Source: Oscillospiraceae bacterium (GTDB taxonomy: Bacteria; Bacillota; Clostridia; Oscillospirales; Oscillospiraceae). From it: DNA of 64,000 nucleotides. The position numbers and the translations under genes are program-made. The notes beneath the pieces are model-generated. The model saw nothing but the letters and a program-made list of their open reading frames with translations, did not search any database and was not told the DNA's origin. How positions within the stretch are numbered: position 1 is the stretch's first letter; every line of letters starts with the position of its first letter. Shown one piece after another: positions 1-64,000 of this stretch. The stretch spans positions 36,119 through 100,118 of the forward strand of contig CACYLY010000001.1 in the NCBI GenBank assembly GCA_902775355.1, given 5' to 3'.

Positions 1-435
1 GGCAACCGGGATCACAAGGACTTTCTCCGGACCCTGGCCGAGCGGGAGCTGGACCCGGCGGATTGCAACGTGGACGCCCGGGAGTACATTTTCGATATGC
101 CCCGGGTCATGGCGGCGGCGGATCTGATCCTCTGCCGGGCCGGGGCCTCCACCCTGGCGGAGCTGACCTATATGGGAAAGCCCGTGGTCATCGTGCCCTC
201 CCCCAATGTGACGGACAATCACCAGGAGAAGAACGCCCGGGTCCTGGAGAAGGCCGGCGGCGCCAAGGTTTTCCTGGAAGGAGAGTTCGACGCGGATTCC
301 CTCCTGGCCGAGATCGACCGGCTGCTGCAGAGCCCGGAGGAGCTGCAGCGCATGTCCCGGGCCATGGCGAGCCTCTCGGTGCCTGACGCCACGGACAAGA
401 TCGTGGACAAGATCCTTAGTCTGACGCGAAAGTGA
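1..435 (+). CDS. murG: MurG, C-terminal part (UDP-GlcNAc:lipid I GlcNAc transferase)
   Basis: The reading frame is open from the first base, so the gene starts before the window and only the last 144 residues are seen. MurG transfers GlcNAc to lipid I on the inner face of the membrane, making lipid II for peptidoglycan. The visible part is the C-terminal GT-B lobe, with the donor-binding motif CRAGASTLAEL at about residues 45-55 of the fragment, followed by GKPVVIVPSPNVTDNHQEKN, typical of MurG. It is followed by murA, ftsQ and ftsZ on the same strand, the usual division and cell-wall context. The stop codon lies inside a small hairpin. Identification is secure; the length cannot be judged. 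Confidence 0.95.
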   Translation, partial: GNRDHKDFLRTLAERELDPADCNVDAREYIFDMPRVMAAADLILCRAGASTLAELTYMGKPVVIVPSPNVTDNHQEKNARVLEKAGGAKVFLEGEFDADSLLAEIDRLLQSPEELQRMSRAMASLSVPDATDKIVDKILSLTRK

Positions 436-483
436 ACAGAGCAGAATATCAGCTCTGTTCACTGTTCTCTGTTCACTGTTCAC
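432..483. repeat. Hairpin and short direct repeats after murG
   Basis: An 11-bp perfect inverted repeat (GTGAACAGAGC at 432-442 and GCTCTGTTCAC at 452-462, 9-base loop) overlaps the murG stop codon. It is followed by further copies of GTTCAC up to 483. There is no T-run, so it is not a classical terminator. It may attenuate transcription or simply be a repeat remnant. Confidence 0.6.
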
Positions 484-538
484 TTGATTTGCCCCTTGTG
501 CATAGGATGGCCTGATTCTGTGCACAGGGGGTATTTCT

Positions 539-1828
539 ATGGATTTGTGGCGGATCCGGGGCGGAGCGCGGCTGGAAGGGGACAGCGTGGTCCAGGGCTC
601 CAAAAACGCGGCGCTGCCGATCCTGGCGGCCTGCCTGCTCTGCCCGGGGCGGGTGGAGCTGCTTCGGGTCCCCCGCCTGCGGGACGTGGACGCGGCGCTG
701 GAGATCCTGCGGCATCTGGGCTGCCGTGCGGAGCAGGAGGGAGACCGGGTTTACATAGACGCCTCAAGGCTCAGCGGCAGCGTCATCCCCCGGAGCCTTA
801 TGGAGAAGATGCGCTCCTCGGTGATCTTCATGGGCGCGCTGCTGGCTCGGACCGGGCAGGCCTCCCTGAGCATGCCCGGCGGCTGCCGCCTGGGGAAGCG
901 GCCCATCGACCTGCATCTGCTGGCTCTGCGGGAGCTGGGGGCGCGGATCGAGGAGGCGGGGGAGGAGATCCTCTGCCGCCCGGCCTTGCTCCGTGGGGCG
1001 GAGATCCGCTTGCCCTTCCCCAGCGTGGGCGCCACGGAAAACGCCATGCTGGCCGCCTGCGCCGCCCGGGGCGAGACCCGGATCCTGGGCGCCGCCCGGG
1101 AGCCGGAGATCGTCTCCCTCCAGGCCTTTCTCCGGGGCCTGGGCGCACGGATCAGCGGCGCCGGGACAGACACTGTCACCGTATCGGGCTTTCGGCCCCG
1201 GGACTCGCTGCGCTTTCGCATCCCGGCGGACCGGATCGCCGGGGCGACCCTGGTCTGCGCCTGCGCGGCCTGCGGGGGAGATGTGCTGCTGAGAAATTGC
1301 GATCCGCGGCAATTTTCTGCAGTTCTCCACTTCCTAAACGACGCGGGATGTGTTATAATGCAAAAACATGATCGGGTGCGGATCAAGGCGGCGGGGCGGC
1401 TGTGTTCCATCGGCCCCGTGGTCACCGCCCCTTATCCCGGCTTTCCCACCGACGCCCAGCCCCTTTTGATGGCGGCGCTGCTGCGCTCGGAAGGAGAGAG
1501 CGTCTTTCGGGAGACCATTTTTGAAGACCGCTACCGCCAGGTCCCCGCCCTGCAGAAGCTGGGAGCGCAGATCCGTGTCCAGGGGCGGGAAGCCCGGGTC
1601 CGGGGCGTGAAGCGTCTCCGGGGCGCCGCGCTGGAGGCGACGGATCTCCGGGGCGGCGCGGCCATGATCCTGGCTGGCCTCAGCGCCGAGGGAGAGACCC
1701 TGGTGCGGGACGCTGGGCATATCCGCCGGGGCTATGAAGATCTGAACGGCAGCCTCCGAAGCCTGGGGGCCTGTCTTATGTACGAAGGAGAAGAGCATGG
1801 CATTATTCAAAACAGCGAAGCGCTCTGA
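539..1828 (+). CDS. murA: UDP-N-acetylglucosamine 1-carboxyvinyltransferase
   Basis: The enzyme catalyses the first committed step of peptidoglycan synthesis, adding enolpyruvate from PEP to UDP-GlcNAc in the cytoplasm. The 429-residue length is normal for MurA. The N-terminal motif QGSKNAALPIL carries the conserved Lys. PGGCRLGKRPIDLHL around residues 115-129 carries the Cys that is the fosfomycin target in this family. The start follows a G-rich stretch (GGGGG) at a normal distance. The last 32 bases overlap the start of ftsQ, implying translational coupling within a murG-murA-ftsQ-ftsZ group. Clostridia often carry two MurA paralogues; which one this is cannot be told from the sequence alone. 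Confidence 0.95.
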   Translation: MDLWRIRGGARLEGDSVVQGSKNAALPILAACLLCPGRVELLRVPRLRDVDAALEILRHLGCRAEQEGDRVYIDASRLSGSVIPRSLMEKMRSSVIFMGALLARTGQASLSMPGGCRLGKRPIDLHLLALRELGARIEEAGEEILCRPALLRGAEIRLPFPSVGATENAMLAACAARGETRILGAAREPEIVSLQAFLRGLGARISGAGTDTVTVSGFRPRDSLRFRIPADRIAGATLVCACAACGGDVLLRNCDPRQFSAVLHFLNDAGCVIMQKHDRVRIKAAGRLCSIGPVVTAPYPGFPTDAQPLLMAALLRSEGESVFRETIFEDRYRQVPALQKLGAQIRVQGREARVRGVKRLRGAALEATDLRGGAAMILAGLSAEGETLVRDAGHIRRGYEDLNGSLRSLGACLMYEGEEHGIIQNSEAL

Positions 1829-2573
1829 GGAGGAGCTGGGCGGATATATGCGCGCCCGCCGCCGGGCTTTCAGCGGCCCGCTGATGTTCGTGGTGGTGGT
1901 CGTGGCGGCGATTTTCGTCATGAGCGTTTTCTTCCGCGTGGAGGACATCCAGGTGGTGGGCAACAAGCACTATACCGCCGAGGAGATCATCCGCGCCGTG
2001 GATATCGAGGAGGGCGACAACCTGTTTTTCTTCGACCGTTTTGCCGCCGTGGGCAGGGCCTTTTCCAAGCTCCCCTATATCGAGGCGGTGACGGTGGAGC
2101 GAAGCCTGCCCAACAAGGTCGTAATCACCGTGGAGGAGACCGAGGCCCTGGCCTACCTGCAGCTGGGCGATGAGAAATGGACCCTGGACCACAACTGCAA
2201 GGTGCTGGGCAAGGCCGCCGCGGGGGAGGAGGAGACCCTGCTGCCCGTCGTCGGCATGAAGCCAGGCACCCTGATGATCGGCGAGACCATGCAGACCGAG
2301 GACGGCGGCACCGAGACCGTGGAGTACCTGGCGGAGGTGCTGGACCAGATCGAGGCCAGGGGCATGGCCGGCGATGTGACCCGCATCGATTTTACCAATC
2401 CCGACAGCCCGGAATTTGACTACGGCGGGAAGTATACGGTGGTTTTGGGCCGGCATGACAAGGTGGAATACAAATTTGGCATGTTTGTTACCGTTTTGGA
2501 CATGCTGAAAGAGGGCGACGTGGGCGTGATCGACGTTTCCAGCGGCAGCAAGGCCCATTTCAGCCCCAACTGA
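1797..2573 (+). CDS. ftsQ: Cell division protein FtsQ/DivIB
   Basis: A bitopic divisome protein that links FtsB/DivIC-FtsL with septal wall synthesis. It has 258 residues: a short basic cytoplasmic N-terminus, one membrane helix at about residues 28-46, then a POTRA domain beginning FRVEDIQVVGNKHYTAEEII at about residue 46, and a beta domain containing the family signature LPNKVVITVEE near residue 110. The ATG follows GAAGGAG at the right distance although it lies inside the end of murA, so the overlap looks genuine. The following gene is ftsZ, the typical partner. Product family is clear; FtsQ and DivIB are the Gram-negative and Gram-positive names of the same family. Confidence 0.92.
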   Translation: MALFKTAKRSEEELGGYMRARRRAFSGPLMFVVVVVAAIFVMSVFFRVEDIQVVGNKHYTAEEIIRAVDIEEGDNLFFFDRFAAVGRAFSKLPYIEAVTVERSLPNKVVITVEETEALAYLQLGDEKWTLDHNCKVLGKAAAGEEETLLPVVGMKPGTLMIGETMQTEDGGTETVEYLAEVLDQIEARGMAGDVTRIDFTNPDSPEFDYGGKYTVVLGRHDKVEYKFGMFVTVLDMLKEGDVGVIDVSSGSKAHFSPN

Positions 2574-2616
2574 GCGGGGAGTATGACAATTCGCTTACAA
2601 AAAAATAAAAAATCTA

Positions 2617-2648
2617 TTGACCATAGAGAAAAAATGGTTTAATATAAT
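2617..2648 (+). promoter_or_regulatory. Putative promoter of ftsZ
   Basis: TTGACC at 2617-2622 is followed 17 bases later by TAATAT (2640-2645), which overlaps a TATAAT at 2643-2648. It lies in an AT-rich gap between ftsQ and ftsZ. Which -10 is used is uncertain. Confidence 0.55.
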
Positions 2649-2704
2649 CAGGAAGCATTGTGTCCAATACTGAGTACAGATATGATATACAGGAGGCAAG
2701 AGTT

Positions 2705-3880
<1,176 letters not shown>

Positions 3881-3896
3881 GAGCGTAGATTTTCAG

Positions 3897-3927
3897 AAAG
3901 CTCCCCCTTTGGGGAGCTTTCTTTTTT
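3897..3927 (+). terminator. Rho-independent terminator after ftsZ
   Basis: A 10-bp perfect stem (AAAGCTCCCC / GGGGAGCTTT), 4-base loop, then CTTTTTT. It begins 17 bases after the ftsZ stop. Confidence 0.92.
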
Positions 3928-3944
3928 CGAAAGGGGAAGACAGA

Positions 3945-4778
3945 ATGATCCGGCGAATCGTGCGAAATATCAAGCGCCTCGGCGAGCTGTACCTGAAGAG
4001 CAACATCCCCCGCTCCGCTGCGGCCCTGGCCTATTCCCTCACCATGTCCCTCTTCCCGCTGATCATCTGCCTCTACACGCTGCTGGGGAGCAACTACGAG
4101 CGGATGCTGCAGGTCCTGGAGCTGGCAGACAATTTCCTGAGCCCGGAGACCACCCGGTATCTCAAGAGCTTTCTGCTCTACGTCGCCAACAACCCCAACC
4201 CCGCCATGCTGGCGGCGGCGCTGGCGCTGCTGCTCACCACCGCTTCCGCCGCCGTGCGCATGATGCGCCAGGGATTGACGGAGATCCGGGGCGAGAAGGG
4301 CGGCGTCGGCCTGCGGGCCTGGTTTTTCAGCTTCCTGTTTTCCCTGGCCTTCGTGGCGGTGCTGTACTTCGGCATTCTGGTCATGCACACCGGTCAGCGC
4401 TTCCTGGAGCTGGTGGAGAAAGCTTTGCCCGCGCTGCCCGTCAGCCGGGCCTGGAACTGGCTGCGCTTCCTGGTCCTGGGCGGTCTGGTGTTCCTGACGC
4501 TCTGGGGCCTGTATGCGCTGACGGAGCGGCGCAGGGAGCGGAGGAAGGGTGCGGCCTCGGGGGCGCTGGCCGCCACGGCGGGCATCGTGCTGATGAGCTG
4601 GCTCTTTTCCGTGTGCATCGCCGCCTCCTCCCGTTATCCGCTGGTGTACGGCTCCCTGGCCTCCATCATCCTGCTGATGTTCTGGCTTCTCCTCTGCGGG
4701 CAGCTGATCTTTCTGGGCGCCGCTGTGCAGGTCGTCCTGGGAGAGGGCAGTTCAAAAAAACAGGAGAAAAAAGAATAG
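3945..4778 (+). CDS. YihY/BrkB family integral membrane protein
   Basis: A predicted polytopic inner-membrane protein of 277 residues. It matches the YihY (formerly RNase BN, virulence factor BrkB) family: N-terminal amphipathic segment, then AAALAYSLTMSLFPLI, which is characteristic, followed by about six hydrophobic segments and a basic C-terminus. The molecular function of the family is not established. The start is ATG 3945 after AAGGGGAAG; an upstream in-frame start would fall inside the ftsZ terminator hairpin. It stands alone between the ftsZ terminator and a promoter for the next gene. Confidence 0.85.
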   Translation: MIRRIVRNIKRLGELYLKSNIPRSAAALAYSLTMSLFPLIICLYTLLGSNYERMLQVLELADNFLSPETTRYLKSFLLYVANNPNPAMLAAALALLLTTASAAVRMMRQGLTEIRGEKGGVGLRAWFFSFLFSLAFVAVLYFGILVMHTGQRFLELVEKALPALPVSRAWNWLRFLVLGGLVFLTLWGLYALTERRRERRKGAASGALAATAGIVLMSWLFSVCIAASSRYPLVYGSLASIILLMFWLLLCGQLIFLGAAVQVVLGEGSSKKQEKKE

Positions 4779-4796
4779 AGTGATATTTTATACCAG

Positions 4797-4825
4797 TTGA
4801 TAGCAAAAGCATACTGGTTTACAAT
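4797..4825 (+). promoter_or_regulatory. Putative sigma-A promoter of the Pro-Thr surface protein
   Basis: TTGATA (4797-4802), 17-base spacer, TACAAT (4820-4825). It lies in an AT-rich gap 47 bases before the start codon. Confidence 0.7.
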
Positions 4826-4871
4826 AATACTGGAATAGTAGAGAAAAAACAGGATCGGAGGGGTGTGAGAT

Positions 4872-7800
4872 ATGCGCGAGATAAATGATCAATACCCGGA
4901 GTACGCACGCCCCTTTGCGCCGCTGCGCCGTTACCGACGCCGCGGCAGGCTCACCGGCAACGAAGCCACTTTTCTGCAGCTGCAGGCCAGACGAGCGGCG
5001 CGGAATACCCTGATGCGCAAATATTTTACCACCGGCGCCGCGACCCTGATCGTGATCGTGATCCTGCTGCTGCTCCCGGATCCGCCGGAGGAGCCCGGCG
5101 GCCCGACGCCGATCCCCCTCACGGTTGTGGACCCGACGCCGACGCCCACGCCACCGCCTCCGCCGCCTCCGACCGTGCCGCCGGTCCTGCCGGAGACGCC
5201 GCCGCCGGCGCCCGGTCCGCCGCCGCCGCCGACACCTACGCCAACGCCGACGCCGCCGCCGACACCTACGCCAACGCCGACTCCGACGCCTACGCCAACG
5301 CCCACGCCGACGCCTACGCCGACGCCTACGCCGACACCTACGCCGACGCCGACGCCTACGCCGACACCTACGCCGACGCCGACGCCGACGCCGACGCCCA
5401 CCCCGACGCCTACGCCGACGCCTACGCCGACGCCTACGCCGACACCTACGCCTACGCCCACCCCGACGCCTACTCCGACGCCGACACCCACGCCGACGCC
5501 AACGCCGACCCCGTCGCCTACGCCCGCCATAGCCCCGCAGTTTACGGCGCTGAGCTCTCAGCATGAGCTGTATTACGGGATAGACGGTGTCGGTGATTAC
5601 GACTACTTCTCGGTATCCTTCAATCTGGATCTGTATGACGCCGATCCGACGAAGCCCATCACAGCGCGCCTGGAGAAAGGCAGCCCCACCGGAAGCGATT
5701 GGGAGGATATCCCTGCGGGCGGGTACTCGATCCCCACGCTGAGCTACAGCGGTTCGGGCGGCATATGGTCCGGCAGCATGGCCTATGATATGGCTTATGT
5801 ATCATGGGATTGGGACCATGGCGAGCTGGGCGCTCTGATGCAGATGCGCGTCGCCTGTGACTATACCCTGAAGGACGGGACGACAGGTACTGTTTATTCC
5901 ACCGACGTCAAGGAGCTTTACGCTTATGTAGGCGGGTACATGACCGACAACCCGGACGCGGACGGCTTCTCCGGCAAGGTGGACAGCAAGGGCCTTGACG
6001 TCACTTTCCGTCTGCAGAAGGACCTGATCCTGGATCCCGACAAGCTGGAGAAGGTGGAAGTCACCGTACACATCGGCGACACCTGGATCGACATGGATCC
6101 GGACAAGCTGACCATGTCCCCCATGACGGAGGAGGGGATCATCCGGCTCACCTGCCCGCTTGCCGACATACTGGGTCCCGGAGAACCCGCCCATTCGGGC
6201 AGCAATGACGAGGTCCTGCTGGTGCTCCTTTACAAGGACGAGGACAAGGGCATCGATTGGAGGGACGGCGCCTGGGCCCGCGTCAAAGTGCGCAACATGC
6301 CGACGGTGGAGCTGGATCCGTACTTGTACGGACCCTATGCCGAAGGCGCATGGTATCCTATGCTGGCCTTTACCATGACGCTCAATGATCTGAAGGGCGG
6401 CTCGGCCACCGCCTCGGTCTACATCGATACCGGAGACGGATTCTACAAGGCCGTAGCCCCCTGGGATGCGGAGTATGCCTCGCACTATAACGCTGTGTAT
6501 GACCCGGCGGAAGAGCCGGGAGACACCTGGGATGACCATTCGGAAGCCTACCTGGCCGAACCCGCCGACGGCGGAGGGATCCGTGGCGTGGCGAAGATTG
6601 TCTTCGACATCGTCTATCCCGACGGGGAAACCGATCAGATCGAGACCGAGACCAGACCCGTGTTCATGGGCTTCTTTGCCAAGATCGATAAGAGCTATGG
6701 CGGGCAGGGCTGGATAGAAGACGAAAGGATCAATTCCGATACAGGCGATACCCAGTATACCATGAGCTTCGACCTGATCATCGACACCGACCTGATGGAT
6801 CCTGCCATGGTGGAGGACGCCGGCGGAAGCCTCTGGAATACAGACGCCTGGAACGTCTATCATGATCCCGAAACTGAAATCTGGACCGACGAGAGCGGGA
6901 TCTGCCACATGCGCTACACCTTTGTTTCCGACTCTCCCTTTGCGGACGGCGAATATACGTTTTACCCGTCTGCGCGCGGCTGGGTCGACGAGTACAATGT
7001 TTGGAGGGCTTGGAGCCTCTCTTACGATTTTGTCAGAACCTCGCCTTCGGATCTGACGCCGCCGACCTTTGTTTCGGTGAGCTCGAGCCACGACCACGGT
7101 CCGGGGAGCCAGGATCGCTTCCTGTACGCCTTTGATCTGGAACTCAACGATGTAGATCCCTATGAATATGTGGTCGTATCCCTGCAATACGCCGATATCG
7201 GCAGCGAGAACTGGGAAACCTGCCCTACCGGCGGAGACAGTATGGTCTGGGTGTATCACAGTCCGTCAGAGAGCGTCTGGCATTCTGAGGACCTGATCCT
7301 GGACGCGGCTGCGCTCGACCTGAAGGGCGCCATGGGCTTGAAGAAGCAGGTGCGGCTCGCCGCCAAGTACAAACTGAACGACGGCACCTACGGACTTGCG
7401 TATTCCACCGACCTCCGCAGCCTCTACATCTTTACGGGCGACTATGTCCGCGGCGAATCTGCGGAGCTGCAGGACGGGAAGATCACCGCGAAGTTCCGGG
7501 TGGACAAGGGCGTGATTTCCGATATGAGCAAGCTCACGATCGTTTCCTGCGCCCTGCGCAACGGCGATCAATCCTGGGAACTCTCCGACAAGGCGGAGAT
7601 CACCGGCCCCGGAGAAGACGGGATCTGCACCGTGAGCTACACGCTGAACGGAGAAAGCCTGGATCTGACGAAGCATGCATCTGTAGCTCTGGCCTTGAAT
7701 TATCAGGACTATGGCGGAGGCATCGACTGGGATTCCTGCGGGCTTGCGGTTTTCTACCTGCGCGGCGCTCCGACGCTGGAAGTTGACCTGTCCGGCACGG

Positions 7801-8450
7801 AAGGCGATCCCGGCTATGGCGCGCTGGGGATCCTGACCCTGAACGACCTGGAGGGAGGAACCGCAGTTTTCCGGCTGCTTTTCCGGGGATATGGCGGCTT
7901 TTTACCCATCTACGGTGATTACGCAGAGCTGACCTGCGTCCCCGGAGACGAAACAGGCGGCAAGTATTACGCCTGGATGTTTGATCAGTATCTTGAGGAT
8001 CTTACCGCCAACGACAGCGAGGGAGACCGGTATAAGGCCAAGATCGTCGTGGAATATACCTACGCCGACGGTACGAAGGGCAGTCTGGAGAGTGCGGAAT
8101 TTGAGCAGTACGGCGGGCGCTTTGTTTCCAGCGCCAACGATCCGCCTTTCTACTATGACGAGGAGAACAAGTGCCTCGTCATGGAGCTTGCGGTGAATCT
8201 CTCTCTGGTGGAGATGGAGAATATCTCGATCAAGAGCACAAGCGCCAGATTCGACACCTGGACGAATCTTGAGCCCCCGGCCCTGGCCGAGTCCCATGCC
8301 GGCGATGACGGCACTTACCGCATGATCTTCAAAGTCCCGCTGGAAACCCTGGAACCCGGAACCTACTCCATGGATGTACAATTGGTTTTCTATAACGGCA
8401 AAGGCCCCCGCTGGGAAAACGAAGTCTACGCAAAAATCGACCTGGGTTGA
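4872..8450 (+). CDS. Membrane-anchored surface protein with long Pro-Thr stalk
   Basis: A large protein of 1,192 residues, not matched to a named family. It has a basic cytoplasmic N-terminus (about 1-50), one hydrophobic helix (about 53-68), then a Pro/Thr-rich stalk (about 71-218) of mostly PT dipeptides, and a large extracellular part (about 219-1192). The extracellular part is an internal duplication. About residue 219 onward and about 730 onward share the same order of elements, for example [20 protein letters not shown] versus [20 protein letters not shown], and [10 protein letters not shown] versus [10 protein letters not shown]. The composition (many Asp, Gly, Tyr, Trp, few Cys) suggests beta-sandwich domains. 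There is no sortase motif, so anchoring would be by the N-terminal helix, type II topology. The start has GGAGGGG upstream and its own promoter. A role as adhesin or wall-spanning sensor is a guess. Confidence 0.8.
5133..5525 (+). repeat. Low-complexity tandem repeat encoding the Pro-Thr stalk
   Basis: About 390 bases built mainly from 6-base units ACGCCG, ACGCCT, ACGCCC and ACACCT, each encoding Thr-Pro. Gain or loss of units would keep the frame and change stalk length. Very long open frames on the other strand and in other frames are artefacts of this composition. Confidence 0.9.
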
Positions 8451-8481
8451 AAGCAGCATCTGACCTGAAGGAGGACGGAAC

Positions 8482-9408
8482 ATGAAAAAGAAAAACACCA
8501 AGACCTACATCGGCATCGTGATCGTGGCGATCCTGGCCCTGCTGCTGGCAAATCCCAACTGGCTGCCCCTGCCGGCGGGACTGAAAACCGCCCTGGCAGA
8601 GACGGAGAAGAAAAATCTCCTCTTCCAGAGCGACGCCCACACCACCATTGCCCAGATCCTGACCCTGCTGCTGGCCATCGCCCTGGTCTGGCTGATCTAT
8701 CAGATCGTGAAGCTGATCCTGGGCGCGCTGGCCAAGAGGGGCGGCCGGACCCAGACCGTTGTGAACCTGATCTCCGGCCTGCTCAAGTACATCGCCGTGA
8801 TCGCCGGGGTGGTCTGGGGCCTGAGCATCCTGGGCGTGAACGCCACCGCGGTGCTGGCCGGCGTGGGCATCGTGGGTCTGATCCTGGGCTTCGGCGCCCA
8901 GAGTCTGATTGAGGACATCATCACTGGCGCCTTCATCATCTTCGAGAACCAGTACAGCGTGGGGGACATCATCATTCTGGACGATTTCCGCGGCATTGTG
9001 CGCAACATCGGCGTGCGCACCACCGTCATCGAGGACGCCGGCGGCAACCTGAAGGTGGTTAACAACTCCGACATCCGCAACTTCCAGAACCGCTCCCGCA
9101 ACAACTCCGTGGCCCTGGTGCTGGTGGCCGTGGCTTACAGCACGGATCTGCGGAAGCTGGAGAAGCTGCTGAAGGAGAAGCTCCCCTCCCTGAAGGAGGA
9201 GCACCCCGACCTGTACCTGACCGTGCCCCGCTACCTGGGCGTGGACGAGCTGGCGGACAGCGGCGTGAACCTGAAATTCGCCGCGGACGTCACCGAGGAG
9301 AACATCTTTGCCGCACAGCGCATGCTGGCCCGGGACCTGAAGAACCTCTTTGACGACAACGGCGTGGAGATCCCCTTCCCCCAGGTGGTCGTTCACAAGG
9401 GAGACTGA
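8482..9408 (+). CDS. MscS-family mechanosensitive ion channel
   Basis: A small-conductance mechanosensitive channel homologue of 308 residues that opens on membrane tension to release solutes. It has an N-terminal hydrophobic segment (about 10-25), a second helix around residues 55-75, and the pore-lining helix region VGIVGLILGFGAQSLIEDI at about 130-148. The beta domain follows (YSVGDIIILDDFRGIV, then GVRTTVIEDAGG and VVNNSDIRNF), ending in an alpha/beta C-terminal domain. The start has GGAGG upstream. It is monocistronic and converges with the metal-sensor gene, the two sharing a long hairpin. Confidence 0.9.
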   Translation: MKKKNTKTYIGIVIVAILALLLANPNWLPLPAGLKTALAETEKKNLLFQSDAHTTIAQILTLLLAIALVWLIYQIVKLILGALAKRGGRTQTVVNLISGLLKYIAVIAGVVWGLSILGVNATAVLAGVGIVGLILGFGAQSLIEDIITGAFIIFENQYSVGDIIILDDFRGIVRNIGVRTTVIEDAGGNLKVVNNSDIRNFQNRSRNNSVALVLVAVAYSTDLRKLEKLLKEKLPSLKEEHPDLYLTVPRYLGVDELADSGVNLKFAADVTEENIFAAQRMLARDLKNLFDDNGVEIPFPQVVVHKGD

Positions 9409-9417
9409 ATTTAATAA

Positions 9418-9474
9418 AACAATACACGCAGACAGCCGCCGGGCAAAGCCCGGCGGCTGTCTGCGTGTATTGTT
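9418..9474. terminator. 27-bp perfect hairpin between convergent genes
   Basis: A perfect inverted repeat of 27 bp with an AAA loop (left arm 9418-9444, right arm 9448-9474). On the minus strand it is followed by a T-rich tail (TTATTAAATT), so it best terminates the metal-sensor gene. It may act in both directions. Confidence 0.85.
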
Positions 9475-9482
9475 GGATGAGT

Positions 9483-9842
9483 TCACATGAATTTGTCGAT
9501 GGCTTCGTTCAGAGCCTGAAGGTCGGCGTTGTGGGCGTCGGCCACGCAGTGCTCCAGATGGTCCTTCAAAATCACCTTGGCGGTGCTGCTGAGAGCCGAG
9601 CGCACGGCGGCCAGCTGCACCAGCACTTCCGTGCAGTCCCGCCCGTCCTCCACCATGCGCTTGACGGACTCCAGGTGGCCGATAGCCCGGGAGAGCCGGT
9701 TCAGCACGGCCTTGGTCTGGGTATGGACATGGGGATGCTCATGGCTGTGTTCATGTCCGGGCTCGTGCTCCGCGTGATGGCTGTGGATATGCCCGTCCCC
9801 GTGGTCGTGGAAATAGACTTCTTCTTTTTCGTGTTCGTGCAT
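9483..9842 (-). CDS. csoR: CsoR/RcnR-family metal-sensing repressor with His-rich N-terminus
   Basis: A DUF156-type all-helical transcriptional repressor that binds operator DNA when metal-free. About the first 40 residues are rich in His, Asp and Glu, an extra metal-binding tail. The core then has Cys in DGRDCTEVL and the His-x3-Cys pair in DHLEHC. This Cys-His-Cys set matches the Cu(I)-sensing CsoR type (Ni-sensing InrS shares it), rather than RcnR, which has His in the last position. I chose ATG 9842; a GTG at 9851 is the alternative. No efflux pump or chaperone gene is adjacent, so the regulated target is not visible. The metal is an inference; the family is clear. Confidence 0.85.
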   Translation of the reverse strand: MHEHEKEEVYFHDHGDGHIHSHHAEHEPGHEHSHEHPHVHTQTKAVLNRLSRAIGHLESVKRMVEDGRDCTEVLVQLAAVRSALSSTAKVILKDHLEHCVADAHNADLQALNEAIDKFM

Positions 9843-9875
9843 GCTGCTCACGCTCTCTCAAAGTTTTTTCATATC

Positions 9876-9905
9876 ATTATACGCGAAAGTGGTCACGTTT
9901 TGCAA
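9876..9905 (-). promoter_or_regulatory. Putative promoter of the CsoR-like gene
   Basis: On the minus strand, TTGCAA (9905-9900), 18-base spacer, TATAAT (9881-9876), about 35 bases before the start codon. Autoregulation is usual in this family, but no clear operator was identified. Confidence 0.55.
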
Positions 9906-9946
9906 GCCCCCCGGGGGGATAGGGGGAGGGGAATGAAAAAATAAAA

Positions 9947-9990
9947 ATGAAGGAATGAAGGAATGAAGGAATGAAGGAATGAAGGAATGA
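9947..9990. repeat. 8-bp tandem repeat (ATGAAGGA x5.5)
   Basis: Five perfect copies of ATGAAGGA from 9947 to 9986 plus a partial sixth. It lies in the gap between the metal sensor and sfsA. No gene is seen here. Confidence 0.95.
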
Positions 9991-9992
9991 TA

Positions 9993-10166
9993 ACCCCTTC
10001 AGTCTCACTCGCTGCGCTCGCTCGACAGCTCCCCCACAGGGGGAGCCAAGAGGCGGCCGTACTTCCCATGAGGGGGAGGCAAGAAGCAGCCTTGCTTCCC
10101 CCTTCGGGGGAAGTCCCCAGTGCGCACACTGGGGAATAGGGGGGTTCAATCCGTCGCGCAGCGACA
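9993..10166. repeat. Intergenic hairpin-rich repeat block
   Basis: A block of short inverted repeats: AGCTCCCCCA/CAGGGGGAGC, CTTCCCCC/GGGGGAAG and TCCCCAGTG/CACTGGGGA, plus CTCGCTGCGCTCGCTCG. It resembles REP-like intergenic elements found in gut Clostridia and holds no credible gene. It fills most of the 350-base gap between the metal sensor and sfsA and may terminate the leftward sfsA transcript. Confidence 0.7.
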
Positions 10167-10194
10167 CCATAATTTCTTCATTAGCAACGCGACT

Positions 10195-10881
10195 TCATTT
10201 CTTCAGCCTCAAGGGGACTGGGTCGGCGATCGTGATACTGTCCGCCGTGACGGTGCAGTCCAAGGCGAGGATCTTTACTCCCGCGGCTGCGGCGGCGGAC
10301 AGGGCCTCGGCGAAGGCCGGGTCCGTCTTTCGGTTCGGCTCGAAGAAAAGCACGTCTTTCATCTGGATCACAAACACCGCCCAGGCCTCATAGCCCTCGT
10401 GCAGGCAGGCGCGCAAGCCCCGCAGATGCTTGGCGCCCCGTTCGGTGGGCGCGTCGGGGAAGCGGACTACGCCGTCCTCCTCAAGAGTCACGCCCTTCAC
10501 CTCAGCGAAGATGCGGCGGCCCCGATGCTCCAGATAGAAGTCGAAGCGGGAGTCTCCGTGGACGCACTCGGGGCGCAGATACTCCGGTACGAAGCCCGGG
10601 CCGCCGGCGCGCAGCCATTCTCCGAAAACGGCGTTGGGAGCGGCGGCGTCCATGTTGATGAGCCGCTCTCCCTTCTTTACCGCGATCAGGTCCCAGGCGG
10701 TTTTCCGCGCCGGATTCGCCGCCCGCTGGAGATAGACCTCCGCGCCGGGGACCAGCAGCTCCCGGCAGCGGCCGGTGTTCTTCACATGGCAGACGGTCTC
10801 GACCCCGTCCAGCTCCACATGGGCGATGAAGCGGTTGGGGCGGCGGAGAAAGACGGCTCTTTGAATGTTCTCGTACTTCAT
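10195..10881 (-). CDS. sfsA: SfsA family DNA-binding/nuclease-like protein
   Basis: A homologue of E. coli SfsA (sugar fermentation stimulation), 228 residues, near the usual length. Family features visible are RFIAHVEL near the N-terminus, CHVKNTGRCRELL, the segment VHGDSRFDFYLE (with the acidic residues of a nuclease-like site), and FAEVKGVTLEEDGVVRFPDAPTERG, which is highly diagnostic. The biochemical role is not settled; DNA binding and a nuclease-like fold are reported for the family. The start at 10881 overlaps the stop of the upstream NTPase gene (ATGA), so the two are translationally coupled. Confidence 0.92.
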   Translation of the reverse strand: MKYENIQRAVFLRRPNRFIAHVELDGVETVCHVKNTGRCRELLVPGAEVYLQRAANPARKTAWDLIAVKKGERLINMDAAAPNAVFGEWLRAGGPGFVPEYLRPECVHGDSRFDFYLEHRGRRIFAEVKGVTLEEDGVVRFPDAPTERGAKHLRGLRACLHEGYEAWAVFVIQMKDVLFFEPNRKTDPAFAEALSAAAAAGVKILALDCTVTADSITIADPVPLRLKK

Positions 10882-11462
10882 CGGGCGTATTCCTCCGCCC
10901 ACTGCTCCAGAGTCCGCAGGCTTTTCTTCCGGTGCAGGCCGCTCAGATCGGCGATCCGGCTGTCCGGGTCGGCCTTCAGGGCTTTCCAGAGCTGGGCGAT
11001 GTTCGCCTGCACCCGCTCGCTGAGTCCCAGCCGGCGGCAGAGGGCCTCCGCCTCTTTCCGGCCCATCAGCACGCCCACCAAAGGCTGCTCGGCGTTCAGC
11101 AGCTCCGTCAGTGCGGCGCGGAATTGGGGGATCAGCAGCTCAAATCCGCCGATCCCGTCCAGCACCGCAAAGGGATACCAGGCCGCCTCCTGCAGCAGGC
11201 GGACCCCCTCGCTGCGAAAAACCTCGCTGTCGTGGACGGGGGAGGGGCCGGACAGATCCAGATAGGGCAGCGCCTCAAAGCCCTCCGCCCCGCCGGCGGC
11301 CGCCGCGGGGAGCAGGGAACAGCGCAGGAGAGAGCCGTCCGGGCGACGCTCGAGCTCCGTGACGAAGCCGCCGGCGTTCAGCAGGGACGGGCCCAGGACG
11401 GCGCGGAGGGCCGCGCTCTTGCCGCAGCCTGTGGGCCCGGTGAGAAACAGATGCTTTTCCAT
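10878..11462 (-). CDS. P-loop nucleoside-triphosphatase, THEP1-like
   Basis: A small P-loop NTPase of 194 residues. The Walker A motif GPTGCGKS is at residues 9-16. A Walker B-like segment FAVLDGIGGFEL is at about 97-108. The short, single-domain layout with an N-terminal TGPTGCGKS and the acidic DGIGGFEL motif fits the NTPase_1/THEP1 family, enzymes with NTP phosphatase activity of unknown cellular role. It is the first gene of a two-gene leftward operon with sfsA, with a good promoter upstream. A kinase function cannot be excluded. Confidence 0.75.
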   Translation of the reverse strand: MEKHLFLTGPTGCGKSAALRAVLGPSLLNAGGFVTELERRPDGSLLRCSLLPAAAAGGAEGFEALPYLDLSGPSPVHDSEVFRSEGVRLLQEAAWYPFAVLDGIGGFELLIPQFRAALTELLNAEQPLVGVLMGRKEAEALCRRLGLSERVQANIAQLWKALKADPDSRIADLSGLHRKKSLRTLEQWAEEYAR

Positions 11463-11489
11463 GGTCCTCTTCCTTTCTTTTCTGCCCCG

Positions 11490-11518
11490 ATTATACGCGC
11501 CGGCGGCCCGTTTGTAAA
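11490..11518 (-). promoter_or_regulatory. Putative sigma-A promoter of the NTPase-sfsA operon
   Basis: On the minus strand, TTTACA (11518-11513), 17-base spacer, TATAAT (11495-11490), close upstream of the start at 11462. Confidence 0.75.
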
Positions 11519-11567
11519 CGCCCGGGGACAGAATCGTAAACTTTCCGGAAATCTCGGGGCCGAAGAC

Positions 11568-11596
11568 TTCCCAAAACGGAAAAAGACTGGTATGAT
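11568..11596 (+). promoter_or_regulatory. Putative promoter of the antiporter gene
   Basis: TTCCCA (11568-11573), 17-base spacer, TATGAT (11591-11596). Divergent from the NTPase-sfsA promoter. Confidence 0.5.
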
Positions 11597-11632
11597 ATAA
11601 AAAAGAGCTTTCGGAAGAAGGGAGCGGGGACT

Positions 11633-13885
11633 GTGCCGAAAATCATATCGGATCTGGCGATCATGCTGCTGACGGCGGGCGTGGTCGCGGTGCTCTTCAA
11701 GCGTTTCAAGCTGCCCCTGGTGCTGGGCTATATCCTGGCGGGCTTTCTGGTGGGGCCCTATATGCCCTGGTTCTTCACCGTGGCGGACCAGACCTCCATC
11801 GAGACCTGGAGCGAGATCGGCATCATCGTGCTGATGTTCGGCCTGGGTCTGGAATTCAATCTTCACAAGCTGGCCTCCGTGGGGGGCACCGCCATCATCA
11901 CCGCCCTGACCGAAGTCTTCGGCATGCTGATCGTGGGCTATCTGGTGGGGCAGGCCATGGGCTGGGGTATGATGGACAGCATCTTCCTGGGCGGCATGCT
12001 CTCCATGAGCTCCACCACCATCATCATCAAGGCCTTTGACGAGCTGGGGGTGCGGAAGGAGTCCTTTGCCCAGCTGGTCTTCGGCACCCTGGTGATCGAG
12101 GATATCGCCGGGATCTTCATGATGATCATCCTCTCCACCGTGTCCGTGAGCAAGAACATCTCCGGGGCGGATCTGGCCCTGCAGCTGGGGATGCTGGTGC
12201 TGTACCTGGCCCTCTGGCTGATCCTGGGCATCTACATCCTGCCCACGCTGCTGCGCCGGGCGGAGAAGTACATGAACGACGAGACTCTGCTGCTGGCCTC
12301 CCTGGGCGTCTGCTTCGGCATGGTGCTGCTGGCGGAGAAGCTGGGTTTCTCCTCGGCCCTGGGCGCTTTCCTGGCCGGCTCCCTCCTGGCGGGCACGGTC
12401 CACGCCGAGCGGGTGGAGCATCTGAGCGCCGGGGTCAAGGACCTCTTCGGCTCGGTGTTCTTCCTGTCCGTTGGCATGATGCTGGACCCGGCCATGATCG
12501 TGCAGTACATCGTGCCCATTCTGATCCTCACCGCCGTGACCATTGTGGGCAAGCTCACCATCTCCTCCCTGGGGGTGCTGCTCTCCGGGCAGAGCTTGTC
12601 CAAGGCCATCCACTGCGGCTGCTCCCTGGCCCAGATCGGCGAGTTTGCCTTCATCATCGCCTCCCTGGGCATGGGCCTGGGCGTCATCGAGAGCAAGGTC
12701 TATCCCATCGTGGTGGCGGTCTCCATCCTCACCACCCTGACCACGCCCTTCTTCATCAAGAGCGCGGACAAGATCTATACCGGCCTGAGCAAGCTCCTGC
12801 CCGGGAAGCTCTCGAAAAAGCTGGAGCGCTATACAGAGGAAGACACGGGCGGCCGGGAGCAGGACAGCGACTGGCTGAAATTCCTGCGCCGCTATGTGAA
12901 GATCACGGCGCTCTACGGCGTGCTGATGATGGGCGTGACCCTGCTGGGCCAGTTCGTCCTCCAGCCCCTGCTGGTTCGGACCCTGCCGGATCAGCGCCTG
13001 ACGGCGCCGCTGTGCGTGGCCTTCTGCGTGCTGGGCATTGCCCTCTTTGTGCGGCCCATGCTGGATCTGCACTCCACGGAGTATACCACGCTCTGGGTGA
13101 AAAACCGCTATTACAAGCTGCCCCTCATCACCCTGACGGCCCTGCGCTATCTGCTGATCGTGCTCATCGCCTTCTTCCCGCTGCAGACCCTCCTGGGCGT
13201 CAGCGGCGTGTGGCTGCTGCCGGTGATCGCCCTGGCGGTGGCGGTGATCTCCCGCACGGGCTGGCTGTCCTCGGCCTATATCTCCGCCGAGGCCCAGTTC
13301 ATGGCCAACTTCAACGAGCGCAACCTCCAGCGGGACGATGAGAACACCGAATGGCTGGACGAAAAGCTCTTTGTGGACGAGCTGGACGCCGTCGGCGAGA
13401 TCCCGGGAAAGACCCTGAAGCAGCTGGACTGGGGCCACCGCTTCAATGTGAACGTGATCCGGGTCCTGAGGGGCAAAAAGCATCTGAACATGCCCTCCGG
13501 CAATGTGGAGCTGAAGGCGGGGGACCGGCTGCTGGTCATCGGACGTCGGGAGGATCTGCGGACCCTGCGGCTGAGCCTGAACCTGCCCGAGCAGGCGGAA
13601 GCGCCCACCCTGCGCGCCTTTACGGAGAATCAGGAGGGGGACGCGGCCCATCTCTACGCCACGGTCATCCCGGTGGACAAGGTCTCCGAGCTCCAGGGCA
13701 AGAGCATCCGCAGCAGCGGCCTGCGGGAGAAGTACGACTGCATGATCCTGGGCCTGCAGCGCAGCCGCCTGCCCATTCTGCAGCCGGACGTGAACATGAC
13801 CATCCAGAAGGACGATCTGGTCTGGGTCCTGGGCACCCGGAAGATGGCGGCCAGACTCCTGGCCGGCGGCTTCGACGAGGAATAG
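11633..13885 (+). CDS. CPA2-family cation/proton antiporter with two TrkA-C domains
   Basis: A 750-residue monovalent cation:proton antiporter-2 family protein (KefB/GerN/CvrA-like). The N-terminal transporter domain (about residues 1-385) has many membrane helices, with family motifs LVLGYILAGFLVGP near residue 30, FGTLVIEDIAG and LGAFLAGSLLAG. About four more helices follow (about 425-550). The cytoplasmic tail carries two TrkA-C-like domains, about 575-650 (FNVNVIRVLRG, LKAGDRLLVIG) and 665-750 (DKVSELQGKSI, QKDDLVWVLGT), which usually bind nucleotides and gate transport. There is no TrkA-N Rossmann domain. The start is GTG after a purine-rich site; ATG 11663 is less likely because it would cut the first helix. 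K+ or Na+ efflux is likely but the ion is uncertain. Confidence 0.88.
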   Translation: MPKIISDLAIMLLTAGVVAVLFKRFKLPLVLGYILAGFLVGPYMPWFFTVADQTSIETWSEIGIIVLMFGLGLEFNLHKLASVGGTAIITALTEVFGMLIVGYLVGQAMGWGMMDSIFLGGMLSMSSTTIIIKAFDELGVRKESFAQLVFGTLVIEDIAGIFMMIILSTVSVSKNISGADLALQLGMLVLYLALWLILGIYILPTLLRRAEKYMNDETLLLASLGVCFGMVLLAEKLGFSSALGAFLAGSLLAGTVHAERVEHLSAGVKDLFGSVFFLSVGMMLDPAMIVQYIVPILILTAVTIVGKLTISSLGVLLSGQSLSKAIHCGCSLAQIGEFAFIIASLGMGLGVIESKVYPIVVAVSILTTLTTPFFIKSADKIYTGLSKLLPGKLSKKLERYTEEDTGGREQDSDWLKFLRRYVKITALYGVLMMGVTLLGQFVLQPLLVRTLPDQRLTAPLCVAFCVLGIALFVRPMLDLHSTEYTTLWVKNRYYKLPLITLTALRYLLIVLIAFFPLQTLLGVSGVWLLPVIALAVAVISRTGWLSSAYISAEAQFMANFNERNLQRDDENTEWLDEKLFVDELDAVGEIPGKTLKQLDWGHRFNVNVIRVLRGKKHLNMPSGNVELKAGDRLLVIGRREDLRTLRLSLNLPEQAEAPTLRAFTENQEGDAAHLYATVIPVDKVSELQGKSIRSSGLREKYDCMILGLQRSRLPILQPDVNMTIQKDDLVWVLGTRKMAARLLAGGFDEE

Positions 13886-13923
13886 AATTTATTAGTGGAT
13901 AGTGGATAGTGAACAGTAAGAAA

Positions 13924-13965
13924 AAGCGGCACGCCGGCATCAAATGATGCCAAGCGTGCCGCTTC
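13924..13965. repeat. 42-bp hairpin repeat, copy 1
   Basis: An imperfect palindrome with an outer 11-bp stem (AAGCGGCACGC / GCGTGCCGCTT), a small bulge, and an inner 7-bp stem (GGCATCA / TGATGCC) with an AA loop. It is identical to the copy at 14138. Confidence 0.95.
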
Positions 13966-14137
13966 AAGTTGTAGACAAAGTAGGGCTTATGTCATCGCGA
14001 ACCAGTGACCGATGTCACTGGTGTGGCGATCCGCATCTCAAAGCCGTGGAATTATGACATTTTTGAAGAAAACGGATTGCCACGCCAGTGTGCGCACTGG
14101 CTCGCAATGACATGCTTTGGGGTTTGTCGACAGTCTG

Positions 14138-14179
14138 AAGCGGCACGCCGGCATCAAATGATGCCAAGCGTGCCGCTTC
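14138..14179. repeat. 42-bp hairpin repeat, copy 2
   Basis: Identical in sequence and orientation to the repeat at 13924-13965, 214 bases downstream. Confidence 0.95.
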
Positions 14180-14180
14180 T

Positions 14181-14208
14181 CTACGAACTACGAACTACGA
14201 ACTACGAA
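14181..14208. repeat. 7-bp tandem repeat (CTACGAA x4)
   Basis: Four perfect copies of CTACGAA directly after the second 42-bp hairpin. Confidence 0.95.
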
Positions 14209-14224
14209 CTGGCTAACCACTGTC

Positions 14225-15064
14225 TCAGCCGACGCCGCCGTCAATAAAGAGATAATGGCTCTCGAAATCGTCATAGGTCAGGACCCTTCCTGTCTCCCGG
14301 ATCTCCAGATTTTGGGCCACCTTGATGAGCTGATCCATGCCGATCTCACCGCAGATTCGAATGATCCAGCCGGCCTCCGGGTTAAAAAGAATCAGCTGAT
14401 CCTGCACCAGAGTTCGCTCCGGAAGATCGATCTCGGGTATGGCCTCACGGAGCTGTGTGGTGTGGAAACGCATCACGTCCACGTTCAACTCGTCCCAGTG
14501 CTCCTCGATGATCTCCTCCGGCGTATAGTAGAGCAGCAGCATAGCGCCTCCGTTATTGAACTGGGACGCGGAGTAGACGTTGATCTGCAGGGGATTGACC
14601 ATGTCGTCATAGGCGGGAACGGCCTTATTTCCACCGCCTCCGTTCCTGCAGAGCTTTTCGGCGGTCAAACGACCGCGCCAGTCATCCGTCTGCAGGGACG
14701 CCATTTCTTCCGGCAGCCAGCCGGAGCGGAATTCGATCTCCTTGCTCTCTGCCGTGTCGGGGAAGGTGACGACGAGCTTGGCGTCGGTCCATTCGATATA
14801 GCCGCCGGGGCCATCGTTCCAGGTGATCCGAAAGGTTTCCTCCGGGTCCGGGATCCGGTGGGACATGGCGCTGATGGCCGCGTAGGCGGTGACGCTCAGG
14901 GCCAGGATCAGAACAGCGGCGAGAGCGAGGGTAATGATGCGTTTTTTCACGTGTGCGATCCTTTCCGGGGGACGCGCCGACTCCGCGGGAGCATAGCGGA
15001 TCGCTTCGGCGATGAAGGTGTCGTCCAGGCCGCTCAGAGCATCAAAGGCTTCTTCCCGTTTCAT
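14225..15064 (-). CDS. Putative anti-sigma factor, membrane-anchored
   Basis: A 279-residue protein with a short acidic cytoplasmic N-terminus containing AFDALSGLDDTFIAEAI, one membrane helix at about residues 44-63, and an extracytoplasmic domain of about 210 residues ending LTYDDFESHYLFIDGGVG. The layout matches the anti-sigma partners of Firmicutes ECF sigma factors, whose outer part often resembles DUF4367/DUF4179 domains. The start overlaps the stop of the sigma gene by ATGA, so the two are co-translated. Presumably it sequesters the sigma factor until an envelope signal arrives; the signal is unknown. Confidence 0.8.
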   Translation of the reverse strand: MKREEAFDALSGLDDTFIAEAIRYAPAESARPPERIAHVKKRIITLALAAVLILALSVTAYAAISAMSHRIPDPEETFRITWNDGPGGYIEWTDAKLVVTFPDTAESKEIEFRSGWLPEEMASLQTDDWRGRLTAEKLCRNGGGGNKAVPAYDDMVNPLQINVYSASQFNNGGAMLLLYYTPEEIIEEHWDELNVDVMRFHTTQLREAIPEIDLPERTLVQDQLILFNPEAGWIIRICGEIGMDQLIKVAQNLEIRETGRVLTYDDFESHYLFIDGGVG

Positions 15065-15618
15065 ACCAGCAAGCCCTCCTTTTCCAATGTTTTCTTGAGT
15101 TTTTCGCGCAGGCGGAAGAGGCGCAGGGAGACGCGGCTCTCCTTTTGCCCGGCAGCCGCGGCGATGTCCTTCACCGCGTCGGCAAAGAAGTAGCGCCGGA
15201 CGAAGAAAAAGCGGTCGTCATAGGACAGGGTGGAGAGAAAACGGTTCACCCGCTCCGTCAGCTCCCTGGCCTCCAGCTCCGCCTCCACGTCCTGGGCGGA
15301 GGGGAGGAATTCCTCCATCTCGTCCAGCACCAGGTCCAGACCGCCGCCCCGCTTCTGGGCCGTCTCCCTCCGCAGACGGGAGATCGCCAGATTGCGGACG
15401 ATCCGGCAGACAAAGGCCGCCAGGGGATTGGGCCGCTGGGGCGGGATGCTGTTCCAGACGGCCAGGTAGGCGTCGTTGGCGCATTCCTCCGCGTCCTGCC
15501 GGTCTTGCAGGATGTTCCCCGCCGTTTTCCGCACAGCGGCGCCGTGCTTCTTGTCCAGTTCGTCGATGGCCTGTTCCGAGCGCTCAAAGAACAGGTCGAT
15601 GATCGCGCTGTCGTCCAA
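15061..15618 (-). CDS. ECF-type RNA polymerase sigma factor
   Basis: A sigma-70 family protein of 185 residues with region 2 (ILQDRQDAEECANDAYLAVW, about residues 36-55) and region 4 with its HTH (LSYDDRFFFVRRYFF and IAAAAGQKESRVSLRLFRLR). The long linker between them is acidic. The start is an unusual TTG: an in-frame TGA lies three codons upstream, and AAGGAAG sits about 10 bases before it, so no other standard start is available. The gene is the first of a sigma/anti-sigma operon. The two GAAATCTTTC boxes upstream could be part of its control region. Confidence 0.9.
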   Translation of the reverse strand: MDDSAIIDLFFERSEQAIDELDKKHGAAVRKTAGNILQDRQDAEECANDAYLAVWNSIPPQRPNPLAAFVCRIVRNLAISRLRRETAQKRGGGLDLVLDEMEEFLPSAQDVEAELEARELTERVNRFLSTLSYDDRFFFVRRYFFADAVKDIAAAAGQKESRVSLRLFRLREKLKKTLEKEGLLV

Positions 15619-15667
15619 ATCGGGTCACTTCCTTTCCGCCTCACCCATCCACTCGCAAAAGCCGTGG

Positions 15668-15697
15668 GAAATCTTTCACCGGCTCCTGAAATCTTTC
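15668..15697 (-). promoter_or_regulatory. Two near-palindromic GAAATCTTTC boxes before the sigma gene
   Basis: GAAATCTTTC occurs at 15668-15677 and again at 15688-15697, exactly 20 bases apart, within 80 bases upstream of the TTG start. Spacing of two helical turns suggests a protein-binding site; this is inference. Confidence 0.4.
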
Positions 15698-15823
15698 TCA
15701 ATTTCAGTATAACACAGCCGCGCAAGAGGGGGACTGCTCCGTGACAAGGGACGGTCCTCTTTCCCGCCTGACCCGGCACCCAGAGGACGAAAACCGTCCG
15801 CAGGGTGTTTTGATGTTCCGCTC

Positions 15824-15925
15824 TGTCATCTTGAGCGGAGGCGAAGCCGGAGTCGAAAGATCTTAAGCATCGAAAACGCCGTTTTTTCAGATCCTTCGAC
15901 TCGCTTCGCTCGCGAAGCCATGACA
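15824..15925. repeat. MITE-like element, copy 1 (102 bp)
   Basis: Begins TGTCATCTTGAGCGGAGGCG and ends CTTCGCTCGCGAAGCCATGACA (last six bases ATGACA), with internal GGAGTCGAAAGATC and GATCCTTCGACT arms. The same element occurs in the opposite orientation at 62732-62835. No coding capacity. Confidence 0.85.
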
Positions 15926-16107
15926 ACTTCGTCACCCTGCGGGCAGTCATCGTCCGAAGGGGTGTTTTGATATGTGCTGTTGCGCTTGACAGGCTTCTTT
16001 GCTCTAAGCTATACTCTTTTTGAAACCTGTAACCCTTGTTTTTCGAGCTCACACTCCGGGACAGAGAACCGTCCCCTGTCCCACATTCCAATGAAGGGGG
16101 TACATCA

Positions 16108-16656
16108 ATGAGAAAAAAACTTGTTTCCATTTTGATTGCAGTCGCAAGTTTTCTGTGCGCCTGCAGCTTGAGCGACAGCAGCCCGTCATCTTCCGGCCCG
16201 ATGGTCGTTGAGCAAACGATTCAGCAATATATCCATTCATTAGAACAGGAGAATCCGGAAAATCTAAAACTAACAATTTATTATTTACCATATTACGTTT
16301 ACACACCAATTCCATTAACAACAGATGCACTCATTAAAAACCCTTCAACGATCATCGTCGTTTTATGCGGCGACGAAATGGACGATGTAATACAGAAGCT
16401 GAAAGCGGAAGGTGATACAGTTCAATTAGTACCTGTTACTGATGCTTCCAGACAAATTGCCACCTTGTATTATGTGCTGGAAGCAAACGGAGAGCCTTTG
16501 CTTGACGTTTCCATCTATGACGTATACCGTGAAGAGAATAACACGATCTTCGTTAACAAGGTCGAATATGAGTATAATGAATGGTTTTACCATCTTGTTG
16601 AACCTTATATACCTGAGTATGAGTATTCTCCTCCTGATGCAGAGAACACAGATTAA
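16108..16656 (+). CDS. AT-rich putative lipoprotein of unknown function
   Basis: A 182-residue protein with a lipoprotein signal peptide: basic start, hydrophobic core, lipobox LCAC placing the acylated Cys at about residue 19. A Ser-rich linker is followed by a domain with many Tyr, Glu and Asn residues and an acidic tail (YIPEYEYSPPDAENTD). No family is recognised. It starts at ATG 16108 after GAAGGGGG. The base composition is clearly AT-rich with codons unlike all neighbours, and repeats lie on both sides, so it was probably acquired by transfer. The upstream gap contains GACAAGGGA-type repeats similar to those just after the gene. It is likely a cell-surface protein; the function is unknown. 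Confidence 0.75.
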   Translation: MRKKLVSILIAVASFLCACSLSDSSPSSSGPMVVEQTIQQYIHSLEQENPENLKLTIYYLPYYVYTPIPLTTDALIKNPSTIIVVLCGDEMDDVIQKLKAEGDTVQLVPVTDASRQIATLYYVLEANGEPLLDVSIYDVYREENNTIFVNKVEYEYNEWFYHLVEPYIPEYEYSPPDAENTD

Positions 16657-16721
16657 CGATCAAGACAAGGGAATGTACCTTTTATCTTGCCTGACCCGGC
16701 ACAATTGAATCCATAACGCGG

Positions 16722-16756
16722 CACCCTGCGGGCAATCCTCGTCCGCAGGGTGTTTT
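16722..16756 (+). terminator. Rho-independent terminator after the lipoprotein gene
   Basis: A 10-bp perfect stem CACCCTGCGG / CCGCAGGGTG with an 11-base loop and TTTT tail. Degenerate relatives of the same hairpin lie upstream of the lipoprotein gene near 15933, so it may be a dispersed terminator-like repeat. Confidence 0.75.
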
Positions 16757-16892
16757 GACGCTCGGGCGGGCTGCCGAGGGCGTCAGCTCCTACGGCAAGG
16801 ACGGAGCGTTGGCGCGTCTTGCCTCCCTCTCAGAGGGCCTTGGGTGTGTCGCGGCGCGTCCCCCGCAAGCGCCGTGAGGTCGGGAGTGTATG

Positions 16893-16974
16893 CCCGTAGC
16901 GCCGAGCATTGCTCGGCGTTCCTTCGTTCTGCCGTTTCGCTCCGTTTTCGCCGACCGCTGGTCGGCGCTACGGG
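16893..16974. repeat. Inverted-repeat element with CCCGTAGCGCCGA ends
   Basis: Terminal 13-bp perfect inverted repeats (16893-16905 and 16962-16974) flank about 56 bases that contain the inner palindromes CGAGCATTGCTCG and CGACCGCTGGTCG. REP-like; no coding capacity. Confidence 0.8.
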
Positions 16975-17198
16975 AGAGCTTCCCCCTGCCGGGGAAAGCA
17001 CGGGCGTTTGACCGAAGGTCGCCCCTACGGCGAGGACGGGACGTCGGCGCGGATCGGCGGGCGCTTGCCGAGCTTTGTGTGTAGACGCCGGGCTTCAGGA
17101 TTGCGTAAGTGCCGGGCCCGTGCATTCTCTCTTGCGGAAAGGACGGCGGCGTGGTAGGATAGAAGCAAGAATTTTTGCGGGAAAGCGAGGCGAAGACC

Positions 17199-19379
17199 AT
17201 GGATCTGCGGCAGCTGAACAAGGCCCAGCTGGAGGCGGTGACCACCACCGAGGGCTATGTGCGCGTCATTGCCGGGGCGGGCTCCGGCAAGACCCGAGCC
17301 CTGAGCCATCGCTTCGCGTATCTGGTCAACGACATGGGCATCCTGCCGGGGAACATCCTCTGCGTCACCTTCACCAACAAGGCCGCCAACGAGATGCGCC
17401 AGCGGATCCACAACCTGACCGGGGACAACGACACCGGCTACATCAACACCTTTCACGGCTTCTGCGTCAGCGTCCTGCAGGAGGACAGCTACGCGGTCCA
17501 GTATCCCCGGAGCTTTCTGGTGCTGGACAATTCGGATGTCGACGCCATGCTCCAGATCATCTACGACGAGCGGGGCCTGAGCCTGCGGGACAAGACCTTT
17601 GCCCAGGCCCGGGACATGATCGAGATCCAGAAGGGGATCAAAAAGCCGGACTATTACAAGGACCTGATCGGCATGTCCCTGGAGGAGCTGCGGGAGAAGT
17701 ATCTGCAGGCCAGGAGCGTGGACGATATCATCTTCTACGGCTACCTCTACCAGGAGAAGAAGTGCTTCGGTCTGGACTACAACGACCTGATCTTCGTGAC
17801 GCTGTACATCTTCGAGCAGAACGAGGAGATCCGGCTCAAATGGCAGCAGCGCCTGGAATACATCATGATCGACGAGTTCCAGGACATCGACCCGCCCCAG
17901 TACCGGCTGATGAAGGCCCTCTGCGGCTATCACAGAAACCTCTTCATCGTGGGGGACCCGGACCAGACCATCTACAGCTGGCGAGGGGCGGACGTCCGCT
18001 TTCTGTTGGACTTCGACCGGGAATTTCCGGGCACGAAAACCATCCTGATGATGGAGAACTACCGCTCCACGCCCCAGATCCTGGCGGCGGCCAACTCCCT
18101 GATCGACAAGAATCGGACCAGGATCAAAAAGGACCTGATCCCCACCCTGCCGGACGGGCCCCTGCCCCTCTGCCACCACGCGCCCAACAGCGAGGCGGAG
18201 GCGGAGCAGATTGCCTTCCAGATCTGGGAGAAGCACGACGCGGGCGTGCCCTTCCGGGAGATGACGGTGCTCTACCGGGCCCACTATCTCACCAACAAGC
18301 TGGAGGAAGTGCTGCGCAAACGGAAGATCCCCTACGTGCTGTACAGCGGGGTGCCCTTCTTCGGCCGGCGGGAGATCAAGGACGCCCTGAGCTATCTGCG
18401 GATGATCGCCTACAAGGACGATCTGTCCTTCGCCCGCATCGCAAACGTCCCCAGGCGGAACCTGGGCCAGCGGCGGATGGCCTTCCTGCGGGAGCGGGCC
18501 GAGCGGGAGAGCTGCAGCCTGTACCAGGCTCTGTGCCGCAGCCTGGACGAGGAGCTTTTCAAGGGGACGGGAGCGCAAAAGTTCATCAGCCTTGTCGAGA
18601 GCTTTGCCCAGAGCTACGCCGACCGGCCCATCTCGGAGCTTCTGAGCGACCTGCTGGACAAGAGCGGTTACGAGCGGATGCTCCGCACCGAGGGCAGCCA
18701 GGAGCGGCTGGACAATCTGGCGGAGCTGAAGCAGTCCGTCTACGAATACGAGACCGGCTGCGGCGAGGAGGCGGCCTTGGAGCATTACCTGAGCCACGTG
18801 GCCCTCTTCACCAACGCCGACGCCGAGGACGGGGGAGACAAGGTGAAACTCATGACCGTCCACGCCGCCAAGGGCCTGGAATTCCCCTATGTGTTCCTGC
18901 TGGGCATGAACGAGGGCATTTTCCCCTCGGGCCGCACCAGCACCCTGCCCGGCATGGAGGAGGAGCGGCGCCTGGCCTTTGTGGCCCTGACCCGGGCGGA
19001 GAGGGAGCTCTTCCTCTCCGAGGCCGAGGGGCGGAATCTGGACGCCTCGCCCCGCTATCCCTCCCGCTTTTTGCTGGACATCGACCCGGCGCTGCTGGCC
19101 TACACCGCGCCGCCCAAGGAGAGCCTGATCCGGGACGCCCGGGATTACATCGCCGCCAGCGAGAAGTTCCTGCCCGAGGAGACGGCAAAGGAGCGCTTCG
19201 TCCCGGGGACCCGGGTGCGGCATGAGATCCTGGGGCCCGGCACCGTCACGGAGATCGACCGGGACAAGGGCGCCTACGTGATCCAGTTCGACAGTATGAA
19301 GACCGCGAGGCGGATCTCGTTCCGGGTCAAGCTGGAAGAGGAATTCGGAATACCAGGAGACGGAAGGGAAACAGAATAA
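17199..19379 (+). CDS. UvrD/PcrA-type ATP-dependent 3'-5' DNA helicase
   Basis: A superfamily 1A helicase of 726 residues. Motifs in order: Q-motif LNKAQLEAV (about 6-14), Walker A AGAGSGKT (about 25-32), motif Ia TFTNKAANEM, Walker B IDEFQDIDPPQ (about 224-234), motif III GDPDQTIYSWRGA (about 251-263), motif IV YRSTPQIL, motif V MTVHAAKGLEF (about 551-561) and motif VI VALTRAE. The C-terminal about 70 residues (VPGTRVRHEILGPGTVTEID) form the Tudor-like domain of PcrA/UvrD proteins that contacts RNA polymerase. It is likely involved in repair or replication restart. ATG 17199 follows GCGAGG; an upstream in-frame TTG at 17175 is less likely. It is followed after 13 bases by the PI-PLC-like gene. 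Confidence 0.93.
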   Translation: MDLRQLNKAQLEAVTTTEGYVRVIAGAGSGKTRALSHRFAYLVNDMGILPGNILCVTFTNKAANEMRQRIHNLTGDNDTGYINTFHGFCVSVLQEDSYAVQYPRSFLVLDNSDVDAMLQIIYDERGLSLRDKTFAQARDMIEIQKGIKKPDYYKDLIGMSLEELREKYLQARSVDDIIFYGYLYQEKKCFGLDYNDLIFVTLYIFEQNEEIRLKWQQRLEYIMIDEFQDIDPPQYRLMKALCGYHRNLFIVGDPDQTIYSWRGADVRFLLDFDREFPGTKTILMMENYRSTPQILAAANSLIDKNRTRIKKDLIPTLPDGPLPLCHHAPNSEAEAEQIAFQIWEKHDAGVPFREMTVLYRAHYLTNKLEEVLRKRKIPYVLYSGVPFFGRREIKDALSYLRMIAYKDDLSFARIANVPRRNLGQRRMAFLRERAERESCSLYQALCRSLDEELFKGTGAQKFISLVESFAQSYADRPISELLSDLLDKSGYERMLRTEGSQERLDNLAELKQSVYEYETGCGEEAALEHYLSHVALFTNADAEDGGDKVKLMTVHAAKGLEFPYVFLLGMNEGIFPSGRTSTLPGMEEERRLAFVALTRAERELFLSEAEGRNLDASPRYPSRFLLDIDPALLAYTAPPKESLIRDARDYIAASEKFLPEETAKERFVPGTRVRHEILGPGTVTEIDRDKGAYVIQFDSMKTARRISFRVKLEEEFGIPGDGRETE

Positions 19380-19392
19380 AGGAGGAACCGGC

Positions 19393-20403
19393 ATGAGCGA
19401 GAAGAAGACGGAAAAGAAAAAGGTCAGGCCGCTGCGCCTGGTCGGGAAGATCCTGGCCTGGATCCTGGCGGCGCTGCTGCTGTTTTTGCTTGTGATGTAC
19501 ATCATCCCCCTGACCGAGACCGGGGACAGGACCGCTGTGGAAGGCACGGCGGACTGGATGCGGGAGCTGCCGGACGAGACGCCCCTGAACGCTCTGGTGC
19601 TGCCCGGCACCCATGACAGCGCGACAAGGTACGTGCAGCTGGGCTTCTTTTCCAAGTGCCAGAGCAAGAGCATCGGTCAGCAGCTGGAGGCGGGCTACCG
19701 CTATCTGGACATCCGCCTGGCCGTGAACGGGGACGGTATGATCCTGATGCACGGCTTCACCAAGTGCCGCAGCGGCCCCATGCCCTGGAACAGCGCCCTG
19801 ACGTTGGACGCGGTGCTGGAGGACTGCTATGCCTTTCTCTCCACCCATCCCACGGAAACCGTGGTTTTCGCCGTCAAGCAGGAGCATGGGGACGAGAGCG
19901 TGAAGGAGTTTCAAAAGATCCTGAACCGTTATGTGCAGGAGAAGCCGGAGTTCTGGCTGCAGAGCGACCGGATCCCCGCCCTGGGCGAGGCCCGGGGCAA
20001 GCTGGTGCTGCTGCGCCGCTATGAGGACGAGGCGGGGCTGGGCGCCGCCGCCGGTATCCCCCTGCTCTGGGCCAACCAGAACGGCCATGCGGACACGAGC
20101 CTGAACACCGTCTCCGAGCCCAACGGCAGCTATACGCTCTGGGTGCAGGACCGCTACGAGTACGACACCGAGGACAAGTGGAACGCCTTCCTGGGCGGCC
20201 TGGCGGCGGCAGGGACCGGCGAAGGAGATCTGGCGATCCATTTCCTGTCCACCAAGGGGACAGCCGCTTACGGACACCCGTACAGCTTTGCCAAAGCCCT
20301 GAACCCGCGCCTGATGAAGCAGGAGGCGCTCAGCGGCTGGATCGTGGTCGACTTCGGCTCGGCGCCCATGGCAAAAGGAATCTACGAGAACAATTTCCAC
20401 TGA
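19393..20403 (+). CDS. Membrane-anchored PI-PLC X-domain-like phosphodiesterase
   Basis: A 336-residue protein with a basic N-terminus, one membrane helix at about 22-39 and an extracellular TIM barrel of the phosphatidylinositol-specific phospholipase C type. The catalytic histidines are visible in LPGTHDSA (about 73-80) and MHGF (about 116-119), with the metal or substrate segment YLDIRLAV between them and VVFAVKQEHG later. In this family the two histidines act as general acid and base to cleave phosphodiesters, usually phosphoinositides. Substrate here is unknown; lipid or teichoic-type polymers are possible. A good GGAGG precedes the ATG. It probably shares the helicase transcript. Confidence 0.85.
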   Translation: MSEKKTEKKKVRPLRLVGKILAWILAALLLFLLVMYIIPLTETGDRTAVEGTADWMRELPDETPLNALVLPGTHDSATRYVQLGFFSKCQSKSIGQQLEAGYRYLDIRLAVNGDGMILMHGFTKCRSGPMPWNSALTLDAVLEDCYAFLSTHPTETVVFAVKQEHGDESVKEFQKILNRYVQEKPEFWLQSDRIPALGEARGKLVLLRRYEDEAGLGAAAGIPLLWANQNGHADTSLNTVSEPNGSYTLWVQDRYEYDTEDKWNAFLGGLAAAGTGEGDLAIHFLSTKGTAAYGHPYSFAKALNPRLMKQEALSGWIVVDFGSAPMAKGIYENNFH

Positions 20404-20517
20404 TTTTTCGGCATAATGCGACAAGGCGACTTCCTGTTTTTATAAATTTTCCACGAAAAAAGCGAAAAAATGTGGACAAATTGTTAGGAATAAGCGGGGA
20501 ATTCTGGGCGGGATCGG

Positions 20518-20546
20518 TTGAAATCCGGTCCCGCTTGTGATATGAT
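20518..20546 (+). promoter_or_regulatory. Putative sigma-A promoter of the polysaccharide locus
   Basis: TTGAAA (20518-20523), 17-base spacer, TATGAT (20541-20546). The expected transcript start, near 20553, lies after an in-frame ATG at 20547 and supports the ATG at 20586 as the true start. Confidence 0.75.
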
Positions 20547-20585
20547 ATGCGGGAAATAGAAATCCTGTCCTGCGGAGTGTCGTTT

Positions 20586-22619
20586 ATGGAGAAAAAGAGC
20601 CCGGACAACTTCAAACGCAGACCTCGTCTGGAGCACTGGCAGATCATCTCGTTCCTTCTGGTGGTCTACGACGCGGCGAGCGCCAATATCGCCTATTTCG
20701 CGGCGCTGTGGCTGCGTTTCGACTGCGAGTTTTCGCGCATCCCCCAGGAGTTTTATCAGATATGGCTCCGCTTCACCGCGATCTATACGGCGATCTGCCT
20801 GGTGATCTTCTGGTTTTTCAAGCTGTACCAGAGCATCTGGCGCTTTGCCAGCTTCAACGAGATGCAGCGCCTTTTGGGGGCGAATGTCCTGTGCTGGCTG
20901 GTCCAGATCCTGGGAACGATCCTGTTCTTCCCCCGGCGCATGCCCATCTCCTACTACGGCGTGGGCTTCATCCTGCAGACTACCCTGGTGGCCGGCATTC
21001 GCTTCGCCTATCGCTTTGTCCTGCTGATCCGCAGCTGGAAGGAGAAGAGGGGACAGGCTTTTCACCGGGTCATGCTCATCGGCGCGGGCGAAGCCGGGCA
21101 GATCATCCTGCGGGAGCTGGCAAAATCCGAGGAGAGCCGGGACAAGGTCTGCTGCATCATCGACGACAATCCCAACAAGTGGAACCGCTATGTGGAAGGC
21201 GTGCCCGTGGTGGGCGGCAGGGAGCACATCCTGCTCAACTGCGAAAAATACAAGATCGACCGGATCTACCTGGCCATCCCCTCCGCCTCCGCCGCAGCCA
21301 AGCGGGACATTCTGGATGTCTGCAAGGAGACCGGCTGCGAGCTGAAGACCCTGCCCGGCATCTATCAGCTGGTGGAGGGCAACGTCAGCGTCAGCGCCAT
21401 GAAGGACGTGGCGATTGAGGACCTGCTGGGCCGAGATCCCATCCAGGCTGACATGACGGATGTGTTCAACTACCTGGCGGGCAAGGTCATCCTGGTCACC
21501 GGCGGCGGCGGCTCCATCGGCAGCGAGCTCTGCCGGCAGATCGCCTCCCACAATCCCAAGCAGCTGATCATCCTGGATATTTACGAGAACAACGCCTACG
21601 AGATCCAGCTGGAGCTGCGGGACAAGTATCCCAAGCTGAATCTGGTGACGCTCATCGGCTCCGTGCGGGACAGCCGCCGGCTGGAGCAGATCTTCTCCGA
21701 ATACCGGCCGGACGTGGTGTATCACGCCGCCGCCCACAAGCACGTCCCCCTGATGGAGGACAGCCCCTGCGAGGCCATCAAGAACAACGTCATCGGTACA
21801 TACAAAACCGCATACGCCGCCATGACCCACGGCTGCAAGCGCTTCGTGCTCATCAGCACCGACAAGGCCGTGAACCCCACCAACATCATGGGCGCCTCCA
21901 AGCGCCTGTGCGAGATGGTGATCCAGGCCTTCGACTCGAAGGTGAGAGAGGGCAAGGCCTACGAGATGCCCACGCTCCATACCCACGGCGGCGACCCGCT
22001 GGACAGTCTGGACGGCTCGCGGATGCCCCGCAATCCCCAGACCGAATTCGTGGCCGTGCGCTTTGGCAACGTCCTGGGCAGCAACGGCTCCGTGGTGCCG
22101 GTGTTCAAGCGCCAGATCGCCAAGGGCGGCCCCGTCACCGTGACCCATCCGGATATCATCCGCTACTTCATGACCGTGCGGGAAGCCGTGAGCCTGGTGC
22201 TCCTGGCCGGAACCTACGCCAAGGGCGGAGAGATCTTCGTTCTGGACATGGGCAGCCCCGTGAAGATCGACACCCTGGCCCGCAACCTGATCCGCCTCTC
22301 CGGCTTCAAGCCGGATGTGGACATCAAGATCGAATACACCGGCCTGCGCCCCGGCGAAAAGCTCTATGAGGAGAAGCTGATGGCGGAGGAGGGCATGCGC
22401 AAGACGCCCAACGATCTCATCCACATCGGCAGCCCCATCCCCTTCGATACCGACACCTTCCTGATGCAGCTGGAGCCGCTGATGGACGCGGCCTACGCCA
22501 ATCGGGAGGATATCCGCGGCATTGTGGCGGAAATGGTCTCCACCTACCATCCGGCAGGAGAACAAGGAACGACCAAGAAAGACAAGGTCTACGAACAATT
22601 GATGATGGAAACGGTCTGA
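20586..22619 (+). CDS. Membrane nucleotide-sugar 4,6-dehydratase/epimerase, CapD/PglF/WbpM type
   Basis: A 677-residue long-type SDR enzyme. It has an N-terminal region of four membrane helices (about 16-150), then a CoA-binding-like Rossmann domain (VMLIGAGEAGQIIL, about 158-171), then the catalytic SDR domain (VILVTGGGGSIGSELC, about 300-315). The active-site stretch STDKAVNPTNIMGASKR contains the Thr, Lys and Met used by PglF-type dehydratases, and the SPVKIDTLARNLIRLSGF segment is typical. The family converts UDP-GlcNAc to the 4-keto-6-deoxy sugar. An insertion around GGDPLDSLDGSRMPRNP is present. It is transcribed from its own promoter and terminator, and the aminotransferase that would use its product follows. 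Confidence 0.92.
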   Translation: MEKKSPDNFKRRPRLEHWQIISFLLVVYDAASANIAYFAALWLRFDCEFSRIPQEFYQIWLRFTAIYTAICLVIFWFFKLYQSIWRFASFNEMQRLLGANVLCWLVQILGTILFFPRRMPISYYGVGFILQTTLVAGIRFAYRFVLLIRSWKEKRGQAFHRVMLIGAGEAGQIILRELAKSEESRDKVCCIIDDNPNKWNRYVEGVPVVGGREHILLNCEKYKIDRIYLAIPSASAAAKRDILDVCKETGCELKTLPGIYQLVEGNVSVSAMKDVAIEDLLGRDPIQADMTDVFNYLAGKVILVTGGGGSIGSELCRQIASHNPKQLIILDIYENNAYEIQLELRDKYPKLNLVTLIGSVRDSRRLEQIFSEYRPDVVYHAAAHKHVPLMEDSPCEAIKNNVIGTYKTAYAAMTHGCKRFVLISTDKAVNPTNIMGASKRLCEMVIQAFDSKVREGKAYEMPTLHTHGGDPLDSLDGSRMPRNPQTEFVAVRFGNVLGSNGSVVPVFKRQIAKGGPVTVTHPDIIRYFMTVREAVSLVLLAGTYAKGGEIFVLDMGSPVKIDTLARNLIRLSGFKPDVDIKIEYTGLRPGEKLYEEKLMAEEGMRKTPNDLIHIGSPIPFDTDTFLMQLEPLMDAAYANREDIRGIVAEMVSTYHPAGEQGTTKKDKVYEQLMMETV

Positions 22620-22638
22620 TATATGCAGACCGCCCGTC

Positions 22639-22682
22639 GGACTCCCGCCCGAAGCAGCTTTTGGGCGGGGGTCCTGCTTTTT
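22639..22682 (+). terminator. Rho-independent terminator after the dehydratase gene
   Basis: A 12-bp stem (GGACTCCCGCCC / GGGCGGGGGTCC, one G-T wobble), 12-base loop and T-rich tail TGCTTTTT. Confidence 0.85.
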
Positions 22683-22728
22683 CGGGCGGGAAAGATCCGC
22701 CCGGCGGGGTGCAAAACGCATTGCCGCG

Positions 22729-22757
22729 TTGACATTCAAAGCGGCGTATGGTAAACT
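22729..22757 (+). promoter_or_regulatory. Putative promoter of the glycan operon
   Basis: TTGACA (22729-22734), 17-base spacer, TAAACT (22752-22757). A TATAAT at 22765-22770 is also present, with no good -35 at standard distance. It starts the operon whose first gene is at 22833. Confidence 0.65.
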
Positions 22758-22832
22758 AACTTGATATAATTGATAGGTGTTTGTTTCCGGACCAGACCAC
22801 CGGAAAGCAGATGGCAGCAGGAGGAGAGAGTC

Positions 22833-24092
22833 ATGAAAAAAGAGTGTTATTTGGAGGATCCTCGCTTCAGCGGGATCGCCCCCCTTGCCGAGCGCGCCTG
22901 GCTTTCCTCCCCGACTATGCATCGGGAGGAGAAGTTCTATGTGGACGAGGCGATCGAGACCAACTGGGTCTCCACCATCGGCGCCAATATCAACGAGGTG
23001 GAGCGCGCTTTCGCCCAGAGACTGGGGCGCGGCCACGCGGTAGCGCTCTCCTGCGGCACCGCCGCGCTGCATCTGGCGACCCGGATGTGCGGCATCAGGC
23101 TTTACGGTCAGCCCGCCACCGGCCACGGCAGCCTGGAGGGGCGCAGAGTCTTCTGCTCGGACATGACCTTTGACGCCACGGTGAACCCCGTGGCCTACGA
23201 GGGCGGCGAGGCGATCTTTATCGACACCGAGCGGGACACCTGGAACATGGACCCGGCCTCTCTGGAGCTGGCCTTTGAGAAGTATCCCGATGTGCGCCTG
23301 GTGGTGCTGGCCCACCTCTACGGCACGCCGGGAAAGACCGAGGAGCTGCGCCGGATCTGCGACCGCCACGGGGCCTTGATCGTGGAGGACGCGGCGGAGT
23401 CTCTGGGCGCCACCTACCGGGGGAGAGAAACCGGCTCCTTCGGCGATCTGAGCGTCATCAGCTTTAACGGCAACAAGATCATCACCGGCTCCGCCGGCGG
23501 CATGCTGCTGACCGATTCCGAGGAGGAAGCCCTGACCATTCGCAAGTGGAGCACCCAGTCCCGTGACCCGGCGCCCTGGTACCAGCATTCCGAAATGGGT
23601 TACAACTATCGGATGAGCAATATCATCGCCGGCGTGGTACGGGGCCAGCTGCCCCATCTGGAGGAGCACATCGCCCAGAAGCGCGCGGTATACGAGCGCT
23701 ATCGGGAGGGCCTGAGGGACTTGCCCGTGCAGATGAACCCCTTTGACGCGGCCAACAGCGTGCCCAACTTCTGGCTCAGCTGCCTGCTGATCGACGGCAA
23801 TGCCATGTGCCGCCAGGAGAGGACGGACCTGCGGGCCGATTACTGGACCGCGCCGGGGCGCAGCTGCCCCACCGAGATCCTGGAGGCTCTGGCCGCCTTC
23901 AACGCCGAGGGCCGCCCCATCTGGAAGCCCATGCATTTGCAGCCCATCTACAAGGGCCACGATTTTGTGAGCGCGGAGGGCGACGTGAGCGCGGACATCT
24001 TCCGCCGGGGCCTGTGCCTGCCCAGCGACAATAAAATGACGCCGGAGCAGCAGGACAGGATCATCGAGATCATCCACCGGTGCTTTGACTGA
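22833..24092 (+). CDS. DegT/DnrJ/EryC1-family sugar aminotransferase
   Basis: A PLP-dependent aminotransferase of 419 residues that installs an amino group on a 4-keto nucleotide sugar. Visible are the substrate/PLP segments SCGTAALHLA (about 70-79), DMTFDATVNPV, IVEDAAESLGA (Asp and family Glu) and SFNGNKIITGSAGG, where the Lys is the PLP Schiff-base residue. The C-terminal segment PMHLQPIYKG is typical for enzymes on bacillosamine-like sugars. It starts at ATG 22833 after GGAGGAGAG. The dehydratase just upstream would provide its substrate, and a PglC-type sugar transferase lies downstream at 28722. No acetyltransferase of the PglD type is present, so the product may keep a free 4-amino group. 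Confidence 0.9.
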   Translation: MKKECYLEDPRFSGIAPLAERAWLSSPTMHREEKFYVDEAIETNWVSTIGANINEVERAFAQRLGRGHAVALSCGTAALHLATRMCGIRLYGQPATGHGSLEGRRVFCSDMTFDATVNPVAYEGGEAIFIDTERDTWNMDPASLELAFEKYPDVRLVVLAHLYGTPGKTEELRRICDRHGALIVEDAAESLGATYRGRETGSFGDLSVISFNGNKIITGSAGGMLLTDSEEEALTIRKWSTQSRDPAPWYQHSEMGYNYRMSNIIAGVVRGQLPHLEEHIAQKRAVYERYREGLRDLPVQMNPFDAANSVPNFWLSCLLIDGNAMCRQERTDLRADYWTAPGRSCPTEILEALAAFNAEGRPIWKPMHLQPIYKGHDFVSAEGDVSADIFRRGLCLPSDNKMTPEQQDRIIEIIHRCFD

Positions 24093-24143
24093 GAACGAGA
24101 AAGGCTTGCCCCGGAGCGGGAGCTGCGGGGGTTGGAAATACAT

Positions 24144-25241
24144 ATGAAAACGATCGTCATCATCAGCAATGTGTCCTCCGGCCTTTTCAGCTTCCGCAGG
24201 GAGCTGATCGAGGAGCTGGCCCGGAACTATCGGGTGGTCATCCTGGCGAAGGATACCGGCCGCGTGGAGGAGTTCAAGGCCTTCGGCTGCGAGTTCAGGA
24301 ACATGGCCATTGAGGCCCACGGCACCAATCCCCTCAAGGAGCTGCGCCTGATCGCGGCCTTCAAAAAACAGCTGCGGGAACTGAAGCCGGTGATCGTCCT
24401 GACCTACACCATCAAGCCCAATGTTTACGCGGGCATGGCCTGCGCCTCCCTGGGCATCCCCTATGTGGCCAACATCACCGGCCTGGGGACCGCGGTGGAA
24501 AACGGCGGCGCCATGCAGAAGCTGGCCCTGGCGCTCTACCGCAGGGGCCTGCGGAAGGCGCAGAAGGTGTTTTTCCAGAATAGTGAGAATCAGCGCTTCC
24601 TGCTGGAGCGCGGCATCATAAAGGGCAGCTACGAACTGCTGCCCGGCTCCGGCGTCAACCTGGAGCGCTATCAGGTGCTGCCCTATCCCCGGGGGGAGAC
24701 TGTGGACTTCGTGTTCATCGGCCGCCTGATCAGAGAAAAGGGGATCGAGCAGTATCTGGACGCCGCCCGGAGCATCCGGGAGAGGCACCCCGAGACCCGC
24801 TTCCACATCTGCGGGACCATGAGGCCTGCCTATGAGCAGGTCGTTTCCGAGCTGGAGGAAAAGGGCACGGTGATCTACCACGGCCATGTGTCCAACATCG
24901 CGGAGATCCACGCCCTGTCCGCCTGCACGGTGCACCCCACCTTTTATCCGGAGGGCATGAGCAACGTGCTGCTGGAGAGCTGCGCCTGCGGCCGTCCCAT
25001 CATCACCACCGACCGGCCCGGCTGCCGGGAGATCGTGGACGAGGGCGTCAACGGCTTTATCGTGAAGCAGCGGGACAGCGAGGACCTGATCGAAAAGCTG
25101 GAGAAGTTCCTGGCCCTGCCCTGGGAAGAGCGCCGGGAGATGGGCCTGAAGGGCCGCGAGAAGGTAGAGCGGGAGTTTGACCGGAAGATCGTGATGAACA
25201 AGTATCTGCAGGAGATCAAGAAGGCCGCCCATGAATTATAA
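24144..25241 (+). CDS. GT-B family 4 glycosyltransferase
   Basis: A 365-residue glycosyltransferase. The N-terminal acceptor lobe starts IIISNVSSGLFSFRREL-like and has TYTIKPNVYAG. The C-terminal donor lobe has FIGRLIREKGIEQYLDA and the E-x7-E motif within PEGMSNVLLESCACGRP. These resemble WbpH/PglA-type enzymes that act after a bacillosamine-like first sugar. It should act in the cytoplasm on an undecaprenyl-linked acceptor. The start is ATG 24144; a TTG at 24132 is less likely. The last 11 bases overlap the next gene. Acceptor and donor are inferred only from context. Confidence 0.88.
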   Translation: MKTIVIISNVSSGLFSFRRELIEELARNYRVVILAKDTGRVEEFKAFGCEFRNMAIEAHGTNPLKELRLIAAFKKQLRELKPVIVLTYTIKPNVYAGMACASLGIPYVANITGLGTAVENGGAMQKLALALYRRGLRKAQKVFFQNSENQRFLLERGIIKGSYELLPGSGVNLERYQVLPYPRGETVDFVFIGRLIREKGIEQYLDAARSIRERHPETRFHICGTMRPAYEQVVSELEEKGTVIYHGHVSNIAEIHALSACTVHPTFYPEGMSNVLLESCACGRPIITTDRPGCREIVDEGVNGFIVKQRDSEDLIEKLEKFLALPWEERREMGLKGREKVEREFDRKIVMNKYLQEIKKAAHEL

Positions 25242-26139
25242 GAAGATTTTCAAGTCGCGGAAAACCCGTGCCCGCATCCTCTGGAAGCTGCGCTTTGTGC
25301 CGGACCGGCCCATGATCGCGATGCAATACCGCATCAAGCTGGGACGCAGGCTGAACCTGAAAGACCCGCAGCGCTTCACGGAGAAGCTCCAGTGGTACAA
25401 GCTGTACTACCGGGACCCGCTGATGCGGCAGTGCGTGAACAAATACACCGTGCGGGACTATGTGAAACAGAAGGGCCTGGAGGAGATCCTGGTCCCGCTC
25501 TACGGACACTATTCCCGGCCGGAGGAGATCGATCTGGACGGGCTGCCGGAGCGTTTTGTGCTGAAAAAGCAGCACGGCGGCGGCGGCCACGACGTGATCC
25601 TGTGCAAGGATAAAAGCAAGCTGCGGCGGGAGACCCTGCTGAGCCAGCTTGCGATCCGCCTGGACAAGGTCCCCGGCGGCGTCGGCGGCCGGGAATGGGC
25701 CTACTGGGATATGGAGACCGGGATCGTGGCGGAGGAGCTGCTGGAAAACGCCCAAAACCCGGAGGCCGGCGTGGACGATTACAAGTTCTTCTGCTATGAC
25801 GGCAAGGCGGAATACCTGGTGGTGGACACCGACCGCTTCATCGGCCACAAGCGGAATTTTTACGACCGGGACTGGAACAACCTGCACGTCACCAGCGATT
25901 GCCCCGCCTGCGACCGGGAGATCGAAAAGCCGGAGAATTATGAGCGAATGCTGGAGATCGCCGAGATCCTCTCCCGGGATTTTCCCTTTGTCCGGGTGGA
26001 TCTGTACAACATTTCCGGCAGGATCTTCTTCGGCGAGCTGACCTTCTATCCCTGGAGCGGCTATGTGCAGTTCCGGCCCGACGAGATGGACTTTCTCCTG
26101 GGCAAAGATTTTAAACTAAGAAAACGGACTGAGGTTTGA
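25231..26139 (+). CDS. TupA-like ATP-grasp protein
   Basis: A 302-residue protein of the ATPgrasp_TupA family, named after a Bacillus teichuronopeptide gene. Recognisable family features are KLGRRLNLKDPQRFTEKLQW near residues 36-55, FVLKKQHGGGGHDVIL (nucleotide-binding glycine loop, about 109-124), EELLENAQNP with DYKFFCYDGK, and VRVDLYNISGRIFFGELTFYPWSG at the end, which carries metal-binding acidic residues. Such proteins occur in polysaccharide loci and may add amino acids or phosphoryl groups to the polymer; the reaction is not established. It overlaps the preceding glycosyltransferase by 11 bases, showing tight coupling. Confidence 0.87.
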   Translation: MNYKKIFKSRKTRARILWKLRFVPDRPMIAMQYRIKLGRRLNLKDPQRFTEKLQWYKLYYRDPLMRQCVNKYTVRDYVKQKGLEEILVPLYGHYSRPEEIDLDGLPERFVLKKQHGGGGHDVILCKDKSKLRRETLLSQLAIRLDKVPGGVGGREWAYWDMETGIVAEELLENAQNPEAGVDDYKFFCYDGKAEYLVVDTDRFIGHKRNFYDRDWNNLHVTSDCPACDREIEKPENYERMLEIAEILSRDFPFVRVDLYNISGRIFFGELTFYPWSGYVQFRPDEMDFLLGKDFKLRKRTEV

Positions 26140-26140
26140 G

Positions 26141-27322
26141 ATGAGAACTGGCTTGACGGTTCAGCGCGACCAGGACAACTTTAAACTCTTTGATCTGCTG
26201 CTGATCGTGGGCTTGACCCTGGCGCCGATGACCGGCTTTCGCGTCTGGCGCGTGGGCCCGGCGGAGATCCTGTGCCTGCTCTGGGGGATCCGCTCGCTGC
26301 TGAAGTGGCGCTTCCGCAAGAGCGACACCCTGTCGTTCTTTGCGGTGTTTTTGATCACCCTGGCTTTGGGTTTTGTCATCTGCACCTTTGTCGCCCCGAG
26401 CGAGACCTCCCTGACCGGACTTCTGACCTGGCTGTACCTGGCGATCATCGCCATGAGCCTGTACGAAGGCCTCTCCAAGAGATCGCTGTATTACGTGGAG
26501 AAGCTTCTCCGGATCTATTCCACAACGGCGATCCTCTGGTTCCTGTTCCTGTATGGATACGGCCGTCTGGTCAGCAAGACCTTCCTGGGCGCCCCGCTGT
26601 GGTACTATTCCCGCTTTTCCGGCGGCGCGACCAATCCCCACCAGGTCGCGGTCATGCTCTGCGGCCTGAGCTTTGTCTATGTCCGGCAGATTCTGAACCG
26701 CCGCAGAGTGCTCTTGAACCTGCTCTTTACGGCCGCTTCGGTTTTCCTGCTGCTGAAGACCTCCTCCTCCACCGGGATCCTGGCCTTTTTTACCGGCGCG
26801 CTGATCTGCATCTACCTCCTCGCCATCCATGCGTTTCCGCGCAGCAAGGCTCAGGTGGCCATCTTGATGACCCTGGGCATCCTCCTGATCGGACTGTTCG
26901 TCTACAGCTTTGTTTTCGATCGCTTTATGAAATGGGTCGCCAGCGACTCCAACGGTCTGGGCAGACTGAGGATCTTTGCTTCCTTCCCCGAGACCTTTGC
27001 CAAGAGCCCCATCGTGGGCCTGGGACCGGGTACCCATGGCGAAAACGGCTATATCGAGTTTCACAACACCTATCTGGAGATCGCCGCCGCCTCCGGCATC
27101 GTGGGTTTCGCGGCTTTTACGCTGTATACCGTACGGATTTTCAAAAAGGTCCTGCGGGGGGACTGGCGGCTCTTCCCGATCCTTGTCGCCATGTATGCAT
27201 ACGGCCTGGCGGGTTTTGCCATGCGGCGTCTGGTGTACTGGGGCGTTCTCGTTTTCTCGATCGTGATCGCGGAGAAGAGGCTTGCGCTGATGGAACAGGA
27301 TCCCGGCGGCGGGGAGCTGTGA
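26141..27322 (+). CDS. O-antigen ligase/Wzy-like polymerase
   Basis: An integral membrane protein of 393 residues with about ten hydrophobic segments. It matches the O-antigen ligase/polymerase (Wzy_C) superfamily: a large outer loop ends with LGPGTHGENGYIEFHNTYLE, where the HNTYLE motif is diagnostic. It would join lipid-linked repeat units on the outer face of the membrane. It starts one base after the previous stop, with GAGG ahead of ATG. It is the only such polymerase candidate in the window, so it probably polymerises the repeat unit made by its neighbours. Confidence 0.85.
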   Translation: MRTGLTVQRDQDNFKLFDLLLIVGLTLAPMTGFRVWRVGPAEILCLLWGIRSLLKWRFRKSDTLSFFAVFLITLALGFVICTFVAPSETSLTGLLTWLYLAIIAMSLYEGLSKRSLYYVEKLLRIYSTTAILWFLFLYGYGRLVSKTFLGAPLWYYSRFSGGATNPHQVAVMLCGLSFVYVRQILNRRRVLLNLLFTAASVFLLLKTSSSTGILAFFTGALICIYLLAIHAFPRSKAQVAILMTLGILLIGLFVYSFVFDRFMKWVASDSNGLGRLRIFASFPETFAKSPIVGLGPGTHGENGYIEFHNTYLEIAAASGIVGFAAFTLYTVRIFKKVLRGDWRLFPILVAMYAYGLAGFAMRRLVYWGVLVFSIVIAEKRLALMEQDPGGGEL

Positions 27323-27365
27323 AGCGGACCCGGGAAACCGGAAGAAAGAGAACGAAGGTGAAAAC

Positions 27366-27875
27366 ATGATCGAACTGCATACTCCGATTTCCGATGAGGA
27401 TATCCGCGGCCTCCGGGTAGGGGACACCGTGAGCATCTCCGGCTGGATCCTCTGCGGCAGGGACGCGGTGCTGCCGAAGCTCCTGGCCATGATCGAGGAC
27501 GGCAGGCTGGACGAGCTGGGCGTGGATCTGCGGGGCCAGGTGATCTTCCACACGGCGGTGAGCCCGGCCGGGGTTGGCCCCACCTCCTCCAATAAGCTGG
27601 AGATCGAGAGCTCCATCGCCCCGCTGAGCAAGGCGGGGATCCGGCTCCACCTGGGAAAAGGAGAGCTGCACCCGGAGACGGTCCGGGCCCTGGACGAATA
27701 TGGGGCCGTATACGCCGTCATCCCGCCGGTCACGGCGCTGCTGGGCGCCAAAACCGGCGAGACCCGGGTCCTGGCCTTCCCGGAGCTGGGCATGGAGGCG
27801 CTGCATCTGATCCGGGCGGACCGGTATCCGGCCATCATCGGCGCGGCCCACGGGAGGAGCATCTATGAAAAATGA
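27366..27875 (+). CDS. Fumarase/tartrate dehydratase-like beta subunit
   Basis: A 169-residue protein of the class I fumarate hydratase C-terminal (FumA/TtdB) family. Family segments visible are LRVGDTVSISGWILCGRDAV near the N-terminus, VIFHTAVSPAG, GPTSSNKLEI and the C-terminal FPELGMEALHLIRADRYPA. It normally pairs with an alpha subunit carrying an iron-sulfur cluster to hydrate or dehydrate dicarboxylic acids, and the next gene overlaps it by 11 bases and encodes that subunit. The order beta before alpha is the reverse of the common order. Usual substrates in the family are fumarate/malate, tartrate or 2-methylmalate-like acids; which one applies is unknown. Confidence 0.85.
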   Translation: MIELHTPISDEDIRGLRVGDTVSISGWILCGRDAVLPKLLAMIEDGRLDELGVDLRGQVIFHTAVSPAGVGPTSSNKLEIESSIAPLSKAGIRLHLGKGELHPETVRALDEYGAVYAVIPPVTALLGAKTGETRVLAFPELGMEALHLIRADRYPAIIGAAHGRSIYEK

Positions 27876-28719
27876 CATTGCCAGCCTGGTGCGGGACACG
27901 CTGGTGGAAGCGGGCTCCACTTTCCGGGCGGATAAAAAGGAAGCTTACCGTAAAGCGATAGAGAACGAGCGCAGCGACCGGGCCAAATGGGTCCTGCAAA
28001 CCATTCTGGAAAACGCGGAGGCCGCGGAAGAGAACCGCGGCCCTCTCTGTGACGACACCGGCATCCCGCACCTGCTGCTGGAGCTGGGACCGGAGCGGGC
28101 CCTGACCGGGCGCATGCTGGAGCAGATCCGGGAGGGCGTGCGGCAGGGGCTGCGGAAGCTGCCGGGCCGCCCCATGGGCATCCTGGGGGACGACTGCCGG
28201 CGGATCGACCAGTCCGGCGGCCTGGACCCGGACCCGGCGGGGGTCGAGCCCGCGCCGATCCTGATCCGAAACTGCGAGGAGGACGTGCTTCGCCTGCACA
28301 TCCTGATGTTCGGCGGCGGCCCTGCCATCCGGGCAAAGACCTATCGGGTGTTCCACAAGCACGACACCCGGGTGGTGTTGGATGAGATCGTCAAGTGGGC
28401 GACGGAGGGCGTGGCTCAGCTGGGCTGCTCTCCCTGCACCCTGGGCGTGGGCATAGGCCGCAGCCACTACGAGGCGGCCTCTCTGATGCTGCAGGCTCTG
28501 GTTGACGGGAAGTACGGCGTCCAGAGCGACATGGAGCGGGAGATCACCAAAAGAGTCAACGAATCCAACATCGGCCCCCTGGGGCTGCGGGGCGACACCA
28601 GCGTGATCGCCACCTTCCTGAAGGTCGGCCCCCAGCGGGCCTCCGGCGTGCGCATCGTCTGCGTTCGCCCCTGCTGCTGCTTTGAGCCGCGGATCGCCAC
28701 GGTAGACTTGGGAGAATGA
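27865..28719 (+). CDS. Fumarase/tartrate dehydratase-like alpha subunit
   Basis: A 284-residue homologue of the class I fumarase N-terminal (TtdA) domain, which holds a [4Fe-4S] cluster. The first ligand Cys is in PLCDDTG (about residues 60-66), the second in QLGCSPCTLGVGIG (about 190), and a possible third in VRPCCCFEP near the C-terminus. The usual GGGSEN segment reads FGGGPAIRAKT here, a clear departure. It is translationally coupled to the beta subunit and lies inside a polysaccharide operon, so it probably makes or removes a special hydroxy acid rather than serving the TCA cycle. The next gene begins at its stop codon. Confidence 0.83.
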   Translation: MKNDIASLVRDTLVEAGSTFRADKKEAYRKAIENERSDRAKWVLQTILENAEAAEENRGPLCDDTGIPHLLLELGPERALTGRMLEQIREGVRQGLRKLPGRPMGILGDDCRRIDQSGGLDPDPAGVEPAPILIRNCEEDVLRLHILMFGGGPAIRAKTYRVFHKHDTRVVLDEIVKWATEGVAQLGCSPCTLGVGIGRSHYEAASLMLQALVDGKYGVQSDMEREITKRVNESNIGPLGLRGDTSVIATFLKVGPQRASGVRIVCVRPCCCFEPRIATVDLGE

Positions 28720-28721
28720 GG

Positions 28722-29363
28722 ATGGAAAAACATAAGGTAAAGGGCCCTTACGAGGCTTTCATCAAGCGATTTCTGGACATTTTGATCTCTCTGCTGGTCA
28801 TCGTTTTGTTCTGCTGGCTGCATCTGATCCTGGCGATCATCGTGCGGCTCAACCTGGGCTCGCCGGTCCTGTTCACCCAGGATCGCCCTGGGAAAAACGG
28901 CAAGATCTTCAAGATGTACAAGTTCCGCTCCATGAGCGACAAGCGGGACGAGAACGGCGATCTGCTGCCGGACAAGCAGCGGCTCAACAAGTTCGGACGC
29001 ATCCTGCGCTCCACCAGCCTGGACGAGCTGCCGGAATTTTTCAACATCCTGAAGGGCGACATGAGCTTTGTCGGCCCCCGGCCCCTGCTGGTCAAGTATC
29101 TGGAGTACTACAACCGCTTTGAGATGCGCCGGCATGAGGTGCGCCCGGGCCTGACGGGCCTGGCTCAGGTCAGCGGCAGAGCCGCCCTGAGCTGGAAGGA
29201 GAAATTTGAGAAAGACGTGGAATACGTGGATCACGTCACCTTCTGGATGGACCTGAAGATCGTCCTTCTGACGGTCAAGAAGGTCTTCGTGCGCGAAGGC
29301 ATCGAATTCAAGCACGGCAACCAGCCGATCAAGGAATACTTCAAGACTCACGACAGGGACTGA
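28722..29363 (+). CDS. Undecaprenyl-phosphate sugar-1-phosphate transferase, PglC/WcaJ type
   Basis: A 213-residue bacterial sugar transferase that starts repeat-unit synthesis by moving a sugar-1-phosphate onto undecaprenyl phosphate. It has one N-terminal hydrophobic segment (re-entrant helix, about 14-38) and the family motifs SPVLFTQDRPGKNG, MYKFRSM, TSLDELPEF (catalytic Asp-Glu), GDMSFVGPRP and RPGLTGLAQVSGR. The short, single-helix form matches PglC-like monotopic enzymes. ATG 28722 has GGGAG at a good distance; ATG 28716, overlapping the previous stop, would leave almost no spacing. Confidence 0.93.
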   Translation: MEKHKVKGPYEAFIKRFLDILISLLVIVLFCWLHLILAIIVRLNLGSPVLFTQDRPGKNGKIFKMYKFRSMSDKRDENGDLLPDKQRLNKFGRILRSTSLDELPEFFNILKGDMSFVGPRPLLVKYLEYYNRFEMRRHEVRPGLTGLAQVSGRAALSWKEKFEKDVEYVDHVTFWMDLKIVLLTVKKVFVREGIEFKHGNQPIKEYFKTHDRD

Positions 29364-29379
29364 ACAACGGGGGATTGGC

Positions 29380-30348
29380 GTGAAAACGATCCTTTTTACA
29401 AACAAATATTCCGGCCGGCCGCTGGAAATCCTTGAGGGAGAGCTCCCGGAGGGCTTTCGCGCGGCTTTTCTTCCCGCGCAGACCCAGGAGGCTCTTCAGA
29501 ACGAGATCGCCGGAGCGGAGTATCTGCTGGCCGGCGGCCGCCTGAAGATCACGAGGGAGGCCCTGGACCAAGCGGGGTCCCTTCGGATGATCCAGCGCTC
29601 CGGCGTGGGCCTGGACGCGCTGGATCTGGACGCGATCCGGGAGAAAGGGCTTCCCCTCTATGTCAATCAGGGCGTCAATGCCGAGAGCGTGGCGGAGCAC
29701 GCGCTGCTGCTGATCCTCGCCTCCCTGCGGAGACTGCCGGAGATCGACCGCAACACGAAAAACGGGATCTGGAAGAAGCAGGAGCAGGGAGTCCGCACGG
29801 AGGAGCTGAAAGGCAAAACCGTGGGGATCGTGGGGATGGGGCACATCGCCCGCATCCTGGCGGAGCTGCTGCGGCCCTTCGGCGTGAAGCTCCTGTACTG
29901 GAACCGCTCCCGGGCCGAGGAGGATTTTGAACAGCGCTTCGGCCTGCGGTATGTGGGCCTGGAGGAGCTTCTGGAGAGCTCGGACGTCGTCACACTGCAC
30001 TGCGCCCTGGCGCCGGAGACCCGGCACCTGATCCGGGAGGAGACCATCGCGCGGATGAAGCCGGGGGCGATCCTGGTGAACACGGCCCGGGGCGGCCTGG
30101 TGGATACCGCTGCTCTTGCCGGCGCGCTGCGGAACGGGAAACTGTCCTTCGCGGCGCTGGACGTCCATGAGCAGGAGCCCATCCCGGCGGACTATGTTTT
30201 GAAAGAGCTGGACAATGTGATCCTCACTCCCCATGTCGCCGGGGTCACGGCGGATTCCTTCCGGGCCATGATGCACGAGGCCTTTCGGAATATCCGCTGC
30301 TTTGAAGAGGGACGCCTGGAGGAGATCGAGGCGTATCGCTATCAATAG
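29380..30348 (+). CDS. D-2-hydroxyacid dehydrogenase (NAD-dependent)
   Basis: A 322-residue D-isomer-specific 2-hydroxyacid dehydrogenase. The NAD-binding motif GIVGMGHIARILAELL is at about 148-163. The catalytic Arg lies in NTARGGLVD, the Glu in HEQEPIP and the His in LTPHVAGVT. It reduces a 2-oxo acid to a D-2-hydroxy acid or the reverse, in the cytoplasm. The start is GTG preceded by GGGGG. It belongs to a small metabolic cassette between the fumarase-like subunits and an MmgE/PrpD gene. The substrate cannot be deduced; members act on phosphoglycerate, glycerate, lactate and others. Confidence 0.9.
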   Translation: MKTILFTNKYSGRPLEILEGELPEGFRAAFLPAQTQEALQNEIAGAEYLLAGGRLKITREALDQAGSLRMIQRSGVGLDALDLDAIREKGLPLYVNQGVNAESVAEHALLLILASLRRLPEIDRNTKNGIWKKQEQGVRTEELKGKTVGIVGMGHIARILAELLRPFGVKLLYWNRSRAEEDFEQRFGLRYVGLEELLESSDVVTLHCALAPETRHLIREETIARMKPGAILVNTARGGLVDTAALAGALRNGKLSFAALDVHEQEPIPADYVLKELDNVILTPHVAGVTADSFRAMMHEAFRNIRCFEEGRLEEIEAYRYQ

Positions 30349-30362
30349 GGACGGGAGAGACG

Positions 30363-31604
30363 ATGCAGAACATCACGGAGGCCTTTGCGGATTATCTGTT
30401 TGACAAGGCCGGGCGGATCCCCGGGCCGATCCTAGAGCGGGCGGAGGCCTGCCTGCAGGACACCCTTTCCGTCACCCTGGCCGGGGCCGCCAAAAATCGA
30501 AAACGCTGGGAACCCCTGCTGAAGAGTCTCCCACGGGGCACCGCCGAGCTGGTGGGCTATCCGGAGACCACGGACGGCAAGACCGCGGCCCTGATCAACG
30601 GCTTCAACGCCCACGCCCTGGAGCTGGACGACGGGCAGCGCTTTGCCATGATCCATCTGGGCGCTTCGATCGTCTCCGCGATCCGGGCGGCCGGCGCGGC
30701 TTCCGGGGAGCGGGTACTGACCGGCATCGTGATGGGCTATGAGGCGGCCTGCCGTGCGGCCATCGCCATGCAGCCCTCCCACAAGAACCGGGGCTTTCAC
30801 GCGGCCGGGACCTGTGGGACCATCGGCGCGGCGGTGGGCGCGGCCTTTGCTTTGGGCCTGGATCGGAGGCAGATGAAGCGGGTGCTGAGCTGCGCGGCGG
30901 GCAGCGCCGCCGGCATGCTGGAGATGCAGGAGCAGGAGTCTGAGCTGAAGCCCTACAACGTGGGGCGGGCGGCGATGGACGGCCTCGCCGCCGCGGAGAT
31001 GGGCCTCGTCGATTTCGAGACGCCGGCGGACATGCTGGGCGGCGAGAGGGGCTTTTTCCGCAGCTTTGCCGACCAGTACGCGCCGGAAAAACTGACGGAG
31101 AAAACAGAGTATTTTGAGATCGAAAGGATCTATGTGAAGCCCTACGCCTCCTGCCGGCACAGCCACTCCGCCGTAGAGGCGGCCATCCGCCTGCATGAGG
31201 GCCTGGAGCCGGAGCGGATCGAGAGCGTTCTGGTCCGGACCTACAGGCTGGGCGTAAAGGGCCACGACCATACGGAGATCCGGGGGATCGCCTCGGCCAA
31301 GCTCAGCACCCCCTACGCCGTGGCGGCGGGGCTGCTGCTGGGCCGGGCGGATCTGACGGCCTTTGAACCGCTGGACGAGGGCGTGCTGAAGCTGGCGAAG
31401 AAGGTCAGCGTTGCGGAGGACCCGGAGCTGACGAGGGAGAGTCCGCAAAAGCGCGTTGCCGTCGTCACCGTCACATTACGGGACGGGACGAGCCGCAGCG
31501 CGCGGGTGGATTACGCCAAGGGCGACCCGGAAAACCCAATGAGCCCGGAAGAAATGGAAGAAAAGAGAAAACTGCTCTCCGCCTATGCGGCGAGCTGCCG
31601 ATAA
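30363..31604 (+). CDS. MmgE/PrpD-family protein
   Basis: A 413-residue protein of the family that includes 2-methylcitrate dehydratase PrpD and cis-aconitate decarboxylase. Characteristic parts are NGFNAHALELDDGQR (about 80-94), GFHAAGTCGTIGAAVGAAFA, ALGLDRRQMKRVLSCA and KPYASCRHSHSAVEAAI (about 260-276). These enzymes eliminate water or CO2 from tricarboxylic or related acids without a metal cluster. With the fumarase-like pair and the 2-hydroxyacid dehydrogenase it forms an acid-modifying cassette. GGGAGAGACG precedes the ATG. Substrate unknown. Confidence 0.88.
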   Translation: MQNITEAFADYLFDKAGRIPGPILERAEACLQDTLSVTLAGAAKNRKRWEPLLKSLPRGTAELVGYPETTDGKTAALINGFNAHALELDDGQRFAMIHLGASIVSAIRAAGAASGERVLTGIVMGYEAACRAAIAMQPSHKNRGFHAAGTCGTIGAAVGAAFALGLDRRQMKRVLSCAAGSAAGMLEMQEQESELKPYNVGRAAMDGLAAAEMGLVDFETPADMLGGERGFFRSFADQYAPEKLTEKTEYFEIERIYVKPYASCRHSHSAVEAAIRLHEGLEPERIESVLVRTYRLGVKGHDHTEIRGIASAKLSTPYAVAAGLLLGRADLTAFEPLDEGVLKLAKKVSVAEDPELTRESPQKRVAVVTVTLRDGTSRSARVDYAKGDPENPMSPEEMEEKRKLLSAYAASCR

Positions 31605-31654
31605 AAATGGAGCCTTTGACAAGGGAACAGGGACTTTCAAGGAGGAAGAGAACG

Positions 31655-32557
31655 ATGAACAGCATGGACAAAACGAGAGAATTTCTGAGATCGATCGGCC
31701 TGCCCGGCGGCGACGCCTATGATCTGCCGACCTCGAACAAGCGTTTCAAGGACGGCGGACAGTACCGCTTTGAGGTCCCCGGCATCCAGGGACCCAAGGT
31801 GATGCAGGCCCTGCTGGAGGCCATGGACGGCTACGGCCTCTATCTGCATCGCGTGACCCAGACCCAGGGCATCATGCGCCTGACCGATCAGGAGATCGGC
31901 AAAATGGTGGAGCTGGCCCACAAGTGGGAGACGGACCTGATCCTGGCCATCGGCCCCCGGGCCACCACCGACACCTCCGCCTCCGTCAACACCGAGGAGG
32001 GCGTGCGCATGGGCTACCGCCTCCGGGGGCAGGAGCAGATCGTGCGCGCCATCGAGGACGTAAAGCGTGCTGCACGTTTGGGCTGCCGGGGCTTTTTGGT
32101 CTATGACGAGGGCTGCCTGTGGGCCCTGAACGAGATGCGCAAGGCCGGGGAGATTCCCGAGGACAGCCATTTCAAGGTTTCCGCCCACGCCGGACACGGC
32201 AACCCCTGCTCGGCCAAGCTGCTGGAGAGCATCGGCGCGGACTCTGTGAACCCGGTGCGGGACATTCAGCTGCAGATGATGGCGGCCATGCGCCAGGCCA
32301 TCGACATCCCCCTGGATCTGCACACGGAAAACCCCAAGTCTACCGGCGGCTTCATCCGTCACTACGAGGTGCCGGAGATGGTCCGCGTGGCCGCGCCCAT
32401 CTATCTGAAGACCGGCGGCTCCGTGGCCCAGACCCACAGCTGGGACAGCTCGGAAGACGACGCCCGCAAGCGGGCCAAGCAGTGCGCGCTGGTCAAGCGC
32501 ATGCTGGACGAGTATTATCCCGAGGCCGTGTGGAGCCCCAAGGGCAGCCTGGTGTGA
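31655..32557 (+). CDS. TIM-barrel protein, U32 peptidase-like annotation family
   Basis: A 300-residue cytoplasmic protein. Segments such as DLPTSNKRFKDGGQYRFEVP, GYGLYLHRVTQTQGIMRLTD and ILAIGPRATTDTSA recall a family that databases often label U32 peptidase. Repeating alpha/beta units with YDEGCLWALNEM, VSAHAGHGNPCSAKLL and PLDLHTENPKSTGGF suggest a TIM barrel. The His residues in SAHAGHGN and DLHTEN could bind metal. I do not know an experimentally defined function. GGAGGAAGAG lies just before ATG 31655. Its place after MmgE/PrpD suggests it belongs to the same acid-modifying cassette. Confidence 0.65.
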   Translation: MNSMDKTREFLRSIGLPGGDAYDLPTSNKRFKDGGQYRFEVPGIQGPKVMQALLEAMDGYGLYLHRVTQTQGIMRLTDQEIGKMVELAHKWETDLILAIGPRATTDTSASVNTEEGVRMGYRLRGQEQIVRAIEDVKRAARLGCRGFLVYDEGCLWALNEMRKAGEIPEDSHFKVSAHAGHGNPCSAKLLESIGADSVNPVRDIQLQMMAAMRQAIDIPLDLHTENPKSTGGFIRHYEVPEMVRVAAPIYLKTGGSVAQTHSWDSSEDDARKRAKQCALVKRMLDEYYPEAVWSPKGSLV

Positions 32558-32591
32558 GGCTGCAATCCATATACAGCAAACGGAGGACGAC

Positions 32592-33806
32592 ATGAAGAAA
32601 GCACTGGTGCTGGCAGGCGGAATCGCCCAGGTAGCCCTGATCGAGGAGCTGAAAAGGAGAGGCTACAGGACGCTGCTTGCGGATATGAACCCTGCATGTG
32701 TGGCCGCAGGCGTGTGCGATGAGTTCTGCCCGGTGTCCGCCATGGACGTGGAGGGCCTCAAGCAGTTGGTCCGGGAGCGGGAAATCGACATGGTCCTGAC
32801 GGCCTGCGCGGATCAGATCCTGGTGGCGGAAGTCGAGGTATGCCAGGCTCTCGGGCTGCGCACCTATCTGGATCTTGACACCACGCGCAAGGTTTCTGAC
32901 AAGCACTACATGAAGGACGTCTTCCTCCAAAACGGGATTCCCACCTCCAGGTATGCCGTGCTGGACCGCTTTGAAGACGAGAAGCTGACCGGCCTGAGCT
33001 TCCCCCTGGTGGTGAAGCCGGTTGACGCATACAGCGCAAGAGGCGTCAGAAAGTGCAGTAACCGGGAGGAAGTGCAGAAATTCCTGGCGGAAGCCATTCA
33101 AATCAGCCGCAGCAAGACGGCGGTTGTCGAAGAATTCGTGGACGGCCGGGAGCTGACGGTCGAAGCCTTTGTGTGCCGGGGAAAGGCGACGGTGCTTTGC
33201 ATCGGGAGCAAGCAGAAGCTCAAGGACGGCGGTTTTGTCCTGTCAGGCAGCCTCTACCCGGCAGACCTTTCCCGGGAGCTGAGGGAGGAGATCGGGCAGA
33301 CGACCCAAAAGATCGCGGACGCGTTCCATCTGAAAGATTCTCCGATCAATATCAACATGATCACCGACGGGAGCCACGCCTACGTGCTGGAGTTCTGTGC
33401 CCGGACCGGCGGCTTCGTGAAGTACGAGATCACCCGGATCATGTCCGGCTTTGACCCCATCAAGGCCATCGTGGACCTGCATGAGGGGATCCTGCCGGAG
33501 ATCGGAGAGCTGAAGGCGGAAAACCGCTATCTCATGACCTGCTACCTGTACTGCAGCGATGGGGTGCTGGATCGTTACGCCGGCTTTGAGGAAATGCACG
33601 AGCAGGGGATCATCTCCCGCTACTACCTGGTCCGGAAGCCGGGACACCGCTTCAAGAGCATCGACAGCAACGGCGACAGAGCGGCGGGCTTCTTCGTGCA
33701 GGACGACGACTACGACAGGCTGCTGCAGAAGTACGATACAGCGCTGAAGAATCTGAAGGTCCTGGACAAGGACGGGAGAAACCTCGTGCGCATGGATTTG
33801 ATATGA
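32592..33806 (+). CDS. ATP-grasp ligase, carbamoyl-phosphate synthase-like
   Basis: A 404-residue ATP-grasp enzyme of the CarB/PurK/amino-acid ligase type. It has a pre-ATP-grasp Rossmann-like domain starting KALVLAGGIAQVALIEEL, the segment SDKHYMKDVFLQNGIPTSRY at about 99-118, FPLVVKPVDAYSARGVRKC (nucleotide-binding Lys and glycine loop, about 138-156), EEFVDGRELTVEAF, and the metal-binding VLEFCARTGGF. It should join a carboxylic acid to an amine or other nucleophile through an acyl phosphate. It is the first of seven consecutive ATP-grasp genes and differs from the other six in class. The order suggests it starts an assembly step; the substrate is unknown. Confidence 0.85.
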   Translation: MKKALVLAGGIAQVALIEELKRRGYRTLLADMNPACVAAGVCDEFCPVSAMDVEGLKQLVREREIDMVLTACADQILVAEVEVCQALGLRTYLDLDTTRKVSDKHYMKDVFLQNGIPTSRYAVLDRFEDEKLTGLSFPLVVKPVDAYSARGVRKCSNREEVQKFLAEAIQISRSKTAVVEEFVDGRELTVEAFVCRGKATVLCIGSKQKLKDGGFVLSGSLYPADLSRELREEIGQTTQKIADAFHLKDSPININMITDGSHAYVLEFCARTGGFVKYEITRIMSGFDPIKAIVDLHEGILPEIGELKAENRYLMTCYLYCSDGVLDRYAGFEEMHEQGIISRYYLVRKPGHRFKSIDSNGDRAAGFFVQDDDYDRLLQKYDTALKNLKVLDKDGRNLVRMDLI

Positions 33807-33822
33807 GGCAGGGGGACGGGCT

Positions 33823-34944
33823 ATGAAGATCAGCATCACCAATGACAGCGCCGAAATGATCCGCATGGCAAAGGAGATCGCTGCGGAAAAAAGCGCCTAC
33901 TACAGCGTCCAGACCCTGGGACGCATCCGGGACCAGGTCAGGCTGCGCCTGCCGGATCGGAGCGAGGCGGAAATCGAAGACGCCCTCTATCGGACCATCT
34001 ATTTCTACTGGGCCTACGGCTGCGACGTGGACGAATATTTCTATTACCACTTCGCCGAAAAGGACCACGACGAGATCAAGAAATACGTTACGAAAAGAGA
34101 AAAGGTCATCTACACAAACCTGCTGAACAGGATTGACGACGCCCACTTTCTCCAGAACAAGTACGAGACCTATCAGCTGTTCCGGGACGCGTATAAGAGA
34201 GATATGATCCTCTGCGACGGCGAAGACTGCGAGGATGCGTTCCTGCGGTTTGTCAAAAAGCATCCGGTGTTTGTCGTCAAGGCGCTGCACCTGGGCGGCG
34301 GACAGGGGATCCACAAGGACGACGTGATCGGCCTGACGGAGGAGGAGATCAGAGAAAAGTTCCGTTCTCTTCTGACGGAGGTCTCCATCATCAACGGTCA
34401 GATGAACTCCTGGGGGAGCAAAAGCGGCTTTGCCGTGGAAGAGCTGATCCTGCAGGGAGAAGAGATCGGCAGGCTGCATCCCCAGTCCGTCAACGTCGTC
34501 CGGATGCCCACGCTGCTGATCGACGGGGAGATCCGCGTCTATCAGCCCTGGCTGAAGATCGGCTGCGGCGACAGCTTTGTGGATAACGGCCACACCGGCG
34601 GCCTGATGGCGGGCATCGACGTCAAAACCGGCGTCGTGGACACGCCGGGCTATTCCGAGCTTCCCGCGATGTATGAATACCACCCGGATACGGAGCTGCG
34701 GATCCCCGGAACGCGCATCCCCGCGTGGGAGGAGCTGGTCGACACGGTGAAGGCCCTTTCCTCCAGGCTTCCGAGCATTCGATACATCTCCTGGGACATG
34801 GCCTGGACCGACAAGGGCTGGGCCGTGATGGAGGGCAATTTCCGGGGCGCTTTCATGTGGCAGTTTTTCCGCCAAAAAGGCATGAAGGCGGAATTTGAAG
34901 ACATGACCGGCCTTCGCCTGAATAAAGAATTCTGGTGGGAGTGA
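33823..34944 (+). CDS. Sugar-transfer-associated ATP-grasp protein, paralogue 1
   Basis: A 373-residue protein of the ATPgrasp_ST family. A helical N-terminal part (about 1-135) is followed by the ATP-grasp fold: VFVVKALHLGGGQGI (about 149-163), AVEELILQ, PQSVNVVRMPTLL (about 222-234), IGCGDSFVDNGHTGG, and WDMAWTDKGWAVMEGN near residue 328 with the acidic metal ligands. It ends NKEFWWE. It is most like the gene at 39958 in its N-terminal design and in its ending. The family occurs in capsule and exopolysaccharide loci; the chemistry is unproven. Confidence 0.85.
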   Translation: MKISITNDSAEMIRMAKEIAAEKSAYYSVQTLGRIRDQVRLRLPDRSEAEIEDALYRTIYFYWAYGCDVDEYFYYHFAEKDHDEIKKYVTKREKVIYTNLLNRIDDAHFLQNKYETYQLFRDAYKRDMILCDGEDCEDAFLRFVKKHPVFVVKALHLGGGQGIHKDDVIGLTEEEIREKFRSLLTEVSIINGQMNSWGSKSGFAVEELILQGEEIGRLHPQSVNVVRMPTLLIDGEIRVYQPWLKIGCGDSFVDNGHTGGLMAGIDVKTGVVDTPGYSELPAMYEYHPDTELRIPGTRIPAWEELVDTVKALSSRLPSIRYISWDMAWTDKGWAVMEGNFRGAFMWQFFRQKGMKAEFEDMTGLRLNKEFWWE

Positions 34945-34976
34945 GACCTCTCCCTGACCGGAAGGAAGGAAAAGGA

Positions 34977-36104
34977 ATGGCAAAAGGATTGACGCGGATG
35001 GATCGAGCTTACCTGCGCTTTCGCGGCGCGGCGAAAAAAAGCAGGATCCTGAAGCTGCTGTTTGTTTTCGCCTGCAGGATCCTGCGAAAGGACCTGAATC
35101 AGAAAATCCGGAAGGAGCTGCCCAAGGCGGTAGAGACCTTTGTTCCGGACGATCGGAAAAAAGACGGAAAGTACATCAAAAAGCTGGAAAAAGATATCAT
35201 CGAAAACGGTTTCCTCTACAGCGTGAGCCCCAGCGAGTACTTCCTCCTGGGCTTTGAAACGCTGAACGACAGGGAAAAGCTCAGCTTTGTCGGCGATTAC
35301 GAAAAAGGCTGGCTTTGCCAGCGGCTGGGGAAGCTGAGGAGCGTGAAAATCTGGGGGGACAAATTCAAAATCTACCAGTTTTTCCGGCCCTACTATCGCC
35401 GCGAGGCCATTTCGATCAAAGCCCCGGGCGACGCCGAGGCCCTGTTTGACTTTATCAAAAAGCACAACGGTGCGATTTTGAAAGAGGTTGACTCTTCCAT
35501 GGGGAAAGGCGTGACCCTGGTTCGAAATGATCCGGAGGAAATGAAGCGCTGTTGGGACTCGATTTCCGATTCCCTTCAGAAAGGGACCGCCTATATCGCA
35601 GAGGAACTGATCCGGCAGAGCGCGGAGACGGCGGTTTTTCACCCCAAATCCGTGAATACGGTGCGCGTGATGACCTTCCGGACCCGGGACGAGGCGGCGA
35701 TTCTCGGCGCCGTTTTCCGGATCGGACGCGGGGACAGCGTTGTAGACAATGCCGGTTCCGGCGGCATGATCGCCGAGATCAATCCGGAGACGGGCCTTGT
35801 GATTGGGGACGCGATCACGGAAGCGGGAGAGAAGTTTGCGTCCCATCCGGATTCCGGGACCAGGATCGACGGCGCTGCCCTCCCTAAGTGGGAGGAGCTG
35901 CTGGAGCTCAGCAAAACGCTGGCGAGCATGCTTCCGGATCAGAAATATGTGGGCTGGGATCTGGCCCTGACGGATCAAGGCTGGGTCATGGTCGAGGCAA
36001 ACAGCCGGGCGCAGTTCATAAATCAGTATCCGAACAGGATCGGTATGCGAGAGCGGGTCAGAAAATACTTTTATCCCGAACTCGGATTGACGAAGGACTA
36101 TTGA
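34977..36104 (+). CDS. Sugar-transfer-associated ATP-grasp protein, paralogue 2
   Basis: A 375-residue ATPgrasp_ST protein. A basic N-terminus is followed by GAILKEVDSSMGKGVTLV (about 162-179), IAEELIRQ, PKSVNTVRVMTFRT, RIGRGDSVVDNAGSGG and the C-terminal GWDLALTDQGWVMVEANSR. The Glu and Asn of VEAN correspond to metal ligands in ATP-grasp enzymes. The start is ATG 34977 after GGAAGGAAGGA. It is closest in plan to paralogue 3 downstream, though the sequences have clearly diverged. A gap of 108 bases follows it before the next gene, with no evident promoter. Confidence 0.85.
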   Translation: MAKGLTRMDRAYLRFRGAAKKSRILKLLFVFACRILRKDLNQKIRKELPKAVETFVPDDRKKDGKYIKKLEKDIIENGFLYSVSPSEYFLLGFETLNDREKLSFVGDYEKGWLCQRLGKLRSVKIWGDKFKIYQFFRPYYRREAISIKAPGDAEALFDFIKKHNGAILKEVDSSMGKGVTLVRNDPEEMKRCWDSISDSLQKGTAYIAEELIRQSAETAVFHPKSVNTVRVMTFRTRDEAAILGAVFRIGRGDSVVDNAGSGGMIAEINPETGLVIGDAITEAGEKFASHPDSGTRIDGAALPKWEELLELSKTLASMLPDQKYVGWDLALTDQGWVMVEANSRAQFINQYPNRIGMRERVRKYFYPELGLTKDY

Positions 36105-36212
36105 CGGCAGCTCCGGGGAAAAAGAATCGTTCCGGCCGAAGGGATCCCGATCCCGGAACCGCGGGCGCCTTGCTCCCGGAATCGCCGCATGACAGAATAG
36201 AGGAGAGAGAAT

Positions 36213-37313
36213 ATGGGCAGCTTTGCCAGACGCGTCCTGCGCTGCTTTCAAGCGCTGAGAATGAAGCGGCAGATCGTAAAACAGGGAGAGACCTACCGGA
36301 GAAGAGACTCCTTTGTGCTAAAGAGCGAGATCAAAGACGTTCCACAGGAGGTCTCGGCTTCGGCGGTGGAATCTGTTTGGCACAAATACGATAAAATCAG
36401 TCCCAAATGGGCGCAGTACTATTGGTCGCTCAACGGCATCGCAAGCCCTTACTATATTCCGTCGGACTTCTGGTTCAGCCGGTTCTGCCGCACGATGAAT
36501 TCGAGAGATCGCTTCGGCTGGCCCCTGTTCCAGGATAAAAACTATCTTGATCTGATCTTTGCCGGCGTTCGCCAGCCGGAGATCATCGTTCGCAATGTCT
36601 CAGGCCAGTATCTTAACGCCGATTTTCTTCCCATTACGGCGGAGGAAGCTGCGGCGCTCTGCGAAATAGAAGGGGAATTCATCGTAAAGCCCAGCATTGA
36701 TTCCAAGGGCGGCAAAGGGATCGAGTTCTTTGACTGCGCTGCGGAGGAGAATGGTGAGAAAACAGCCCTTTCCGTCCTGCAGGGACGTTCGGGAGATTTC
36801 GTGGTGCAGAGGATCCTGCGTCAGCACCACAAAATGGCGGAGCTGAATCCGGAGTCCATCAATACGGTCAGGGTCATGACCCTGCTCTGGAAGGGAAAGA
36901 CCTGCGTTCTCAGCGCTCTGGTGCGCATTGGCGTGAAGGGCTGCCGGATCGACAACCCCCACACCTCCAACGGCTTCTCCTGCGTTCTGGACGCGGAGGG
37001 GAAGATGACGGAAAAAGCCTTTGACAGGGACTGGCGTCCTTACACGACGCTGCCCAACGGGATGGCGGTGAAGGGCTTCGAGGTGCCTTATTATGACCGC
37101 ATTGTGGATACCGTGCTGAATCTGCATTACCGGGTCCCGCATTTTCGCATCATCGGCTGGGATATGACGGTTTCGGAGGATGGAGAGCCGACCATGATCG
37201 AGGCCAACCTGGATTACCCGGAGATTTATTTCCACCAGCTGGGCGGCGGCCCGCTGATTCGGGATCCGAAGCTCTTTGATGAGATCATGAGCTTTGTCAC
37301 CGGAAAACGCTGA
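36213..37313 (+). CDS. Sugar-transfer-associated ATP-grasp protein, paralogue 3
   Basis: A 366-residue ATPgrasp_ST protein. Visible are FIVKPSIDSKGGKGIEFF (about 155-172), VVQRILRQHHKMAELNPES (about 198-216), INTVRVMTLLW, and GWDMTVSEDGEPTMIEANLD near residue 330. The central GKGIEFF loop is the likely ATP-contacting glycine loop. AGAGGAGAGAG precedes the ATG. Codons here are less GC-biased than in genes such as ftsZ or the helicase. Its ligand is unknown; being in a series suggests each paralogue handles a different acceptor or residue. Confidence 0.85.
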   Translation: MGSFARRVLRCFQALRMKRQIVKQGETYRRRDSFVLKSEIKDVPQEVSASAVESVWHKYDKISPKWAQYYWSLNGIASPYYIPSDFWFSRFCRTMNSRDRFGWPLFQDKNYLDLIFAGVRQPEIIVRNVSGQYLNADFLPITAEEAAALCEIEGEFIVKPSIDSKGGKGIEFFDCAAEENGEKTALSVLQGRSGDFVVQRILRQHHKMAELNPESINTVRVMTLLWKGKTCVLSALVRIGVKGCRIDNPHTSNGFSCVLDAEGKMTEKAFDRDWRPYTTLPNGMAVKGFEVPYYDRIVDTVLNLHYRVPHFRIIGWDMTVSEDGEPTMIEANLDYPEIYFHQLGGGPLIRDPKLFDEIMSFVTGKR

Positions 37314-37416
37314 GACAGAAAGCTTGCTTTTCCAAAGCTTCACACAAGGTTCCCGCTCAGCGCTTGTCCGAATGCGTTTTTCCGCAGATTATATACAGGA
37401 AGGGGTATCGGCAGTC

Positions 37417-38562
37417 GTGATTGGAGCTTGGATAGCCAAATTTGAGAAAGCTTACCGAATTATCAGACGAGACCGCAAATATTTCAGTGCAAAGGCGGAT
37501 GCGACGAGGGACTATATCCGCAGATTCAGCCCGCCCGCTTTGAGCGGCGAGGAGATCAGGGACATCGACACGTTCTGGAAACGCTTCGGGATCCGCCTGG
37601 ATCATTATCGCTGGCATCAGATGTATTATCACATCACCGGGATCAGAGACCCGCGTTTCATCCCACAGAACCTGGCCCAGGCGGTCCTGTATCCATACTA
37701 CAACGATCTCTCCGAAACGAAGGTTTGGGCAGATAAGAATTATTTCGAACGCTTTGTGCCGGTGATGCGCTTTCCGAGGATGCTGGGTCAGCGGATCCAT
37801 GGCCGCTATTATGACGCGGATCACAGGATCTATACGGAAGAGGAAGCCGAAACCTTTTGCAGGACGGTTTTCAGCCATATGACAGGCGAAGGGCCGTATT
37901 CGATCGTGATCAAGGAGACCAGCGACACGAAGCAGGGCATAGGCGTGAAAAAGTACGGTTTTGCCTCGGAGCCTGAGCTGCTTGAGATCATCCGGAACCA
38001 TGCCGACCGGGACAACTATATGATCCAGAGCGCCATCGAACAGCATCCGTTTTTCGCCCAGTTCAATGCAAGCTCCGTCAACATCGTCAGGATCACGACC
38101 TGGAGGAACGGAAAAGACATTCTGGTATTTGCACCCTGCATCCGCTTCGGCGTGGAGGGCTCCTGCACAGACGTTGCACATATCGATGGGGTGGAGATCG
38201 TTCAGTGCGCCGGCGTCGGATCCGACGGACGGGTGAAGGACGAGTACGTTACCCTCAGAGGGGAGAAAAAGCCTCTTCAGATCGAAAACAAGCAGATCCC
38301 CCGGTGGGGCGAGATGCTGGAATGCGTAAAGAAGGGACATCAGTACCTGGAGCACTTCGATATTGTCGCCTGGGATATGACAGTCGACAAGCAGGGGCAG
38401 GTCATTTGCATCGAATACAACATCCGCAGTCCCGGAACCATTGTGTATCAGATGGCGGACGGTCCCTTCGCCGGGGAAAAAACAGAAGACTTTCTGAAGT
38501 TTTTGGCAGACCGGAAGTATCAGAAAAAGTATCTGCCTCGAAAGCTGCGGCTCAGGCGCTGA
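37417..38562 (+). CDS. Sugar-transfer-associated ATP-grasp protein, paralogue 4
   Basis: A 381-residue protein if GTG 37417 is the start, which follows AGGAAGGGG. Longer starts back to 37294 would overlap the previous gene and lack a site; ATG 37372 is an alternative. Family segments: YHITGIRDPRFIPQNLA, IKETSDTKQGIGVKKY (about 167-182), MIQSAIEQHPFFAQFNASS, VNIVRITTWRN, and AWDMTVDKQGQVICIEYN near the end. It is most similar to the next gene, sharing the (I/K)xQHPFFAQFN and DPRFIPQ blocks. The pair looks like a recent duplication relative to the other paralogues. Confidence 0.82.
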   Translation: MIGAWIAKFEKAYRIIRRDRKYFSAKADATRDYIRRFSPPALSGEEIRDIDTFWKRFGIRLDHYRWHQMYYHITGIRDPRFIPQNLAQAVLYPYYNDLSETKVWADKNYFERFVPVMRFPRMLGQRIHGRYYDADHRIYTEEEAETFCRTVFSHMTGEGPYSIVIKETSDTKQGIGVKKYGFASEPELLEIIRNHADRDNYMIQSAIEQHPFFAQFNASSVNIVRITTWRNGKDILVFAPCIRFGVEGSCTDVAHIDGVEIVQCAGVGSDGRVKDEYVTLRGEKKPLQIENKQIPRWGEMLECVKKGHQYLEHFDIVAWDMTVDKQGQVICIEYNIRSPGTIVYQMADGPFAGEKTEDFLKFLADRKYQKKYLPRKLRLRR

Positions 38563-38666
38563 GCCGGAGAAAGACAGAGTTCTTGCCGCAGGGCAGGATC
38601 AGGCCGGAGAAAGACTCCCGGCTCAAGAAAAAGCCCCGTTATGCAGAAAAACAGAGGGTGGAAGAA

Positions 38667-39824
38667 ATGAAAAAGAAGCTGAGAAGAGCCATTTACAATA
38701 CTGTTCTGGACATCAGCAGAAAAAGCGAAAAAACACAGAAGGCGATGTGGATCGGCAATGTTTCGGACAGCTATAACCGAACGGCATCCAAGCGGCTGAA
38801 GCACCTGCCACAGCCGGAACTGACGGAAGAACAAAAGAAAGCGATTTCCGATTACTGGGCCAGTTACGGCATCCGGATCAGAGACTACAGTCAGTTTCAA
38901 TGGTATTATGGAAAAACCGGAATAGAAGATCCGCGCTTCATTCCGCAGGACGTCTGGAAGAACGTCGTTTTGCCCTACTATAACAGGAAAGAATACGAAG
39001 CGGCGTTTCAGAACAAAAACCTGTTTGAGACCTTTTTGCCGGACTGCAGTTTCCCCGAAACGGTGATCAAAAAGCAGGACGGCCTTTTCTACGACGATCA
39101 CGGGAAGAACATCACGGAACAGGAAGCCGCGGAGAAAATCGCCGCCTTCTCCGAAGTGATTTTCAAGAACGCGACCGAGACGGGGCAGGGGAAGAACGTA
39201 AAAAAGTATCCCGTTTCCTCTGTGGAGGAGGCCGGGAAAACCTTGTCTCTTTGGCAGGACAAGCCCGATTTTCTGGTACAGAAGGTGATCAAGCAGCACC
39301 CGTTCTTCGCCCAGTTCAACGAGAGCTCCGTGAATATCATCCGTTTCAATTCGTTCTTCTGTCGTGACAAGGTGTATATTCACACGCCGGTGCTGCGTTT
39401 CGGCCTGCCCGGCTATGTGACGGACTGCGCGCATATCAACGGAGAAGAGATCGTGCGAATGGTAGGGATCACGGATGGCGGAGAGATCAGAAACAAGGCG
39501 ATCCATCTGAACGGCGATGAAGAACCCATTCTGGAATCCGTAAGCGACCCGATCAGGAAGGTCCCCGCTTTTGACAAAATACTCAGACTGATCGATGAGA
39601 ATGCGAGAAAGCTCCCGTATTTCAGAATTCTGGGATGGGATATCACGGTCGATCAGGACGAAGACCCGATCGTGGTGGAATTCAATATCCATATGCCGAG
39701 CACCTATGCTTCTCAAATCACGAACGGCCCGATGTGGGGGGATGATACCTCCGCGGTGCTCGCTTTTCTGAAGAACGAAGAAAACCGCAAAAACCAGATC
39801 CCGTCATTTTACAGACTGAAATAA
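38667..39824 (+). CDS. Sugar-transfer-associated ATP-grasp protein, paralogue 5
   Basis: A 385-residue protein of the same family. Motifs are YGKTGIEDPRFIPQDVW, NATETGQGKNVKKYPV (glycine loop), LVQKVIKQHPFFAQFNESS, VNIIRFNSFFCRD, TDCAHINGEEIVRM and GWDITVDQDEDPIVVEFNIH. The start is ATG 38667 with GAGGGTGG ahead. The frame is open well upstream, but that part overlaps paralogue 4 and has no ribosome site. It is the closest relative of paralogue 4 in the window. The C-terminus, ending PSFYRLK, is basic. Confidence 0.84.
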   Translation: MKKKLRRAIYNTVLDISRKSEKTQKAMWIGNVSDSYNRTASKRLKHLPQPELTEEQKKAISDYWASYGIRIRDYSQFQWYYGKTGIEDPRFIPQDVWKNVVLPYYNRKEYEAAFQNKNLFETFLPDCSFPETVIKKQDGLFYDDHGKNITEQEAAEKIAAFSEVIFKNATETGQGKNVKKYPVSSVEEAGKTLSLWQDKPDFLVQKVIKQHPFFAQFNESSVNIIRFNSFFCRDKVYIHTPVLRFGLPGYVTDCAHINGEEIVRMVGITDGGEIRNKAIHLNGDEEPILESVSDPIRKVPAFDKILRLIDENARKLPYFRILGWDITVDQDEDPIVVEFNIHMPSTYASQITNGPMWGDDTSAVLAFLKNEENRKNQIPSFYRLK

Positions 39825-39957
39825 CACCGCACGGCGATGAGGCCGGCGCAGTTCTCGTTCCGGGAACTGAAAGAGCCGAAAGGGAGCCTTCGTGCGCCTG
39901 AAGGCAAGCCGGGCGATTCTGCCGGGAATACAATACTTACACAGGAGATGGAATGGG

Positions 39958-41139
39958 ATGCTGAAGGACTATCTGAAGATCACGGACGACCCGCAGGAAA
40001 TCAGGAAAATCGCACAGCGCTGCATTGAGGAGATCACGATCAACAACAAGGGTGTGAAAAAGACCTTTTATACTCCTCTGATGCTGAGCAAAATGGATGA
40101 AGAAATCCGGCACTACAGGCCGGACGCCTCTCCGGAGGAGAGAGAGGAGCTGCGGTACAGGTTCATATACGATCACTGGGTATATGGCTGTACCGTCGAC
40201 GAGGAATTCTATCTCCATCTTCTTGAGAAGACGGACGCGGAAAAAAGAGAATACATGGTAAGGCGGATACGCGGGATCTATGTTCATCATCTGAACTGGG
40301 ACGCCGGTCCCGACCGGATGGTGATGCTGGAGGACAAATACCGTCTGTATCAGCGACTGAAACCTTACTATATGCGGGACATCATCGAGGTCCGCAGTAT
40401 GGACGACTATGAGCAGTTTGCCGCCTTTGCTGCCAAGCACAAGGTTTTTGTGGTGAAGCCGGCTGACTTCTCCTTCGGGATCGGCGTGCATAAACTGTCC
40501 CTTGACGATTTCGGAGGCGACGGACGGGCCGCCCTGGAGAGCATTCTCGGCGAGGGGCAGGCAATCCATGAAAAGCATCCTTCCAAGGTGAACAGAATGG
40601 TTTTGGAGGAGCTGATCGAGCAGGATGAATCTCTGGCGATCCTGCACAGAAACTCCGTCAACGGCATCCGCGCCACAGCCGTCCGGGACAAGGACGGAAG
40701 GATCTGTATTTATCACCCCTGGATCAAAGTGGGCATCGGAGGAACTTTTGTCGCCTCTGCCGCACTGGACGGCTTCGATGCGGAAATCGATCCCAAGACC
40801 GGCATCGTGATCAGCGACGGATATCAGGAAAACGGGAATTCCTATGAGTTCCATCCGGATTCCGGCATTCGGATCAAGGGCTTTCGGATCCCCAAATGGG
40901 ACGAACTCGTGCTCCTGGTCAAGAAGCTGATGGACGAGCTGCACGAGTACAGATACATCGGCTGGGATCTTGTGCTGACGCCCAAGGGCTGGTGCGTGAT
41001 GGAGGGCAATTACTCCGGAGAGTTCACCTTCCAGCTCATCAACGGCCGGGGATACAAAAAAGAATTTGAAGAGCTCATCGGCTGGAAATTCGACAAGGAC
41101 TTCTGGTGGCAGGGCTCCGAGAGATACACGCACCTGTAA
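39958..41139 (+). CDS. Sugar-transfer-associated ATP-grasp protein, paralogue 6
   Basis: A 393-residue protein. A helical N-terminal part is followed by VFVVKPADFSFGIGVHKL (about 161-178), MVLEELIEQDESLAI, RNSVNGIRATAVRD, YHPWIKVGIGGTFV and GWDLVLTPKGWCVMEGNYSG. It ends KDFWWQGSERYTHL. It shares with paralogue 1 the YDHWVYGCTVDEEFY-type helix (YFYWAYGCDVDEYFY there) and the FWW ending, so these two form the outer pair of the array. The start follows AGGAGATGG. It is the last ATP-grasp gene and is followed after 26 bases by the small membrane peptide gene. Confidence 0.84.
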   Translation: MLKDYLKITDDPQEIRKIAQRCIEEITINNKGVKKTFYTPLMLSKMDEEIRHYRPDASPEEREELRYRFIYDHWVYGCTVDEEFYLHLLEKTDAEKREYMVRRIRGIYVHHLNWDAGPDRMVMLEDKYRLYQRLKPYYMRDIIEVRSMDDYEQFAAFAAKHKVFVVKPADFSFGIGVHKLSLDDFGGDGRAALESILGEGQAIHEKHPSKVNRMVLEELIEQDESLAILHRNSVNGIRATAVRDKDGRICIYHPWIKVGIGGTFVASAALDGFDAEIDPKTGIVISDGYQENGNSYEFHPDSGIRIKGFRIPKWDELVLLVKKLMDELHEYRYIGWDLVLTPKGWCVMEGNYSGEFTFQLINGRGYKKEFEELIGWKFDKDFWWQGSERYTHL

Positions 41140-41165
41140 AGCAAAAGAAGGGAAGAAAGGAAAAA

Positions 41166-41258
41166 ATGGAACTGGTACTGTCTGTCTCATTTGGCGTATG
41201 GTTTGTCGTTTCCGCCCTCCTGTACGGATATATGGTGAGAAAGGGGAGAGAGGAATGA
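41166..41258 (+). CDS. 30-residue membrane peptide, symporter small accessory protein
   Basis: A very short gene: ATG, 30 codons and a TGA that overlaps the ATG of the symporter (ATGA at 41255-41258). The ribosome site is AAGGGAAGAAAGG. The peptide has one hydrophobic helix (VLSVSFGVWFVVSALLYGY, about residues 3-21) and a basic tail ending KGREE. Peptides of this kind are known directly upstream of SSS-family transporters and are named symporter small accessory proteins; their exact role is not established, though stabilising or regulating the transporter is likely. Position, coupling and composition all support it. Confidence 0.8.
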   Translation: MELVLSVSFGVWFVVSALLYGYMVRKGREE

Positions 41259-42880
41259 CAGCATATCTGATCGGCGTGATTGTCGCGCTTATTGTATTTA
41301 TCGTGGTCGGCGTTGTCGCCGGACGGAAGATCAAAAATACAAACGACTATTATGTCGCGGGACGGAAGGCCCCCATTATCCTGATCGTTGGCTCCCTGAT
41401 CGCCTCTTTCCTGAGCACCGGCGCCTTCCTGGGAGATACCGGCGAGGTATACAGCGGCTTCTTCATGGGGATCGTGATCGTCGGCATCCTGCAGGCATCC
41501 GGCTATGTGTACGGAGCGAATCTGTTCGGCAAGTACATCCGCAGAGCCGAGGTGAACACGGTCCCGGAGTATTTCGGAAAGCGCTTTTCTTCCAAGCGTC
41601 TCCGGATGCTCTCTTCCGTGACGCTGATGTTTGCGGTCACGGCCTACATGCTCTCCGCCATGCAGGGCATCTCCACGCTGATGACCTCCATCACGGGCCT
41701 GGACTATAAATGGTGCGTGATCATCGCCTGGCTGTCCTTTACCATCTTTACCGTGTATTCCGGATCAAAAGGCGTTCTGATCACGGATACGATCATGTTC
41801 ATGATCTTCCTGGCCGCGTCCCTGATCGGTATCCCCTATGTGGTCCACGCGGCCGGCGGCTGGAACGAGGCGGTCACTTCTCTGGCCAAGTCCACGACCC
41901 GTCCCGGGATCATCGCCTGGACGAACAACCTGGACTATCTGTATCCGACAGGCTGGCAGAACCTGATCTGGGCCGTCGTATACGGCATCGTCTGGGCGAT
42001 GGTGGTCATCGTGAGCCCCTGGCAGACAAGCCGCTATCTGATGGCAAAGGATGAACATACGGTTCAGCGCTCTTCCATCTGGGCTTCCATGGGCGTGGTT
42101 ACGGTCACCCTGGCCTTGTATTTCTCTACGGCCTTTGTCTACAAAATCAATCCGAACATCGAGCAGGCCAGCACCAGCGTGATCTGGGCGGCCATGAACG
42201 TCATGCCGCTGATCGTCGGCGTACTGATGCTGACGGGAATTTTGTCCGCAGGCGTATCCTCGGCGTCTACCTTCCTTTCCCTGATCGGGTCTTCGCTGAC
42301 AAACGATATTCTGGCCAGCAGGCAGACGGACGATATCAAGCAGAACCTGAGGATCTCCAGGATCGGCATGGCAGCCGTAAGCATTGTCGTGCTATTCCTT
42401 GCGTTCTTCAATCCGCCCCAGATCTTTTGGATCATGTATTTCGGCGGAACAGTGATCGCTTCGGCCTGGGGCGTGGTGGCTCTGTCCAGCGTCTGGTCGA
42501 GGAAAATGAGCGAGAACGCCGCTTTTCTCGGGATGCTCTTCGGCTTTTTGGGCTGCGTCATCCCCAAGACCTATTCCGCCCTCAGCGGCGTAACGCTTCC
42601 TCTCTACTTGGATCCCTTCTTTATCGGCATCGTGATGAGTGTGATCGGCATGCTGATCGGCAACAAGACCAGGAGTGCCAGCGACGCGGACATGGCGGAA
42701 TATGACAAGCTGCATGTCCGTCCTGCCTCCGAAAAGGATCCGGAGAAAGACAGGAAGACCCATAATCTTGTATACATTTACCTGGCCTTCGGCATCCTGC
42801 TCGGTCTGTTCTTTGTGTTCTGCTACGCGCTGCCCTATATGAGAGCTGGAACGCTTATATCGACGATCTGCCGAACCTGA
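41255..42880 (+). CDS. SSS-family sodium:solute symporter, altered C-terminus
   Basis: A 541-residue sodium symporter with about 13 membrane helices. Family features are the N-terminal FIVVGVVAGRKIKNTNDYYV with the conserved DYYVAGR block (about residues 31-37), SLIASFLSTGAFLG, YSGSKGVLITD and GILSAGVSSASTFLS, where the Ser residues line the sodium site. It probably imports a carboxylate, amino acid or sugar. The last about 14 residues, after FCYALPYM, are encoded by sequence that belongs in another frame to an APC permease, so the gene has been cut near its natural end and reads into foreign sequence. Whether it still functions is uncertain; only the last helix end is affected. Translationally coupled to the small peptide upstream. 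Confidence 0.86.
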   Translation: MTAYLIGVIVALIVFIVVGVVAGRKIKNTNDYYVAGRKAPIILIVGSLIASFLSTGAFLGDTGEVYSGFFMGIVIVGILQASGYVYGANLFGKYIRRAEVNTVPEYFGKRFSSKRLRMLSSVTLMFAVTAYMLSAMQGISTLMTSITGLDYKWCVIIAWLSFTIFTVYSGSKGVLITDTIMFMIFLAASLIGIPYVVHAAGGWNEAVTSLAKSTTRPGIIAWTNNLDYLYPTGWQNLIWAVVYGIVWAMVVIVSPWQTSRYLMAKDEHTVQRSSIWASMGVVTVTLALYFSTAFVYKINPNIEQASTSVIWAAMNVMPLIVGVLMLTGILSAGVSSASTFLSLIGSSLTNDILASRQTDDIKQNLRISRIGMAAVSIVVLFLAFFNPPQIFWIMYFGGTVIASAWGVVALSSVWSRKMSENAAFLGMLFGFLGCVIPKTYSALSGVTLPLYLDPFFIGIVMSVIGMLIGNKTRSASDADMAEYDKLHVRPASEKDPEKDRKTHNLVYIYLAFGILLGLFFVFCYALPYMRAGTLISTICRT

Positions 42881-43434
42881 CGGGGCTGCTCTCCCTGCCC
42901 ACCTTCCACGCGGGCTACCAGCTGCTGGGGACGGCGGGGGTGGTTTTCCTGGGTGTCGCGGTGCTCGGCGCGATCCTCTCCGGCATTGTGGGCTTTTACA
43001 TGGCCACCAGCCGCCTGCTCTACTCCATGGCGAAGGAGAAGGTGCTGCCCGCCTGGTTCGGCGAGCTCCACGGCAAGTACAAGACCCCGGCCCACGCGAT
43101 CCTCTTCATCCTGGCCATTGCGCTCTTTGCCCCCTTCTTCGGCCGGACGGCCCTGGGCTGGATCGTGGACATGTCCTCCATCGGCGCGGCCATCGGCTAC
43201 GGCTATTCCTCTCTGGCGGCCTTCCGCTTTGCCAGAAGGGAGGGCAGCAAGGGCATCATGTTCACCGGCATTCTGGGCACGCTCATGTCCCTGGCCTTCG
43301 TGGTCCTGCTGCTGGTGCCGATCCCCCTGTTCAACTGCTCCCTGGGGAAGGAGTCCTACCTCTGCCTGCTCGCCTGGATCGTCATCGGGATCCTGTTTTA
43401 TTTCAGCGCCAACAAGAGAAAGGCGGGGAACTGA
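42838..43434 (+). pseudogene. 5'-truncated APC-family amino acid permease
   Basis: From about 42838 a different reading frame continues as the C-terminal part of an amino acid-polyamine-organocation permease: ESWNAYIDDLPNLTGLL, then VAVLGAILSGIVGFYMATSR, MAKEKVLPAWFGELH, KTPAHAILFILAIALF and GWIVDMSSIGAAIGYGYSS. About six helices remain. The N-terminal half is missing and no start or ribosome site precedes it in frame, so it is a remnant. It begins exactly where the upstream symporter loses its own ending, which fits one deletion or recombination event. An internal start at 42940 cannot give a complete transporter. Confidence 0.85.
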
Positions 43435-43536
43435 GCCCTGCCCGGGCTGCCGGCCTCATGCCGGCGGCGTTCATGCATTTCCCGCGGAGACAGCTGCGCC
43501 CCTGCGCCGTTCCCGCGGTGAGAAAGGAAAGCATCC

Positions 43537-44676
43537 ATGAGACACCACGCCAATCAGCCTGGCTCCAAGTTCGTGATGGAGCCGGAGAATTTCGATAAAT
43601 ACACCCAGCGGGACATGCTGCGCTACTGCCTGGGCGCCACCATGTACATGCCCGGGACCAAGGACTTTCTGCAGCCGATCCTGACCAAGAAATACCCGGG
43701 GCTCACCTCCATGGTCATGTGCTTCGAGGACGCCTGCCGGGAGGAGCTGGTCGGCGAGGCGGAGCGGAACGTGATCCATCTGCTGGACGAGCTGAACGCG
43801 GAGCTGGAAAAGGGGAGCATCGGCTATGAGGAGATCCCCCTGATCATCTTCCGGGTCCGCAATATCGAGCAGTTCCGGCATTTCTCCGCCATGCTGCGGC
43901 CGGAGCACATCCACCTGGTCACGGCCTTCAATTTTCCCAAGTTCAACGCGGAGAACGGGGAAGCCTACTTTGCGCATCTGGAAGAGCTGAATGCCCGCTT
44001 CGGGGAGATCATCTACGGCATGCCCATCCTGGAGAGCCGGGAGATGGCCTATCTGGAGACCCGGATCCCGGAGCTGATGGGCGTCAAGGCGATCCTGGAC
44101 CGGCACAGGGATCTGGTGCTGAACGTGCGCGTGGGCGGCACCGACTGGTCGTCGGTGTTCGGCGTGCGTCGGGGCATCAACTACACGATCTATGACATCA
44201 TGACCGTGGCGGACTGCCTGAAGGACGTGCTGAACGTCTTCTCCCGGCACAACGACTACAGCGTGTCCGGCCCGGTGTGGGAGTATTTCCGCGCCGCCAA
44301 GAGCATGAAGTTCGACGAAGCGCCCCAGACCATGAACCGCTCCCTGTTCAAACAGCAGACCCTGATCAACGACGCGGTGGACGGCCTTCTGCGGGAGCTG
44401 CTGCTGGATCAGGCCAACGGCTTTATCGGCAAGACCATCATCCACCCCACCCACATCCCCTACGTGAACGGGATGCTGGCGGTGACGCGGGAGGTCTATG
44501 ACGACGCGCTGCAGGTGCTGGGCACCAGCGGCGGCGTGGTCAAGAGCAGCAGCGGCAACAAGATGAACGAGATCGGGCCCCACCGCTGCTGGGCGGAAAA
44601 GATCGTGATGCGCGCCAAGGCCTACGGCGTCATCGAGGACGAGTCCCGGTACCCCACGCTGTTCACCGCGGACTGA
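43537..44676 (+). CDS. HpcH/HpaI-type C-C bond lyase-like TIM barrel
   Basis: A 379-residue protein of the citrate lyase beta/HpcH aldolase superfamily, most like the C-C bond lyase subfamily known from tellurite-resistance-type gene clusters. Recognised parts: YMPGTKDFLQ, SMVMCFEDACREE (an acidic metal ligand region), IIFRVRNIEQF with a conserved Arg, GVKAILDRHRDLVLNVRVGGTDW, and the C-terminal GKTIIHPTHIPYVNGML typical of CitE-like enzymes. It would cleave or form a C-C bond next to a carboxylate using Mg2+. It starts at ATG after GAAAGGAAAG. It may handle the acid made by the fumarase/PrpD cassette; this is inference. Confidence 0.75.
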   Translation: MRHHANQPGSKFVMEPENFDKYTQRDMLRYCLGATMYMPGTKDFLQPILTKKYPGLTSMVMCFEDACREELVGEAERNVIHLLDELNAELEKGSIGYEEIPLIIFRVRNIEQFRHFSAMLRPEHIHLVTAFNFPKFNAENGEAYFAHLEELNARFGEIIYGMPILESREMAYLETRIPELMGVKAILDRHRDLVLNVRVGGTDWSSVFGVRRGINYTIYDIMTVADCLKDVLNVFSRHNDYSVSGPVWEYFRAAKSMKFDEAPQTMNRSLFKQQTLINDAVDGLLRELLLDQANGFIGKTIIHPTHIPYVNGMLAVTREVYDDALQVLGTSGGVVKSSSGNKMNEIGPHRCWAEKIVMRAKAYGVIEDESRYPTLFTAD

Positions 44677-44733
44677 CCCGGAGCAGCGCGCTGGAATGCT
44701 ACAACTGCCGGTTCGGCAAAAGGATCATACGCG

Positions 44734-46284
44734 ATGGAAGAAAAGCACAAGGAACATAATCATATCGGCAAAAGGATCTTTCGCGGTACGCTGGTCATCG
44801 TATTTGTCTCCGTGCTGGCGAAGCTGGCCGCCTTCTTGTCTGAGGCCATCAACGCCGCCTACCTGGGCACGACCTATCAGAGCGACGCCTACTACATGGT
44901 CGCCAGCATCCAGCAGGTGATCTACCCCATGCTGAGCGTGGGCATCTGGAAGGTCTTCCTGCCGATCTACAAGGACAAGCTGACCCAGAACAACCAGGCC
45001 TCCGCAGACGGGCTGGCCAACAAGATGATCACCTTCTTCACGATGATTTCCATCGCTGTCGTGGTGCTGCTCATCCTGTTTGCGAGTCCGGTCGTGTCCC
45101 TGGTCGCCCCCGGCTTTGAGGGAGAGACCAGGAGCCTCTGCATCGAGCTGGTGCGTATCAGCGCGCCGATGTACATCTTCATCATCGCCGCCGCCATTTA
45201 CGCTTCCATGCTCCAGTGCCACAACAAGTTTTTCGGCAGCCAGATCCGGGAGGTGGCCACCCACATCCCCGTGATCCTGGCGGCGATCCTGTTCTATCAT
45301 CGCTTCGGCATCCGGGCCATGGCCGTGGCGCTGATCGTGGGGGGACTGCTGCGCCTGCTGGTGGAGCTGCCCTTTATCGACTGGGGCTACCGCTTCCGGC
45401 CGGATTTCAACTTCAAGTGTCCGGAGTTCGGCGTGATGCTCAAGCGTCTGCCCTCCGCGCTGCTGTCCGGCGGCGTCCACCAGATCAATGTGCTCATTGA
45501 CCGGGCCATGGCCTCCATGTTCCCGGAGGGCGCGGTTTCCGGCATGAACTACGGCCACCGGCTGACCAATGTGTTCAACGGGCTGCTGTCCTCGGCGGTG
45601 GCGACGGCCCTCTTCCCCCAGATGGTGGAGCTGATCTCCCAGAAGAAGCTGAAGGAGCTGGAAAAGCTCCTGACCAAGATCCTGAGCATCTTCATGCTGC
45701 TCATGATCCCGGTGTCCGTGGCCTGTATGCTGTTCAGCCAGGACCTGGTGCGCGCCGTGTTCGAGCGGGGGGCGTTTCAGGAGGACTCCGTCGCCCTGAC
45801 GGCGGGCGTCTTTACCTTCTACAGTCTGGGCCTGCTCTTTTACGCCAGCGCCACCGTGGTCACCAACATCTTTTACGGCTTCGGCGACACCCGCACACCT
45901 TTGAACATCTCCCTGATCAATATGGTCATCAACGTGGCGCTGAATCTGAGCCTGGCCCATTTCATGGGCGTCAACGGCCTGGCTCTGGCCACCTCTCTGG
46001 CGGCCCTGATCTCTCTGGGCATCCGCTTCTTTTTCGTGCGCAAGCATGTGGAGCTGGAATGGAAGCAGCTGAGCCTGACCTTCGGGAAGGTGATGCTGGC
46101 CTCCGCCGTATCCTGCGCGGCGGCCTGGGCGCTGGTGGGCCTGCTGCATCTCAACGTCTATTTCCGGCTGATCACGGCCGCGACGATCGGCGTGGGGCTG
46201 TATCTGCCGGCGGTGAAGCTCCTGCGGGTCCGGGAGGTCGAGGACCTGATGAAGCTTCTGCGCAAGAAGCTGAAGAAGAACTGA
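44734..46284 (+). CDS. MurJ/MviN-family lipid flippase
   Basis: A 516-residue MOP-superfamily flippase with about 14 membrane helices. Family features are LAKLAAFLSEAINAAYLGTT near the N-terminus, SDAYYMVASI, APGFEGETRSL, SALLSGGVHQINVLIDRAMA (about 238-257) and FERGAFQEDSV, all typical of MurJ/MviN rather than Wzx. In this place it probably flips an undecaprenyl-linked glycan repeat or teichoic-type precursor, as TacF does in pneumococcus, although a lipid II flippase role is possible. AAAGGA precedes the start. Confidence 0.88.
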   Translation: MEEKHKEHNHIGKRIFRGTLVIVFVSVLAKLAAFLSEAINAAYLGTTYQSDAYYMVASIQQVIYPMLSVGIWKVFLPIYKDKLTQNNQASADGLANKMITFFTMISIAVVVLLILFASPVVSLVAPGFEGETRSLCIELVRISAPMYIFIIAAAIYASMLQCHNKFFGSQIREVATHIPVILAAILFYHRFGIRAMAVALIVGGLLRLLVELPFIDWGYRFRPDFNFKCPEFGVMLKRLPSALLSGGVHQINVLIDRAMASMFPEGAVSGMNYGHRLTNVFNGLLSSAVATALFPQMVELISQKKLKELEKLLTKILSIFMLLMIPVSVACMLFSQDLVRAVFERGAFQEDSVALTAGVFTFYSLGLLFYASATVVTNIFYGFGDTRTPLNISLINMVINVALNLSLAHFMGVNGLALATSLAALISLGIRFFFVRKHVELEWKQLSLTFGKVMLASAVSCAAAWALVGLLHLNVYFRLITAATIGVGLYLPAVKLLRVREVEDLMKLLRKKLKKN

Positions 46285-46324
46285 GGACCGACGCGGCATC
46301 ACGCGGACTTTTTGAGGTTACCCT

Positions 46325-48127
46325 ATGATCGGCTATGCCTGGGGCATTGTACAGCACTATCTGACGCCGCCCGTCCTTCTCTCCACCATGCTGGCGGCCG
46401 GGATCTGCCTGCAGCTCTGCTCCCGGCTGGAGAAGCAGGGCAAACTCCTGCGGAGACAGAAGATCGCCCTGACCCTGCTGAGCGCGTTTCTGATCCTGAG
46501 CTTCACCATCCTTGTCTTTGGAAGAACGGTGAAGGTCAAGCGGCGCTTCTCCCTGCGGCTCTTCTGGTCCTACCGGGCCTACGCCGCAGGACATCGGTAT
46601 CGGCTGGATCAGAACATGTTCAATATCCTTCTGTTCGTCCCCTTCGGACTTTGCTGCCCGATGGCGGAGCGCAGGCCCGGCTTTTGGAAGACCCTGGGCC
46701 TGGGCGCGGCGCTGTCGCTGCTGGGCGAACTGCTCCAGGCGCTGACGGCCCGGGGAATGTTCGAAGTGGACGATCTGTTTCACAACGTCCTGGGCACGGC
46801 CCTCGGCGCCGGGATCTGGCTGCTTTTCCTGCGTTTCGGGACAAGAGGCGGAAAGCAAGAATCGGATGCGGATCAAGAGAGAGAAAACGTCATGCGCATC
46901 AAGGACAAACTGATCAACAATTATGTGAGCTCTTTTCTTTGGTACGGGCGCAAATTCCTGCGTTACCGCATCCCCATGCGCCTGGCTGGCCTTCTTCCCC
47001 TGGAGCCGAAGAAAGCGGTTTTCATGAGCTTCAACGGCAAAAACTACGCGGACAATCCCCGGGCCGTCTCGGAAAAGCTGCATGAGACCCACCCGGAGTG
47101 GACCATCGTCTGGGGCATGGCCGATGTGGAAAAGGCGAAGAAGACGCTGCCGGACTACGTGAGGATCGTGAAATTCGGCTCCTTTGCCTGGTATCGGGAA
47201 TTGGCCACCGCCTCCTGCTGGGTGGTGAACGTGCTGCTGCCCAACGGCGTGCTCAAGCGCCGGGGCCAGCGCTATATCCAGACCTGGCACGGGGACCGGG
47301 GCATGAAAAAAATTGTCTTCGACGCCACCGGGAGCATGGAGAAGTTTCGCAAGCGCAACTATTTCCGCCGGATCATCGAGCCGGAGCTCTGCGACCTGGG
47401 CGTGGTGGGCTCGGAATACGGCGTGATGCAGTTCCGCTCCGCCCTGCACTATGAGGGGGAGCTGCTGCGCACCGGCACCCCGCGGGACGACTGCCTGCTG
47501 CACCCCACGGACAAAAGACGCCGGGAGCTTCGGGAGAAGCTGGGCCTGGAAGAGGGCAAGCGCGTGCTGCTGTATGCTCCCACCTTCCGGGATCACCTCT
47601 ACGGCGCCGAGCAAAAGGTCGGCGAGCTGGATCTGCCCGCGGTGCTGGACGCGCTGGAGCGCAGGACCGGCTGCCCCTGGCAGGGCGTTCAGCGGGGCCA
47701 TGTGGGTGCGCGCCTGGAACAGCGGGAGGCCTATGACGGACGGATCGCGGATCTGACGGACTATCCCGACATGGCGGATATCCTCTGCGTCACGGACCTG
47801 CTGATCACGGACTATTCCTCCACCCCCGGGGATCTGGCCCTGGCGGGGAAGGGGACGCTGCTGTATCAGGAGGATTACGAGCAGTACGTTTCCGACGACC
47901 GGCAGCTTTACTTCCGCATGGAGGAAACCCCCTTCCGCATCGCCCATAACCAGCAGGAGATGCTTGCGCTGATCGAAAACTGGAACGAGGAGAGCGCAGC
48001 GGCAAACGCCCGCGAGATCCTGGAATTTTACAAGACCTTCGAGAGCGGAAATGCCTCGCAGGCGCTGGTGGACTACATCTGCGGCGAAGATAAGGCCGCG
48101 GAGAAGGATGAGGAGAGAAGACAATGA
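46325..48127 (+). CDS. VanZ domain fused to CDP-glycerol glycerophosphotransferase (TagF-like)
   Basis: A 600-residue two-domain protein. Residues about 1-180 form a VanZ-like membrane domain with four helices and the signature NILLFVPFGLCCP, LGELLQAL and EVDDLFHNVLGTALG. Residues about 190-600 form a TagB/TagF-type glycerophosphotransferase with IQTWHGDRGMKK (catalytic His), a GSEYGVMQF segment, LLYAPTFRDH and LITDYSSTPGDLALAGK. It would transfer glycerol-phosphate from CDP-glycerol to a polymer at the membrane. The junction is in frame; an ATG at 46891 could allow separate translation. It overlaps tagD (ATGA). Confidence 0.87.
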   Translation: MIGYAWGIVQHYLTPPVLLSTMLAAGICLQLCSRLEKQGKLLRRQKIALTLLSAFLILSFTILVFGRTVKVKRRFSLRLFWSYRAYAAGHRYRLDQNMFNILLFVPFGLCCPMAERRPGFWKTLGLGAALSLLGELLQALTARGMFEVDDLFHNVLGTALGAGIWLLFLRFGTRGGKQESDADQERENVMRIKDKLINNYVSSFLWYGRKFLRYRIPMRLAGLLPLEPKKAVFMSFNGKNYADNPRAVSEKLHETHPEWTIVWGMADVEKAKKTLPDYVRIVKFGSFAWYRELATASCWVVNVLLPNGVLKRRGQRYIQTWHGDRGMKKIVFDATGSMEKFRKRNYFRRIIEPELCDLGVVGSEYGVMQFRSALHYEGELLRTGTPRDDCLLHPTDKRRRELREKLGLEEGKRVLLYAPTFRDHLYGAEQKVGELDLPAVLDALERRTGCPWQGVQRGHVGARLEQREAYDGRIADLTDYPDMADILCVTDLLITDYSSTPGDLALAGKGTLLYQEDYEQYVSDDRQLYFRMEETPFRIAHNQQEMLALIENWNEESAAANAREILEFYKTFESGNASQALVDYICGEDKAAEKDEERRQ

Positions 48128-48516
48128 AGCGCGTGATCACGTACGGCACCTTTGACCTGCTGCACTACGGCCATATCAACCTGCTGCGCCGGGCCAAGGC
48201 CTTGGGGGATTATCTGATCGTGGTGCTCTCCACGGACGAGTTCAACTGGAACGAGAAAAAGAAGAAGTGCTACTTCACCTATGAGCAGCGCAAGGCCCTG
48301 GTGGAGGCGATCCGCTACGTGGATCTGGTGATCCCCGAGGAGAGCTGGGACCAGAAGCGCAGCGACATGCACGAGTATCACATCGACACCTTCGTCATGG
48401 GGGACGACTGGAAGGGTAAGTTCGACTTCCTGAAGGAGGAAGGGGTCGAGGTGGTGTATCTGCCCCGGACGCCGGAGATCAGCACCACCCAGATCAAGCA
48501 GGAACTGAAGGGCTGA
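48124..48516 (+). CDS. tagD: Glycerol-3-phosphate cytidylyltransferase
   Basis: A 130-residue enzyme, standard length for TagD. It makes CDP-glycerol from CTP and sn-glycerol 3-phosphate. The signature YGTFDLLHYGHINLLRRAK holds the HxGH motif (HYGH), and RTPEISTTQIK is the conserved C-terminal RTxxISTT block. Its start overlaps the stop of the TagF-like fusion, which uses its product. The neighbouring licD-type gene suggests that the resulting glycerol-phosphate polymer is further decorated with phosphocholine. Confidence 0.96.
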   Translation: MKRVITYGTFDLLHYGHINLLRRAKALGDYLIVVLSTDEFNWNEKKKKCYFTYEQRKALVEAIRYVDLVIPEESWDQKRSDMHEYHIDTFVMGDDWKGKFDFLKEEGVEVVYLPRTPEISTTQIKQELKG

Positions 48517-48564
48517 GGCGGGGAAGCGATCTGTGCCCTGCGGGAAGCACTCGGGAGGTATAGT

Positions 48565-49329
48565 ATGAAAATGAAGCTGCAGGAAGTGCAGGACCGCAGC
48601 AACGAGATGCTGCGGGAGGTCGTGCGCATCTGCGAAAAGGAATCCATTCCGTATTACATGTTTTACGGCTCCCTCCTCGGGACCGTGCGCCATAAGGGCA
48701 TGATCCCCTGGGACAGCGATATCGACATCGCCGTGCCCTCCGACTGCTATGACCGCTTTTCCGAAGCCATGGAGCGGGAGCTGGACGAAAAATTCTGGTG
48801 GGACTACCGGAGCGAGCGCTCCTATCCCCGCTGCTTCGGGCGGGTCGGGGCGGTGGGCTTCGATACGTATTATTTACATGTTGACGTTTACCGACTGATA
48901 GGGTATAGTGGCAGGGAACACGCGGATCGCCGCATGAGCGAATGGGGCCACAAGCTCATCCGCATGCGTCTGGTCAAAACCGTGAACCCCCTGGAGTACC
49001 GGGGGAAGAAGCGGCTTCTGGTCAGGCTGCTGAAGGTCCTGCTCTTCCCGATCCCGCTGAAGGCGATCATCCGCGCCTATGATCGGCTCTGCCGGCGCTG
49101 CCCCTATGAGAAAGCCCAAATCGTCGGGACCCAGGACGGACCGGCCTGGCTGATCGAAAAGGCATGGCTGGAGCCGGCGCAGAAAGCCGATTACGAGGAC
49201 TTTTCCGTCCGGATCCCACGGGACTGGGACAAGGTCCTCAAGCGCTGGTACGGCGATTATAGCACGCCGCCCTCCGGGGCGGACCCGGAGCTGGCCGGGA
49301 AAAAAAGCGTCGAGATCCGGGAATGGTAG
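48565..49329 (+). CDS. licD: LicD-family phosphocholine (nucleotidyl) transferase
   Basis: A 254-residue protein of the LicD family, which transfers phosphocholine from CDP-choline onto a glycan. The diagnostic region YYMFYGSLLGTVRHKGMIPW (about 31-50) followed by DSDIDIAV carries the acidic metal-binding residues. A Cys-containing YDRLCRRCPY segment lies around residue 172. GGGAGG precedes ATG 48565. It ends the operon containing tagD, with a terminator straight after. Fukutin-like LicD proteins can move other phospho-groups, but the licA/licC genes that follow strongly support phosphocholine. Confidence 0.9.
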   Translation: MKMKLQEVQDRSNEMLREVVRICEKESIPYYMFYGSLLGTVRHKGMIPWDSDIDIAVPSDCYDRFSEAMERELDEKFWWDYRSERSYPRCFGRVGAVGFDTYYLHVDVYRLIGYSGREHADRRMSEWGHKLIRMRLVKTVNPLEYRGKKRLLVRLLKVLLFPIPLKAIIRAYDRLCRRCPYEKAQIVGTQDGPAWLIEKAWLEPAQKADYEDFSVRIPRDWDKVLKRWYGDYSTPPSGADPELAGKKSVEIREW

Positions 49330-49336
49330 TCTTTTC

Positions 49337-49366
49337 AGAATAAGCACAGAGGTGCTTATTCTTTTG
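49337..49366 (+). terminator. Rho-independent terminator after licD
   Basis: An 11-bp stem (AGAATAAGCAC / GTGCTTATTCT) with an AGAG loop and a following TTTG. It starts 7 bases after the licD stop and separates it from the HTH-LicC-LicA gene. Confidence 0.88.
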
Positions 49367-49402
49367 CCAAAGTGTTCATAAAACGAAAGGAAAACGGTGT
49401 TC

Positions 49403-51166
49403 ATGAACAGACAGACAGCTGATGTTTGGATGACCCTGGCCCAGAGCCCCTCGACCAATCAGCGGGAACTGGCCGGCTGCGCGGGAATGTCCCTGGGGGC
49501 GGTGAACAAGGCCCTGCTGGAGCTCCGCAGGCAGGGGATCGTGACGGAAACGGGGCAGCTCAGCGCCGCCGGGAGCGAATTGCTGGCAGACAACAGGCCG
49601 CGCCGGGCGATCCTGCTGGCGGCGGGACCCGGTATGCGGATGGTTCCCATCAATCAGCAGGCGCCGAAGCCGCTGCTGGAGGTGCGGGGAGAAACGCTGA
49701 TCGAGCGGCTGATCCGCCAGCTCCGGGCCGTGGGCGTGACGGAGATCGCCGTGGTAGTGGGCTTTTTGAAAGAGCAGTTCGAGTACCTGATCGACAGCTA
49801 TGGCGTCCGGCTCATCGTCAATCCGTTCTACGCATCCAAAAACAATCTCCACTCCCTGGCCCTGGGCTCCGCCTGGCTGGAGGACGCCTATATCGTCCCT
49901 TGCGATCTGTGGTTTCGGGAAAACCCCTTTCGCCGCCATGAGCTCTATTCCTGGTATCTGATGAGCGGCGAGGCCGATCCGGACAGCCGGGTCAGGGTCA
50001 ACCGCAGGATGGAGCTGGGTCCCTGCAGGGGGAAGGAGCCGGGACAGAGGATGATCGGCCTTGCCTATCTGCGGCGGGATGACGCGGTCCGTCTCCGGCG
50101 GCGCCTGTTCGCTCTGGACGGAGACGCGAAATACGACGGGGCCTTTTGGGAGGCGGTGCTGGAGGGAGAAGCGCTCCCGGCCCGTGTCGCGCCGGAGGCC
50201 TCCGTGGTGGAGATCAACACCTATGAGCAGCTGCGGGAGCTGGACGGCAATTCCGCCCAGCTGCGCTCCGAGGCGCTGGAGGCGGCCGCAAAAGCACTGG
50301 GAACTTCCACAAACTCTATCAAAGAAATCTGCGTTCTCAAAAAGGGGATGACCAACCGCTCCTTCCTGTTTTCCTGCGGGGGAGAGCGCTATATCATGCG
50401 TATTCCGGGCGAGGGCACCGACCGCCTGATCGACCGGCAGAAGGAGGCCCTGGTCTACCGGGCGATCCGGGGCAAGGGACTCTGCGACGATCCGGTGTAT
50501 CTGGACCCCCGGACCGGCTTCAAGATCACCCGCTTTTTGGAGGGCGTCCACAACTGTGACAGTGAAAACGAGCAGGAGCTGCGCCGCTGTATGAGGAAGC
50601 TCCGGGACTTTCACCGGATGGAGCTGACCGTGCCCCACCGCTTCGATCTCTTCGCCATGATCGATTTCTACGAGTCCCTGTGGAACGGAGCGCCCTCGGC
50701 CTATCGGGATTATGCAAAGACCAAGGCGGAAATCTTTGCCTTGAAGGACTACCTGGATTCTCTGGAGATCCGGGAGAGCCTGACCCATATCGACGCCGTG
50801 CCGGACAACTTCCTGTTCTATCCCGGCCCGGATGGGGAGGAGCTTCTGCAGCTGACCGACTGGGAATACGCCGGGATGCAGGATCCCCATGTGGATATCG
50901 CCATGTTCTGCATCTATGCTCTCTACGAGCGTGAGCAGATCGACCGCCTGATCGACCTGTACTTCGAGCCGGAGGGCGGCTGCGGAGAGGAGCTCAGGAC
51001 GAAGATCTACTGTTACGTCGCCGTCTGCGGCCTGCTTTGGAGCAACTGGTGCGAATTCAAGCGCTGCGAGGGCGTGGAATTCGGCGAGTATTCCCTGCGG
51101 CAGTACCGCTATGCGAAGGACTATGCCCGGCTGGCCCGCAGCAGGATGCCGGGTGAGGAGAGGTGA
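49403..51166 (+). CDS. HTH-LicC-LicA fusion: phosphocholine cytidylyltransferase and choline kinase
   Basis: A 587-residue three-part protein. Residues about 1-65 form a winged-helix HTH (STNQRELAGCAGMSLGAVNK). Residues about 70-300 form a nucleotidyltransferase with AAGPGMRMVPI and APKPLLEV, like LicC, which makes CDP-choline. Residues about 305-587 form a choline-kinase-like domain: GMTNRSFLFSC, HIDAVPDNFLF (catalytic Asp and Asn) and LTDWEYAGMQDPHVDIA (metal Asp). Such fusions are known in phosphocholine loci of Firmicutes. GTG 49397 is an alternative start. The stop overlaps a GTG of the next gene. The HTH may regulate the locus in response to choline. Confidence 0.87.
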   Translation: MNRQTADVWMTLAQSPSTNQRELAGCAGMSLGAVNKALLELRRQGIVTETGQLSAAGSELLADNRPRRAILLAAGPGMRMVPINQQAPKPLLEVRGETLIERLIRQLRAVGVTEIAVVVGFLKEQFEYLIDSYGVRLIVNPFYASKNNLHSLALGSAWLEDAYIVPCDLWFRENPFRRHELYSWYLMSGEADPDSRVRVNRRMELGPCRGKEPGQRMIGLAYLRRDDAVRLRRRLFALDGDAKYDGAFWEAVLEGEALPARVAPEASVVEINTYEQLRELDGNSAQLRSEALEAAAKALGTSTNSIKEICVLKKGMTNRSFLFSCGGERYIMRIPGEGTDRLIDRQKEALVYRAIRGKGLCDDPVYLDPRTGFKITRFLEGVHNCDSENEQELRRCMRKLRDFHRMELTVPHRFDLFAMIDFYESLWNGAPSAYRDYAKTKAEIFALKDYLDSLEIRESLTHIDAVPDNFLFYPGPDGEELLQLTDWEYAGMQDPHVDIAMFCIYALYEREQIDRLIDLYFEPEGGCGEELRTKIYCYVAVCGLLWSNWCEFKRCEGVEFGEYSLRQYRYAKDYARLARSRMPGEER

Positions 51167-51171
51167 GCCCC

Positions 51172-52053
51172 ATGCCGAAGGTCGACAACGCGATCATTAT
51201 GGCGGCCGGAACCTCGAGCCGCTTCGCGCCTCTGTCCTATGAAAAGCCCAAGGCCCTGATCGAGGTAAAGGGCGAGATCCTGATCGAGCGCCAGATCCGC
51301 CAGATCCTGGACGCTGGCGTGCCCGAGGTCTGCGTGGTGACGGGCTACAAGGCGGAACAGTTCAGCTATCTGGAAAAGCGCTTCGGGGTAAAGCTGCTGC
51401 ATAACCCGGACTATCTCACCCGCAACAACAACGCCTCCGTCTGGGCGGCCCGGGAAACCCTGCGCAACTCCTATCTCTGCTCCGCCGACAACTACTTCAG
51501 CCGCAGCCCCTTTGAAGCATGGGTGGACGAGGCCTACTACGCCGCGGTCTACGCGGCGGGGGAGACCCGGGAGTGGTGCATGGAGGAGGACGAGGCGGGC
51601 TTTATCTCCAAGGTCACCGTGGGCGGCGCGAACGCATGGGTCATGCTGGGGCACACCTTCTGGTCGGAGCGCTTCAGCCGAAGCTTCCTGCGGATCCTGG
51701 AGGAGGAGTACGACAGGCCCGAGACGGCGGGGAAGCTCTGGGAGACCATTTTCATGGCCCATCTGGACGAATTGAAGATGCGCATCCGCCGCTATCCGCC
51801 GGATGAGATCTTCGAGTTCGACACCCTGGACGAGCTGCGGGACTTCGACGAGAGCTACCGGAGCTGCAGCCGCTCCGCGCTTTTGAAGCGGGCGGCGGAG
51901 GAGCTGAAGGTCCCGGAGGCGGCCTTGACGGAGATCCGGGCTTTACCGGGCAAGGACGCGGCGGCCCTGGGCTTCCGCTTCCGCTGCGGAGACAGGCTCT
52001 ATGGCTTTGAGTACGACAAACAAAATTTGGTTTCCCTTTCGGAGAACGACTGA
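51172..52053 (+). CDS. licC: LicC-like nucleotidyltransferase
   Basis: A 293-residue protein. The N-terminal nucleotidyltransferase domain begins IIMAAGTSSRFAPL with the Lys segment EKPKALIEVKGEILIERQI, and has SADNYFSRS as the metal-binding DxD-like site. A C-terminal extension of about 55 residues (from about 240) is predicted to be helical then beta. It is probably CTP:phosphocholine cytidylyltransferase, which makes CDP-choline for LicD. With the previous fusion it gives two LicC-type domains side by side; this copy keeps the more canonical metal site (ADN rather than CDL). ATG 51172 fits the GGAGAGG site; GTG 51163 is possible. Confidence 0.85.
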   Translation: MPKVDNAIIMAAGTSSRFAPLSYEKPKALIEVKGEILIERQIRQILDAGVPEVCVVTGYKAEQFSYLEKRFGVKLLHNPDYLTRNNNASVWAARETLRNSYLCSADNYFSRSPFEAWVDEAYYAAVYAAGETREWCMEEDEAGFISKVTVGGANAWVMLGHTFWSERFSRSFLRILEEEYDRPETAGKLWETIFMAHLDELKMRIRRYPPDEIFEFDTLDELRDFDESYRSCSRSALLKRAAEELKVPEAALTEIRALPGKDAAALGFRFRCGDRLYGFEYDKQNLVSLSEND

Positions 52054-52138
52054 TCCGCGCCCCGGTTTCGGACGCGTGAGATAAAAAAATACAGCGACTA
52101 TTTGCCCGGCATAGCCGGAGAATTGGGAGGAATTCGCG

Positions 52139-53701
52139 ATGAATCAGGCAAATACAAGAACAGGAGAAAAAGGCAGGATCGACTGGATGATCACGCTGGT
52201 GCCCTTCATCCTGATCGTGGGAGTGGCAATGCTGCTCTTCCTTTTCCCGGAGAGATCCAATGAGGTCATCGGCCAGGTGCGCTTCTTCTTCGGAGATACC
52301 CTTGGCTCCTATTATCTGATCATCGGCCTGGCGGTGCTGATCGTCAGCCTGTTCATGGCCTTCTCCAGGTATGGCAATATCGTTCTGGGCGAGCCCAACG
52401 AAAAGCCCAGGTACAACTTCTTTACCTGGGGATCCATGATGTTCACCTGCGGTCTCGCCGCCGATATTCTGTTTTACAGCTTCGCCGAGTGGGTCATGTA
52501 TGCCACGAACCCGCACCTGGCGGAAATGGGCGGGAGCATTACCGAATGGGCCGGGGTGTTCCCCCTGTTCCACTGGAGCTTTATCCCCTGGGCCTTTTAT
52601 CTTGTCCTGGCCGTGGCCTTCGGATTCATGCTCCACTGCAGGAAGAGAGACAAGCAGCGTTACAGCGAAGCCTGCCTGCCGGTGCTGGGTGAGAAGAAGG
52701 CCCACGGCCTTCTGGGCAGAGTGATCGACCTGTTCGCCCTGTTTGCGCTCCTCGCCGGGACGGCCACGACCTTCTCGGTCGCCACGCCCCTGATGGCGGA
52801 GATCATCGTCACGCTCTTCGGCATCCAGCTTTCCCGTACGGCGGTCACGATCATTATCCTGCTGCTCACCTGCGCGGTGTATACCTATGCGGTCCTCCAC
52901 GGGTTCAAAGGCATCAGCTTTTTGGCCAAGCTCTGCATTTATCTGTTCTTCGGCCTGCAGATCCTGGTCCTTCTGATTGGCGGGCAGGGCAGGTTCATCA
53001 TCGAGAACGGCGTCCAGTCCTTCGGGAAAATGGTGCAGAACTTCATCGGGCTCTCCACCTACGCCGATCCGGGACGGACGAACAACTTCCCGCAGGATTG
53101 GACGATCTACTATTGGGCCTACTGGATGGTGTGGTGCATCGCCGCGCCCTTCTTCATCGGCAACATTTCCAGGGGCCGCACCATCAAGCAGACGATCCTA
53201 GGCGGCTACCTCTTCGGCGTCGGCTCCACTCTCAGCTCCTTCATCATTCTCGGCAATTACAGCCTGGGCCTTCAAACCAAGGGCGCCGAGGACTTCATTG
53301 CCATGTATGAGGCCAGCGGAGACCTGTACGAGCTGATCATCAATATCATGAAGAGCATGCCCGCCAGCACCTTTATCCTGGTCCTCACCATGCTGTGCAT
53401 GATCGCTTTCTATGCCACGAGCTTCGACTCCATCGCGTACACGGCCGCCTGCTACAGCTACAAAAAGCTGGGTGAAAACGAGAAGCCCAACGCGGCGATC
53501 ACGCTGCTGTGGTGCGTTCTGCTGATCGTCCTGCCGGTGGCACTGGTGTTCTCCGAGAGCAGCATGAACAACATCCAGAGCGTGAGCATCATCAGCGCTT
53601 TTCCGATCGGGATCATCATGATCCTGATGATCTGGAGCTTCTTCAAGGACGCCAGACGTTATCTGGAAGAGCTGGGCAGAAAAAAGAACGCCGGGAAGTA
53701 A
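52139..53701 (+). CDS. BCCT-family transporter, likely choline uptake
   Basis: A 520-residue secondary transporter of the betaine/choline/carnitine family with about 12 helices. The family signature WTIYYWAYWMVWCIAAPFF followed by IGNISRGRTIKQ is present at about residues 320-350, with the aromatic residues that hold the quaternary ammonium group. The glycine-rich stretch usually reading GMGIG is TCGLAADILF here, an unusual variant. Context (LicA, LicC, LicD) suggests it imports choline for the phosphocholine pathway, taking the place of LicB. GGGAGG precedes the ATG. Confidence 0.88.
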   Translation: MNQANTRTGEKGRIDWMITLVPFILIVGVAMLLFLFPERSNEVIGQVRFFFGDTLGSYYLIIGLAVLIVSLFMAFSRYGNIVLGEPNEKPRYNFFTWGSMMFTCGLAADILFYSFAEWVMYATNPHLAEMGGSITEWAGVFPLFHWSFIPWAFYLVLAVAFGFMLHCRKRDKQRYSEACLPVLGEKKAHGLLGRVIDLFALFALLAGTATTFSVATPLMAEIIVTLFGIQLSRTAVTIIILLLTCAVYTYAVLHGFKGISFLAKLCIYLFFGLQILVLLIGGQGRFIIENGVQSFGKMVQNFIGLSTYADPGRTNNFPQDWTIYYWAYWMVWCIAAPFFIGNISRGRTIKQTILGGYLFGVGSTLSSFIILGNYSLGLQTKGAEDFIAMYEASGDLYELIINIMKSMPASTFILVLTMLCMIAFYATSFDSIAYTAACYSYKKLGENEKPNAAITLLWCVLLIVLPVALVFSESSMNNIQSVSIISAFPIGIIMILMIWSFFKDARRYLEELGRKKNAGK

Positions 53702-53720
53702 AGCGCCGTCTTTCGCCCGC

Positions 53721-53749
53721 TTGCATGCAGCCCGCAAATGTGCTACATT
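53721..53749 (+). promoter_or_regulatory. Possible promoter of the nucleotidyltransferase pair
   Basis: TTGCAT (53721-53726), 17-base spacer, TACATT (53744-53749), 55 bases before the start at 53804. Weak match. Confidence 0.35.
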
Positions 53750-53803
53750 GTAGCCGACCGTAAAAGGAATCCGGCAGCCGAGAACAGAGGGGCGCAGAAA
53801 ACC

Positions 53804-55018
53804 ATGCATGAAATCGAACTGAAAATCTTTTTTGAGCTTCTGCGGGCGGGGATGCTGGGAGAAAAGCCGGCGCTTGACGGCCTGCTGGAGCCGGAAACGC
53901 CCTGGGACGAGAAGCAGGTGACCGGTCTGGCTGTCCGGCACGACGTGGTGCTCACGGTGTACGCCGCCCTGGAAGGAGCGGAGGAGTCGGCGCTGCGCAG
54001 CCTGAAGCAGAGCCTGAAGCGCTTCTACGCGCCGCGCTTCGCCAAATCCGTGAACCAGAGCATGGAGGCGGAGCTGCTGCTGCAGACCCTGGAGAGCCAG
54101 GGGATCGACTGCCTGGCCCTGAAGGGCTGGCAGATGCGCGAGCTCTACGCCGACCCCCTGAGCCGCAGCATGACGGATCTGGACATCCTGATCCGGGACT
54201 ATCGCTACGAGCAGATCGGCAAGGCCCTGGAGCCCCTGGGCTATCACGGCAAAGGGCATTCCTCCTGGAAGCACGACAAGTTTGTGAAAGAGCCCTACAT
54301 GATGGTGGAGATGCACCGCCGCCTGACGGATGACAGCGACGCCATCCGCGACTGGGAGCGGGGGATTTGGGAGAGGGCGGTCCTCGAGGAGGGCTGCCGC
54401 CACCGGTACCGGATGTCGGCGGAGGATTTTTATCTCTTCCACCTGGTCCATATGCACAAGGATTTTCTCAACGGCGCCCTGGGCTTTCGCCGTCTGGCCG
54501 ATCTCTGGCTGCTGCGGAAAAAGGGAGAGGGCACCGATTGGGCGCAGGTCTCCCGGCTGCTGGAGAGCATGGGCCTGCGCCGCTTCGAGGAGAAGATGGC
54601 CCGGCTGGCCGCGGTCTGCTTCGACGGCGCCGAGCCGGATGAGGACAGCGAGACGCTCCTGGGCTTTGCGGCTGGCGGCGCGGTCTTCACCGACGATCAG
54701 CGCTACAAGCTGGGCCGCATGGTGGCCCTCTCGGGGAAATCCGCCCGCCGGGCAAAGCTCAGCTCTTTGATCAGCGCCGTGTTTTTACCCTACAGCCGCA
54801 TGAAGGCCCAGTTTCCCGCGGTGGAGAAGCACCCGATCCTGCTGCCCTGGTTCTGGCTGAAACGGATCTTCAGGTTCCTCCGGCACCCGGCCAAGCGCCT
54901 GCAGAAGCTGGATTACAGCGGCCTGGACGAGGCGCGGTACGAGCAGATGCGGCAGGTCTTCCGCGCAGGCGGCGTCCTGCCGGCAAAGAGCGAAGAACAA
55001 AGAGGAGACCCGGAATGA
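53804..55018 (+). CDS. Uncharacterised nucleotidyltransferase-fold protein, first of pair
   Basis: A 404-residue protein of the NTP_transf_5 family of uncharacterised nucleotidyltransferases. The core is DCLALKGWQMRELY followed by SRSMTDLDILIRDY (about 115-150), which holds the DxD-type metal site after a conserved Gly-Lys block. The remainder is mostly helical, with HxHMHK-like FYLFHLVHMHKDF. This family often occurs in polysaccharide loci and its substrate is unknown. The start is ATG 53804. It overlaps the next gene by ATGA, and the next gene is its paralogue. Confidence 0.78.
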   Translation: MHEIELKIFFELLRAGMLGEKPALDGLLEPETPWDEKQVTGLAVRHDVVLTVYAALEGAEESALRSLKQSLKRFYAPRFAKSVNQSMEAELLLQTLESQGIDCLALKGWQMRELYADPLSRSMTDLDILIRDYRYEQIGKALEPLGYHGKGHSSWKHDKFVKEPYMMVEMHRRLTDDSDAIRDWERGIWERAVLEEGCRHRYRMSAEDFYLFHLVHMHKDFLNGALGFRRLADLWLLRKKGEGTDWAQVSRLLESMGLRRFEEKMARLAAVCFDGAEPDEDSETLLGFAAGGAVFTDDQRYKLGRMVALSGKSARRAKLSSLISAVFLPYSRMKAQFPAVEKHPILLPWFWLKRIFRFLRHPAKRLQKLDYSGLDEARYEQMRQVFRAGGVLPAKSEEQRGDPE

Positions 55019-56250
55019 ATACCTTGACGCCCAATCAGGAGCTGCTGCTCTCCCTGCTGGCCCAGGCGTTGTTTCATCGCGAGGCGGCCCTGCCGGGAGA
55101 CGCGGACTGGTACGGTCTCTTTCAGGAGGCGAAACAGCAGGCGGTCCTGCCGCTGGTCTTCGAGAGCGTGAAGGAACAGCTTCCCGCCGACGTGAAGGAC
55201 AGCCTGGAGGAGCCGGTGGAGACCTGCCTGCTCAACAATCTCCTGGTGGACTTCGAGCACGTGGAGCTGCACAAGACCATGCGGGCCGCCGGGATCGATT
55301 ACGTGGTGATGAAGGGCAGCGCCTCAGCCGCCTATTACCCCAAGCCCATGCTGCGCATGATGGGGGACGTGGACTTTCTGATCCGTAAAGAGGACGCCGA
55401 ACGTGGGGGAGAGGCCCTGCGCACGCTTGGTTTTCGGGAAACCGCCGAGCGGGACAATCCCATCCACCAGGCCTATGTCCGCCGGGGCGAAGACGGGCGG
55501 CGCTCCGAGTGGGAGCTGCACTGGCTGCCCAACGGCATCCCCCGCAACGAGACCGGGGAGCGGATCCGCGAACTGCTCTCGGACAGCGTGGAGACGGCCC
55601 GAATTCATCAGACGGAAAACGGCTCCTACATGGTGCCGGACGATTTTCACCACGGCCTGATGCTCCTGATCCACACGGCCATGCACCTGATGCACAGCGG
55701 CGTGGGTCTGCGGCATCTCTGCGACTGGGCGGTCTTCGCGTCTCATTTCAGCGAAAAGGACTTCCGCACCCTCTTTGAGGAAAAGCTGCGGGAGCTTGGG
55801 CTCTGGGACTTTGCCGCGGCGCTGACCGCCGTGTCGGTCCGCTATCTGGGCTGTCCGGACGCACACTGGCAGGGGGATCCGCCGGAGAGTCTCACAAAGG
55901 GCCTGCTGCTGGATATCCTACGGGGCGGAAATTTCGGCAAGAAGGACCGCTCGCGTCTGAACGAGGCCAAGCTCCTGGTGAATCGCCGAGAGGGCACCGT
56001 CCGCCGGGGAGCCTGGCTGCGCAACGCCGCCAGCGCCATGAACGAGAAGGCCCGCCGGCTGATGCCTGCCGCCCGGAAGCAGCCCCTGCTGCTGCCCATC
56101 GGCTGGCTGCGGGTGGGCCTGCGTCAGTGCAGGCGCATCCTCAGCGGCCGCAGACCCGGCTTGCACCTGAAGCGCATGGTGGAGGGCGCAGCGGAGCGCA
56201 GCGCGCTGTATCAGCAGCTGCGTATCTTCAAGGACGCGGGAGATGAATAA
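55015..56250 (+). CDS. Uncharacterised nucleotidyltransferase-fold protein, second of pair
   Basis: A 411-residue paralogue of the preceding protein. It has the same order of elements: DYVVMKGSASAAYYPKPMLR then MMGDVDFLIRKED (acidic metal site, about 115-130), WELHWLPNG, and FHHGLMLLIHTAMHLMHSG in the helical half. The two are coupled by ATGA and could act as a pair. No signal peptide is seen, so they are cytoplasmic. Likely role is activation or modification of a sugar or polymer, but no reaction is known for the family. Confidence 0.78.
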   Translation: MNTLTPNQELLLSLLAQALFHREAALPGDADWYGLFQEAKQQAVLPLVFESVKEQLPADVKDSLEEPVETCLLNNLLVDFEHVELHKTMRAAGIDYVVMKGSASAAYYPKPMLRMMGDVDFLIRKEDAERGGEALRTLGFRETAERDNPIHQAYVRRGEDGRRSEWELHWLPNGIPRNETGERIRELLSDSVETARIHQTENGSYMVPDDFHHGLMLLIHTAMHLMHSGVGLRHLCDWAVFASHFSEKDFRTLFEEKLRELGLWDFAAALTAVSVRYLGCPDAHWQGDPPESLTKGLLLDILRGGNFGKKDRSRLNEAKLLVNRREGTVRRGAWLRNAASAMNEKARRLMPAARKQPLLLPIGWLRVGLRQCRRILSGRRPGLHLKRMVEGAAERSALYQQLRIFKDAGDE

Positions 56251-56252
56251 AT

Positions 56253-56333
56253 GCAAATGTCAAGGTATGACCGTGAAATGTCCGGCTATATCTTGACATT
56301 TGCGCTGCTTTATACTATAATATCTTGACATTT
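56253..56333 (+). promoter_or_regulatory. Repeated operator-like motif over the kinase promoter
   Basis: The motif ATATCTTGACATTT occurs at 56288-56301 and 56320-56333. A near-perfect inverted copy (GCAAATGTCAAGGTAT, 15 of 16 positions) lies at 56253-56268, and a partial inverted AAATGTC at about 56275. One copy contains the -35 box and another follows the -10 box, as expected of repressor sites. The kinase downstream begins with an HTH domain, so autoregulation is a reasonable inference. Confidence 0.75.
56293..56321 (+). promoter_or_regulatory. Consensus sigma-A promoter of the HTH-kinase operon
   Basis: TTGACA (56293-56298), 17-base spacer, TATAAT (56316-56321): a perfect match to consensus, 32 bases before the ATG. 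Confidence 0.92.
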
Positions 56334-56352
56334 CAGGCGAGGACGGTATGCT

Positions 56353-57741
56353 ATGGAATATATGGACGTGCGTCGGGCGGCGGAGCTCTGGCAGATGCCG
56401 GAGCGGAAGGTCACTTCCCTGTGCAGGGAGGGCCGGATCCCCGGCGCGAAAAAAGAGGGGAAGCTCTGGCAGATCCCGGTTGGCAGTCTCCGCCCGCTGG
56501 ACGCCAGGACCCGGGAATACGCCGCCTCCCGGCAGGAGCCGGAGACCGCCTGCGCGCCTGACGCCGGGGGAAGAGCGGTCCAGGCCTTTCGGGAGACCTA
56601 TCACAAGGAGCCGGAGACCACGGCCTTCACCCCTTACCGGGTCTGCCTCATCGGCGCCCACAGCGACCACAACCTGGGCAAGGTCACAGGCATGGCCATC
56701 GACAAGGGGATCCACATTGCCTGCGGACCCAAGCAGAACGGCGTGGTGGAGATCCGCTCCCTGCAGTTTCCCAAGCGGGCCCAGTGGCACGTCACGTCGA
56801 CACCGCCGGTAAAGCAGAACGACTGGGCGGACCATCTGCGGGGCGCCACCATCGCCCTGGCCCAGCGTTTTCCGCTGCATGTGGGCCTCTGCGCCGTGCT
56901 GGACGGGGAGCTGCCCATCGGCGGCCTTTCCAGCTCCGCGGCGGTGATCATCAGCTTTCTGTCCGTGCTCTGCCGTCTGAACGGCATCCGGCTGGGGCCG
57001 GAGGAGCTGATCCAGATCTCCCTGGAGGCGGAAAACCGCTATGTGGGCGTGGCCTGCGGCAAGCTGGACCAGAGCTGCGAGGTCTACTGCCGGAAGGACA
57101 AGCTTCTGTACCTGGACACCCTTGACGGCAGCTTCGAGCTGATCCCCAAGGCGCCGGATATGAAGCCCTTCGAGATCGCCGTGTTCTTCAGCGGCATGGA
57201 GCGGAGCCTGGCCGGGACCCAGTTCAACATGCGGGTGGACGAGGCCCGGGCCGCCGCCTACAGCCTGAAGGCCTTCGCGGGCCTGCCCTACGGGAAGATC
57301 GGGGAGACCAACCTGCGGGAGGTGCCGGAGGAGGTTTTCCGCCGGTATCGGGACCGCCTGCCGGAGAGCTTTGCCCGCCGGGCGGAGCACTGGTACGGGG
57401 AATTCCGCAGGGTGGAGGCGGGAGCCGAGGCCTGGCGCCGGGGCGATCTGGAGGAATTCGGGCGGCTCAGCTTTCAGAGCGGCCGCAGCAGCATCGACAA
57501 CTGGCAGACCGGCTCCCCGGAGCTGATCCGCCTCTATGAGATCATGACCCAAACCGAGGGCATCTACGGCGGCCGCTTCAGCGGCGCGGGCTTCAAGGGC
57601 TGCTGCGTGGCCCTCATCGACCCGAGCCTGCGGGAGCAGATCCTGGCGCAGGTGGAGCGGGCTTATCTGGAGAGCTTTCCGGGCCTGCGGGGGCGGTACA
57701 GCGCCCACATCTGCCATATGGGAAACGGGGTGGAGCTGTGA
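56353..57741 (+). CDS. HTH-domain fused to GHMP sugar kinase, galacturonokinase-like
   Basis: A 462-residue fusion. Residues about 1-50 form an excisionase/MerR-type HTH (MDVRRAAELWQMPERKVTSL, then REGRIPGAKKEGKLWQIP). Residues about 70-462 form a GHMP kinase: motif 1 YRVCLIGAHSDHNLGKV (about 95-111), motif 2 PIGGLSSSAAVII, the catalytic Asp in CGKLDQ, and motif 3 GRFSGAGFKGCC. From memory, motif 1 (GAHxDH rather than galactokinase GEHTDY) and the RFSGAGFxGCC block resemble plant galacturonokinase, which makes galacturonate 1-phosphate. It is followed by a sugar-1-P nucleotidyltransferase (GTGA overlap), a UDP-GlcA epimerase and a UDP-Glc dehydrogenase, a uronate context. Promoter and operator motifs lie just upstream. 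Confidence 0.85.
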   Translation: MEYMDVRRAAELWQMPERKVTSLCREGRIPGAKKEGKLWQIPVGSLRPLDARTREYAASRQEPETACAPDAGGRAVQAFRETYHKEPETTAFTPYRVCLIGAHSDHNLGKVTGMAIDKGIHIACGPKQNGVVEIRSLQFPKRAQWHVTSTPPVKQNDWADHLRGATIALAQRFPLHVGLCAVLDGELPIGGLSSSAAVIISFLSVLCRLNGIRLGPEELIQISLEAENRYVGVACGKLDQSCEVYCRKDKLLYLDTLDGSFELIPKAPDMKPFEIAVFFSGMERSLAGTQFNMRVDEARAAAYSLKAFAGLPYGKIGETNLREVPEEVFRRYRDRLPESFARRAEHWYGEFRRVEAGAEAWRRGDLEEFGRLSFQSGRSSIDNWQTGSPELIRLYEIMTQTEGIYGGRFSGAGFKGCCVALIDPSLREQILAQVERAYLESFPGLRGRYSAHICHMGNGVEL

Positions 57742-58472
57742 ACTGCGTGATCCTGGCCGCGGGCTACGCCACCCGGCTTTACCCGCTGACGGAGCATTTT
57801 CCCAAGCCCCTGCTGCCCGTGGGAGAGAAGACGATCCTGGACTGGCTGCTGGACGATCTGAAAAGCGCCGGCGGGATGGAGGAGATCGTTCTGGTCTCCA
57901 ACCATCGCTATGCCGAGACTTTCCGGAACTGGGCCTCATTCCGGCCGGAACCGATCCGGGTACTGGACGACGGCAGCGAGAGCAATGAGCGCCGCCTGGG
58001 CGCCGTGCGGGACCTGGCCCTGGCCCTGGACGAGGTGGGAACGGAGAAGGAGACCCTGGTGATGGCAGGGGACAATCTGCTGGATTTCTCCCTGATCCGT
58101 TTTCTCGATTACGCCCGGGAAAGGGGGAGCAGCTGCGCCATGCGCTACGCCGAGCCCTCCCGGGAGCGGCTGCGGCACTGCGGCGTGGCCGTGGTGGATG
58201 CGGACGACCGGATCCTCGGCATGACCGAGAAGTCGCCGGAGCCGCCCTCCCACTGGGTCTGCCCGCCCTTCTATGTCTACACGCCCCGGGCCCTGAGGCT
58301 GCTGGGGCAGGCGCTGGAGAGCGGCTGCGGCGCCGACGCGCCGGGAAGCTTTCTGGCCTGGGTCGCCGGGCGGCTGCCGGTCTATGCCATGGAGATGCCC
58401 GGCAGGCGCTACGATATCGGCGATCCGGAGAGCTATGAGCAAGTGAAAAAGGAGTACCGAGGCATATGCTGA
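57738..58472 (+). CDS. Sugar-1-phosphate nucleotidyltransferase
   Basis: A 244-residue NTP_transferase enzyme. The pyrophosphorylase motif LAAGYATRLYPLTEHFPKPL (about 6-25) is followed by the metal site MAGDNLLDFS (about 110-119) and GITEK-like GMTEKSPEPP. It activates a sugar 1-phosphate with an NTP to give a nucleotide sugar. Its GTG start overlaps the stop of the HTH-kinase gene, so it most likely uses the kinase product, possibly making a UDP-uronic acid. The substrate is inferred only from this coupling. Similar short enzymes make GDP-, UDP- or dTDP-sugars. Confidence 0.85.
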   Translation: MNCVILAAGYATRLYPLTEHFPKPLLPVGEKTILDWLLDDLKSAGGMEEIVLVSNHRYAETFRNWASFRPEPIRVLDDGSESNERRLGAVRDLALALDEVGTEKETLVMAGDNLLDFSLIRFLDYARERGSSCAMRYAEPSRERLRHCGVAVVDADDRILGMTEKSPEPPSHWVCPPFYVYTPRALRLLGQALESGCGADAPGSFLAWVAGRLPVYAMEMPGRRYDIGDPESYEQVKKEYRGIC

Positions 58473-59551
58473 CGCCGAATGTGACACTGGAAAAGAAAAC
58501 GATCTTCGTGACCGGCGCCGCCGGCTTTATCGGCTTCTTCCTCTCCAAGCGCCTGCTGGAAGAGGTGGAGGGCGTGCGTGTTGTGGGGATCGACAACATG
58601 AACGATTACTACGAGGTCTCGCTGAAGGAGTACCGCCTGGCACAGCTGCGGCGATATCCCAACTTCAGCTTCCTGCAGATCAATATCGCCGACAAGGCGG
58701 CGGTGAACGAGGCCTTTGCCAAATATGAGCCGACGGTGGTGGTGAACCTGGCCGCCCAGGCCGGCGTGCGCTATTCCATCACCCATCCGGACGTGTATAT
58801 CGAGTCCAACCTGGTGGGCTTCTTCAATCTGCTGGAGGCCTGCCGCCACTCCTACGACGGGGGCAAGACCGGCGTGGAGCACCTGGTCTACGCCAGCAGC
58901 TCCTCGGTCTACGGGGGCAACAAAAAGGTGCCCTTCTCCACCGAGGACAAGGTGGACAATCCCGTCTCCCTCTACGCCGCCACCAAGAAGTCCGACGAGC
59001 TGCTGGCCCACGCCTACGCCAAGCTCTACGCCATCCCCTCCACGGGCCTGCGCTTTTTCACGGTCTACGGCCCGGCGGGGCGGCCGGACATGGCCTACTT
59101 CGGCTTCACTAACAAGCTGCGGGCGGGCCAGACCATTCAAATTTTCAACTACGGCAACTGTGAACGGGACTTCACCTATGTGGACGACATCGTGGAGGGC
59201 ATCCTGCGGGTCATGCGCCGGGCGCCGGAGCGTGAAACCGGGGAGGACGGGCTGCCTCTGCCGCCTTACGCGGTCTACAACATCGGCGGCAGCCGGCCGG
59301 AGAACCTGCTGGACTTCGTGCGCATCCTCTCGGAGGAGCTGGTCCGCGCCGGGGTGCTGCCGGAGGACTATGACTTTGAAGCCCACAAGGAGCTGGCCCC
59401 CATGCAGCCCGGGGACGTGCCCGTGACCTACGCGGACGCGGAGGCCCTGGAGCGGGACTTCGGCTTCCGGCCGGAGATCGACCTGAGGACAGGGCTGCGC
59501 CGATTTGCCGAATGGTATCATGACTATTACATGGGAGGGGAGCAGAAATGA
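58466..59551 (+). CDS. UDP-glucuronate 4-epimerase
   Basis: A 361-residue extended SDR enzyme that interconverts UDP-glucuronate and UDP-galacturonate. The NAD motif [15 protein letters not shown] is at about 17-31, followed by [20 protein letters not shown] (typical of the GAE/LpsL group), [19 protein letters not shown], and the catalytic YAATKKSDE (Tyr-x3-Lys). The [16 protein letters not shown] block is diagnostic of UDP-GlcA epimerases. It overlaps the previous gene by 7 bases and the next by 4. The dehydrogenase downstream gives its substrate. Confidence 0.93.
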
Positions 59552-60780
59552 GGATCACCGTTGCCGGCGTGGGCTATGTGGGCCTGTCGCTGGCGGTGCT
59601 GCTGGCGCAGCGCCACGAGGTCACCGCCGTCACTACGACGCCGGCCAAGGCGGAGCTCATCAACAGCCGCCGCAGCCCGATCCAGGACAAGGAGCTGGAG
59701 GACTACCTGAGCCAAAAGCCCCTGCGCCTCACCGCCACCTGCGACCGGGAGAGCGCCTACCGCAGCGCGGAGCTGGTGATCATCGCCACCCCCACCAACT
59801 ACGAGCCCAAGCGGGGCTTTTTCGACACCAGCGCCGTGGAGGACGTGATCCGGCGGGTGCTGGCGGTGAATCCGGAAGCGACCATGGTCATCAAGAGCAC
59901 CGTGCCCGTGGGCTACACCGCCTCGGTGCGGGAGAAGTTCGGCTGCGGCCGCATCCTCTTCAGCCCCGAATTCCTGCGGGAGAGCCGAGCGCTTTACGAT
60001 AACCTGCACCCCAGCCGCATCATCGTGGGCACGGACCCGAACGACCCCGCTCTCTGTGAAACGGCCCGCCGTTTTGCCGGCCTCCTGCGGGAGGCGGCCC
60101 TGGAGGAAGAGGTGCCGACCCTGCTCATGGGCTTTACGGAGGCCGAGGCGGTGAAGCTCTTCGCCAACACCTACCTGGCCCTGCGGGTCAGCTACTTCAA
60201 CGAGCTGGACACCTATGCCGAGCTCAAGGGCCTGAACGCCCGGGAGATCATCGAGGGCGTCTGCCTGGACCCCCGCATCGGCAGTCACTACAACAACCCC
60301 AGCTTCGGTTACGGGGGCTACTGCCTGCCCAAGGACACCAAGCAGCTGCTGGCCAATTATGCGGACGTGCCGGAGAATCTGATCCAGGCCATCGTGGAGT
60401 CCAACCGGACCCGGAAGGACTTCATCGCCGACCGGGTGCTGGAAAAGGCGGGCTACTATTCCGCCAACGCCAGCTGGAACGCGGAGCGGGAGAGGCCCGT
60501 CACCGTGGGCGTTTTCCGACTCACCATGAAGTCCAACAGCGACAATTTCCGCCAGAGCAGCATCCAGGGCGTGATGAAGCGCATCAAGGCCAAGGGGGCC
60601 TCCGTGATCGTCTACGAGCCCACCCTGCCGGACGGGGAGACCTTCTTCGGCAGCCGCATCGTGAACGATCTGGCGGAGTTCAAGCGCCTGTCCGACGCTA
60701 TCGTTGCCAACCGCTACGACGCCTGCCTGGACGATGTGGCGGAGAAGGTCTATACCCGGGACCTGTTCCGAAGAGATTGA
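59548..60780 (+). CDS. ugd: UDP-glucose 6-dehydrogenase
   Basis: A 410-residue nucleotide-sugar dehydrogenase that oxidises UDP-glucose to UDP-glucuronate with two NAD+. The Rossmann motif [15 protein letters not shown] is at about 5-19, [10 protein letters not shown] follows, then [10 protein letters not shown], and the catalytic Cys lies in [13 protein letters not shown] near residue 256. A C-terminal UDP-binding domain is present. It is coupled to the epimerase by ATGA, so together they supply UDP-GalA. The shorter type without a lengthy C-terminus resembles Ugd/TuaD-like enzymes; action on UDP-GlcNAc-type sugars is less likely. Confidence 0.92.
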
Positions 60781-60792
60781 GGAGGGAGAAAC

Positions 60793-61665
60793 ATGAAAGG
60801 TATCATCCTGGCGGGAGGAAGAGGGACTCGCCTCTATCCCCTGACCAAAGCCGTTTCCAAACAGCTGCTGCCCATCTACGACAAGCCCATGATCTATTAT
60901 CCCTTGTCCATCCTGATGCTGGCGGGGATCCGGGACATCCTGGTCATCTCCACCCCGGAGGACACGCCGATCTACGAGAAGCTTCTGGGGGACGGCAGCC
61001 GGGTGGGCCTCCGGCTCTCCTACAAGGTGCAGGAGACGCCCCGGGGCCTGGCGGACGCGTTCATTCTGGGCGAGGACTTCATCGGGGACGACAGTGTCTG
61101 CCTCATCCTGGGGGACAATGTGTTCTACGGCATGGATATGACCCGCACCCTGCGCTCGGCCATAGCCAGCAACAGCGGCGCCACCATCTTCGGTTATCCG
61201 GTGAAGGACCCCCGCAGCTTCGGCGTGGTGGAGTTTGACGCTGAGGGCAAGGTCCTCTCCATCGAGGAGAAGCCGAAGAACCCGAAATCCAAATACGCGG
61301 TCCCCGGCCTGTATTTCTACGACAACCGGGTGGTGGAGATCGCAAAGCGGGTGCAGCCCTCCGCCCGGGGGGAGATCGAGATCACCGCGGTAAACAACGC
61401 CTATCTGGAACTGGGCGAACTGCGGGTGACGCTGCTGGGCCGGGGCATGGCCTGGCTGGACACCGGCACGCCCGAGGGCATGCTGAAGGCCGCGGAATTT
61501 GTGGAGGCGGTCCAGGACCGACAGGGCTTTTACGTCTCCTGCATCGAGGAGATCGCCTGGCGCCGGCACTTCATCACCCGCGAACAGCTCCGCGCCCTGG
61601 GCGAGGAACTGAAAATGACGGACTATGGCCAGTATCTGATTTCACTGGCTGAAGGAGGAATGTGA
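60793..61665 (+). CDS. rfbA: Glucose-1-phosphate thymidylyltransferase
   Basis: A 290-residue RmlA/RfbA enzyme making dTDP-glucose. The motif [11 protein letters not shown] with [20 protein letters not shown] is at the N-terminus. [12 protein letters not shown] holds the metal Asp, and [20 protein letters not shown] is characteristic. Standard length. It is preceded by GGAGGGAG and followed one base after its stop by rfbB. No rmlC or rmlD gene is in the window, so dTDP-rhamnose synthesis cannot be inferred from this part alone. Confidence 0.97.
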
Positions 61666-61666
61666 C

Positions 61667-62686
61667 ATGACCATTCTCGTCACCGGCGGCGCCGGCTTCA
61701 TCGGCTCCAACTTCATCTTCTACGAGCGCAAGCATCATCCCGAGGACCGGATCGTCTGCGTGGACAAGCTGACCTACGCCGGCAATCTTTCCACCCTGGC
61801 TCCGGTGCTGGAGGACCCCGATTTCCGCTTCTACAAGACCGATATCTGCGATCGGAAGGGCATCTATGAGATCTTCGAGCAGGAGAAGCCGGAGATCGTG
61901 GTGAACTTCGCCGCCGAGTCCCATGTGGACCGCAGCATCGAGGGACCGGAGATCTTCCTGCAGACCAACATTATCGGCACCTCGGTGCTGATGGACGCCT
62001 GCCGGACCTTCGGCGTGGAGCGCTTCCACCAGGTCAGCACCGACGAGGTCTACGGGGACCTGCCCCTGGACCAGCCGGACCTGTTCTTCACCGAGGAGAC
62101 CCCCATCCACACCTCCAGCCCCTACTCCTCCTCCAAGGCCGCGGCGGACCTGCTGGCCATGGCCTATCACCGGACCTACGGGCTGCCGGTGAGCATCAGC
62201 CGCTGCTCGAACAACTACGGCCCCTATCAGTTCCCGGAGAAGCTCATCCCCCTCATGATCGCCAACTGCCTGGCGGACAAGCCTTTGCCGGTCTACGGTC
62301 AGGGCCTGAACGTGCGGGACTGGCTGTATGTGGAGGACCACTGCAAGGCGGTGGACCTGGTGATGCGCAGGGGCAGCGTGGGCCAGGTCTACAACATCGG
62401 CGGCCACAACGAGATGCGCAATATCGACATTGTGCGCCTCATCTGCCAGGAGCTCCACAAGCCCGAGAGCCTCATCACCTACGTGAAGGACCGCAAGGGC
62501 CACGACATGCGCTACGCCATCGACCCCACCAAGATCCACCGGGATCTGGACTGGCTGCCGGAGACGAAGTTCTCCGACGGTATCGTGCAGACCATCCGCT
62601 GGTATCTGGACAACAAGCCCTGGTGGGGCGAGATCGTCTCCGGCGAGTACCAGAGCTACTACGAACGGATGTACGGGAATCGGTAG
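61667..62686 (+). CDS. rfbB: dTDP-glucose 4,6-dehydratase
   Basis: A 339-residue extended SDR enzyme that gives dTDP-4-keto-6-deoxyglucose. The NAD motif GGAGFIGSNFIFYE is at about 7-20, AAESHVDRSIEGP at about 83-95, VSTDEVYGDLP with the catalytic Asp-Glu pair, and PYSSSKAAADLL with Tyr-x3-Lys. The NNYGPYQFPEKLIP stretch is diagnostic for RmlB. It is the last gene of the nucleotide-sugar operon. Downstream enzymes for rhamnose or another deoxysugar are not in this window. Confidence 0.97.
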   Translation: MTILVTGGAGFIGSNFIFYERKHHPEDRIVCVDKLTYAGNLSTLAPVLEDPDFRFYKTDICDRKGIYEIFEQEKPEIVVNFAAESHVDRSIEGPEIFLQTNIIGTSVLMDACRTFGVERFHQVSTDEVYGDLPLDQPDLFFTEETPIHTSSPYSSSKAAADLLAMAYHRTYGLPVSISRCSNNYGPYQFPEKLIPLMIANCLADKPLPVYGQGLNVRDWLYVEDHCKAVDLVMRRGSVGQVYNIGGHNEMRNIDIVRLICQELHKPESLITYVKDRKGHDMRYAIDPTKIHRDLDWLPETKFSDGIVQTIRWYLDNKPWWGEIVSGEYQSYYERMYGNR

Positions 62687-62731
62687 TTCCGATTTCTGCG
62701 TACTTACAGACTGCTGACAGAGCAAGATGCC

Positions 62732-62835
62732 TGTCATGGCTTCGCGAGCGACAGCGAGTCGAAGGATCTGAATAAACTCGTGTATCCGAGGATTTGGATC
62801 TTTCGACTCCGGCTTCGCCTCCGCTCAAGATGACA
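62732..62835. repeat. MITE-like element, copy 2 (104 bp), inverted
   Basis: The reverse-complement relative of the element at 15824-15925: begins TGTCATGGCTTCGCGAGCGA, ends CCTCCGCTCAAGATGACA. The arms GAGTCGAAGGATCTG and GGATCTTTCGACTCCGGC are conserved while the centre differs. Confidence 0.88.
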
Positions 62836-62858
62836 GAAAAGCTGCTTTGTCTGCCCAT

Positions 62859-62888
62859 AAAAAACGCGGCCGATCGGCCGCGTTTTTT
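62859..62888. terminator. Bidirectional rho-independent terminator
   Basis: A perfect palindrome: A6 + CGCGGCC, GATC loop, GGCCGCG + T6. It can end the rfbB operon on the plus strand and the decayed cdsA on the minus strand. Confidence 0.92.
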
Positions 62889-62908
62889 GATGGGATCGTT
62901 GAGGAAGA

Positions 62909-63180
62909 TCACACGCCGATGCCGGCGATGTGGAGAACGATATAAGCCGTGGGGATGGAGAAGAGCAGACTGTCCGCCCGGTCGAACATGCCGCCGTGGC
63001 CGGGGATCAGGTTGGAGAAGTCCTTGATGTCGATCATGCGCTTCACCCAACGAGGACAGGGCGCCGCAGACCGCGCACTCCAAGGTCTTCTTGGGGCTGA
63101 CGTGGGGCACCAGCTTGTGCTTGCCGAAGGCCATGCCGCCGAGGAGCCCGTGGCCGGGCCCCTGCGGCGGCGGTAGCCAG
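62909..63180 (-). pseudogene. cdsA: Decayed fragment of phosphatidate cytidylyltransferase
   Basis: On the minus strand two pieces of the CdsA C-terminal region are visible in different frames. About 63140-63055 reads MAFGKHKLVPHVSPKKTLEC, the CdsA block before the signature. About 63050-62909 reads KRMIDIKDFSNLIPGHGGMF then DRADSLLF, the CdsA signature, to a normal stop. The roughly 40 residues that separate these blocks in intact CdsA are missing, and everything upstream of about 63180 is gone. It is thus a 5'-truncated, internally deleted remnant. A functional cdsA must lie elsewhere. Confidence 0.88.
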
Positions 63181-63250
63181 CAGACGATTTGTGGACCGCC
63201 CCTGCGATACAGAGTATTCCGAATTCATCATTCCGAGTTTTCTTTTTCAC

Positions 63251-63279
63251 TTGCTTTGTTTGGACGATGATGGTATTCT
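63251..63279 (+). promoter_or_regulatory. Possible promoter of the secreted-protein gene
   Basis: TTGCTT (63251-63256), 17-base spacer, TATTCT (63274-63279), followed by a GC-rich leader of about 160 bases that contains CCGATG/CATCGG and CGGGG/CCCCG stems. Confidence 0.4.
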
Positions 63280-63448
63280 GTATAAGGAGAATTATAAGCC
63301 TTGAGGTGCATGTACCGGGGGACGGATCAAGACCCGATGAGAGATGGATCAAAGCCATCGGGGAGGACCCCGAAAACAGCAGCGTGCCGGGTCGGGCCCG
63401 GGCGGCGGACGCCGCCGGACGCCGGTCAAGGATAAGGAGGTTTTTCGC

Positions 63449-64000
63449 GTGAGAATGAAAAAACTGCTGAGCGTTCTGCTCCTGCTGGCCCTGCTGGCAG
63501 GGCTGGCCCCCGCCGCGCTGACGGCCTATGCCGAGGGCGAGACGGCAAAGGTCAAGGGCCTGAGCTTTACCGGCAAGGGCTATACGGAGAAAGAGGGCGT
63601 CTATTCCCCGGACTTCAAGGAGAAGAAGGCGAGCTTCAAGGGCCAGGCCGCCCCGGAGAAGGCTTATGAGCTGCAGGTGAGCAGCTTCTTCACGGACGCC
63701 AAAGGCAAGAAGCCGCTGAAGACGGAACCTGTGGAAGGGGAGACTTATTATTTCCGCGTTGGCCTGAAGACGGAGAAGGGCTATTCCCTGGACCTCTCGG
63801 GCGTCAGGGCCAAGACCTGCAGCGTCAAGCTGGAGGGCTTCGAGCTGAAATACAAGAAACTGCAGCGGACCCAGGACGGCGTAAACCTGCTGTACGCCGC
63901 CAGGCTTCTGCCTCCCGAGGACGCGGAGGCAGAAGAAGATTCTTCGTCGCCTGCGGCTCCTCAGAACGACAGCGTGAACGAGGCTCCTCAGAATGACGGG
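63449..64000 (+). CDS. Secreted protein of unknown function, 3' end outside window
   Basis: The frame runs open to the last base, so only 184 residues are seen. GTG 63449 lies 8 bases after AAGGAGG (63434-63440) and is preferred over ATG 63455. The signal peptide (MRMKKLLSVLLLLALLAGLA, cleavage likely after TAYA at about residue 28) is followed by a Lys/Gly/Phe-rich beta-type region with KVKGLSFTGKGYTEKEG and VEGETYYFRVGLKTEKGYSL. An acidic linker then leads to APQND repeated twice at the window edge. No family is recognised; it resembles repeat-bearing surface proteins of gut Clostridia. A long structured leader precedes it. Confidence 0.8.
   Translation, partial: MRMKKLLSVLLLLALLAGLAPAALTAYAEGETAKVKGLSFTGKGYTEKEGVYSPDFKEKKASFKGQAAPEKAYELQVSSFFTDAKGKKPLKTEPVEGETYYFRVGLKTEKGYSLDLSGVRAKTCSVKLEGFELKYKKLQRTQDGVNLLYAARLLPPEDAEAEEDSSSPAAPQNDSVNEAPQNDG

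Follow-up and report, generated by a model that had tools for sequence, protein, structure and literature searches.

Our analysis suggests that a galactokinase-family enzyme of an Oscillospiraceae bacterium, probably a uronate kinase, doubles as a local repressor of its own operon by means of a fused helix-turn-helix (HTH) domain that would act on a palindrome in its promoter; we consider this reading likely. The kinase probably controls its own operon since the fused HTH is accompanied by a palindrome over the -35 box that is common among relatives with the HTH and absent from those without it. The gene lies in a 64-kb stretch of genomic DNA, hereafter the window, with the following features.

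56253..56268, minus strand: outer-left operator half-site GCAAATGTCAAGGTAT, an inverted copy of the right arm (15/16)
56276..56283, minus strand: inner-left half-site AAATGTCC, 21 bp after the outer half-site
56276..56301, no strand: putative core operator, a 26-bp imperfect palindrome AAATGTCC-N10-TGACATTT, from the sequence and relatives
56288..56303, plus strand: right half-site ATATCTTGACATTTGC with the -35 box inside, from the sequence
56293..56298, plus strand: -35 box TTGACA, promoter scan
56316..56321, plus strand: -10 box TATAAT, spacer 17, promoter scan
56320..56333, plus strand: direct copy ATATCTTGACATTT, downstream, over the expected transcription start, from the sequence
56353..57741, plus strand: HTH-GHMP kinase gene, 462 aa
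56359..56490, plus strand: HTH_17 domain (Pfam), residues 3-46, predicted Xis/BldC-like fold with a wing
56533..56559, plus strand: linker, residues 61-69, pLDDT <50 in the structure model
56575..57738, plus strand: GHMP (galactokinase-like) kinase domain with the RVCLIGAHSDHN motif, probable uronate kinase
57738..58472, plus strand: sugar-1-phosphate nucleotidyltransferase, the next gene, family match
58466..59551, plus strand: NAD-dependent epimerase/dehydratase, family match
59548..60780, plus strand: UDP-glucose 6-dehydrogenase-like gene, NCBIfam scores

The initial annotation had described a perfect TTGACA-17-TATAAT promoter, which we confirm at 56293-56321 (12/12 match to the consensus boxes), covered by two direct copies and one inverted copy (15 of 16 letters) of a repeat. 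All three copies are present, with ATATCTTGACATTT on the plus strand at 56288-56301 and 56320-56333; a fourth half-site, AAATGTCC at 56276-56283, had been missed, and the arrangement is more aptly called a palindrome that includes the -35 box. The reversed half-sites start at 56255 and 56276 (21 bp apart) and the forward ones at 56293 and 56325 (32 bp apart). The inner pair forms the palindrome, with the -35 box as its right half and the left half at a fixed spacing, and is the part conserved in relatives. Outer arms resembling those of the window occur at L092-L095, L097, L099, and L101; among the HTH-kinase upstream regions read, the downstream direct copy was found in the window and a 95%-identical relative (L041/L092) only. 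The downstream repeat is also the -35 box of a weaker second promoter match, TTGACA-16-TATGCT at 56325-56352. An invertible promoter was rejected by inspection, the arms being short and the -35 box lying within.

The top inverted repeat in the 150 nt upstream of the kinase was equalled by 0/100 dinucleotide shuffles (p 0.01), and no terminator-like site was detected at 56150-56450. On both strands of the window, TTGACATTT has three copies, all at the kinase promoter. The pattern CTTGACATTT has 8 copies in the 2.86-Mb genome, 3 of them at the kinase promoter, and its backwards-read form has 1; beside the remaining five copies, a regular expression for an HTH of the kinase type gave no match. 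The initial annotation had allowed that the motif might occur randomly across the genome; it is not scattered in this way.

The protein begins, as had been noticed from the sequence, with a DNA-binding HTH joined to a galactokinase-like GHMP kinase. Scanned alone, the domain scores 29.1 bits against Pfam HTH_17 (cut-off 27), and in the whole-protein scan 24.4 bits, under that cut-off. The full-length model has a mean pLDDT of 89.9, and the HTH modelled alone (pLDDT 80.8) adopts a strand-helix-helix-wing arrangement. Its top Foldseek match is lambda Xis (1rh6; TM 0.64/0.73, rmsd 1.9), with BldC lower in the list (6ama; TM 0.61/0.68, rmsd 1.9), both at weak E-values (0.095 and 1.0); searching the HTH profile against PDB sequences gave nothing significant. 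Xis and BldC are small proteins without an enzyme part, unlike the fusion described here. An alignment of 25 kinase HTHs, made without L092, L094, L103, L109, L115, and L128, shows nine invariant residues: W13, R18, R25, K34, W39, P42, P48, D50, and R52.

The enzyme is a member of the GHMP kinase superfamily: GalKase_gal_bdg, GHMP_kinases_N, and GHMP_kinases_C all score above their Pfam cut-offs, and the fold is that of galactokinases, with matches to human galactokinase 1wuu by sequence (1.8e-43) and to 6qje by Foldseek (1.7e-32). The solved galactokinases matched lack an HTH, the match beginning at residue 63 or later. All five listed NCBIfam galactokinase models stay below their cut-offs, the best being TIGR00131 (186.7 bits, cut-off 226.65). 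The RVCLIGAHSDHN motif aligns with RVNLIGEHTDYN of human galactokinase, GAHSDHN standing against GEHTDYN in galactokinases, so that Ala102 replaces a Glu that in galactokinases contacts the sugar; the plant galacturonokinase has a similar GAH-DHQ stretch. Arg96, Ala102, Asp105, and Asp239 are invariant across 37 aligned kinases, namely that of the window and those of 25/30 HTH-positive and 11/50 HTH-less loci from the best 80 of at least 522 relatives. Arg96 and Asp239 correspond to catalytic residues of galactokinases.

How are such kinases distributed? Relatives both with and without the HTH turned up. Counting the own genome, matches at 1e-60 were obtained by whole-genome search in 3/150 family genomes, and at 1e-70 in 33/394 order genomes. 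A contig scan confirmed at least 522 relatives, the best 80 of which were used. Thirty of these have the HTH and 50 lack it, proportions that are not prevalences because the set is the best 80 of at least 522; L126, which ends at a contig edge, is scored as HTH-less, and L128, which has a frameshift, as HTH-positive. The 80 loci come from metagenome-assembled or uncultured genomes, largely labelled as Oscillospiraceae, Clostridia, or similar groups of the ruminant gut. Bacteroidales or Thermoguttaceae are named for some few, which may reflect misbinning. In a quick tree of the kinase domain (99 rows), carriers of the HTH group together. The label switches 12 times on the best tree, at least 2 of these changes being forced by the starred branches; half of the inner branches are weak. 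One gain of the HTH followed by repeated losses fits this tree, which is blind to gain versus loss. In L120 and L129 the linker is partly kept and the HTH is gone.

Among the relatives analysed, the presence of the palindrome follows that of the HTH. We scored upstream regions with the rule (T/G)(A/G)TC(A/C)-N9-TTGA(C/T). Matches were found in 20/32 HTH-kinase and 0/66 HTH-less upstream regions among the 98 tree rows with upstream sequence; because the HTH-positive regions also served to define the rule, the positive count may be inflated, but not the zero. HTH-less genes are often internal to operons and have no promoter, and promoter presence therefore explains part of this contrast. For this reason more weight belongs to the comparison restricted to genes preceded by a promoter-like site, each box allowing a single mismatch at most, where the rule matched 13/20 HTH-kinase and 0/11 HTH-less genes, although the latter set is small. 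Fisher tests on the two comparisons gave 7e-13 and 4e-4, with loci treated as independent though they are kin; in an independent-pairs test of the association between HTH and operator, the number of pairs was too small for significance. Where spacings of 6-13 were permitted, 22/25 regions had a spacing of 9.

Within 150 nt upstream of the gene, the top inverted repeat reached p ≤0.02 in 21/34 HTH-positive regions, 15 of those 21 with TTGAC in the right arm, compared with 4/76 HTH-less regions, none with TTGAC. An inverted repeat on the -35 box (score ≥8) was present at 16/26 HTH-kinase loci versus 15/311 background promoter-like sites; by our reading, the 15 include six of the kinase operators themselves, taken from the opposite strand, and the second operator of L101. 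Within the same loci, an inverted half-site accompanied 10/16 kinase promoters versus 4/97 other promoter-like sites with strict boxes, and 20/27 versus 12/170 with looser boxes. The possibility raised at the outset, that homologues of the fusion lack such repeats, does not apply: in most homologues with the HTH the -35 box lies in a comparable inverted repeat, which the HTH-less homologues do not have. The arm letters differ among species and match within a promoter, as in L117 (GCGGAATGTCAA/TTGACATTCCGC) and L118 (CCCCCGTTTGTCAA/TTGACAAACGGGGG). Over 24 pairs, left arms agreed with their own right arm at 4.17 of 9 flanking positions and with those of others at 3.20 (permutation p 0.0017, with loci treated as independent though kin). 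The near copies L041 and L092 are both included in this test and in the 150-nt repeat test.

Twelve of the 32 HTH-kinase genes miss the rule. Four (L094, L101, L118, and L121) have significant repeats with other spacing or letters, and in five (L103, L106, L107, L112, and L116) visual inspection shows sites that are partial or shifted. In L104, with an intact HTH, the likely promoter lies about 200 nt upstream and no N9 site is present; in L109, whose HTH is also intact, no operator was seen in the upstream region. Finally, L115 (6001-7410) has a degenerate HTH in which R18, R25, and W39 are replaced, and has no operator, as expected if HTH and operator go together. L115 is apparently a case of natural loss.

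The genes behind the kinase recur in the order kinase, nucleotidyltransferase, epimerase, UDP-glucose dehydrogenase. Within the best 80 of at least 522 relatives, a nucleotidyltransferase relative lies downstream of the HTH-kinase in 23/30 loci and an epimerase in 19/30, some contigs being too short. In the window, we read the 58466..59551 product as a probable UDP-glucuronate 4-epimerase, its exact activity being predicted from sequence. The 59548..60780 product scores 305.6 against the nucleotide sugar dehydrogenase model (cut-off 189.8), and its best match is the UDP-glucose 6-dehydrogenase model (561.8, below the cut-off of 757); the next genes are rmlA and rmlB, each scoring above its cut-off. 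Directly upstream of the kinase stands an epimerase or dehydrogenase gene in 16/50 HTH-less and 0/30 HTH-kinase loci of the same 80, or 16/46 and 0/25 without the loci having less than 1.2 kb upstream (4 HTH-less, 5 HTH-positive), which indicates that the HTH accompanies a promoter-proximal position of the kinase gene.

Directly upstream of the window operon are two tandem NTP_transf_5 (PF14907) genes, 53738-55018 and 55015-56250, with relatives in L092-L094. Farther upstream, 49397-51166 encodes a second HTH-enzyme fusion, with a winged-HTH-like start (weak matches) and NTP transferase and choline-kinase-like domains; a further NTP transferase gene and one for a BCCT transporter come next. 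A perfect 11-bp hairpin and TTTT at 49337-49366, upstream of 49397, look like an ordinary terminator.

Regarding the substrate, L101 carries a second operator copy at 186 (186-210), before a gene at 276-1652. The best solved relative of its product is the LplD alpha-galacturonidase (PDB 3fef, 3.4e-139; next match 1.2e-26), and NCBIfam places it in an alpha-galactosidase subfamily, below cut-off. Such an LplD-type gene was found in L101 only (1/80 loci, the best 80 of at least 522 relatives). An alpha-galacturonidase behind the operator, together with the UDP-sugar genes of the operon, points to galacturonate. The operon neighbours, the invariant Ala102, and this L101 gene thus make a circumstantial case, drawn from sequence, that galacturonate may be the substrate of the kinase.

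In a regulon search of 61 genus genomes, we found TATCTTGACATTT at 16 places in 11 genomes, 6 of them at the kinase promoter (3 genomes); beside the other 10, no HTH of the kinase type matched. In 33 HTH-kinase genomes, AATRTCA-N9-TTGACATT with at most one mismatch had matches in 29, beyond the kinase operators mostly at scattered sites. Six non-kinase sites inspected fall within or next to genes with no evident connection to uronates, two of them (L248 and L249) intergenic. Among the sites inspected, the only convincing second target is the one before the L101 alpha-galacturonidase gene.

HTHs of the kinase type occur in 56/120 family genomes, and a profile built from the kinase HTHs was used to find other carriers. 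These include Fic proteins (Pfam identified L174 and L182, and similarity to these two the rest), AAA-ATPase_like/PDDEXK_9 proteins (L172 by Pfam), and a family of LuxR-type regulators (L200 by Pfam). A further carrier, L214, has a sub-threshold PI3/PI4-kinase match only, and by reading we judge its enzyme part to be HipA-like. Promoter-overlapping repeats at p 0.05 were found for 19/33 HTH-kinases, 13/25 other fusions, and 6/100 background sites (drawn from 303), and for 0/21 stand-alone HTH genes. The 13 repeat-bearing non-kinase fusions are eight Fic proteins (L174, L182-L184, L189, L194, L199, and L203), four AAA-ATPases (L172, L173, L177, and L185), and L214. Several are close kin: beyond the HTH, where compared, L172/L173/L177 are 82 to 97% identical and L182/L183/L184/L189 88 to 95%. 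The repeats in their promoters are either inverted or direct, the latter 20-43 bp apart, with letters that depend on the enzyme class: Fic fusions have ATCGGCAAAAA/TTTTTGCCGAT or direct copies of ATTATTCCGAT, and AAA-ATPase fusions have GCAAACGAAAAAATATC/GATATTTTTTCGTTTGC and AAAAAGAAGAATGTCGA/TCGACATTCTTCTTTTT. The AAA-ATPase fusions L175, L176, and L221 showed no promoter repeats at p 0.05. Neither did the LuxR-type set (L196, L200, L201, L205, L206, L209, and L215), proteins of about 400 aa with the same HTH at the N terminus and, in L200, a LuxR-type HTH at the C terminus. An operator on the own promoter is therefore not a property of every carrier of this HTH, failing for the stand-alone genes and the LuxR-type fusions.

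In the mechanism that we favor, the N-terminal Xis/BldC-type HTH would bind the palindrome at 56276-56301 and probably also occupy the flanking half-sites at 56253-56268 and 56320-56333. As the -35 box is part of the right half-site, the bound protein would keep RNA polymerase off the promoter. In its simplest form, a dimer on the palindrome would sterically occlude the -35 box, giving negative autoregulation, and bound HTH-kinase would limit expression of the kinase and of the nucleotide-sugar genes that follow. The extra half-sites could also accommodate a Xis/BldC-like filament. Binding of the substrate or a nucleotide may in turn alter DNA binding. Autoregulation as first proposed from the arrangement gains support from the association between motif and HTH, and it is still read from sequence, as is the direction of control.

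Alternatively, the HTH could activate the promoter, or form a Xis/BldC-like filament rather than a repressing dimer, a scenario we regard as rather unlikely. In the Foldseek comparison lambda Xis comes closest to the predicted fold and BldC matches as well, both weakly by E-value, and the extra half-sites at 21 and 32 bp would permit multimers. According to PMC5859096, BldC binds direct repeats as head-to-tail multimers, whereas the conserved core at the kinase promoter is inverted around the -35 box. The spacer here has the optimal 17 nt, moreover, which differs from MerR-type activation. MerR-type activators act on promoters with long spacers.

Distinctly less probable is that the palindrome serves a separate, trans-acting repressor, the fused HTH doing another job or none. 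Several repressor families bind TGTCA/TGACA-type palindromes, and the stand-alone HTH relatives lack promoter repeats (0/21), which would agree with such a view. Yet among the relatives analysed the motif tracks the HTH (20/32 versus 0/66) and is gone where the HTH is degenerate (L115), and beside the genus-wide TATCTTGACATTT matches no such HTH was matched but that of the kinase. It is very doubtful that the HTH is vestigial or merely structural, having drifted onto the kinase. Frequent switches of the HTH label on the kinase tree and the disordered linker would fit this, but nine residues are invariant in 25 HTH sequences and most of the genes retain a matching operator. The upstream gene ends at 56250, three bases ahead of the repeat. 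That the repeat forms a hairpin in the transcript of this gene, terminates it, or arose by chance we find hardly credible given the shuffles, the lack of a terminator-like site, the position of the -35 box in an arm at other loci too, and the second copy before an unrelated gene in L101.

The HTH-kinase has, by its sequence, the anatomy of a self-regulating (trigger) enzyme, with a DNA-binding domain on the enzyme and an operator-like palindrome on its own promoter. PutA, NadR, and BirA are DNA-binding metabolic enzymes of this type that control genes of their own pathways. The HTH-kinase would resemble them in directing a DNA-binding domain to its own pathway genes and differs in its GHMP enzyme fold and its HTH_17, Xis/BldC-like HTH. 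The ROK repressors Mlc, NagC, and XylR combine an HTH with a sugar-kinase-like fold and use palindromic operators. The HTH-kinase shares the HTH on such a fold and has a putative palindromic operator; the ROK kinase fold, however, is unrelated to GHMP, and ROK repressors are generally not active kinases, whereas the HTH-kinase keeps Arg96 and Asp239, invariant in 37 sequences. We rate the HTH-kinase as a new form of DNA-binding trigger enzyme, trigger enzymes as such being already known.

In agreement with the initial annotation, which knew of no described enzyme of this layout, we found no HTH-GHMP kinase among the papers matched in an open-access library. One paper concerns a zebrafish glucuronokinase (PMC3938481). 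For Fic proteins, passages of PMC2686095 suggest that fused HTHs may regulate fic expression; the fusions there involve other HTH subfamilies, mostly ArsR-like, and those passages name no operators, whereas the Fic fusions described here carry the HTH_17 module and repeats on their own promoters.

Overall, the sequences permit a wider proposal, which we advance tentatively and rate at somewhat short of even: this Xis/BldC-like HTH_17 may be a portable self-wiring module of Oscillospirales-type gut bacteria, set at the N terminus of unrelated enzymes (the GHMP uronate kinase, Fic, AAA-ATPase/PD-(D/E)XK, and a weakly assigned kinase-like protein). The fusions would carry an operator on their own promoter, with letters specific to the class and copies matched within the promoter. 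The kinase branch would sense galacturonate or its phosphate and control uronate salvage, and in one lineage also the release of the sugar by the alpha-galacturonidase. Should the kinase indeed repress its own operon, a further kinase fold would join ROK and NadR in uniting enzyme and repressor in one chain, with its catalytic residues kept, and the natural losses and letter-matched operators would show how a small HTH shifts its DNA specificity. It would also mean that uncultured gut and rumen bacteria possess a uronate-linked switch.
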